Shown here piece by piece: positions 1 through 34,579 of a stretch of 34,579 nucleotides of DNA. This DNA is from Acidobacteriaceae bacterium. GTDB taxonomy: Bacteria; Acidobacteriota; Terriglobia; Terriglobales; Acidobacteriaceae. Below the pieces are notes generated by a model. It was not told the DNA's origin. It worked only from the letters and a program-made list of their open reading frames with translations, and ran no database searches. A program made the translations under genes and the position numbers. The stretch is taken from positions 2,335 to 36,913 of the forward strand of contig PLBW01000150.1 of assembly GCA_003135475.1 (NCBI GenBank), written 5' to 3'. The stretch's first letter is position 1, and every line of letters starts with the position of its first letter.

Positions 1-259
1 CGGCGCCATGTCGGCGCGATCGGTTCCGGAGTTCGTGCAGATTGCACAGTGGCAAAGCTAGGGCGACTGCGTCCCGACGCCTCACCCTCTGTGTCCTGCT
101 CCCAATGTTCACCGCTCCTTTTTCCTGCCGCGACAATCCCCTTTGGGCTGCTCACCGTCGCGCGCGGGCATAATCATCGCTGGCGTAGAATACGAACATT
201 CGGCATCATCCGGCCCGCCTTGCGAGGATGGCGGCCGTAACCCTGGAGGTATCCAGCCT

Positions 260-1768
260 TTGAGCAAACTTCCGCAGACCCTGGGCGAGCTTCGCAGCAG
301 CTCGCAGTTTTCCGAGCAACGGGTGCGCAACCGCCGCGTCAAGGACGAAATGCGCAACAACCTGATGGCGCGCCTGCGCAGCAGCGGGCCCATCTTTCCC
401 GGCATCGTCGGCTACGACGATACGGTGGTGCCGCAGATCGTGAACGCGGTACTTTCCCGCCATAATTTTATTCTTCTCGGATTGCGCGGACAGGCGAAGA
501 GCCGCATTCTGCGCGCGCTTGCGGGGCTGCTCGATGCGCATGTGCCGTACTTGAGTGGTTGCGAAATCCACGACAATCCTTACGCGCCGATTTGCCGCCG
601 CTGCCGCGAATTGCTGGCCAACGACCCTGACGACGCGCCCATTTCGTACTTGGCGGCGGCCGATCGTTACGTGGAAAAGCTGGCGACCCCCGACGTCACC
701 ATCGCCGACCTGATCGGCGACATCGATCCCATCAAGGCGGCCAAGGGCGGTCACGAGCTGGGTAGCGAGTACACGGTCCACTACGGACTGTTGCCGCGCG
801 CCAATCGCGGCATCTTCGCCATCAACGAACTGCCCGATCTCGCGGGCAAAATTCAGGTCGGCCTGTTCAACATCATGCAGGAAGGCGATGTGCAGATTAA
901 GGGCTACCCGGTGCGGATGCCGCTCGACGTGGCGCTGGTCTTCAGCGCCAATCCTGAGGATTACACCGCGCGCGGCAAAATCATTACGCCGCTGAAGGAC
1001 CGCATCGGCTCTGAGATTCGCACCCACTATCCGGCGACCATCGAGGAAGGCATCGCCATCACCGCACAAGAAGCGTGGACCGCGCGCAACGGCTTGCAGC
1101 TACAGGTTCCCGAGTTCGTGAGCCAGGTGATCGAACAGATTGCGTTCATCGCCCGCGAAGATAAGCGCATCGACAAGCGCTCCGGAGTGAGCCAGCGGCT
1201 GCCCATCAGCGCCACGGAAAACGTCATCTCCAACGCCGAGCGGCGCGCCATTCGTTCCGGCGAGAAGCTGGTGGTCCCGCGCATCGGCGACATTTACGCC
1301 GCGCTGCCGGCGATGACCGGCAAACTCGAACTGGAATACGAAGGCGAACTGAAGGGCGCAGACAATGTGGTGCGCGAGATTATTCGCGCCGCAGTCGCCC
1401 GCACCTACGACAAGTATTTCCACGGCAACAGCAACATGAACCAGGTGGTGCAGTGGTTCGATCTGGGTGGCGAGATCCAGATGCGCGACTCCGCCAGCGC
1501 GCAGGAGATGCTGCACAAGCTGCGCAGCATCCAGGGACTCCTGGATAAGTTGAGCGGCCTCGGACTGAGCGGAAAAGAGCCGTCGGAGGTGCTAGTCTCG
1601 GGCGCGGAGTTCATCCTCGAAGGCCTGTATGCGCACAAGAAAATCGGACGCAGCGAGGAGCGCATGTTTACCGCCGGCGAGAAGCAGCCGCCGCGCGAGA
1701 AGCGCCCCATCCGCGAGGAAGAGGACGATGAGCGGGAATTTCGTCGGCAGCGCAGGCCGTTTAACTAG
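260..1768 (+). CDS. MoxR/ChlI-type AAA+ ATPase (magnesium-chelatase subunit I-like)
   Basis: A 502-residue AAA+ ATPase. The start is TTG at 260, chosen because GGAGG (245-249) lies 10 nt upstream; the open frame extends further upstream but without family similarity. A Walker A-type loop (GLRGQAKS, residues 74-81) is followed by a cysteine cluster with the pattern C-x9-C-x2-C, a Walker B-like strand (FAINEL, 186-191, with Asn where Asp is usual) and a sensor-1 segment (FSAN, 228-231). The C-terminal tail is very charged and low in complexity. Family knowledge: ChlI/MoxR ATPases remodel a partner or insert cofactors together with a VWA protein. The gene downstream encodes exactly such a VWA protein, so the two probably act as a pair. 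No tetrapyrrole or chlorophyll gene is visible, so true Mg-chelatase activity is unlikely. High confidence in the family, low in the specific role. Confidence 0.9.
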   Translation: MSKLPQTLGELRSSSQFSEQRVRNRRVKDEMRNNLMARLRSSGPIFPGIVGYDDTVVPQIVNAVLSRHNFILLGLRGQAKSRILRALAGLLDAHVPYLSGCEIHDNPYAPICRRCRELLANDPDDAPISYLAAADRYVEKLATPDVTIADLIGDIDPIKAAKGGHELGSEYTVHYGLLPRANRGIFAINELPDLAGKIQVGLFNIMQEGDVQIKGYPVRMPLDVALVFSANPEDYTARGKIITPLKDRIGSEIRTHYPATIEEGIAITAQEAWTARNGLQLQVPEFVSQVIEQIAFIAREDKRIDKRSGVSQRLPISATENVISNAERRAIRSGEKLVVPRIGDIYAALPAMTGKLELEYEGELKGADNVVREIIRAAVARTYDKYFHGNSNMNQVVQWFDLGGEIQMRDSASAQEMLHKLRSIQGLLDKLSGLGLSGKEPSEVLVSGAEFILEGLYAHKKIGRSEERMFTAGEKQPPREKRPIREEEDDEREFRRQRRPFN

Positions 1769-2203
1769 CGGCTAGAGGTCAGGGGCTAGATATTAGGGAT
1801 AAGGGGTCAGAGAAAAAGCGAAGCAGGCGACTGACAGCGATCCCGGGACTGATGATCTGGTTCGTATCGCTTTTGGACGGCTACAAATGAGCCGGAGAGC
1901 CAGGGTTCCCATCCAGCGCTGGTTTTGCGCTCGATGGTGGCGATCCGGCGGCAGTTGTTTTAGCCGTGGGAGTAAGCCCGCGGTCAAGTGGAAAAACCAC
2001 CGAGCCGCGTAGCGGCGACACCCAGTGGGAGATTGTGCCGTCCCTACGGGACTCGGGGTGATATTCGTACCCACCCAGCGCTGAAGCGCTGGGCTAAGTT
2101 AAGTCGCACCTACGGCGCTCGTGTTTTGCAGGCTCGACCGCAGGCCGCATGTAACAGACTCTTAGCTGACGGCTGAAAGCTAAGAGCTAATGGCTAAAAG
2201 CTA
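1769..2203. other. Repeat-filled intergenic spacer
   Basis: This 435-base gap between the ATPase and its VWA partner holds no convincing gene. It begins with degenerate 'ggctagaggtcaggggctag'-type sequence, contains a short hairpin GCCGCGTAGCGGC near 2003-2015, then one copy of the three-hairpin repeat, and ends in a degenerate tandem repeat of 'agctaa/agctgacgg' units (about 2163-2203) that runs directly into the ATG of the VWA gene. Because of this the VWA gene has no recognisable ribosome binding site. Confidence 0.7.
2034..2129 (+). repeat. Three-hairpin intergenic repeat, copy 1
   Basis: The first module is GTCCCTACGGGAC. The second is the perfect palindrome CCCAGCGCTGAAGCGCTGGG (2074-2093). 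The third, a GC-rich hairpin in the other copies, is degenerate here (around 2104-2119). Related copies lie at about 14352-14490 (inverted), 26859-27001 and 31026-31157. Confidence 0.8.
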
Positions 2204-3448
2204 ATGGCCAGATTCATCAAGTACAAAAAATACGTTCCCGAGCCCGCCTCTGAGATGAGCATGGAGGACCTGCTCAAGGCGCTCTCCGACTACCTGCTGC
2301 AGAGCGGATTCCAGCAGCAGTACATGGACTTCTACGACCTCAAGGACGCGGAGCAGACGCTCGAAGCCCTGCGCCAGGCCATCGCCGAGGCGCTGCTCAA
2401 CAGCGACATGCTCGACCAGCAAATGCGCGAGCAGATCGAGAACATGAGTCCCGAGCAGATGGAAGATCTGATCGAGCAGCTCATCGAGCGCATGGAGCAG
2501 GAAAACTACATCAACGTCGATCAGCCGCACGATCCTTCGCGCAGTTCGACCGCCGGTGGACAAGTCGGTGACGCGCAATCGCAGGCGCGTTTCGAGATCA
2601 CCGACAAGGGGCTCGACTTCCTGGGCTTTCGCGCGCTGCGCGATCTGCTGGGCTCGCTCGGCAAATCGAACTTTGGCCGCCACGATACCCGCGACCAGGC
2701 CACCGGCATCGAAGCCAGTGGCGCAACCAAGACCTACGAATTCGGCGACACGCTGAACCTCGACATTACTGCCACGTTGTCGAGCGCCATCCAGCGCGAG
2801 GGTCTGCACCTGCCGCTGAATATCGAGTACAGCGACCTGCAGGTGCATCAGTGCGAGTACCAATCGTCGTGCGCGACTGTGCTCCTGCTCGACTGTTCCC
2901 ACTCCATGATCCTGTATGGCGAGGACCGCTTCACGCCGGCCAAAAAAGTGGCGATGGCGCTGTCGCATCTCATCCGCACGCAATACCCGGGCGATTCGCT
3001 GTCGCTCGTGCTTTTCCATGACTCGGCGGAGGAGTTGCCGCTGTCGCAGTTGGCGCGCGTCAAGGTCGGGCCGTACTACACCAACACGCGCGAGGGCCTG
3101 CGCATGGCGCAACGCATCCTGCAACGGCAGCGCAAAGACATGAAGCAGATCGTGATGATCACCGACGGCAAGCCGTCGGCGCTGACCCTGGAAGACGGCC
3201 GCATCTACAAGAACGCATTCGGACTCGATCCGCTGGTGGTGAGCGAGACGCTGAAAGAAGTGTCCAAGTGCAAGCGCGCGGGAATCCTGATCAATACCTT
3301 CATGCTCGCCTCAGACTACGGGCTCATCCAGTTTGTGCAGAAGGTGACCGAGATGTGCCGCGGCAAAGCCTACTTCACCACGCCCTACACCCTGGGCCAG
3401 TATCTGCTGATGGATTACATGTCGCACAAGACCAAGACGGTACACTGA
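2204..3448 (+). CDS. VWA-domain protein (ChlD/CoxE-like partner of the AAA+ ATPase)
   Basis: A 414-residue soluble protein. The N-terminal half is helical and acidic with Met/Gln/Glu-rich segments. The C-terminal half is a von Willebrand factor A domain with a complete MIDAS: D230-C-S232-H-S234 in strand 1, a TNT threonine near 290, and D321 in 'ITDGKP'. No signal peptide or membrane segment is visible, so it is probably cytoplasmic. Family knowledge: MoxR-type AAA+ ATPases work with MIDAS-containing VWA proteins in metal insertion or complex maturation. The preceding gene supplies the ATPase, although 435 bases of repeat sequence separate the two. The substrate cannot be deduced; no chelatase H subunit or oxidoreductase structural gene is adjacent. 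Confidence 0.88.
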
Positions 3449-3472
3449 AAAGCAGTGGCGAGTGGCGAGGGG

Positions 3473-3883
3473 TTAGTTGTCTGCCGGCGCTGTATCGAAA
3501 TGATATAGGCGAATCGTCTTGGCGACGATGCGCTCCGGTTTGTACTTTTCCAGCCATCTGAAATCGGCAGGTCTTTCCTTAATCTCGAACTCACTGATAG
3601 CGATCCAGCCGGACGGTTTCTGTTGAGGCAAAAGGAGGTGCAAGTAAGGCAAGCCGTGTTGCTTGAGGTTCGCTGAGCCTTCGTAAGATATCCAGATGGA
3701 GTCGATCTGCTGCTGCTGAAGAACCGAGGAAAGGCGCTTCAGGTCCTGGCCCCAATCAAAGTCGCTATCGACAAGTATCCGGCTGCCATACGGAGCGGCG
3801 AGTTCATTGAAATAGGGAATGAAATCGGGGGTCGCGCGAACGCAGGTTACGATGTTCCAGACGACTAAGACAACTTTTCCTTT
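3473..3883 (-). pseudogene. 3' remnant of a GT39/ArnT-like membrane glycosyltransferase
   Basis: Read on the minus strand, about 135 codons ending at TAA (3475-3473) match the C-terminal part of acidobacterial PMT/ArnT-like (GT39) enzymes: a hydrophobic segment, then 'PDFIPYFNELA', then the family signature 'DSDFDWGQDLKRL'. The open frame continues upstream to 4078, but that part is not similar to the family. The N-terminal catalytic and multi-membrane region (several hundred residues) is missing. The break falls near 3884-3910, where sequence from a decayed transposase begins, so deletion or insertion truncated this gene. It is very unlikely to be functional. Confidence 0.72.
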
Positions 3884-3910
3884 TTGAAGTTGACCTAAAC
3901 CGCCGTATGA

Positions 3911-4144
3911 TCGGGCCAACGCCTGGCCTACAATCTGGGGAATTTGTGGCGGCGACTGACGTTGCCCAAGCGAATCGAGAACTGGTCGCTGAGCAGTTTG
4001 CAACAGCGGCTGGTGAAGACCGGAGGACGGCTGGTCAAACATGCTCGCTACTACTGGCTTTTGCTGGCGGAAGGACATCTGACGCGGCGGCGGTTCGGGG
4101 CGATGCTGTGCCGGATCGCGCTGCTACCGATACCGACGGGATAG
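3911..4144 (+). mobile_element. C-terminal remnant of an IS1380/IS4-type transposase
   Basis: After a TGA at 3908-3910 the frame reads 'RLAYNLGNLWRRL', then 'PKRIENWSLSSLQQRLVKTG', then 'KHARYYWLLLAE', and stops at TAG (4142-4144). This is the characteristic C-terminus of IS1380-family DDE transposases (AYNLGN..., WSL..L...L.K.G.....H.RY). The first several hundred codons, including the catalytic residues, are absent and there is no plausible start. I could not identify terminal inverted repeats or a target duplication. Bases 4145-4332 show no gene and may include the old right end of the element. Confidence 0.72.
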
Positions 4145-4332
4145 CGAGTTGGTGGCCAAGTCAGTCGCGCAAAATCTGCCTACAGCAAGTTGGCGCAAGG
4201 AGAGGTGTTGCAAAAGTATGCTGCAAATGGGCAATTTCGAGCTGTGCTGGTGGGGGACGGCACACCGTCGGGAGTGCTCCCGATGACAAATCGTTTCACA
4301 GTGTCGCGAACAGGCGAGACGGGTGTGCTATA

Positions 4333-6054
4333 GTGCCGCTCTCGAGGCCAAAAAGGAAATTCCGGTTTAGTAGCGATTTCTTGTTCAAAGACTCTCCTGC
4401 TCGCACGGCTATTCTTGGTCTCCTGATCGCGGTGGCTACAATCGCGGTTTACCTGCCGGTACACGATCATCCCTTTACGAACCTGGACGATGCTAAATAC
4501 GTCACCCAGAATGCGCATATCCAGGATGGCTTGAGTGCAGGCGTGCTGTTCTGGGCGTTCACGCACGGCTATGCCCTGAACTGGCACCCGCTGACCTGGG
4601 CTTCGCATGCGCTCGATATCAACCTGTTTGGACTGGATCCTGCCGGCCATCACGACGAGAACGTGCTGTTACATGCGCTGAACGCGATCTTGCTGTTCTG
4701 GGTGTTGAAGCGGGCGACGCGACGCACTGGGCCCAGCTTCATGGTAGCGGCGCTGTTCGCCCTGCATCCGCTCAATGTAGAGGCCGTGGCATGGGTTGCC
4801 GAGCGCAAGACGATGCTCAGCACGCTTTTCTTCCTGCTGGCGCTGGGTGCTTATCGCTGGTACGCAAGCCGACCAGGGGTGGGTCGCTACATGGTGGTCG
4901 CGGCGTCGTTCGGCCTGGGGTTGCTGTGCAAGCCGCAGATCATCATGTTTCCCCTGGTGCTTCTGTTATGGGATTACTGGCCGCTGCAGCGCATGGCAAT
5001 CTGCGGTCGGACATCCGGAGACTCGTGTGGCCCGGCCGACCCCATGCCGGTCAAGACATTCTGGTGGCTCCTAAAGGAGAAGGCACCGCTGTTCGTCATC
5101 AGCTTGATGGACGCTGCCATCACCCTGGTGGCGCAACATGTGGTGGAGTCGCCTCAGACCAACCCGGTTTGGGTCAGAATCGAGAATGCGGTCGTCTCGT
5201 ACGCGCGCTATTTGGGTAAGGCGTTTTGGCCGTCAAGTCTGTCGGTAATCTACCCGTACCTTGGCCGCGGGCTGCGATCGTGGCAAGTGGCGGGAGCATT
5301 GCTTCTTCTGCTGACAATCACCGTCCTTGCAGCGCGCGCCCGCAAAGGGTACCACATTGTGGGATGGCTCTGGTTCCTCATCATGCTAGTGCCCACCATC
5401 GGGCTAGTGCAAGTGTGCGGGATAAGCATGGCGGACCGCTATACTTACGATTCCTTCCTGGGCTTGTTTGTCATGCTTTGCTGGGGCGTGGGCGACTGGG
5501 CGGCAGAGCGGAGGCTTCCGAGGCTGTTGCTTCCCGCCGCAAGCGCTGCATGCCTGCTGGGGTTGACCCTCGTGACATATCGGCAGATCGGCTACTGGAG
5601 CGACGATGTGAGGCTTTGGGCGCACTGCGTCAAAGTGACAACCGGCAATTGGACGGCTGAGTACCTGGAGGGCCTGGGGCTGGATGGCGAGGGACGGCAC
5701 GCTGAAGCGGCACAGCACTACTTCCTCGCCGCGGCCGGCAACCCCGACGATCCTCTCGTCAACTCCCAGATTGCGGCATATGAACGGGCGAGCGGAAACC
5801 TGAGCGTCGCGATCGAGTATTACCAGAAGGTCGTGGTGGAAGCGTGGAATCCAGATCAACAGACGCAGGCGCTGATGAATCTGGCCGAAACCTATCGTTT
5901 ATCAGGAGACTATTCCCGGGCGGAGGAATGCATGGCAACCCTGCGGACGGTTCGCCCCAGAGCCGTGGATTGGCAGGGAGCGTGGTGGAAACAGGTGTTC
6001 CCTACGATCCGCGAATACTTCCACCGCGGTAGCTCGGAGCCGAAGAACAAGTGA
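4333..6054 (+). CDS. TMTC-like membrane glycosyltransferase with C-terminal TPR repeats
   Basis: About 573 residues. Roughly the first 350 form a polytopic membrane region with about ten hydrophobic segments. They contain the TMTC/PMT-type signatures 'FTNLDDAKYV' (acidic DD pair in the first extracytoplasmic loop), 'WHPLTWASHALD', 'LFALHPLNVEAVAWVAERK' and 'MADRYTYDSFLGL'. The C-terminal 150 or so residues are soluble and carry at least two TPR-like helical pairs. Family knowledge: such proteins use polyprenyl-phosphate sugars to glycosylate secreted proteins; the bacterial members are mostly uncharacterised. The start is uncertain: GTG 4333 is used here, but a TATAGT -10-like hexamer overlaps it and TTG 4381 is possible. 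The frame upstream of 4333 is transposase-derived. It converges on the CDGSH gene. Confidence 0.85.
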   Translation: MPLSRPKRKFRFSSDFLFKDSPARTAILGLLIAVATIAVYLPVHDHPFTNLDDAKYVTQNAHIQDGLSAGVLFWAFTHGYALNWHPLTWASHALDINLFGLDPAGHHDENVLLHALNAILLFWVLKRATRRTGPSFMVAALFALHPLNVEAVAWVAERKTMLSTLFFLLALGAYRWYASRPGVGRYMVVAASFGLGLLCKPQIIMFPLVLLLWDYWPLQRMAICGRTSGDSCGPADPMPVKTFWWLLKEKAPLFVISLMDAAITLVAQHVVESPQTNPVWVRIENAVVSYARYLGKAFWPSSLSVIYPYLGRGLRSWQVAGALLLLLTITVLAARARKGYHIVGWLWFLIMLVPTIGLVQVCGISMADRYTYDSFLGLFVMLCWGVGDWAAERRLPRLLLPAASAACLLGLTLVTYRQIGYWSDDVRLWAHCVKVTTGNWTAEYLEGLGLDGEGRHAEAAQHYFLAAAGNPDDPLVNSQIAAYERASGNLSVAIEYYQKVVVEAWNPDQQTQALMNLAETYRLSGDYSRAEECMATLRTVRPRAVDWQGAWWKQVFPTIREYFHRGSSEPKNK

Positions 6055-6104
6055 GCCCTGAGCACGCCGGCTACCCTGCGCCAGCCTATGGTTTGCGATG
6101 GTCT

Positions 6105-6362
6105 CTATTTGGCGGGGGGCGAGTTGGGCGCGGTCTCCTCGGCCTTCTTCACGGCGGCTTCGGCGGCTTGGAAGCCAATCTTGGAATGGGTCCCGTCGCA
6201 GAAGGGTTTGTTCACCGATCCGCCGCAGCGGCACAGCGAAAACGCTGTCTTGCCGGTCAGGTCGTAGGGATTGCCGTCGGCATCCACCAATTCGATCGCG
6301 CCCTCGGGCGCCTCCACGCGGAACGGCCCATTTCTGCGGACCGTGATTTTCACTTGTGCCAT
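6105..6362 (-). CDS. CDGSH-type iron-sulfur domain protein
   Basis: An 85-residue protein starting at ATG 6362. It contains one CDGSH (zf-CDGSH) motif, C44-R-C46-x8-C55-D-G-x-H59, which matches the family pattern C-x-C-...-P-x-C-D-G-x-H and binds a [2Fe-2S] cluster through three Cys and one His. There is no signal peptide or membrane anchor, so it is probably cytoplasmic. The tail after residue 65 is Ala/Lys/Glu-rich. Family members are small redox or Fe-S transfer proteins of unclear role in bacteria. The gene stands alone, convergent with the upstream glycosyltransferase. The isc operon later in the window could supply its cluster. Confidence 0.92.
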   Translation of the reverse strand: MAQVKITVRRNGPFRVEAPEGAIELVDADGNPYDLTGKTAFSLCRCGGSVNKPFCDGTHSKIGFQAAEAAVKKAEETAPNSPPAK

Positions 6363-6495
6363 CTGTCTTCCTCCATTCGTGCGCTATCTCTGATTGTAAC
6401 GGAGCGGGAAAGATTTCGACGATGACGCTGCTGCGCGACGGGCCCCGCTTGGGATTGGAATTGTCGAGGTTTGCAGGCGAGAGAAACTCCCAGTG

Positions 6496-6615
6496 GAATT
6501 GTCGTCACGAACCGGCTTCAGGCCGTGAAGTAAGATACAAGGGACCTGCTTTTTGCGTGATCAAGGGAGAAGCAGATTCCTTGCGCCGCAATCCGGCGCT
6601 CGTGATGACTTATTC
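6496..6615. repeat. MITE-like palindromic element, copy 1
   Basis: About 120 bp bounded by GAATTGTCGTCACGA on the left and CGTGATGACTTATTC on the right, imperfect inverted ends. Internal blocks ACCTGCT, GAAGCAGATTCC and GGCGCTCGTGATGAC match the reverse complement of the element at 21305-21403 in the same order. It ends 16 bases before the argS start, so it forms the argS leader. No coding capacity. Confidence 0.7.
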
Positions 6616-6631
6616 ATAGAGAGCGAAGAGT

Positions 6632-8671
6632 GTGTATTTAGAACGGCAAAAAAAACTGGCCAGCCATGTGCTCGCCTTTCTGCGCGAGAGATACCAGATC
6701 GACCTGGCCAACCTCGTCATCGAGCAGCCGCCCAAGGTTGAAATGGGCGAGTTCGCCCTGCCGCTCGCGTTTGAACTGGCTAAGCGGCTGCGCAAACCTC
6801 CGCGCAAAATTGCCGAGGAGATTGTCGCCGCATTGTCGCTACCCGATGGATTCGAGAAGCTGGAAGTCGCGGGCGCCGGTTATATCAATGCGCGATTGAA
6901 GCGGGATCTCGCTGCGAACGCTCTTGCGAGTGGCGAGACGATCGAAGTTTCCGATCATGCCGATGAGGGCGCTGCTAACGTCAGCGGCAAAATCCTGGTC
7001 GAGCACACCAGCATCAATCCCAACAAGGCTGCGCACATCGGGCATCTGCGCAACGCCATCCTCGGCGACACCTTCGTCCGCCTGTTACGAGCGGCTGGGC
7101 ACCCGGTCGATATTCAAAACTACATCGACAATACCGGTGTGCAAGTTGCCGACGTCGTGGTCGGATTCCTTTACCTGGAGAAGAGATCGAAATCGGACAT
7201 TGTCGAACTGATAACTTCAACGCCGCGTTTTGATTATTACTGTTGGGACCTTTACGCGCGGGTCTCGCGGTGGTACGAAGAAGACAAAGGTAATCTTAAA
7301 GTTAGACTTGAAGCTTTGCATGCCATCGAGCACGGTGGCAATGACATGGCGTGGGCTGCGGAATTGATCGCGTCGGCCGTATTGCGCCGCCATCTCGAGA
7401 CCATGGACCGTCTCGACATCGAGTACGATTTCCTCCCGCGCGAAAGCGAGATCCTTCGCTTGCACTTCTGGGATGCGGCCTTCCAGCAGTTGAAAGAGAA
7501 GGGCGTCCTCTATTTCGAGACCGAAGGTAAGAACAAGGGCTGCTGGGTGATGAAGCGGCCCACCTTGTCGAAGCTTAGCGATCCCACCCTTTCGCCAAAG
7601 GAAGGCGAAAGGATGGGGCACCCAGCGTCCGGCGCGGAGGAAAATTCCGGTCCCGACGAAGACGCCAAGGTCATCGTGCGTTCGAATGGAACAGTCGGAT
7701 ACGTGGGCAAGGACATTGCCTATCATCTGTGGAAGTTCGGTCTGCTGGGCCTGGACTTCGGCTACCGCAAGTTCTACCGCTATCCGAACCAGCACGAAGT
7801 CTGGATTTCGACCGAGCACGGCGAGCCGGATCATCCGCACTTTGGCAACGTCGCAGCGATTTACAACGTAATCGACTCGCGCCAGAGCGATCCGCAGAAT
7901 ACCGTGATCGAAGCCCTCAGGCTGCTCGGTTACACGGACCAGGCCGCGCACTATACGCACCTCTCGTACGAGATGGTGGCGCTCACTCCGCGCTGTGCGC
8001 TGGAGTTGGGCTACGACGTTAGTGAGGAAGACCGCGCCAAGGCATACATCGAGGTTTCGGGCCGCAAGGGGTTTGGCGTCAAGGCAGACGACCTACTCGA
8101 CGCGCTGATTGCCGCAGCCAAGGAAGAGGTGGATAGCCGGCATCCCGAGTTGGACGATCGGGAGCGCGCTCGCATCAGCGGGCAAATCGCGATTGGCGCC
8201 CTACGCTATTTCATGCTGAAGTTCACCAAGCAGTCGGTGATCGCATTCGACTTCAGAGAGGCATTGGCCTTCGAAGGTGAGACCGGCCCATACGCTCAAT
8301 ATGCGGTGGTTCGCGCGAGCAATATTTTCCGTAAGGCGGGGGTGGATCCCGCGCAGGCGCTTGCTGCCGAAGTGGACTACGCGCGCTACTTTGCCGACGA
8401 GAGCGGCACGGAAATCTGGGAGCTGTGGTTGCTGGCAGGAAAGACATCATTCGTGGTTGAGCAGTGTATCGCGACGACGGAACCCGCATTTGCGGCCAAA
8501 CACGCGTTCCAACTCGCACAGCAGTTTAACAACTTTTACCATCGCCACCACATCCTCACCGAAGCCGACGAAGGCCGAAAGAAGTTCTTGCTGGCCACTG
8601 CGGCTGTGGTTCGGCGCGAGTTGGGTCGAATTCTGGGCGTGATGGGCATCACGGTGCCGCCAGTGATGTAG
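6632..8671 (+). CDS. argS: Arginyl-tRNA synthetase
   Basis: A 679-residue class I aminoacyl-tRNA synthetase that charges tRNA-Arg. Start GTG 6632. The N-terminal additional domain (about 1-110) is followed by the catalytic core with 'NPNKAAHIGHLRN' (HIGH at 135-138) and 'QNYIDNTGVQVADVV'. The KMSKS region is atypical ('VSGRKGFGVKADDLLDAL'), as in many ArgRS. The C-terminal DALR-type anticodon domain ends the protein ('FNNFYHRHHIL'). The oddity lies between 'KNKGCWVMKR' and 'KVIVRSNGTVGYVGKDIAYHLW': an extra segment of about 30 residues (around 311-339) includes 14 whole codons (P318-P331) of a 43-bp palindromic repeat also found between glyQ and glyS. The reading frame is intact on both sides. 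The upstream leader is a MITE-like repeat. Confidence 0.96.
   Translation: MYLERQKKLASHVLAFLRERYQIDLANLVIEQPPKVEMGEFALPLAFELAKRLRKPPRKIAEEIVAALSLPDGFEKLEVAGAGYINARLKRDLAANALASGETIEVSDHADEGAANVSGKILVEHTSINPNKAAHIGHLRNAILGDTFVRLLRAAGHPVDIQNYIDNTGVQVADVVVGFLYLEKRSKSDIVELITSTPRFDYYCWDLYARVSRWYEEDKGNLKVRLEALHAIEHGGNDMAWAAELIASAVLRRHLETMDRLDIEYDFLPRESEILRLHFWDAAFQQLKEKGVLYFETEGKNKGCWVMKRPTLSKLSDPTLSPKEGERMGHPASGAEENSGPDEDAKVIVRSNGTVGYVGKDIAYHLWKFGLLGLDFGYRKFYRYPNQHEVWISTEHGEPDHPHFGNVAAIYNVIDSRQSDPQNTVIEALRLLGYTDQAAHYTHLSYEMVALTPRCALELGYDVSEEDRAKAYIEVSGRKGFGVKADDLLDALIAAAKEEVDSRHPELDDRERARISGQIAIGALRYFMLKFTKQSVIAFDFREALAFEGETGPYAQYAVVRASNIFRKAGVDPAQALAAEVDYARYFADESGTEIWELWLLAGKTSFVVEQCIATTEPAFAAKHAFQLAQQFNNFYHRHHILTEADEGRKKFLLATAAVVRRELGRILGVMGITVPPVM
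7582..7624 (+). repeat. Palindromic repeat inserted in frame within argS
   Basis: This 43-base segment reads CCCACCCTTTCGCC, a short spacer, then GGCGAAAGGATGGGG and CACCCA. It is identical at 40 of 43 positions to the reverse complement of 23802-23844, an intergenic copy. CCTTTCGCC and GGCGAAAGG form a 9-bp hairpin stem. Inside argS it supplies codons for 'PTLSPKEGERMGHP' without breaking the frame. Confidence 0.88.
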
Positions 8672-8766
8672 CGATGACGGCCTAAGGTGGGAGCGCTTGC
8701 TCTTGAAACACGACAGCCGGCTTCCTTGCGGGATGCTGGCCCTGTGCGAAGGAAAGAAAGCAATCT

Positions 8767-9792
8767 TCAGAACGTTGTCAGCGCTGTCCCGGGCTCACGC
8801 CACGTATACGACCCGAGCGTCTTGAGGTAATTCCCGCGGAGGAATGCCGCCGGGCTCTCGATGTTTACCAGGCTCATGCTGCCCCGCATCTGCTTCACCG
8901 AGACATACTCGTGTTCCTCCATCCAGCTCTCCATGCCAGCCAGCACCACGCCGATGTGCTCGATGCCGTACTTCAGCAGCGCCGATGTCATCATGGCCAC
9001 GTGCGCACCCGCCATCATGGACTTCAGCACATCGCTGGCGTCGTGTACGCCGCCGGTGATGGCGATGTAGGTCTCGACCTGGTGATACAGAATGGCGGCC
9101 CAGTGGAGACGGAGACGCAGCTCATGCGGGCTGCTCAGGACCAGGTTTGGTACTACCTCCATCTCCTCCAGGTCGAAGTCGGGCTGATAGAAGCGATTGA
9201 AGATCACCACGCCGTCGGCGCCGGCTTCCGATAAGCGCTTGGCAAAGTTGGCGCACGAGGTGAAGTACGGCCCCAACTTCACCGAGATGGGGATGTGCAC
9301 CTGTTTACGAATGGCGCGCACCAGGTCGCAATAGCGGTCTTCCAGCGCCGCCGCATTGACCGATGGATCGCTGGGAATGTCGAAGATGTTCAACTCCAGG
9401 GCGTCGGCGCCCGCCTGCTCCATGTACTCGGAGTAGCGCACCCATCCCCCCGGTGAGCTGCCATTCAGGCTGGCGATGACCGGAATGCTCACTGCGGCTT
9501 TGCCTTTGCGCAGCAACTCCAGATAGCGATCGGGGCCGACATGATACTTCTGCATGTCAGGCAGATAGGAGATGGCCTCGGCGTAGCTGTTGGCGCCGTA
9601 CTCCAGCGCGCTGTCGATGTTCTCGCTCTCCGCCTCGATCTGTTCCTCGAACAACGAGTACATCACGATGGCCGAGGCCCCGGCGTCTTCCATACGGGGG
9701 AAGTTCTCCAGCTTCTCCGTCAGCGGCGAGGCCGATACTACGACCGGATTCTTCAGCTTCAATCCCAGATAATTTGTTGAAAGGTCGATCAC
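8767..9792 (-). CDS. Dihydroorotate dehydrogenase-like flavoprotein (PyrD/PreA family)
   Basis: A 341-residue FMN-binding TIM-barrel protein. Start GTG 9792, with GAGGAG about 9 nt upstream. Visible motifs are the N-terminal 'LKNPVVVSASPLTEK', 'ALELNIFDIPSD', 'PISVKLGPYFTS' (barrel Lys), 'GADGVVIFNRFYQPDFD' and the phosphate-binding-type 'ITGGVHDASDVLKSMMAGA'. It belongs to the DHOD-like group often found beside nifJ rather than among pyrimidine genes. It follows nifJ on the same strand by 18 bases, so the two are almost certainly co-transcribed. Inference: an electron-transfer or NAD(P)H/ferredoxin-linked role in pyruvate oxidation is more likely than de novo pyrimidine synthesis. The true substrate is unknown. 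Confidence 0.87.
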   Translation of the reverse strand: MIDLSTNYLGLKLKNPVVVSASPLTEKLENFPRMEDAGASAIVMYSLFEEQIEAESENIDSALEYGANSYAEAISYLPDMQKYHVGPDRYLELLRKGKAAVSIPVIASLNGSSPGGWVRYSEYMEQAGADALELNIFDIPSDPSVNAAALEDRYCDLVRAIRKQVHIPISVKLGPYFTSCANFAKRLSEAGADGVVIFNRFYQPDFDLEEMEVVPNLVLSSPHELRLRLHWAAILYHQVETYIAITGGVHDASDVLKSMMAGAHVAMMTSALLKYGIEHIGVVLAGMESWMEEHEYVSVKQMRGSMSLVNIESPAAFLRGNYLKTLGSYTWREPGTALTTF

Positions 9793-9810
9793 AGTCTCAT
9801 CTCCTCGTGC

Positions 9811-12800
9811 TTACGGTTTCTCAAAGTTCATCGCGGCCATGTGCTGGTACAGCTTCCAGCGCTCGTTGACGTTTTCCTGCGCCTGCTTCAGCAGCTTCTT
9901 GGCCTCTTCCGGATCGCTGTTGACCAGCATGGTGTAGCGCGTCTCGTTGTAGATGTATTTCTCCAGCGGGATGCTGGGGGCGCGCGAATCCAGCACAAAC
10001 GGATTCTTGCCTTCCTTGGCGAGCCCGGGGTTATAGCGGAACAGCGGCCAGTGTCCGGAGTTCACCGCCGCCTTCTGCTGCTCGATGCCGTACACCATGT
10101 CGTAGCCGTGCGCGATGCAGTGGCAATAGGCGATGATGATGGACGGCCCATCGTGCGCCTCCGCTTCCATGAATGCCTTCATCGTCTGCGTGTCGTTTCC
10201 ACCCATGGCGACATGGGCTACGTAGGCCCGGCCATAATTCATCGCCATCATGGCGATGTCTTTCTTGGGAGTGCGCTTGCCGCCGGCGGCAAACTTGGCC
10301 ACCGCGCCCAGCGGCGTGGCCTTCGACATCTGCCCGCCGGTATTGGAGTACACCTCGGTGTCGAGCAGCAGGATGTTGACGTTTGCGGTCGAGGCCAGCA
10401 CATGGTCGAGGCCGCCGTAACCGATGTCGTAGCCCCATCCATCGCCGCCGACGATCCACACGCTCTTCTTGACCAGCTCGTCGGCAACTGCCAGCAGGTC
10501 GCGCGCCGCCGGACTGGTGTCCTTCGCCAGCTTCTCTTTCAACGCCTTCACCCGTTCGCGCTGCGCGAAGATGCCTTCCTCGGTGGACTGATCGGCGGAA
10601 AGAATCTCAACCGCCAGTTGTTCGCCGATGCTCGATGCCAGGCACTCGACCAGCTCCTTGCCATACTGGTTCTGCTTGTCGATGGCCAGACGCATGCCCA
10701 TGCCAAATTCAGCATTGTCCTCAAACAGCGAGTTCGACCAGGCCGGGCCGCGACCCTCGGAGTTCACGCTGTAGGGCGTTGTCGGCAGGTTGCCACCGTA
10801 GATGGACGAGCAGCCGGTCGCGTTGGCGATCATCGCGCGGTCGCCGAACAGCCGGGTCATCAGCGAAATGTAGGGCGTTTCGCCGCAACCGGCGCAGGCG
10901 CCCGAGAACTCAAACAGCGGCTGCAACAGTTGCTGGTCTTTCACCTGACCGTGCGAGAGCTTCTCGCGCGAGAACTCGGGAATCTGCTGGAAGTACTCCC
11001 AGTACTGGTTATATTTCTCGCGCAGCGGCGGCTGCGCTTCCATGTTGATGGCCTTGTGCTTGGCTTCGCTCTTGCTCTTGGCCGGGCAGACCGCGACGCA
11101 AAGCCCGCAGCCGGTGCAATCCTCCGGTGCGACTTGCAAGGTGTATTTCAGTTCGGAGAACTCGCGCCACTTGGGAACTGCTGTCTGGAAGCCCTCGGGC
11201 GCGTGGTTGATGCTGCTGGCGTCGTAGATCTTGGCGCGAATGACCGAGTGCGGGCAAACCATGACGCACTTGCCGCACTGGATACAAAGCTCTTCATCCC
11301 AAACCGGAATTTCCAGCGCGATGTTACGCTTCTCCCACTGCGTGGTACCTGTGGGGAACGTGCCGTCGATGGGCATCGCACTGACCGGAACCTCATCGCC
11401 ATCCCCGGTGATCATCAGCGCCTCGACGTTGCGCACAAAGTCGGGAGCGTTCGCCGGAACCGACGGACGCATATCGAACTTCGAGCTGATCGAGTCCGGG
11501 ACCTTGACTTGATATAGGTGCTCCAGCGATGAGTCAACCGCGGCAAAGTTCTTGCGCACGACGGATTCGCCACGCTTGCCGTAGGTCTTCTCGATGGAGT
11601 GCTTGATGGCGGCAATGGCTTCGTCGCGCGGCAGCACGCCGCTGATGGCGAAGAAGCAGGTCTGCATGACGGTGTTGATGCGGCCGCCCATGCCGGCGGC
11701 GCGCGCCACTTCCACCGCGTCGATCACGTAGAAGCGCAGCTTCTTGCGGATGATCGCCTGCTGCGCCGAGCGCGGCAGGTTGTCCCACACCTCGTCGGGA
11801 CCGAACGGGCTGTTGAGCAGGAAGACCGCGCCGGGATCGGCCGCCTTGAGCACATCCAGGCGCTCCATGAAGCTGAACTGGTGGCAGCCCACGAAATTGG
11901 CGCGCGAGATCAGGTAGGTGGAGTGGATCGGTTGCTTGCTGAAACGCAGGTGCGAAATGGTGACCGCGCCCGACTTCTTGGAGTCGTAAACGAAGTAGCC
12001 CTGCACGTTCAGGTCGGTCTCTTCGCCAATGATCTTGATGCTGTTCTTGTTCGCGCCCACGGTGCCGTCGGCCCCCAGCCCGTAGAACATGGCGCGGACC
12101 GTCTCCGGCGCTTCGCTAGAGAACGCCGGATCGTAGGTCAAGCTGGTGTGGGTGACATCGTCGTTGATGCCGATGGTGAAGTGGTTCTGCGGATTGGGCT
12201 TCTTCAGCTCGTCGAAAATCCGCGCCACCATCGCCGGCGTGAACTCTTTCGACGACAACCCATAGCGGCCGCCGATCACCTTGGGGAACGTAGCCATCGG
12301 GGCCTTGCCCGCGGTGAAACCCTCGGTCAGCGCAGTGATGATGTCTTGATACAGCGGCTCACCAATGCTGCCTGGTTCCTTGGTGCGGTCCAGTACGGCG
12401 ATGCTCTTCACCGTCGGAGGCAACGCTTGCAGGAAGTGCTCGACGGAGAAGGGCCGCATCAGGCGCACTTTCAGCACGCCAACTTTGCGGCCTTGCGCGG
12501 TCAGATAGTCCACCGTCTCCTGCACCGCTTCGGCGCCCGAGCCCATGACGATGATGACCTGCTCGGCGTCCGCTGCGCCTTCGTACTGGAATAGCCGGTA
12601 TTCTCGGCCGACGATCCGGGCGAATTTGTCCATCGTGTTCTGCACGATGGTGGGACAGGCCAGATAGTAAGGATTCACCGATTCGCGGCCCTGGAAATAA
12701 ACGTCAGGGTTCTGCGCCGAGCCGCGCAACACCGGATGATCGGGCGAGAGCGCGCGCTGGCGGTGAGCGCGCACCAGATCGTCGTCAATCATGGCGCGCA

Positions 12801-13491
12801 TATCGTCCAGGCTCAATTGTTCGATCTTGGAAACTTCATGCGAGGTGCGAAAGCCGTCGAAGAAATGCAGGAAGGGAATGCGCGACTCCAGGGTCGCGGC
12901 GTGCGCGATCAGCGCCAGGTCCATCGCCTCCTGCACCGAGTTCGACGACAGCAGGGCGAATCCGGTTTGGCGAGTGGCCATGGCATCCGAGTGATCGCCG
13001 AAGATGGACAGCGCCTGCGCGGCGATGGACCTTGCCGCCACGTGAATCACCGTCGCGGTCAGTTCGCCTGCGATCTTGTACATGTTGGGGATCATCAGCA
13101 GCAGGCCCTGCGACGAGGTGAATGTAGTGCCGAGCGCGCCCGCCTGCAATGCGCCGTGCAACGCGCCGGCGGCGCCACCTTCGCTCTGCATCTCGATAAC
13201 GTTGGGGATGGTTCCCCAGATGTTCTTTTCGCCAATCGAGGACCACGCGTCCGACGACTCGCCCATGGGCGACGACGGCGTAATGGGATAAATGGCGGCG
13301 ATTTCGCTGACGTGGTAGGCCACGTAGGCGACGGCCTCGTTGCCGTCAAGGGTCACTTTGCTTCTCGACCCTTTCCCCTTAACAAGCTCCTTGTCCTCGG
13401 GCGAAGGTTCCGCGGTATTGGTTCCACCGCGTGCCTGGGCAGTGTTGGCGTCATTGATGGTCGCGGCAGCAGAGTATTCAGTTGTTTTCAC
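9811..13491 (-). CDS. nifJ: Pyruvate:ferredoxin (flavodoxin) oxidoreductase
   Basis: A 1226-residue single-chain PFOR, full length for the family. It oxidises pyruvate with CoA to acetyl-CoA and CO2 and reduces ferredoxin or flavodoxin, in the cytoplasm. Domain order: pyrimidine-binding domain I ('YPITPSSPMGE', about residue 70), gamma/EKR domains, a 2x[4Fe-4S] ferredoxin domain (C736-IQCGKCVMVCP; C792-TGCGLCVAVCP), proximal-cluster cysteines ('ACAGCGE', about 865) and the TPP/Mg domain ('GDGWGYDIGYGG', about 1013). Start GTG 13491 has GGGGGA upstream. About 45 residues precede the usual N-terminus, so GTG 13356 (V46) is an alternative start. It leads a two-gene unit with the DHOD-like gene and is divergent from a tetraheme cytochrome. 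PFOR is oxygen-sensitive, which points to anaerobic or micro-oxic pyruvate metabolism. Confidence 0.97.
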   Translation of the reverse strand: MKTTEYSAAATINDANTAQARGGTNTAEPSPEDKELVKGKGSRSKVTLDGNEAVAYVAYHVSEIAAIYPITPSSPMGESSDAWSSIGEKNIWGTIPNVIEMQSEGGAAGALHGALQAGALGTTFTSSQGLLLMIPNMYKIAGELTATVIHVAARSIAAQALSIFGDHSDAMATRQTGFALLSSNSVQEAMDLALIAHAATLESRIPFLHFFDGFRTSHEVSKIEQLSLDDMRAMIDDDLVRAHRQRALSPDHPVLRGSAQNPDVYFQGRESVNPYYLACPTIVQNTMDKFARIVGREYRLFQYEGAADAEQVIIVMGSGAEAVQETVDYLTAQGRKVGVLKVRLMRPFSVEHFLQALPPTVKSIAVLDRTKEPGSIGEPLYQDIITALTEGFTAGKAPMATFPKVIGGRYGLSSKEFTPAMVARIFDELKKPNPQNHFTIGINDDVTHTSLTYDPAFSSEAPETVRAMFYGLGADGTVGANKNSIKIIGEETDLNVQGYFVYDSKKSGAVTISHLRFSKQPIHSTYLISRANFVGCHQFSFMERLDVLKAADPGAVFLLNSPFGPDEVWDNLPRSAQQAIIRKKLRFYVIDAVEVARAAGMGGRINTVMQTCFFAISGVLPRDEAIAAIKHSIEKTYGKRGESVVRKNFAAVDSSLEHLYQVKVPDSISSKFDMRPSVPANAPDFVRNVEALMITGDGDEVPVSAMPIDGTFPTGTTQWEKRNIALEIPVWDEELCIQCGKCVMVCPHSVIRAKIYDASSINHAPEGFQTAVPKWREFSELKYTLQVAPEDCTGCGLCVAVCPAKSKSEAKHKAINMEAQPPLREKYNQYWEYFQQIPEFSREKLSHGQVKDQQLLQPLFEFSGACAGCGETPYISLMTRLFGDRAMIANATGCSSIYGGNLPTTPYSVNSEGRGPAWSNSLFEDNAEFGMGMRLAIDKQNQYGKELVECLASSIGEQLAVEILSADQSTEEGIFAQRERVKALKEKLAKDTSPAARDLLAVADELVKKSVWIVGGDGWGYDIGYGGLDHVLASTANVNILLLDTEVYSNTGGQMSKATPLGAVAKFAAGGKRTPKKDIAMMAMNYGRAYVAHVAMGGNDTQTMKAFMEAEAHDGPSIIIAYCHCIAHGYDMVYGIEQQKAAVNSGHWPLFRYNPGLAKEGKNPFVLDSRAPSIPLEKYIYNETRYTMLVNSDPEEAKKLLKQAQENVNERWKLYQHMAAMNFEKP

Positions 13492-13607
13492 GTCGATTTT
13501 ATCCCCCAGACCGGCTCATGCGCGCGGTCTGTCTGTGCTCAAGAATCCGCTACTGTTCAAGATAGCGGGCGGGGTGAAAGGGGGCAGTGATGGGGCACTA
13601 ACCAGTC

Positions 13608-13623
13608 TGTGACCGCCGTCACA
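13608..13623. promoter_or_regulatory. CRP/FNR-family operator-like palindrome
   Basis: TGTGACCGCCGTCACA matches the CRP-type pattern TGTGA-N6-TCACA exactly and is fully symmetric in its arms. It lies between nifJ (start 13491, minus) and the cytochrome (start 13786, plus). If the minus-strand hexamer TATCTT (13564-13559) is the nifJ -10, the site would be centred near -63. The regulator is inferred from the motif only. Confidence 0.55.
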
Positions 13624-13683
13624 TACAGGTGTTTGCCGCTGTGGAGTGAAAACAGCGTGATTTCCACCGTAGTCACACTCCCA

Positions 13684-13726
13684 TGACGCTGCCGTCACAG
13701 CAGCGGGGACGGTGTCGGCCTAGAAT
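13684..13726 (+). promoter_or_regulatory. Candidate promoter and palindromic activator site for the cytochrome gene
   Basis: A -10-like TAGAAT (13721-13726) would place transcription initiation near 13733. The perfect palindrome TGACGCTGCCGTCA (13684-13697) is then centred about -42, the usual place for a class II CRP/FNR-type activator. No convincing -35 is seen, which would fit an activator-dependent promoter. The half-site spacing differs from the palindrome at 13608-13623, so the same protein need not bind both. Confidence 0.4.
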
Positions 13727-13785
13727 GCAGAGTGCTGAAGTGTGCCGCGATCCCTTGCCAGCGGCGCTGCCATTTTGGAGGCATC

Positions 13786-14187
13786 GTGAAAGCTCCCAAC
13801 CTGTTAATCCTACTTGGATCTCCAATCCTTCTCATGCTATGTGGCAGCGCGCTCGCCCAGACCGCTCCGACGAGCCCCATCCTTCTGAAGGGCGCTCCCA
13901 TGGGTGCAGTGAAGTTCGATCACACGCCACACGTGAAAGTAGCCGGCAAATGCGAAATTTGCCATCACGTATCCAAGCCGGAGAAGCCGCTGAAGGCCCC
14001 GCAACAGGCTTGTACCGATTGCCACACCAACCCCGCCACTCCGCCGGTTACCACCAAGTTGCAGGCGGCCTTCCACAACCCCACCGCAACCGCCGGACTC
14101 TGCATTGGTTGCCATAAGACACAAAACAGTCAGGGCAGGGCCGCGCCGGTGAAATGTGCGGATTGCCACAAAAAGATCAACGCCTAA
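13786..14187 (+). CDS. Periplasmic tetraheme c-type cytochrome (class III/c7-like)
   Basis: A 133-residue exported cytochrome. Start GTG 13786, chosen because GGAGG lies about 6 nt upstream and the signal peptide then begins correctly; the frame is open from 13732. Residues 1-24 form a Sec signal (Lys2, hydrophobic core, SALA cleavage before Q25). The mature part has four CxxCH haem sites: C56-EI-C59-H60, C76-TD-C79-H80, C106-IG-C109-H110 and C124-AD-C127-H128. Additional His residues (H46, H49, H61, H97) could be distal ligands. Small class III/c7 cytochromes shuttle low-potential electrons in the periplasm. Its position divergent from nifJ with CRP/FNR-like sites between them suggests shared redox control, which is inference. 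Confidence 0.9.
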   Translation: MKAPNLLILLGSPILLMLCGSALAQTAPTSPILLKGAPMGAVKFDHTPHVKVAGKCEICHHVSKPEKPLKAPQQACTDCHTNPATPPVTTKLQAAFHNPTATAGLCIGCHKTQNSQGRAAPVKCADCHKKINA

Positions 14188-14240
14188 GGCGGTTCCAAAG
14201 TTGGTGTATAGGGTGGAGCGAGGATCTTGCGCTTTGAAGG

Positions 14241-14260
14241 GGCACGGCTTCAGCCGTGCC
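14241..14260. repeat. GGCACG-type REP hairpin
   Basis: The perfect palindrome GGCACGGCTTCAGCCGTGCC has 8-bp arms and a TTCA centre, 54 bases after the cytochrome stop. The same core occurs inverted at the right end of the BIME at 21451-21590. It may also end cytochrome transcription, but no T-run follows. Confidence 0.75.
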
Positions 14261-14283
14261 GCAAACCGCTGTCATCATGCTGG

Positions 14284-14350
14284 CTTTAGCCACTGAGGAA
14301 CTTTGATGTTGAGACCCGCCGCGGCGGGCCAGTTCCCTCAGGGGCTGAAG
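14284..14350. repeat. Inverted-repeat element with nested palindrome
   Basis: CTTTAGCCACTGAGGAACT (14284-14302) pairs imperfectly with AGTTCCCTCAGGGGCTGAAG (14331-14350). Between them sits the perfect 14-bp palindrome CCCGCCGCGGCGGG (14315-14328). The structure suggests a composite REP/BIME. It abuts the three-hairpin repeat to its right. Confidence 0.6.
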
Positions 14351-14351
14351 A

Positions 14352-14490
14352 GACTGTATCGCACCCATATTGGTTTGCAACAGTGGAAGGAATCACACAA
14401 AAGGCAGCCCCGAAGGGGCGGAAGAGCTTAGCCCAGCGCTTCAGCGCTGGGTAACGTGGGAAATGAGATAGAGTCCCGTAGGGACGGCAG
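14352..14490 (-). repeat. Three-hairpin intergenic repeat, copy 2 (inverted)
   Basis: Read on the minus strand it has GTCCCTACGGGAC, then CCCAGCGCTGAAGCGCTGGG (plus-strand 14432-14451), then GCCCCTTCGGGGC, then 'ttttgtgtgattccttccac' and a degenerate tail, in the same order as the copies at 26859 and 31026. The remaining spacer (14491-14603) holds nothing recognisable. Confidence 0.82.
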
Positions 14491-14603
14491 CAGTTCCGAC
14501 ACAGTCTCTTCAGTCAAGCGTTGCGCAGGCCACACTGTGGGCGGAACATTTCTCGTTCACGGCGAACGCGAACGCTGCGCTAAAGCGCCGCTTTACCCTC
14601 ACT

Positions 14604-14861
14604 CTACTTCGCGCGCTTCTTCTTCGCAGGCGCGGGAGCCGAGCCACCCAACTGGCCGGTAACGCTGGCAAGCACCTTCTGGAACGCTTCTTCCTTGGTC
14701 AGTTCTTTCTTGCCGGTCTTGTTATGCCGGTACTTGTGTTCGTAGCTGCAGGTTCGGCAGCGCACTTTCTGCGCTTCGTCCGCGGCCATCGAGACTATGG
14801 CGTGGTCGGTGGTGCGCTTGCAACGCGAGCAGTAATCGTCAACGTAATCGCCTAGACGCAT
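14604..14861 (-). CDS. Small zinc-ribbon protein of unknown function
   Basis: 85 residues, start ATG 14861, with GAGG/GAGAG sequence in the 16 bases upstream. The N-terminal half has two CxxC knuckles, C11-SR-C14 and C35-RT-C38, spaced as in a zinc ribbon, followed by the basic stretch 'YEHKYRHNKTGKK'. The C-terminal tail is Lys/Ala/Pro-rich (ending 'PAKKKRAK'). There is no signal peptide or membrane segment. A conserved zinc-ribbon core with a basic tail suggests nucleic-acid or ribosome association, but nothing in the context confirms this. It is flanked by repeat-rich spacers on both sides and is monocistronic. Confidence 0.75.
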   Translation of the reverse strand: MRLGDYVDDYCSRCKRTTDHAIVSMAADEAQKVRCRTCSYEHKYRHNKTGKKELTKEEAFQKVLASVTGQLGGSAPAPAKKKRAK

Positions 14862-15071
14862 GGTTCTCTCTCACCTCGATTTTATTCCCCTTTGGGCGGT
14901 AACCCTTCCGGATTTTGCACGGAGTTTACCGCAGCTTCTAAAGGTGTGCTCCAACCATCACAGGATACGGCAACTGTGGAATGCTTTTGTCCAGGCATTT
15001 GTGCTGACTCTTTACCACTGAAGTTGTACATAGCGTACTGCGTACGGGGGATTTGCACTGCTCATTTCCAA

Positions 15072-15087
15072 TGTAACAATTGCTACA
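15072..15087. promoter_or_regulatory. Candidate operator palindrome
   Basis: TGTAACAATTGCTACA is symmetric apart from one base pair (TGTA-rCAATTGy-TACA). It lies in an AT-richer stretch midway between the zinc-ribbon gene (minus) and comM (plus), where divergent promoters would be expected. The regulator is unknown. Confidence 0.3.
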
Positions 15088-15181
15088 TTAGACTGACCCG
15101 CTGGAGAGAGCAGCGGACAGGGAAGGCGAGCGCATAGCGAAGTTGTCACGTTTCTTCGTTGCTCCATTTCCTCCATAGGTT

Positions 15182-15258
15182 GGCGGAATTCTGGGCCGTT
15201 TCGGTTTTCGGATGTGCAACTGGGCGCTGCGCTTCCGGACAGAATTCCGCCCCTTTTA
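15182..15258 (+). ncRNA. Candidate small structured RNA or terminator
   Basis: GGCGGAATTCTG (15182-15193) is perfectly complementary to CAGAATTCCGCC (15240-15251), giving a 12-bp closing stem around 46 bases that can form further short helices (for example CGGA with TCCG). CC and a short T-run (CCTTTTATT) follow directly, as in an intrinsic terminator. The enclosed loop is long for a simple terminator, so a stable small RNA is possible. It matches no RNA family I can recognise. Confidence 0.35.
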
Positions 15259-15362
15259 TTGTCCTCCCGAAGCTCCTATCACGTCCCTACGTGAGTCCGG
15301 TCACACCGCGCGGCGTCAAAATGTGTTAAATGTAGCGACGTGGTAGGCGTGCGTTCCCACGC

Positions 15363-16910
15363 ATGCTCTATAAGACACTTAGCGCCGCCGTGTACGGCAT
15401 CGACGCCAGCCTCATCGAGGTTGAGGTCGATGTCGCGGCGATCAAGGCCGAGCACGACACGTTCATGACCGTCGGGCTGCCTGACACCACGGTGCGCGAA
15501 AGCCGCGAGCGCATCCGGGCGGCGCTGAAGAACAGCGGCTACGATATTCCATCCACCACCACCACCATCAATCTGGCTCCTGCCGACATTCGCAAAGAAG
15601 GATCGGGATTCGATCTTCCCATGGCCTTGGGCATCCTCGGCGCTTATGGAGGCTTGAACAATAAGCCGCCGGACGACACGCTTTTTGTCGGCGAGTTGTC
15701 GCTCGACGGCGGAGTGCGAGGCATCCGGGGAGCCCTGCCCATTGCGGTAACCGCGCGGGCAAACAAAATCCGCCGGCTTATCGTTCCCGAGATCAATGCG
15801 CGCGAGGCCGCCCTGGTGGAAGGCGTTGATGTTTATCCGGTGCACTCGTTGATCGAAGTGGTCCAGCTTCTGAATACCGGCAACGGCATCCTTCCGATCA
15901 AGGTTGACACCCACGCCCTGCTGGAGACTTCACAGCAATTTGGAGTTGATTTCGGCGACGTGCGGGGACAGCAGACGGCCAAACGGGCCATCGAGATCGC
16001 CGCGGCAGGAGGCCACAACCTGCTGATGATTGGTCCGCCGGGTTCGGGCAAGACCATGCTTGCCAAACGCATGGCCACCATCCTTCCGCCCCTGACGTTT
16101 GACGAAGCCCTGGAGACAACCAAGATTCACAGCGTGGCCGGAGTTCTGGATTCGACCAGCGGATTGGTGGGGACGCGTCCCTTCCGGTCCCCACACCACA
16201 CCATCTCGGATGCAGGGCTGATTGGCGGTGGCATGATTCCGCGCCCCGGCGAGGTGTCGCTGGCCCACAACGGAGTGCTGTTCCTGGATGAGTTGCCGGA
16301 GTTCCCGCGTAACGTCCTCGAGGTGATGCGGCAGCCGCTGGAAGACGGGACCGTCACCATCGCGCGCGCCGCCATGTCGCTCAGCTTTCCGGCGCGTTTC
16401 ATGCTAGTCGCGGCCATGAATCCCTGTCCGTGCGGATATTTCAACGATCGCTCGCGCGAGTGCCACTGCACGCCGATGATTATCCAGCGCTATGTGTCGA
16501 AGATTTCCGGCCCGCTGCTGGACCGCATCGACATCCACATTGACGTGCCTTCGGTGAATTATCGCGAGCTGAGGGGCGGCGTTATGCCGGAGAGCTCGGC
16601 CGACATCCGCGCCCGCGTGATTCGCGCCCGCGATACGCAATTGGTGCGCTTCGGTAGCGAGGGCGAACGTATTTATGCCAATGCGCAGATGGGCTCGCGT
16701 GAGATCAGGAAATACTGCGAGTTGGGTACGGACTCCGAGCACCTGCTGGAACGGGCCATGGCGAAGCAGGGGCTCAGCGCGCGCGCCCATGACCGCATTC
16801 TCAAGGTCGCGCGCACGGTGGCAGACCTCAGCGCCGCCGAAACCATTGAACCGGGCCACATTGCGGAAGCAATCCAGTACCGGACGCTGGATCGCACGTT
16901 CTGGGCATAA
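15363..16910 (+). CDS. comM: YifB/ComM-family Mg-chelatase-like AAA+ ATPase
   Basis: 515 residues, the normal length for the family. An N-terminal Lon-protease-like fold domain (about 1-170, with '[21 protein letters not shown]' split by '[18 protein letters not shown]') precedes a ChlI-type AAA+ module with Walker A GPPGSGKT (224-231), Walker B LFLDE (306-310) and a cysteine-rich insertion 'NPCPCGY...ECHC'. The C-terminal Mg-chelatase domain ends with 'YRTLDR'. Family knowledge: ComM is a hexameric branch-migration helicase that helps integrate DNA during natural transformation. Start ATG 15363 has no clear Shine-Dalgarno. No other competence gene is adjacent; cca follows on the same strand after 174 bases. 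Confidence 0.94.
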
Positions 16911-17084
16911 GGGTTTGGGCTGGGGCACTTCCAAACTTACCGCATCCGAACCTTGAATCCTTGACCACCCTTGTCCCGCTTACGTTGAACTAGACCGCCG
17001 CTATACCCTCGCCCGCAGGATAGATTAACTTGAGATCGCTGGCGGTCTGCCGCCCACCCGCTACAATCGTTCAGGAACTGATCG

Positions 17085-18437
17085 ATGAAGCAGCACGCCA
17101 CCAACATCGTTCGCGAGCTGCGCAACCGCGGCTTCCAGGCCTATTTCGCCGGTGGCTGCGTGCGCGACACGCTGCTGGGGATTGCGCCCGCCGATTACGA
17201 CGTTGCCACCGATGCCACGCCCCCGCAGGTGATGCGCATCTTTCCTGAGACGTACGCCGTCGGCGCGCAGTTCGGGGTGGTGCTGGTGCCTTCGGCGGAT
17301 GCGCCTCCCAGCGATGCGCTGCCGTCCGAACATCCCAACTACGTCGAGGTGGCCACCTTTCGCAATGATGGAACCTACTCCGATGGCCGCCATCCTGACC
17401 AGGTGAGCTACGCCAAGGACCCGCAGGAAGATGTGCAGCGCCGCGACTTCACCATCAATGGATTGCTGATGGATCCCTTGGACGGCAACCGCGTGCTCGA
17501 TTTTGTTGGCGGCCGCGACGACTTGCGGGCTGGCGTGATTCGCGCCATCGGCGATCCGGAACGCCGCTTCAGCGAAGACAAGTTGCGGATGTTGCGGGCG
17601 GTACGCTTTGCGGCGCGCTTTCACTACACCATCGATCCGGCAACGTTTGCGGCAATTCAGCGGCTGGCGTCGCGGATTGAGCAAGTAAGCGCCGAGCGCG
17701 TGCGCGACGAATTGACGAAGATGCTTACCGAAGGCAGCGCGCGGACGGCGTTCGAACTGCTCGACAGCACTGGTTTGCTGAGGGAAGTGCTCCCAGAGGT
17801 GGACCACATGCACGGCGTTGAACAACCGCCGCAGTTTCATCCTGAGGGCGACGTGTGGGTTCACACCTTGCTGCTACTAGAGAAATTGCCACCTCGGTGT
17901 TCGCGCACGCTGGCCTGGGGCGCGCTCTTGCACGATGTTGGCAAGCCACCGACCTTTCGGGTGGCGCCGGACCGCATCCGCTTCGACGGACATGTTGAAG
18001 TGGGAGTTCGCATGGCGGAGGAAATTTGCCGTCGCCTGCATTTCTCCAACGAAGACACCCGGCAGATCGCGGCCCTCGTCGCAAATCACATGCGTTTTGC
18101 CGATGCGGAGCGCATGAAGGAATCGACGCTGAAACGCTTTCTGCGATTGCCTAGGTTCGACGAGCATCTGGAATTGCATCGCATGGATTGCCTGAGCAGC
18201 TATGGCGACCTGTCGCTCTATAACTTCGTCCGCGAGCGCTTGCAACAGACCCCGCCCGAGGAGATCAGACCGCAACCGTTGCTGACCGGAGAGGACCTGA
18301 TTGCTCTCGGCTACCAGCCCGGCCCGCAGTTTCGCGACATGCTGGCGGCGATTGAGGACGCGCAGTTGGAAGGGACAGTCAAGAGTAGGGAACAGGCGCT
18401 GGAGTTTGTGCGCCGGGAATTTCCACGCGCCGACTGA
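17085..18437 (+). CDS. cca: CCA tRNA nucleotidyltransferase (poly(A) polymerase family) with HD domain
   Basis: 450 residues. Class II nucleotidyltransferase head: GGCVRD (23-28), catalytic D37-Y-D39, 'RRDFTINGLLMDP' (about 119-131), and the E164-D165-K-L-R168 nucleotide-template motif. An HD-type domain follows (H283-D284 in 'LLHDVGKPP'). It adds or repairs the 3' CCA of tRNAs. Some bacteria split C- and A-adding activity between two related enzymes, so an A-adding variant cannot be excluded. AGGA (about 17072) precedes ATG 17085 by about 9 nt and TACAAT (17062-17067) could be its -10. It converges on ppdK across a clear terminator hairpin. Confidence 0.92.
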   Translation: MKQHATNIVRELRNRGFQAYFAGGCVRDTLLGIAPADYDVATDATPPQVMRIFPETYAVGAQFGVVLVPSADAPPSDALPSEHPNYVEVATFRNDGTYSDGRHPDQVSYAKDPQEDVQRRDFTINGLLMDPLDGNRVLDFVGGRDDLRAGVIRAIGDPERRFSEDKLRMLRAVRFAARFHYTIDPATFAAIQRLASRIEQVSAERVRDELTKMLTEGSARTAFELLDSTGLLREVLPEVDHMHGVEQPPQFHPEGDVWVHTLLLLEKLPPRCSRTLAWGALLHDVGKPPTFRVAPDRIRFDGHVEVGVRMAEEICRRLHFSNEDTRQIAALVANHMRFADAERMKESTLKRFLRLPRFDEHLELHRMDCLSSYGDLSLYNFVRERLQQTPPEEIRPQPLLTGEDLIALGYQPGPQFRDMLAAIEDAQLEGTVKSREQALEFVRREFPRAD

Positions 18438-18444
18438 GGCCGTA

Positions 18445-18480
18445 AGAAGCCCCGTAGTAAACTTGCCGCCCGGGGCTTCT
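18445..18480. terminator. Bidirectional intrinsic terminator between cca and ppdK
   Basis: AGAAGCCCCG (18445-18454) pairs perfectly with CGGGGCTTCT (18471-18480) around a 16-base loop. It is centred between the convergent stops of cca (18437) and ppdK (18501). The following plus-strand sequence is only weakly T-rich (cttgcgtttg). Confidence 0.75.
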
Positions 18481-18500
18481 CTTGCGTTTGTCTCTCCCAA

Positions 18501-21236
18501 TTACTTCGTTCGTCCGCCTTCAATCTTCAACTCCGCACTTGCGCCGGCCTGCGCCGCCGCCAGGCGTGCAGTCAGCACGCGGAATGGCGAGCACGACACG
18601 TAATTGAACCCGAGCTGCGCGCAAAATTCGATGGAAGAGGGTTCGCCGCCGTGTTCGCCGCAGATTCCGATCTTGATGGTCGGACGCGTCTTGCGGCCCT
18701 TTTCGACGGCCATCTTGAGCAACTGCCCGACACCTTCGCGATCGAGCACCGCGAACGGGTCCTGCTTCAGAATTCCTAGCTCAAGGTACTTTGGCAGGAA
18801 TTTGTTAATGTCGTCGCGCGAGAAACCGAAGGTCGTCTGCGTGAGATCGTTGGTGCCGAAGCTGAAGAACTCGGCTTCCTTGGCGATCTCATCGGCAACC
18901 AACGCTGCTCGAGGCAACTCGATCATGGTTCCCACCAGGTATTCGACTTTGTGCTCCTTCTCGGCAAATACTTCCTCGGCCACCCGGCGCACGATGGCGG
19001 CCTGGTTCGCCATCTCGTTCAATCCGCCAGTGAGCGGGATCATGACCTCCGGTTTCACCTTCACGCCTTCCTTGGCCACCTTGACGGCAGCCTCGAAGAT
19101 GGCGCGCACCTGCATTTCCGTGATCTCCGGATAGGTAATGCCGAGCCGGCAGCCGCGATGGCCAAGCATGGGATTGACCTCATGCAATTGCTCCACACGG
19201 TTGAGCAGTGTGCGCAGCTCTTTCAGCTTGGGCGATTTCGGCTTGGTGACTTCCAGCTTGGCAATCTCGACCATCAGGTCTTCGCGGCGCGGCAGGAACT
19301 CGTGCAGCGGTGGATCAATGGTGCGGATGGTGACCGGGAAACCATCCATGGCGCGAAAGACGCCGACAAAATCGTTGCGCTGCATGGGAAGCAGTTTGCG
19401 CAATGCATTGCGGCGGTCTTTTTCGGTATTGGCGAGAATCATGGTCCGCATGTGCGGCAGGCGGTCCTCGGCGAAGAACATATGCTCGGTGCGGCACAGC
19501 CCAATACCTTCGGCGCCGAACGCGCGCGCCTGGAGAGCGTCGCGAGGAATGTCCGCGTTGGCGCGCACACCCATGCGCCGGAAGGGTTCGCCCCAACTCA
19601 TGAGCTTCCGCAGTTCTGGGTCGTCAGGCTTGGCAGGGACGGTGTTGAGCTTGCCATTAATGACTCGGCCCGATGCGCCGTCCAACGAAATCCAATCGCC
19701 CTCCTTCAGCACCTTGCCGTGAACGCGCATCTCACCGGCCTTCTCATCTACATCGATGTCACCGGCGCCTGCCACGCAGCACTTGCCCATGCCGCGGGTG
19801 ACAACGGCGGCGTGACTCGTCATTCCACCACGAGACGTAAGAATGCCGGCCGCAACTTCCATTCCGCCAATGTCCTCGGGCGTGGTTTCGCTGCGCACCA
19901 GGATCAGCTTCGCTTTGCTGTCCTTGTTGAACTTTTCCACCGCTTCGTCCGCGGTGAAGACGATCTGACCGACCGCCGCGCCCGGTGACGCCGGCAATCC
20001 GGTCGCGAGCACATCAATGTCCTTGCCCTTCTCATCCAGACTCGGGACCAGAAAGTCGTAGAGCTGGTTCGGTTCGACGCGGAAGATGGCCTCTTCCTTC
20101 GAGATCAAGCCTTCTTCGACCATTTGGATCGCCACCCGAACGGCAGCGCGCCCGGTGCGTTTGCCGTTGCGCGTTTGCAGCATGTAGAGGCGGCCGTCCT
20201 GGATGGTGAACTCGAAGTCCTGCATGTCGCGATAGTGTTTCTCGAGCCGCGAAGTGATTTCGCGCAACTGGTTGTAAACGTCGGGTTGGATCTTTTCCAG
20301 TTCGGAAATGTGGATCGGCGTGCGCACACCCGAAACCACGTCTTCCCCCTGCGCGTTCATCAGGAACTCGCCGTAGAACTCCTTCACGCCGGTTGCGGGG
20401 TTGCGAGTGAAACCCACGCCCGTGCCGCTGGTCTCGCCCAGGTTGCCGAAGACCATTGCCTGGACGTTGACGGCGGTGCCGAGCATGTCATCAATGTTGT
20501 TGATGCGGCGATAGGTCTTGGCGCGATCGTTCAGCCAGGAACGGAACACGGCGTCGCGCGACATCACCAGTTGCTCGTGCGGGTCCTGCGGAAAGTCGCG
20601 CTTGGTGTGCTTCTGCACCACCTTCTTATATTCGGCGATGACTTCCTGCAGCGCCTTGGCGTCGAGTTCGGTGTCGAGCTTCGCCTTCTTCTGCTTCTTC
20701 TTGCCGTCGAAGACCTCCTCAAAGGCAGGTTTGGGAATGTCGAGCACGACCGAGCCGAACATCTGAATCAGGCGGCGATAGGAGTCATACGCGAAGCGTG
20801 GATTGTTGCTGCGCTTGGCCAAGCCCTCGACCGACTTATCGTTCAGGCCAAGGTTGAGAATGGTATCCATCATGCCGGGCATCGAGAACTTGGCGCCCGA
20901 CCGAACGCTCACCAGCAGCGGATTGTCAGCGGCACCAAGCTTCTGTTTCTGCAATGCTTCCAGCCGGCGCAGCGCCTCATCCATCTGACGATTGACTTCT
21001 TTCGAGACGGCGTTGTTTCGCATGTATTCGCGGCAAGCCTCGGTCTGGATGGTGAAACCGGGAGGCACTGGGAGGCCGGCGTTGGTCATCTCGGCCAGGC
21101 CGGCGCCTTTACCGCCTAGCTCGTCCTTCATTTTGCCGTGGCCTTCGGCGTGTCCGTCGCCGAAGAAGTAAACGTATTTGACAGCGTTGGTGTTGGCGGC
21201 CGCTGTGGTTTCAATCTCGGTGGTAGGAGTGCTCAT
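18501..21236 (-). CDS. ppdK: Pyruvate, phosphate dikinase
   Basis: A 911-residue enzyme interconverting pyruvate, ATP and Pi with PEP, AMP and PPi in the cytoplasm. The N-terminal ATP-grasp domain ('YFFGDGHAEGHGKMKDELGG', 'SVRSGAKFSMPGMMDTILNLG') is followed by the phosphohistidine swivel domain with H475 in 'GGMTSHAAVVTRG', and the C-terminal TIM-barrel PEP domain with catalytic C859 in 'GICGEHGGEP'. The residue set is that of PPDK rather than PEP synthase. Start ATG 21236 has AGGA about 10 nt upstream; the first 17 or so residues are a Thr/Ala-rich extension. With PFOR elsewhere in the window it fits reversible or PPi-linked pyruvate metabolism. The 379-base space upstream is filled with palindromic repeats. 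Confidence 0.97.
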   Translation of the reverse strand: MSTPTTEIETTAAANTNAVKYVYFFGDGHAEGHGKMKDELGGKGAGLAEMTNAGLPVPPGFTIQTEACREYMRNNAVSKEVNRQMDEALRRLEALQKQKLGAADNPLLVSVRSGAKFSMPGMMDTILNLGLNDKSVEGLAKRSNNPRFAYDSYRRLIQMFGSVVLDIPKPAFEEVFDGKKKQKKAKLDTELDAKALQEVIAEYKKVVQKHTKRDFPQDPHEQLVMSRDAVFRSWLNDRAKTYRRINNIDDMLGTAVNVQAMVFGNLGETSGTGVGFTRNPATGVKEFYGEFLMNAQGEDVVSGVRTPIHISELEKIQPDVYNQLREITSRLEKHYRDMQDFEFTIQDGRLYMLQTRNGKRTGRAAVRVAIQMVEEGLISKEEAIFRVEPNQLYDFLVPSLDEKGKDIDVLATGLPASPGAAVGQIVFTADEAVEKFNKDSKAKLILVRSETTPEDIGGMEVAAGILTSRGGMTSHAAVVTRGMGKCCVAGAGDIDVDEKAGEMRVHGKVLKEGDWISLDGASGRVINGKLNTVPAKPDDPELRKLMSWGEPFRRMGVRANADIPRDALQARAFGAEGIGLCRTEHMFFAEDRLPHMRTMILANTEKDRRNALRKLLPMQRNDFVGVFRAMDGFPVTIRTIDPPLHEFLPRREDLMVEIAKLEVTKPKSPKLKELRTLLNRVEQLHEVNPMLGHRGCRLGITYPEITEMQVRAIFEAAVKVAKEGVKVKPEVMIPLTGGLNEMANQAAIVRRVAEEVFAEKEHKVEYLVGTMIELPRAALVADEIAKEAEFFSFGTNDLTQTTFGFSRDDINKFLPKYLELGILKQDPFAVLDREGVGQLLKMAVEKGRKTRPTIKIGICGEHGGEPSSIEFCAQLGFNYVSCSPFRVLTARLAAAQAGASAELKIEGGRTK

Positions 21237-21304
21237 GATGGTGTCCTTTGCTGGTTGCTATTGAATATTGCGCTAATCGTACAGCGAAATCATTTCTTCT
21301 TTAT

Positions 21305-21403
21305 GAATTGTCATTACGAGCGCCCGATTTTGGCGCGAGGAATCTGCTTCTATTCCAGAACCGGCGAACAGCAGGTCGCTCGCTACGCTCGTGATGACAA
21401 TTC
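21305..21403. repeat. MITE-like palindromic element, copy 2
   Basis: A 99-bp element with terminal inverted repeats GAATTGTCATTACGAGCG (left, 21305) and CGCTCGTGATGACAATTC (right, to 21403), matching over about 17 positions with one indel. Internal GGAATCTGCTTC and AGCAGGTCGCTCGC blocks are shared with the element at 6496-6615 in the opposite orientation. Sequence of the 'GTCATTACGAGC...GCGAGGAATCTG' type recurs in many bacterial genomes. It lies about 70 bases upstream of ppdK. Confidence 0.72.
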
Positions 21404-21450
21404 CTCCAAGTCTTTCCAGCCGGCGTTAAATCTCGTTCGATACTAGCTTT

Positions 21451-21590
21451 GTATCAGGGCACGACTTTAGTCGTGCCAAACGAGCGGCGTAAACCCCAGG
21501 GCTTTAGCCCCTGTAAGCGCAATATTTGGCAGGGGCTAAAGCCCAATATTTAGGCCGTCCTACGGCACGGCTGAAGCCGTGCCCTGATAC
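21451..21590. repeat. BIME-like composite of four palindromes
   Basis: The outer ends are inverted copies of a REP: GTATCAGGGCACGACTTTAG... (21451-21477) and ...CGTGCCCTGATAC (21564-21590), each folding into a hairpin of its own. Between them lie GGGCTTTAGCCC and GGGGCTAAAGCCC, themselves inverted copies. The whole 140 bp could also fold end to end. The hairpin arms show compensatory differences between ends (CACGACTTTAGTCGTG versus CACGGCTGAAGCCGTG), suggesting selection on pairing. Confidence 0.8.
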
Positions 21591-21615
21591 AAGGCGGGCG
21601 CGACTTTCGCTCCAC

Positions 21616-23760
21616 TCACTTCCCTTCAGTGACGATCTCGCTGAAATCGGCGATGGTGGAGAATTCGTTTAACAGTGTTTGCAACAATGCCAGACGATTG
21701 GCGCGCACAGTTTCGTCGTCAACCATGACCATGACCTTGTCGAAGAATGCGTCCACCGGCTGCCGCAAGCGGCTGATGTGCGCCAGCGCCGCGGAGTAGT
21801 TCTTCTCCTCGCGTAGTGCGCGCACCGCCGACGCAATCTCGATTGCCGTTGCCAGTCGCTTCTCGGCGTCTTCGGTCAGCGCATCAGAGTCGAGATGCTC
21901 CGCGATCGACTTCTTCGTTTCGCGTGCTTGCCGCAAGATATTCTTGATTCGCTTGAACGCGGTCGAAATTGACGCAAAGTCTTCCGAACCTCGCACCTCC
22001 CTCACCGCTTCCGCCCGCGCGATGGCGTCAACCACGTCGTCAGAGTCGGCGGCGAGCACGGCGTTGACCACGTCGTAAGCGAAGCCCCGCACATCGCGCA
22101 GATAGAACTCCAGGCGCTCACGCATGAAGCTCGCCACTGCCTGGTCGAAGCTGAAGTCTTTGACGAATCGCTTCTCAGCCTCGGAACCTGCATATTCGGC
22201 ACGAGCGTCGGAGAAAAGCTTGGCAATCGGCAGCGGCAGCTTGTGCTCGGCGATAATTTTCACGATGCCATTCGCGGCACGGCGCAGCGCGAAAGGATCT
22301 TTCGAGCCTGTCGGCTGCAGACCAAGCGCAAACATTCCAGCAATGCTGTCCGCCTTATCCGCAATCGCGAGGACAGCTCCTTCGACGGAACGTGGAACAC
22401 TGTCATCCATCGACTCCGGCTTGTACTGATCGTAGATCGCGTCGCCGATAGCCTCTGCGGTGGCGGCGGGAAGTATGGGATCGAGTTGCTGGGCTTTGGC
22501 GTACAATCCGCCGACGATTCCCTGCAACTCGGTAAACTCTTTCACCAACTCGGTGGTGAGGTCTGTCTTGGCAAGCAACGCCGCTTTGTGAACAACGCCC
22601 GAACGGACCGATGAGCCGGCGCTGCGCAGCGCCTCCGAAATAAGGCTGCCCAGCTTCTGCACGCGCATGGTCTTGTCGAAGTAGCTGCCCAGGTCTTTCT
22701 GGAAGGTCACCGCCCTCAGCATGTCCACGCGCTGGCGCAGCGGAATCTTCTGGTCCGTCTCCCAGAAGAAGCGTGCATCGTTGAAGCGGGCGCGCAGCAC
22801 GCGCTCGTTGCCATGGCGAATCAGTCCATCGGGATCGCCATCGGTGTTCAGGACAGCAAGGAAATGAGGCAGCAGCTTTCCGCTGGCGTCTTCCAGGGCG
22901 AAATACTTCTGGTGGTCGCGCATTACCGTGACCAGAACTTCATCGGCGAGCGCGAGGAACTCCGGATCGAAGCTGCCGAGCACTACGGATGGAAACTCGG
23001 TGAGATTCACAACCGTGTCGAGCAGAGACTTGTCTTCGCGCCAGCGCGCGCCGGGAATGGTTCGAGTGGCTGCGTCAAGTGCTTTGCGGATGCGCTGCTG
23101 GCGTTCGGCGGCACTAGCTACCACCGAAGCCTTCGCCAACGCGGACGAGTAATCGGAGGGCCGACCGATCGGCAGCGATCCCGGCGACAGAATGCGATGG
23201 CCTTCGCTGGCCTGGCCGGCGCGAATTCCGGCAAACTCCAGCGGCACAACTTCGCCGTCGAGCAGCGAAACCAACCAGCGCACCGGACGCACGAAGCGCT
23301 CCGCCGACTTGCCGCGCCAGTACATACTCTTCGCCCAGTAGATGCCGGCGATTTCTTTGGGCAGCGACTCGGCAAGAATCTCGGCCGCTGGTCGCCCTTT
23401 CTTCTTCACCGTCGCACCGAGGTATTCACCTTTCGGAGTCGTGATCTTCTCCAGCGAATTGACGGGGACGTTAAGCTTTCGCGCGAAGGCAGCGGCTGCA
23501 GGAGTTGGCGCTCCATCCTTGTAAGCGACCTTGAGCGAAGGCCCGGTGACTTGCTCGGTTATGTCCGGCTGTGCGGAAGAGACCGCGGACGCGAGAACGG
23601 CGAGGCGACGCGGTGTGGAATACGTTTGCAAAGTCGGATTGTCGGCAAGTCTCTCGCGCTGCAAAAGGTCGCCCACGCGGCGCGTCAGTTCGTCGCGGGC
23701 GCTATCGATCATGCGCGCGGGAATTTCTTCGGTACCGATCTCGAGGAGAAAGTCAGGCAT
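21616..23760 (-). CDS. glyS: Glycyl-tRNA synthetase beta subunit
   Basis: 714 residues, about the family length. It is the beta chain of the bacterial alpha2beta2 GlyRS and contributes tRNA binding. The N-terminus is typical ('MPDFLLEIGTEEIPARMI'), followed by 'YSTPRRLAVL', 'YWAKSMYWRGKSAERFVRPVR', 'DHQKYF' and the HD-like region 'DKADSIAGMFALGLQPTGSKDPFALRRAANGI', and a C-terminal anticodon-binding-like helical domain. Start ATG 23760 was chosen over TTG 23769 three codons upstream because the conserved N-terminus begins there. No ribosome binding site is visible: the preceding bases are degenerate 'gctaa' repeats. It lies 103 bases after glyQ, a spacer occupied by a palindromic repeat. Confidence 0.95.
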   Translation of the reverse strand: MPDFLLEIGTEEIPARMIDSARDELTRRVGDLLQRERLADNPTLQTYSTPRRLAVLASAVSSAQPDITEQVTGPSLKVAYKDGAPTPAAAAFARKLNVPVNSLEKITTPKGEYLGATVKKKGRPAAEILAESLPKEIAGIYWAKSMYWRGKSAERFVRPVRWLVSLLDGEVVPLEFAGIRAGQASEGHRILSPGSLPIGRPSDYSSALAKASVVASAAERQQRIRKALDAATRTIPGARWREDKSLLDTVVNLTEFPSVVLGSFDPEFLALADEVLVTVMRDHQKYFALEDASGKLLPHFLAVLNTDGDPDGLIRHGNERVLRARFNDARFFWETDQKIPLRQRVDMLRAVTFQKDLGSYFDKTMRVQKLGSLISEALRSAGSSVRSGVVHKAALLAKTDLTTELVKEFTELQGIVGGLYAKAQQLDPILPAATAEAIGDAIYDQYKPESMDDSVPRSVEGAVLAIADKADSIAGMFALGLQPTGSKDPFALRRAANGIVKIIAEHKLPLPIAKLFSDARAEYAGSEAEKRFVKDFSFDQAVASFMRERLEFYLRDVRGFAYDVVNAVLAADSDDVVDAIARAEAVREVRGSEDFASISTAFKRIKNILRQARETKKSIAEHLDSDALTEDAEKRLATAIEIASAVRALREEKNYSAALAHISRLRQPVDAFFDKVMVMVDDETVRANRLALLQTLLNEFSTIADFSEIVTEGK

Positions 23761-23801
23761 AAGAAGCAACTAGCAATTAGCCGTTAGTACTTAGCATTTA
23801 G

Positions 23802-23844
23802 TGGGTGCCCCATCCTTTCGCCTGTCCTTGGCGAAAGGGTGGGA
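23802..23844 (-). repeat. Palindromic repeat between glyQ and glyS, same family as the argS insertion
   Basis: On the minus strand it reads CCCACCCTTTCGCC, a spacer, then GGCGAAAGGATGGGG and CACCCA. It matches the in-frame segment of argS (7582-7624) at 40 of 43 positions. It can form a hairpin in the glyQ-glyS mRNA, upstream of glyS. Confidence 0.88.
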
Positions 23845-23863
23845 GACACAACGATGAAGCCAC

Positions 23864-24943
23864 CTACAACCCAGCCGCCGACAACTGTTCCGCTTTCGCA
23901 GAACCTTTTTCCTCCGTTGGCGCGCTGTTTTCCTCGGCCTTCTGTTGATCGACGTACGCCTTGGCTACGCCGACCGCCAGCGCTCGGATACGCGCGATCA
24001 CGCCTACCCGCTCGGTCACACTGATCGCTCCCCGAGCATCGAGAATATTGAACAGGTGCGAGCACTTCAGGCACAGATCGAAGGCGGCCAGCACGGGAAA
24101 ACGGCGAATCGCCGTTGGCCTTTCGCTCTTCGCCATTTGCTCTTCGCCGGAGTCGTGGGCCGGCTCTTCGCTTTTCGCCTTACGCTTCTCGCCAGAGTCC
24201 ACAGGTGACTGAAGCTTAACGGCGGCGTACTCATCCAACAGCGCCTGGCACTCGGCCTCGTAAAGCCCGAGGTGCTTCCACGCCTTCTCCACATCAGCGC
24301 GTTCGAAGTTGTAAACCGAGAACTGCAATTCATCCTGCAGCCGGATTTCCCCGTACTTCACCGGGCGTCCGTCGGGACTGACAACCCAAGTGATGTCGTA
24401 GATGCTGTCCACATCCTGCAGAAACGCCGTAATGCGCTCCAGGCCGTAAGTCAGCTCGGCAGAGATAGGATCAAGATCGATGCCACCACACTGCTGGAAG
24501 TACGTAAACTGGGTGATCTCCAGCCCGTCGAGCATCACCTGCCAGCCAATGCCCCACGCGCCCAGCGTTGGCGATTCCCAGTTGTCTTCTTCGAACTTGA
24601 TGTCGTGCTTGCGCAGATCGATGCCAAGCGCCGACAGCGATTCCAGATAAAGCTCCTGCACATTGACCGGTGGCGGCTTCAGGATGACCTGAAACTGCAG
24701 GTGCTTGAACAGCCGGTTGGGATTTTCACCGTAGCGGCCATCAGCGGGGCGGCGCGATGGCTGCACGTAACCCACGCGATACGGCTTAGGCCCCAGCACG
24801 CGGAGAAAAGTCTCGGGCGCCATGGTCCCCGCGCCAACTTCGACGTCGTACGGCTGCTGGAGGACGCAGCCGTGGTCGGCCCAGAAATTTTGCAGGCGCA
24901 GCACCAGTTGCTGAAAGGTCAGCGGATTTTGCGAGGAGGACAA
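23864..24943 (-). CDS. glyQ: Glycyl-tRNA synthetase alpha subunit
   Basis: The catalytic chain of alpha2beta2 GlyRS (class II). Start TTG 24943 with AGGA about 8 nt upstream aligns with the usual N-terminus ('[19 protein letters not shown]'); the frame is open to GTG 25012 but that extension is atypical. Conserved blocks: '[19 protein letters not shown]', '[20 protein letters not shown]', '[20 protein letters not shown]', '[13 protein letters not shown]' and '[17 protein letters not shown]'. At 359 residues it is longer than the usual 300 or so. Most of the excess is a charged insertion (about residues 248-283, with '[20 protein letters not shown]') just before '[23 protein letters not shown]', encoded by repeat-like DNA, plus an Ala/Glu/Lys-rich tail. 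Transcribed with glyS. Confidence 0.95.
24096..24203 (-). repeat. In-frame repeat-like insertion in glyQ
   Basis: The plus strand shows 'GCTCTTCGCC/TTCGCTCTTCGCC/CTCTTCGCTTTTCGCC'-type degenerate tandem units (about 24122-24190). Next to them is the perfect hairpin ACGGCGA-A-TCGCCGT (24101-24115). The insertion adds about 36 codons at a position where typical GlyRS alpha chains have only a short linker, and keeps the frame. Confidence 0.6.
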
Positions 24944-25040
24944 ATGGTTTTCCTGATACGCGGGGCTGAGCCCGCTTCGGCATTCTTCGGGACCCTTAAC
25001 TCTGTAGTTCACCCTGTAGTTCGAGAACTAGCACATTCTC

Positions 25041-25081
25041 ATTAACATTACTTTATCATTACTTTTATCATTAATTTTATC
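25041..25081. repeat. AT-rich degenerate tandem repeat
   Basis: About three 12-14 bp units of the type 'ATCATTACTTTT' (attaacattacttt / atcattactttt / atcattaatttt) lie between recO and glyQ. The block is strikingly AT-rich in an otherwise GC-rich window. It sits 11 bases from the recO stop. Confidence 0.65.
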
Positions 25082-25092
25082 TTGTGCAACAT

Positions 25093-25830
25093 TCACAACT
25101 TCGCCAGCATGCTGGCGGTTACCAGCTTCTTCTCGATGTGGCGCTCCAAAATCTGCACCAGAAAACGCCGTAAGTCGGCACCCTGACCCACCGCCCAAGG
25201 CTCCTCCGCAAATGTGTCCACCGGAGCACGAAACATCTGCGCTGCCAGCCCGCGCGATTCGGCGCTGAGTTCCGACGACGCCAGCCGCTTGTGTTGCACG
25301 CACATCAGGCCGTCGGCCAGCGCATGATAAAACGCGCGACTGCCATTGAGCATCTGTCCGCAAGCGCTGCACTCGCTCAGCTCCGGCAAAAATCCAACCA
25401 GCCGCACCAGCCAGAGCTGGAAGTATGTCAGCGGCATCCAGATCGAACCCGAGCGCAACTGATGCAACACGGAAACCGCCAGCCGAAAAATGTCGTCGTT
25501 CGCTTCCCGGTCCGGCAGCAACTCATCCAGGGTTTCCGCGACATGCTCCAGCGCCACAACGCGCGGATAATCCACCGTTGCCGACAGCGGCGACTCCAGG
25601 ATATCGCAGGAATCGAGCCGCGCCAGTTCCTGCCCCTCACGGTCTTCGTAATACGCCCGCACCCAGGTCAGCGGCTCCAGCGCTCCGCCAAATCGCCGCT
25701 TCGACTTCTTGGCCGCGCGGGCGATGCCCTTGACCTTGCCCTCGGCCCGCGTGAACAGCGTCACCAGCAGATCAGCCTCGCGCAGCGGATAAGTTCGCAA
25801 CACAATCGCTTCCGACTGCTTCAGTGACAT
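25093..25830 (-). CDS. recO: DNA repair protein RecO
   Basis: 245 residues, full length. An N-terminal OB-fold (about 1-80; 'EAIVLRTYPLREADLLVTLFT', then 'GIARAAKKSKRRFGGALEPLT') is followed by the helical domain with a zinc site: C154-SA-C157 and C177-VQ-H180. RecO with RecR loads RecA on SSB-coated DNA for gap repair and also anneals strands. Start ATG 25830 is not preceded by a strong ribosome binding site. It lies upstream of glyQ on the same strand, separated by the AT-rich tandem repeat, and recO-glyQ-glyS may be one transcript. Confidence 0.94.
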   Translation of the reverse strand: MSLKQSEAIVLRTYPLREADLLVTLFTRAEGKVKGIARAAKKSKRRFGGALEPLTWVRAYYEDREGQELARLDSCDILESPLSATVDYPRVVALEHVAETLDELLPDREANDDIFRLAVSVLHQLRSGSIWMPLTYFQLWLVRLVGFLPELSECSACGQMLNGSRAFYHALADGLMCVQHKRLASSELSAESRGLAAQMFRAPVDTFAEEPWAVGQGADLRRFLVQILERHIEKKLVTASMLAKL

Positions 25831-26097
25831 GGGTTTCTAACTGGCCACGCAGAGCACGCCCAGACTGCGTATTCGGGAGCCGCGCCAGACATGCTAAAAG
25901 CATCCACAGCCTTGCCGGCTTGCACCTTAATTCTCGATTCTACTGACAGAGGTTGCGATGTGCAAAGAGAACCAAGGATGGGTAGTCGGGCAGGTTCGGG
26001 TTAGTCCGCTGCCCGTCCCTTGTATGCGTACCGAAAACGTTCTTTTGTTTTTGGAGCGTATCTGCGCTTGTAGTTCGAGTGCACAAGAGTACGGAAA

Positions 26098-26667
26098 TCA
26101 GTACACCCCGGGAATCAGGCGCGCGGTGGTCCGGCTGTACGCCACATAGTCGGCGCCGAACGCCTTCCTCAAAGCGAGTTCCTCGACGTGAATCCGGTAT
26201 AGCACCGCCGCCGTGGTTGGCACCAGCACCACGGCAAAAGCAGTCCAACTGCGAGAGTGCAACCCGATCGCCACAAACACCAGCAGCAATCCCAGGTAGG
26301 ACGGGTGCCTTACGAATCGATACAGCCCCGTTCGATGGAGCTTTTGCGACTCCCGGATCGCCACGTTCGAGCTGAACGATTTTCCCAGGGCGACAATAGC
26401 CGTCCACCGAACCCCAAGCCCCGCCAGCATTATGATCGCGCTGACCACCTTTAGCCAGTGGGCCCCGCCAAACATGCTCGCCGGCAGGGTTTGGCTGATC
26501 CATTCACAGGCGGTTACCGCCGCCGAAATCACCAGCCACAGAATCAGCAATGAACCGCGGTCCCGCACGTTTGCGCTGCTGCGCTTGGTGCGCGTTGCCA
26601 CCCCGACGAGGATCTCCGACGCAAACCAACCCCAGAAAAGCACGCGCCATAGCATCGATAACGTCAT
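26098..26667 (-). CDS. Isoprenylcysteine carboxyl methyltransferase-family membrane protein
   Basis: 189 residues with four or five hydrophobic segments. The C-terminal half carries the ICMT/PEMT signature: 'GLYRFVRHPSYLGLLLVF', then 'VEELALRKAFGADYVAYSRTTARLIPGVY'. These residues bind S-adenosylmethionine in the family. Bacterial members methylate various small or lipidic acceptors and the substrate here cannot be told; prenylated proteins are not expected. Start ATG 26667 has GGAG about 6 nt upstream. The 267 bases between it and recO show no gene or clear signal. Confidence 0.85.
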   Translation of the reverse strand: MTLSMLWRVLFWGWFASEILVGVATRTKRSSANVRDRGSLLILWLVISAAVTACEWISQTLPASMFGGAHWLKVVSAIIMLAGLGVRWTAIVALGKSFSSNVAIRESQKLHRTGLYRFVRHPSYLGLLLVFVAIGLHSRSWTAFAVVLVPTTAAVLYRIHVEELALRKAFGADYVAYSRTTARLIPGVY

Positions 26668-26858
26668 CGCGTCTCCAAATCGGCATGTATCGTCTGATGG
26701 ACAAAGATTGAAATGAAATTCCGGTCGCCGCGGCGTTCATCCTAAAACAAAAGCGCGGAAACCGTTGGGCCTCCACGCTTGCCACCTTGATCGAAATTAT
26801 TGTTGAGCGGCCCAGCCGCTTGTCGGCCTAATGACTGGGGGCGAGTGCGTGTGAGAAC

Positions 26859-27001
26859 TGTGCCGTCCCTGCGGGACTCGGATCCATTTTCCACTTTACC
26901 CAGCACTCCGCCTGCGGCTGCGTGCTGGGCTAAGTTCTTTCGCCCCATTCGGGGCTGGTTTTTGTGTGCTACCTTCCACCGTGGCAAGTCGATACGAGGT
27001 C
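26859..27001 (+). repeat. Three-hairpin intergenic repeat, copy 3
   Basis: GTCCCTGCGGGAC, then the stem CCCAGCAC (26899-26906) paired with GTGCTGGG (26922-26929), then GCCCCATTCGGGGC, then 'tttttgtgtgctaccttcca' and 'gtcgatacgaggt'. Compared with copies 1 and 2 the central stem has changed on both arms (CGCT/AGCG-type to CAC/GTG) while staying paired, as has the first loop (TACGG to TGCGG). That is covariation favouring a selected or self-templated palindrome. Confidence 0.82.
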
Positions 27002-27030
27002 GCGGCTCAGCCACTGTCGGCCCAAGATTG

Positions 27031-27070
27031 AAAGCTGACGGCTGACGGCTGAAAACTGACGGCTGACGGC
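27031..27070. repeat. Degenerate tandem repeat at the rho 3' end
   Basis: Repeats of 'gctgacg' with 'gctgaaaa' variants end two bases before the rho stop codon. The motif AGCTGACGGCTGA is shared with the tandem repeat just upstream of the VWA gene (about 2163-2203). Confidence 0.6.
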
Positions 27071-27072
27071 CC

Positions 27073-28323
<1,251 letters not shown>

Positions 28324-28394
28324 GTTCACCTACGGGGAATGTGCAGAAGGGCGGGTCGGCGGAACTGCGGGAATGCGCCGAAGGGCGCGGCGCG

Positions 28395-28610
28395 TTATGC
28401 TGCGCGCCGCTGCGCTTCGGAAGCCGTCTCCGGTTCGATAATTATGTCCTGCCGCTCGGAATCGGCAATAAGGTTTAACACGTCGTTGGTAGTGTCCTGA
28501 ATCCGCGTGTTGGGTTTATGGAACTTGCGCGTTGCTTTGGAAGCAAGCTGACACAGCGTGTAGCGGTTGCGCAGTGTGTGGACAGCCTCGAATACTAGTT
28601 CAGACCGCAT
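28395..28610 (-). CDS. rpoZ: RNA polymerase omega subunit
   Basis: 71 residues from ATG 28610, preceded by GAGGAG about 9 nt upstream; the longer frame from 28709 lacks such a site and is not conserved. The sequence 'MRSELVFEAVHTLRNRYTLC', 'QLASKATRKFHKPNTRIQDT' matches the RpoZ/RPB6 core, which clamps the beta-prime C-terminus during polymerase assembly. It is short compared with E. coli omega (about 90 residues). No gmk or other usual partner precedes it in this window; rho follows. A weak promoter candidate (TTGAAC, 16 nt, TAAGTA; plus coordinates 28858-28831) lies about 220 bases upstream. Confidence 0.88.
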   Translation of the reverse strand: MRSELVFEAVHTLRNRYTLCQLASKATRKFHKPNTRIQDTTNDVLNLIADSERQDIIIEPETASEAQRRAA

Positions 28611-29306
28611 CAATTTGTTCTCCTCGTGTCTATGAATGAATGTTCCCGGAGCCCGGCCAGAGTGGAACCACCGCTCCTGGCTATGAAAAAAGTGGGCGGT
28701 AATAGCCACCGCTTGCGACGGCCCGTGACAGAAGCTAAACGTTGGATGCCAGAGTCGCCGATTCGGTTCCTCAATTTCTCGCCTTCTTCCACCCGGCCCT
28801 TAAAGAAACTGGAAAACCTTCTGAAACATTTACTTACGTAGCGCGCCCCACAGTTCAACACAATGCACTTGCCGAGATGTGAATTCCTGATTGCCTGACG
28901 ATGGCGTTCAGTGTGGCCGTTTTCGGGCAGGACGTCTTGGACTGGTACCTAAGGATTGACGCTCACGTAAAAACAGTAAGGTAGTCGCCCGAGGCCCTTG
29001 CGTCAAGCAAAATCTTTGCCCGCGATTGCTGATTTGTGACCCTCAGCAGTCTCCCGCTTAGACGCGACACCGCCGCAAAGGTTCGCAATATTTCCCTAAC
29101 CCGCTGGAGATCAATAAGTTGCTGGTTGTCGAAACCAGTGTGTTGACGTCCAACTACACCACGCGCTACATCGTAACATCAACGATCTAAATGGCTTACC
29201 TACAATTCGCCATACGACCGCCCAGTCTAGTGTCGGTGTCCTATCGGGCTTTGAGGGGGCAGGGAGGAGGCGACCGTAACCCCTATCCACGCTTTACAAT
29301 GGGCTG
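28611..29306. other. Long divergent intergenic region between rpoZ and tsaD
   Basis: 696 bases with no supportable gene. Short frames exist on both strands but lack ribosome binding sites and motifs. Minor features are a hairpin CTGGTT-gtcga-AACCAG near 29118-29135 and the possible rpoZ promoter near 28831-28858. None of the palindromic repeat families is present, so this is the longest repeat-free gap in the window. I see no tRNA or known ncRNA fold in it. Confidence 0.5.
29295..29300 (+). promoter_or_regulatory. -10 element suggesting a leaderless tsaD transcript
   Basis: TACAAT ends six bases before the GTG start of tsaD (29307), the spacing expected between a -10 box and the first transcribed base. 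No Shine-Dalgarno is present. No clear -35 is seen at the right distance. Confidence 0.35.
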
Positions 29307-30452
29307 GTGTCCGACGCGTACATTCTCGGCATCGAGAGCTCGTGCGACGAAACCGCCGCTGCGGTGGTGCGCTCGGGTGAGGAACTGGTCTCCAATGTCG
29401 TCTATTCCCAGTTCGTCACCCATCGGCCCTACGGTGGGGTCGTACCCGAACTGGCTTCTCGCGAGCATTTGCGGGCCATCGTTCCCGTGGTGCGCCAAGC
29501 GCTCGACGATGCCGGACAGTCTTACCAGACGATCGATGCCATCGCCGTCACCAAGGGCCCTGGGCTCGCGGGATCGCTGCTGGTTGGGCTGAGTTACGCC
29601 AAAGCGCTCGCCTACGCCGTCGACAAACCGCTCATCGGAGTCAATCATCTCGAGGGGCACATCCACGCCGTTTTGTTGGAAGAGCGCCAGAAAGGCAACC
29701 ACGAGCTGGAATTTCCCGTGCTCGCTCTGGTGGTGAGCGGAGGTCACACTCATCTTTTTCTCGTCGAAGGAAAATCAGGCGCATGGCGATACCACGACGT
29801 GGGACACACCCGCGATGACGCCGCCGGTGAGGCCTTCGACAAGGTCGCCAAACTGCTCGAACTCGGGTATCCGGGAGGCCCGGCCATCGATTTCCTGGCA
29901 AAGCATGGCAACCCCCAGGCGGTAAAGTTTCCCTTTGCCCAGATCAAGCACCGGGACCGCAATCCGCAAAATCGCCACTCCGATGACGAGTCGCGTGTGG
30001 ACTTCTCCTACAGTGGAATCAAGACGGCGGTTCTGCGCTACGTGGAGACCCACGCCATGCGCGAGGACATTATGCGACGTCGCCAGGCGCTGGTCGCGCT
30101 GGCAAGTCCGTCGCGCGAAGATTACCTCGCCGCCTGCGACCAGTCCACGCTCGATCTGGTCGCGTCTTTCCAGCACGCGATGGTAAACGACTTGGTCAGC
30201 AAGACGCTGCTGGCTGCGCGCGAACAGGATGTGGCCACGTTGCTGGTGACCGGCGGTGTGGCCGCCAACAGCGAGTTGCGCGCGTCGTTCGAACAGCGCG
30301 CCTCGGAAGAAGGGTTAGCGGTGTGCTTGCCGTCGCGAAAACTTTCCACTGACAACGCGGCCATGATTGCAGCCGCTGCCTATCCACGATTTCTAGCGGG
30401 TGAGTTCGCGGCGCCAGAATTGTCCGCCGACGCGGCCCTGCGCCTGCGGTAA
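29307..30452 (+). CDS. tsaD: tRNA N6-threonylcarbamoyladenosine transferase TsaD
   Basis: 381 residues. It transfers the threonylcarbamoyl group to A37 of ANN-decoding tRNAs together with TsaB/TsaE. An ASKHA fold is seen: 'LGIESSCDETAAAVV' at the N-terminus, 'VTKGPGLAGSLLVGL', metal-binding H114/H118 ('NHLEGHIHA'), 'LVVSGGHTHL', 'GEAFDKVAKLL', 'VDFSYSGIKTAV', 'VTGGVAANSELR' and 'STDNAAMIA'. Start GTG 29307 begins exactly at the conserved N-terminus. The segment after the 'FSYSGIKTAV' block is about 30 residues longer than in minimal homologues. No partner tsaB/tsaE is nearby. Confidence 0.96.
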   Translation: MSDAYILGIESSCDETAAAVVRSGEELVSNVVYSQFVTHRPYGGVVPELASREHLRAIVPVVRQALDDAGQSYQTIDAIAVTKGPGLAGSLLVGLSYAKALAYAVDKPLIGVNHLEGHIHAVLLEERQKGNHELEFPVLALVVSGGHTHLFLVEGKSGAWRYHDVGHTRDDAAGEAFDKVAKLLELGYPGGPAIDFLAKHGNPQAVKFPFAQIKHRDRNPQNRHSDDESRVDFSYSGIKTAVLRYVETHAMREDIMRRRQALVALASPSREDYLAACDQSTLDLVASFQHAMVNDLVSKTLLAAREQDVATLLVTGGVAANSELRASFEQRASEEGLAVCLPSRKLSTDNAAMIAAAAYPRFLAGEFAAPELSADAALRLR

Positions 30453-30483
30453 ACGGCTCCAGGATTGGTGTACCTCCTTGCAC

Positions 30484-30620
30484 GGGTAGAGCGGGCCTTC
30501 AGGCCCGCGTCCAAGAGCAGGGAGAGAAATCGCGTCAGCCGCTGAGGTTGACGACCTCAGCGGCTGACGCTAGGAATTGCGCCGGCGGTTCTAACGCGGG
30601 CCTGAAGGCCCGCACTACCC
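30484..30620. repeat. BIME: two inverted GGGTAG-headed REPs around a long hairpin
   Basis: The left REP is GGGTAG-A-GCGGGCCTTCAGGCCCGC (30484-30508). The right REP is its inverted copy with one change (30596-30620, GGGTAG-T- on the minus strand). Between them GCGTCAGCCGCTGAGGT (30532-30548) pairs perfectly with 30554-30570 around a 5-base loop. A GTAG-type tetranucleotide 5' of a GC hairpin is the hallmark of REPs mobilised by RAYT (Y1 HUH) transposases. No RAYT gene is in this window. It lies 31 bases after the tsaD stop. Confidence 0.85.
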
Positions 30621-30698
30621 AAGATACAACCTCCTTGGAACTGCTTTGGGCACACCTCTTCACTCTCGCGCACATGCAATGTCGTTCGAGCTTCGTAC

Positions 30699-30851
30699 CT
30701 ATTCGTCTTGGGGAGGAATTTTCGACTCGATATCCATGTCGCGGAGTTCACTCGATTCGAAGACCTCGCGGCATTCCATACACTCGACGTATTCCGCGTC
30801 TTCATCTCGAGAGACAACCTGGACACGGGGATGCCGACACGGCTGGTCCAT
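30699..30851 (-). CDS. 50-residue putative zinc-binding protein, unknown function
   Basis: Starting at ATG 30851 the product begins 'MDQPCRHPRVQVVSRDEDAE', with C5-x-H7 and then C-ME-C in 'YVECMECREVFESSEL', a pattern suited to a small zinc ribbon, followed by an acidic tail. Upstream in-frame ATG 30905 would add 18 residues of low complexity. A strong sigma70-type promoter on this strand (30976-30949) starts transcription near 30942, which excludes the longest frame (from 30989) and supports the gene being real. Similar short C/H proteins with a 'VECxECxEVF' core seem familiar in Acidobacteriota, but I cannot name a function. Confidence 0.6.
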   Translation of the reverse strand: MDQPCRHPRVQVVSRDEDAEYVECMECREVFESSELRDMDIESKIPPQDE

Positions 30852-30948
30852 GGATTTGCTCTGCGGGAAGTTTGGAGTTCTATTGGCCGGCTGGCTAAGG
30901 TTCATGACTTTCGCCCTGACTGCAAGGGCATTGGTGCAATTTCCCGGT

Positions 30949-30976
30949 ATTTTAGACCGGAACCAACAGTTGTCAA
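30949..30976 (-). promoter_or_regulatory. Sigma70-type promoter for the small zinc-binding protein
   Basis: On the minus strand, consensus -35 TTGACA (30976-30971), a 16-nt spacer, then -10 TAAAAT (30954-30949). It is the best promoter match in the window. Predicted initiation is near 30942, about 37-91 nt before the two candidate start codons. Confidence 0.65.
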
Positions 30977-31025
30977 GCTTTTCCAGCACACGAAATGTTA
31001 AATCTCGGTTGGGGACGCACCCTCT

Positions 31026-31157
31026 GTCGTCCCTACGGGACTTGGTCCTATTTGCTAATTTACCCAGCGCTGAAGCACTGAGCTACACTCTTTCGCCCCA
31101 TGCGGGGCTGATTCTCGTGTGCCTCTTTCCACTGCGGCAAATCGATACGAGGTTGCG
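31026..31157 (+). repeat. Three-hairpin intergenic repeat, copy 4
   Basis: GTCCCTACGGGAC, then CCCAGCGCTGAAGCACTGAG (31063-31082, slightly decayed stem), then GCCCCATGCGGGGC, then 'tgtgcctctttccactgcgg' and 'atcgatacgaggt'. It shares the tail of copy 3. The rest of the 470-base spacer between the small zinc protein and iscR shows no gene. Confidence 0.8.
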
Positions 31158-31376
31158 ACCAGTCTCTGAATGCCCGCACTGCCCGAACCATCCCCACTCT
31201 GGAATGATCGAGCAATACCGGCTGGGTCTCTGTTCTAACGCCTGGGTACCCTGATCCGAGCACATCCCGGACAAGCGCACCTAATAATATGCGACCGTTT
31301 ATATCGGCAATCCTTAAACCGTTCCCTGTCCGTTAGTTACCGATAAATGCGCTAAATCGCCTTTCGCTGCCAAGGC

Positions 31377-31430
31377 TTGCGCTATGTCCTCCGCCCAGCG
31401 TAGAATCTAATTGCGACTGAATTGGTCGCA
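31377..31430 (+). promoter_or_regulatory. iscR promoter with overlapping palindromic operator
   Basis: TTGCGC (31377-31382), an 18-nt spacer, then TAGAAT (31401-31406) place initiation near 31413. Immediately there, TGCGAC (31412-31417) and GTCGCA (31425-31430) form a perfect inverted repeat with a 7-base spacer. A palindrome covering the start point of an Rrf2-family gene suggests autorepression by the encoded IscR-like protein. Confidence 0.6.
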
Positions 31431-31459
31431 TATTCATCTGACCGAGTGGACTGCTGACG

Positions 31460-31927
31460 ATGTTGAAGCTGACCAAGAAGGCAGATTACGGACTGATTGC
31501 CATGCGGCATCTCGCCGAGCACGCCGACTTGGGAGCGTGTAGCGCCAAGGACCTGGCCGAGATGTACAGCATGCCGCAGGAAGCGCTGGCGAAGATTCTG
31601 CAGCGGTTGACCAAGGCTGGCTTGCTGGTATCGCAGTACGGCACAAATGGCGGCTACACTCTGGCCCGCAACCCGCGGCAGATTAGCGCCTTTGAAGTAA
31701 TCCGGGCGATTGATGGACCGTTGTTTATTACCTCGTGCAGCTCGGCAACCGAAGATTGCGACCAGAGTGACCGCTGCACGGTGCGCGAACCGCTGCGCAA
31801 GGTGAGCCGCAGCATCGAAGAAGTTTTGAACCGGCTAACGATTTGGGAGATGACCGAGCCGGAGCACGAATCCGCGCCGGAACTGGTTACCTTGGGCTGG
31901 ACGCCAAACAAGATTGAACACGTTTAG
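31460..31927 (+). CDS. iscR: Rrf2-family Fe-S regulator IscR
   Basis: 155 residues. An N-terminal winged helix ('LTKKADYGLIAMRHLAEHA', then the wing 'VSQYGTNGGYTLARNP') is followed by a dimerisation helix and three cysteines C93, C100 and C106 (spacing C-x6-C-x5-C) that would ligate a [2Fe-2S] cluster; E. coli IscR has C-x5-C-x5-C. As first gene of the isc operon it probably senses cluster sufficiency and represses the operon. A palindrome overlaps its predicted transcription start. iscS follows after three bases, so translation may be coupled. Confidence 0.93.
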   Translation: MLKLTKKADYGLIAMRHLAEHADLGACSAKDLAEMYSMPQEALAKILQRLTKAGLLVSQYGTNGGYTLARNPRQISAFEVIRAIDGPLFITSCSSATEDCDQSDRCTVREPLRKVSRSIEEVLNRLTIWEMTEPEHESAPELVTLGWTPNKIEHV

Positions 31928-31930
31928 GAG

Positions 31931-33205
31931 ATGGCACAAGCAATGAGCACGAATGTGATTTCGGGCAATGGGAACAACGACGTGAAACTGCCTATCTACA
32001 TGGACAACCATGCCACGACGCGCACCGATCCGCGCGTGGTGGAAGAGATGCTGCCGTACTTCACCGAGAAGTTTGGCAATGCCGCCAGCCGCAACCACGA
32101 ATTCGGCTGGGTGGCCGAACAAGCCGTGGAGCAGGCACGTGAGCGCATCGCCAAGCTGATTGGCGCCACCTCCAAGGAAATTATCTTCACGTCGGGCGCG
32201 ACCGAGAGCAACAACCTTGCCATCAAGGGCGTCGCCGAGATGTACAAGGAAAAAGGCAATCACATCATCACCCAGGCCATCGAACACAAGGCGGTGCTCG
32301 ACACCTGCAAGCGCCTGGAGAAGTACGGTTTTCGGGTCACGTATTTGCCGGTGCAGAAAGACGGCCGCATCGATCTTGACGATCTGAAGCGGGCGATGGA
32401 CGAAAAGACCATCCTGGTGACGATCATGACCGCCAACAACGAGATTGGCGCGTTGCAGCCGATCCGGGAAATCGGCGCTCTTTGTCACGAACGCGGCGTG
32501 TTGTTTCACACCGATGCGGTGCAGGCGATTGGCAAGGTTCCTTTCAACGTTATCCAGGACAACGTGGACCTGGCGTCGCTCACGGCCCACAAGCTCTACG
32601 GCCCCAAGGGCGTTGGCGGGTTGTACGTCCGGCGCAAGAACCCGCGGGTTCAACTGGTGGCGCAAATTGATGGCGGCGGGCATGAGCGTGGCATGCGCTC
32701 GGGCACGCTGAACGTTCCGGGAATCGTAGGCTTTGGCAAGGCGTGCGCGCTGGCGAGCGAAGGCATGGCCGAAGAAGCGGTTAAGCTCGCCGCTTTGCGC
32801 GATCGCTTGAAGGACGCCATCATGGGCCAGCTCGACGAGGTTTACATCAACGGCTCGGTGGAGCATCGTCTGCCCGGCAACTTGAATATCAGTTTTGCCT
32901 ACGTGGAAGGCGAGTCGCTGCTGATGGGCATTAACGATATTGCCGTTTCCAGCGGTTCGGCGTGCACCTCGGCGACGCTGGAGCCATCTTATGTATTGAA
33001 GGCGCTGGGCGCTGGCGATGACCTGGCTCACAGCTCCATCCGGTTTGGCATTGGGCGGTTTAACACGCAGGCCGAAGTCGATTATGTGGCCGAGCGTGTG
33101 ATCGATACGGTGAAGCGGTTGCGTGAATTGTCGCCGTTGTACGAGATGGCGAAAGAGGGAATTGATTTAACCAAGGTGCAATGGGCGGCCGAGCCGACGC
33201 ATTAA
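31931..33205 (+). CDS. iscS: Cysteine desulfurase IscS
   Basis: Up to 424 residues. A PLP-dependent group I desulfurase that removes sulfur from cysteine for Fe-S assembly. Visible: '[20 protein letters not shown]' at the N-terminus, '[15 protein letters not shown]', PLP-lysine K221 ('[11 protein letters not shown]'), '[20 protein letters not shown]', and catalytic C345 in the mobile loop '[17 protein letters not shown]' (group I type). AGGAG abuts the first ATG (31931), so ATG 31943 (codon 5) may be the real start; codons before 'LPIYMDNH' form a non-conserved leader of about 20 residues. It lies between iscR and iscU in a standard isc order. Confidence 0.97.
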
Positions 33206-33242
33206 TTCGCGACAAGAAAGTTTGGAATTGAGGAGATAACGC

Positions 33243-33674
33243 ATGGCTTACAGTGACAAGGTTTTGGACCACTATTCGAATCCCCGTAACGTGGGTTCGC
33301 TCGACAAGAACAGCACCGAGGTGGGTACCGGTTTGGTGGGTGCACCCGAATGCGGCGACGTCATGAAGCTGCAGATCAAGGTGAATCCCGCGACCAACAT
33401 CATCGAAGACGCCAAGTTCAAAACGTTCGGGTGCGGCTCGGCGATTGCATCGTCTTCGCTGGCCACCGAATGGGTGAAGGGCAAGACCGTGGACGAAGCC
33501 CTCACGATCCGGAACACGGACATCGTGAAGGAGCTGTCGCTGCCTCCAGTGAAGATCCACTGTTCGGTGCTGGCGGAAGACGCAATTCGCGCCGCCATCG
33601 GCGACTGGAAGAAGAAAAATGGACAGCACAGCCAGCCCCAGCCCCAAGCCCAGCCGGTCGAACAGCGGGCGTAA
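33243..33674 (+). CDS. iscU: Fe-S cluster scaffold IscU
   Basis: 143 residues. Scaffold on which [2Fe-2S] clusters are built from IscS-derived sulfur. Ligands C37 (with D39 in 'PECGD'), C64 ('FGCGSAIASSS') and C107 ('KIHCSVLAEDA', with H106) are all present. The LPPVK peptide (100-104) recognised by the HscA chaperone is intact, consistent with hscB downstream. The C-terminus carries an extra Gln/Pro-rich tail ('QPQPQAQP'). GAGGAG is 7 nt upstream of ATG 33243. Confidence 0.97.
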   Translation: MAYSDKVLDHYSNPRNVGSLDKNSTEVGTGLVGAPECGDVMKLQIKVNPATNIIEDAKFKTFGCGSAIASSSLATEWVKGKTVDEALTIRNTDIVKELSLPPVKIHCSVLAEDAIRAAIGDWKKKNGQHSQPQPQAQPVEQRA

Positions 33675-33731
33675 ACTGGTTTTGAGGGCCGGGGTGCCGC
33701 ATCTCTCGATCAGGCGCACCGGAACACAACC

Positions 33732-34112
33732 ATGAGCACGGTCAACATTGAAAATCCGGTCCAGGCGCCCGCCCCCGCTGCCAAAGGCATTCAGGTGACG
33801 GACAAGGCGCTGGCCCGCATTCGCTTGGCGATGGCAAAGGAAAACATTTCGCCGACCGAGGGCGGACTGCGTCTGGGCGTGCAGGGTGGCGGTTGTTCGG
33901 GACTGAGTTATAACATCCGTTTCGACACGCAGCCGCGCGAACGCGATCGCGTCTTTCAGTTCGAAGACGTTCGCGTCTTTGTCGATCCGAAGTCGTTCAT
34001 TTACCTGCACGGCATGGTTCTCGATTACGAAGAGACCCTGATGCACCAGGGCTTCGCCTTTCAGAACCCGAATGCGAAGAAGTCCTGCGGCTGCGGTACT
34101 TCGTTTTCCTAA
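33732..34112 (+). CDS. iscA: A-type Fe-S carrier IscA
   Basis: 126 residues of the HesB/IscA/SufA family. The three conserved cysteines are C55 ('GGGCSGLSY'), C119 and C121 ('SCGCGTSFS'). An N-terminal leader of about 20 Ala/Pro-rich residues precedes the conserved start ('IQVTDKALARIRLAM'). It carries Fe or assembled clusters to targets, downstream of IscU. Located 57 bases after iscU in the same operon; no strong ribosome binding site is visible. Confidence 0.95.
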   Translation: MSTVNIENPVQAPAPAAKGIQVTDKALARIRLAMAKENISPTEGGLRLGVQGGGCSGLSYNIRFDTQPRERDRVFQFEDVRVFVDPKSFIYLHGMVLDYEETLMHQGFAFQNPNAKKSCGCGTSFS

Positions 34113-34243
34113 GAAGCGGTAACGGCGCCCGAATGCGACCGGCTGAACGATAGGGATTCCGCGATTGTGGAATTCCGGGGTGATTGGTTCGTCCATTACG
34201 CTGCGATTGATTTGGCTCGCGCACTGGAGAAAGTAAGGATTAG

Positions 34244-34579
34244 ATGGCCCTGACTGACCACAAGAAAACTGCGCAACTGGACAGCGGCATTCTAGTTGTG
34301 AACCAAAGCAAGCCGACTAAAGTGAATTGTTGGTCTTGCGGGGCCATGCGGGCTGCTCATTTTTGCCAGGAGTGCGGCAAGGTGCAGCCGCCCACCCCGG
34401 TGGACTATTTCACCTTCTTCGGGCTCCCCTTCAGGCTGAACCTGGAGCCGGAAAAACTCGAGGGCGAGTTCTATGCCTTGAGCCGGCACCTGCATCCCGA
34501 CATCAATGCCATCAACAGCGATCGCGAACAGCAGTGGAGCCTGGAAAAGAGTTCACAGCTTAATGACGCGTACCGCACC
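34244..34579 (+). CDS. hscB: Co-chaperone HscB with N-terminal zinc finger (partial, cut by window end)
   Basis: ATG 34244 (AAGGA 5 nt upstream) opens a frame that runs off the window after 112 codons. Residues 29-44 hold C29-WS-C32 and C41-QE-C44, a CxxC pair similar to the zinc finger of eukaryotic and some bacterial HscB proteins. A J-domain follows: 'VDYFTFFGLPFRLNLE', then 'LSRHLHPDINA' with HPD at 84-86. HscB recruits IscU to HscA. Position after iscA fits the operon; hscA is expected just outside the window. 131 bases separate it from iscA and hold no gene. Confidence 0.9.
   Translation, partial: MALTDHKKTAQLDSGILVVNQSKPTKVNCWSCGAMRAAHFCQECGKVQPPTPVDYFTFFGLPFRLNLEPEKLEGEFYALSRHLHPDINAINSDREQQWSLEKSSQLNDAYRT

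Follow-up and report, generated by a model that had tools for sequence, protein, structure and literature searches.

Organization of the divergent locus

The window, by which we mean the whole 34,579-nt stretch of DNA analysed here, is part of a 3.89-Mb genome (G000) that is 82% complete. It contains a short control region from which two genes diverge, one encoding a pyruvate:ferredoxin oxidoreductase (PFOR) and the other a four-haem cytochrome. The features discussed below are as follows; all distances to transcription starts refer to predicted starts, which lie at about 13552 (minus strand) for PFOR and about 13733 (plus strand) for the cytochrome.

8767-9792, minus strand: dihydroorotate-dehydrogenase-like protein (Pfam DHO_dh), 18 bp after PFOR
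9811-13491, minus strand: PFOR, nifJ type, GTG start (NCBIfam TIGR02176, 1837 bits, cut-off 911)
13492-13785: control region, 294 bp, between the GTG starts of PFOR (minus) and the cytochrome (plus)
13559-13564, minus strand: predicted PFOR -10 box, TATCTT (TATNNT at offset 43-45 in five genus loci)
13586-13590, minus strand: putative PFOR proximal half-site, at about -41.5 and 22 bp from site 1; it reads TCACT here and TCACA in four further members of the genus
13608-13623: site 1, predicted CRP-type operator TGTGACCGCCGTCACA, a full palindrome at about -63.5 from the predicted PFOR start
13673-13677, plus strand: putative TCACA half-site, the upstream one of two for the cytochrome, at about -63.5; the next TCACA follows 22 bp on
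13684-13699, plus strand: site 2, reframed as a degenerate CRP-type 16-mer, TGACGCTGCCGTCACA, with an intact proximal half TCACA (13695-13699), at about -41.5
13721-13726, plus strand: predicted cytochrome -10 box, TAGAAT (TAGAAT or TAGGAT in six of six genus members)
13786-14187, plus strand: small class III type cytochrome c, 133 residues, GTG start, four CXXCH motifs (Pfam Cytochrom_CIII, 1e-16)

The PFOR carries the Pfam domains POR_N, POR, EKR, PFOR_II and TPP_enzyme_C. The DHO_dh gene that follows it, an orthologue of which occurs in eight of the nine genus genomes, is probably co-transcribed with it. The cytochrome has a likely signal peptide and is predicted to be periplasmic; its nearest NCBIfam model is TmcA, with a score below the cut-off, and the closest cytochromes found among named relatives belong to uncultured Acidobacteriaceae labelled palsa and bog. 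Between site 1 and the PFOR start, in the predicted PFOR leader, a perfect 7-bp inverted repeat (CAGACCG/CGGTCTG, 13507-13531) has arms conserved throughout the five genus members aligned.

Is the pairing of these two genes a general one? PFOR was present in 60 genomes of our 150-genome sample, 41 of these 60 being of the same family; of 398 same-family genomes, 18 were found to have the cytochrome. Within the genus, the two genes lie on separate contigs in G005, and in G001 no intact cytochrome stands beside PFOR, a partial and interrupted match being located elsewhere. Because the two genes differ so much in distribution and are apart in two genus genomes, we regard their pairing as local.

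A conserved, predicted operator upstream of PFOR

The first-pass annotation of this DNA had described TGTGACCGCCGTCACA as an exact fit to the CRP-type consensus, and this was borne out: the sequence is the sole exact match to TGTGACN4GTCACA in the genome, and with up to one mismatch this motif occurs at 31 places, as against one for the reversed control. Both of the sites originally described, 75 bp apart as defined there, lie between the two genes in G000, G002, G003, G006 and G008. In G001 and G005, whose PFOR has no intact cytochrome gene next to it, a perfect TGTGA-N6-TCACA with changed inner bases is found at the same place before PFOR, and site 2 is absent upstream of PFOR. Since PFOR loci without an adjacent cytochrome retain site 1 and are without site 2, site 1 belongs to PFOR.

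This association extends across the family. Of the 41 same-family PFOR loci, one was dropped from the count, having only 156 nt of upstream sequence, and TGTGA-N6-TCACA was exact at 27 of the 40 testable loci, matched at nine of ten positions at 11, and at eight and seven positions at one locus each; G023 and G087 are the two testable loci without a good site. At the 19 PFOR loci of other families there was no exact match and there were two at nine of ten. The exact motif occurred at PFOR loci only with the 6-bp spacer; spacers of 2-5 or 7-12 bp gave zero exact matches. On this comparative evidence, the view that site 1 is a real operator appears well supported.

The sequence beyond site 1 was compared at 35 family loci, namely the 38 same-family loci with a site minus G002, G006 and G008, which are near-identical to G000; G023 and G087, which lack a good site, were likewise not part of the set. 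A [TC]ATNNT box at offsets 43-45 past site 1 was counted 16 times (shuffle 99th percentile, 3 per single offset). GTGA at offset 7, that is, 22 bp on from the first GTGA, was present at 15 of the 35 loci (shuffle 99th percentile, 3), and TCACA at offset 18 at four (shuffle 99th percentile, 2). The predicted arrangement at PFOR would thus consist of site 1 at about -63.5 and a half-site at -41.5, the same positions as those predicted for the cytochrome promoter.

An alternative would give the two sites opposite roles, site 1 repressing PFOR (in air, for instance) and site 2 activating the cytochrome. Repression by CRP/FNR proteins is possible, as proposed for HcpR at sat and apsAB (PMC545781), and the PFOR start is a predicted one. 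However, the -10-like boxes found 43-45 nt beyond site 1 place the site upstream of the promoter rather than over it, and we consider repression through site 1 rather improbable.

The cytochrome promoter

Site 2 had been presented as a second palindrome, TGACGCTGCCGTCA at 13684-13697, centred about -42 from a start based on TAGAAT. The position stood up and the palindrome did not. As an independent palindrome, TGACGNNNNCGTCA was rejected: it is not kept in G005 or in other genera, and its genomic copies (10 places, against two for the control) are mostly intragenic, eight of the ten lying within called genes. The conserved unit is instead TGACGCTGCCGTCACA, whose TCACA half ends 21 nt before TAGAAT. 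If TAGAAT is a -10 box spanning -12 to -7, TGACGCTGCCGTCACA would be centred at -41.5, in the class II position. Taken as a motif alone, TGACGCTGCCGTCACA is weak, ranking 37 of 34564 window positions with the score matrix, so that site 2 is singled out only by its fixed distance to the -10 box.

That distance is conserved. TCACA followed after 21-22 nt by TAnnnT was found in all six genus members with an intact cytochrome, including G005, and in the same six the upstream TCACA (13673-13677) keeps an unchanged spacing, even in G005, where the flanks have otherwise diverged. To compare other genera, we used 12 cytochrome loci, leaving out six from the same genus and three that are long and multi-domain (L021, L022 and L185). 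The element with TCACA was present in four of the 12 (G011, G023, G029 and G062), or in five if TCAC[AG] is allowed (G106 has TCACG with an equal gap), where shuffled sequences gave means of 0.04 and 0.10, respectively. It was absent from the other seven, which comprise G070, G186 and all five g72 loci.

Promoters activated by Escherichia coli CRP fall into classes I, II and III, with a 16-bp core site read by a RETVxR helix and bound at -41.5 or about -61.5. On the predicted starts, a centre near -41.5, which characterizes class II, is found for both the cytochrome site and the PFOR proximal half-site. The earlier proposal that a CRP/FNR-family regulator governs both genes is therefore sustained on each side, site 1 being kept at PFOR loci of the family and the cytochrome half-site in four or five other genera. 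A search of the orthologous regions, in which absence of the motif would have spoken against regulation, found the motif present and left the regulatory reading standing.

Further CRP-like sequences lie nearby. At 15290-15305, about 60 nt before a ComM/YifB-type gene at 15363, there is a second CRP-like site, CGTGAGTCCGGTCACA, and both G008 and G006 have a palindrome resembling it (GTGACCGGACTCAC or GTGACCGAACTCAC) close to their cytochrome locus.

Genome-wide distribution of the motif

The exact form TGTGAN6TCACA occurs 19 times in the genome, against one in the control. Of the 31 near-matches to TGTGACN4GTCACA, 29 lie between called genes (binomial 2e-16 for a non-coding fraction of 0.236); the genes were called with a simple home-made codon-based caller, and called genes make up about 76% of the window.

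We then asked whether the promoter geometry recurs at the other sites of this genome. For this we used 33 sites with 66 flanks, excluding the window's own site, a site at the edge of a contig (L162) and two intragenic ones (L041 and L056). Thirteen flanks had TAnnnT at a distance of 21-23 nt, where shuffling gave a mean of 1.5 and no more than 6 in any of 1000 shuffles; GTGA 22 bp on occurred at 10 (shuffle mean 0.3, maximum 3). Ten of the 13 TAnnnT flanks face a called gene that lies fewer than 500 nt away, and three do not. Two of the 13 hits, L007 and L048, have an apparently identical site and flank, which may be a real repeat or an assembly duplicate. The enrichment of the -41.5/-63.5 pattern at other sites indicates that activator positions are common, and from this geometry we infer that the sites activate transcription.

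The first-pass annotation had suggested looking for the same motif at other redox genes. Domain searches identified NuoC, NuoB, an SdhC-like protein, CcmE and HemL among the genes adjoining sites, together with an ETF:quinone oxidoreductase, a CcsA-type assembly protein, a FAD-binding reductase, a nitrate-reductase-gamma-like protein, a class III CoA-transferase and, 450 nt from a predicted site, a KorA-type 2-oxoacid oxidoreductase. Another neighbour, of 701 residues, joins a multihaem cytochrome to cytochrome b561 in one protein. The predicted targets include nuoB/C, sdhC, ccmE and hemL, but some neighbours are non-redox genes (anthranilate synthase, acetylornithine aminotransferase, RNase R and a DapA-like protein), and two that were queried, L038 and L002, gave no family match in the domain search. 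The predicted network seems to govern energy metabolism across the whole bacterial family.

The core of this motif is also that of another regulator, the NADH-sensing repressor Rex, whose consensus is TTGTGA-N6-TCACAA and for which PFOR and fermentation genes are plausible targets. Rex regulons resemble the present one in operator core and in PFOR-like targets. However, the sites here lack the flanking T/A and stand at activator positions, and the Rex N-terminal domain PF06971, which was matched in seven of 14 control genomes, had no match in G000 at its 82% completeness. We rejected Rex as the regulator on the latter ground and regard it as very improbable that the sites are its operators.

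A candidate regulator

Of 12 matches to the cNMP-binding family in G000, 10 were above the cut-off. Our candidate among them is G000:C96:5981-6703, which has two close paralogues (C18 and C173); all three carry a recognition helix RETVTR or RETVSR. The candidate combines a cNMP-binding fold with a Crp-type helix-turn-helix (PF00027, PF13545 and PF00325). In an alignment of 24 relatives, C13, C16, C25 and C64 are invariant, as are R202-E203-T204-V205-R207.

Several observations connect this type of regulator with the motif. First, in G014, PFOR and the regulator orthologue are divergent with two exact sites between them, and in G001 the orthologue stands beside PFOR with one exact site. Second, among the matches listed, an exact motif lies within 6 kb of a regulator relative eight times in 23 genomes, against 0.45 expected; these 23 are the genomes with both site and regulator positions, and regulator matches were listed down to about 1e-65. 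Third, the number of motifs per genome falls with regulator similarity class (4.31, 2.24, 0.67 and 0.29; 150 genomes, Spearman 0.71), a correlation that partly reflects shared ancestry. Eleven of the 51 genomes without a regulator match at 1e-25 still carry the motif.

After the C96 gene in G000 comes one for a shorter cNMP-domain protein that lacks a helix-turn-helix (L074:6820-7296), and after that a site and the multihaem cytochrome genes. A similar pair of regulator and shorter protein is found beside PFOR in G001 (L060). The shorter protein might act with the regulator as a partner, or serve as its decoy.

Another CRP-like protein, G000:C168:40179-40889 (L023), is encoded on the same contig as the window, next to a gene for iron-sulphur repair (ScdA/RIC); nitrosative stress may be what it responds to. 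The sites could serve this protein instead: its helix VRELVSR also fits R-E-x-x-x-R, and a near-motif, CGTGACAGAAGTCATA, occurs between its gene and the ScdA gene, this stretch (L023:1393-2962) lying slightly more than 3 kb past the window end. In G000, the only genome covered for it, we found no PFOR neighbour or site link for this protein, whereas the C96 type adjoins PFOR in two genomes and lies near exact motifs in eight. We therefore consider it unlikely that the L023 protein is the regulator in question. At 31460-34112 the window itself also holds the gene for an Rrf2/IscR-like regulator and, after it, IscS-, IscU- and IscA-like genes; these names were assigned by inspecting the translations.

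What might the C96 regulator sense? If it were a cAMP-dependent CRP, the switch would report carbon or energy supply and not oxygen. The motif is identical to the E. coli CRP core, and CRP is a near neighbour of the regulator both in NCBIfam (6e-21) and among PDB sequences. Against this, when the aligned stretch of the regulators is considered in the light of residue roles in the cAMP pocket, the pocket arginine is absent and an FNR-like LGLSATVSGKPYE stretch occupies the aligned pocket, and the cysteines are conserved. A cAMP-dependent switch accordingly seems to us an improbable explanation. As for the cysteines, they are spaced C-x2-C-x8-C, against C-x2-C-x5-C in FNR, and most family members have a cysteine in alignment with FNR C122, which is missing in G021, G009 and some others. 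Because of these losses, an Fe-S cluster is only a candidate feature of the regulator. The AlphaFold model (mean pLDDT 52, residues 1-156 below 50) was too poor for the clustering of the cysteines to be judged from it.

Comparison with known systems

The closest described precedent that we found for an energy regulon with a CRP consensus, likened by description and not by sequence, is HcpR, a CRP/FNR-family protein of delta-proteobacteria and others whose energy-metabolism regulons were predicted by comparative genomics (PMC545781). In that account, the HcpR sites share with ours the E. coli CRP consensus, target genes for energy metabolism, ferredoxin and cytochromes, and, in some cases, activator positions; in contrast, the core HcpR targets are hcp, frdX and sulphate reduction (PMC545781), and the predicted ones here are PFOR, Nuo, Sdh and cytochrome c maturation. 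Among the titles and abstract openings searched for Acidobacteriota CRP/FNR regulons and for the PFOR/tetrahaem arrangement in Acidobacteria, we found no description of such a regulon.

In relation to E. coli CRP itself, the 16-bp core, the RETVxR helix and the positions -41.5 and about -61.5 are alike, whereas the cysteine-rich N-terminus, the missing cAMP-pocket arginine and the 22-bp tandem half-sites are particular to the system found here. The likeness to FNR of E. coli and Aliivibrio fischeri (PDB 5cvr and 5e44) lies in the sensing part of the protein, with N-terminal cysteines, the C122-aligned cysteine in most members and an FNR-like stretch replacing the cAMP pocket; the FNR residues were compared with the PDB chains. 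FNR recognizes TTGAT-N4-ATCAA through a V-E-x-x-S-R helix; the FNR helix is VETISR and that of our candidate RETVTR, hence TGTGA and not TTGAT. By this recognition test the regulator is not FNR, and its sensing may be FNR-like.

Proposed mechanism and implications

Taken as a whole, the evidence is best explained, with a probability that we put at roughly 70%, if the region is a divergent control region for a global activator of the CRP/FNR type, which would read TGTGA-N6-TCACA. PFOR would be driven by the full site at about -63.5 together with the half-site at -41.5; at the cytochrome, half-sites would occupy both positions, about -41.5 and about -63.5. The paired elements are 22 bp apart, or two helical turns, so that two dimers probably bind next to each other in contact with RNA polymerase. 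As the protein, the likeliest candidate is that encoded at G000:C96:5981-6703, or else either of the two closely related paralogues with the RETVTR/RETVSR helix; its signal is probably oxygen or redox state, perceived via the conserved cysteines, rather than cAMP. Such a regulator would raise PFOR, respiratory-chain and cytochrome-making genes together. The sites, their conservation and spacing, their intergenic placement throughout the genome and their link to the regulator gene are matters of direct comparison; activation, the identity of the regulator and its redox signal are what we infer.

The product of PFOR is reduced ferredoxin, formed in the cytoplasm, and the first-pass annotation had proposed that electrons derived from pyruvate are disposed of to the periplasm through the cytochrome. 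As stated, such a direct path was not supported: the comparison gives co-regulation only, and the pairing of the genes is local. Because the predicted regulon includes Nuo, a FAD-binding reductase, a multihaem cytochrome b and cytochrome c maturation, electron disposal of this kind is nevertheless a reasonable, unproven possibility, with which co-regulation of PFOR, Nuo, the multihaem cytochrome b and the small cytochrome would fit.

A broader proposal, which we advance tentatively and hold to be possible rather than probable, is that this regulator represents an undescribed CRP/FNR lineage, in which a cysteine-based, FNR-like oxygen or redox sensor is combined with a CRP-type reading head. 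In a large family of Acidobacteriota it would be the master switch for anaerobic conditions, working through TGTGA pairs 22 bp apart (-41.5/-63.5) and tying ferredoxin-linked pyruvate oxidation to the respiratory chain and to multihaem cytochromes in the periplasm. Acidobacteriota are common in soils and peats that alternate between air and no air, and the predicted operator, the candidate proteins and some 30 candidate promoters make an oxygen or redox response in these organisms directly testable. The motif should also be usable for annotating many uncultured genomes.
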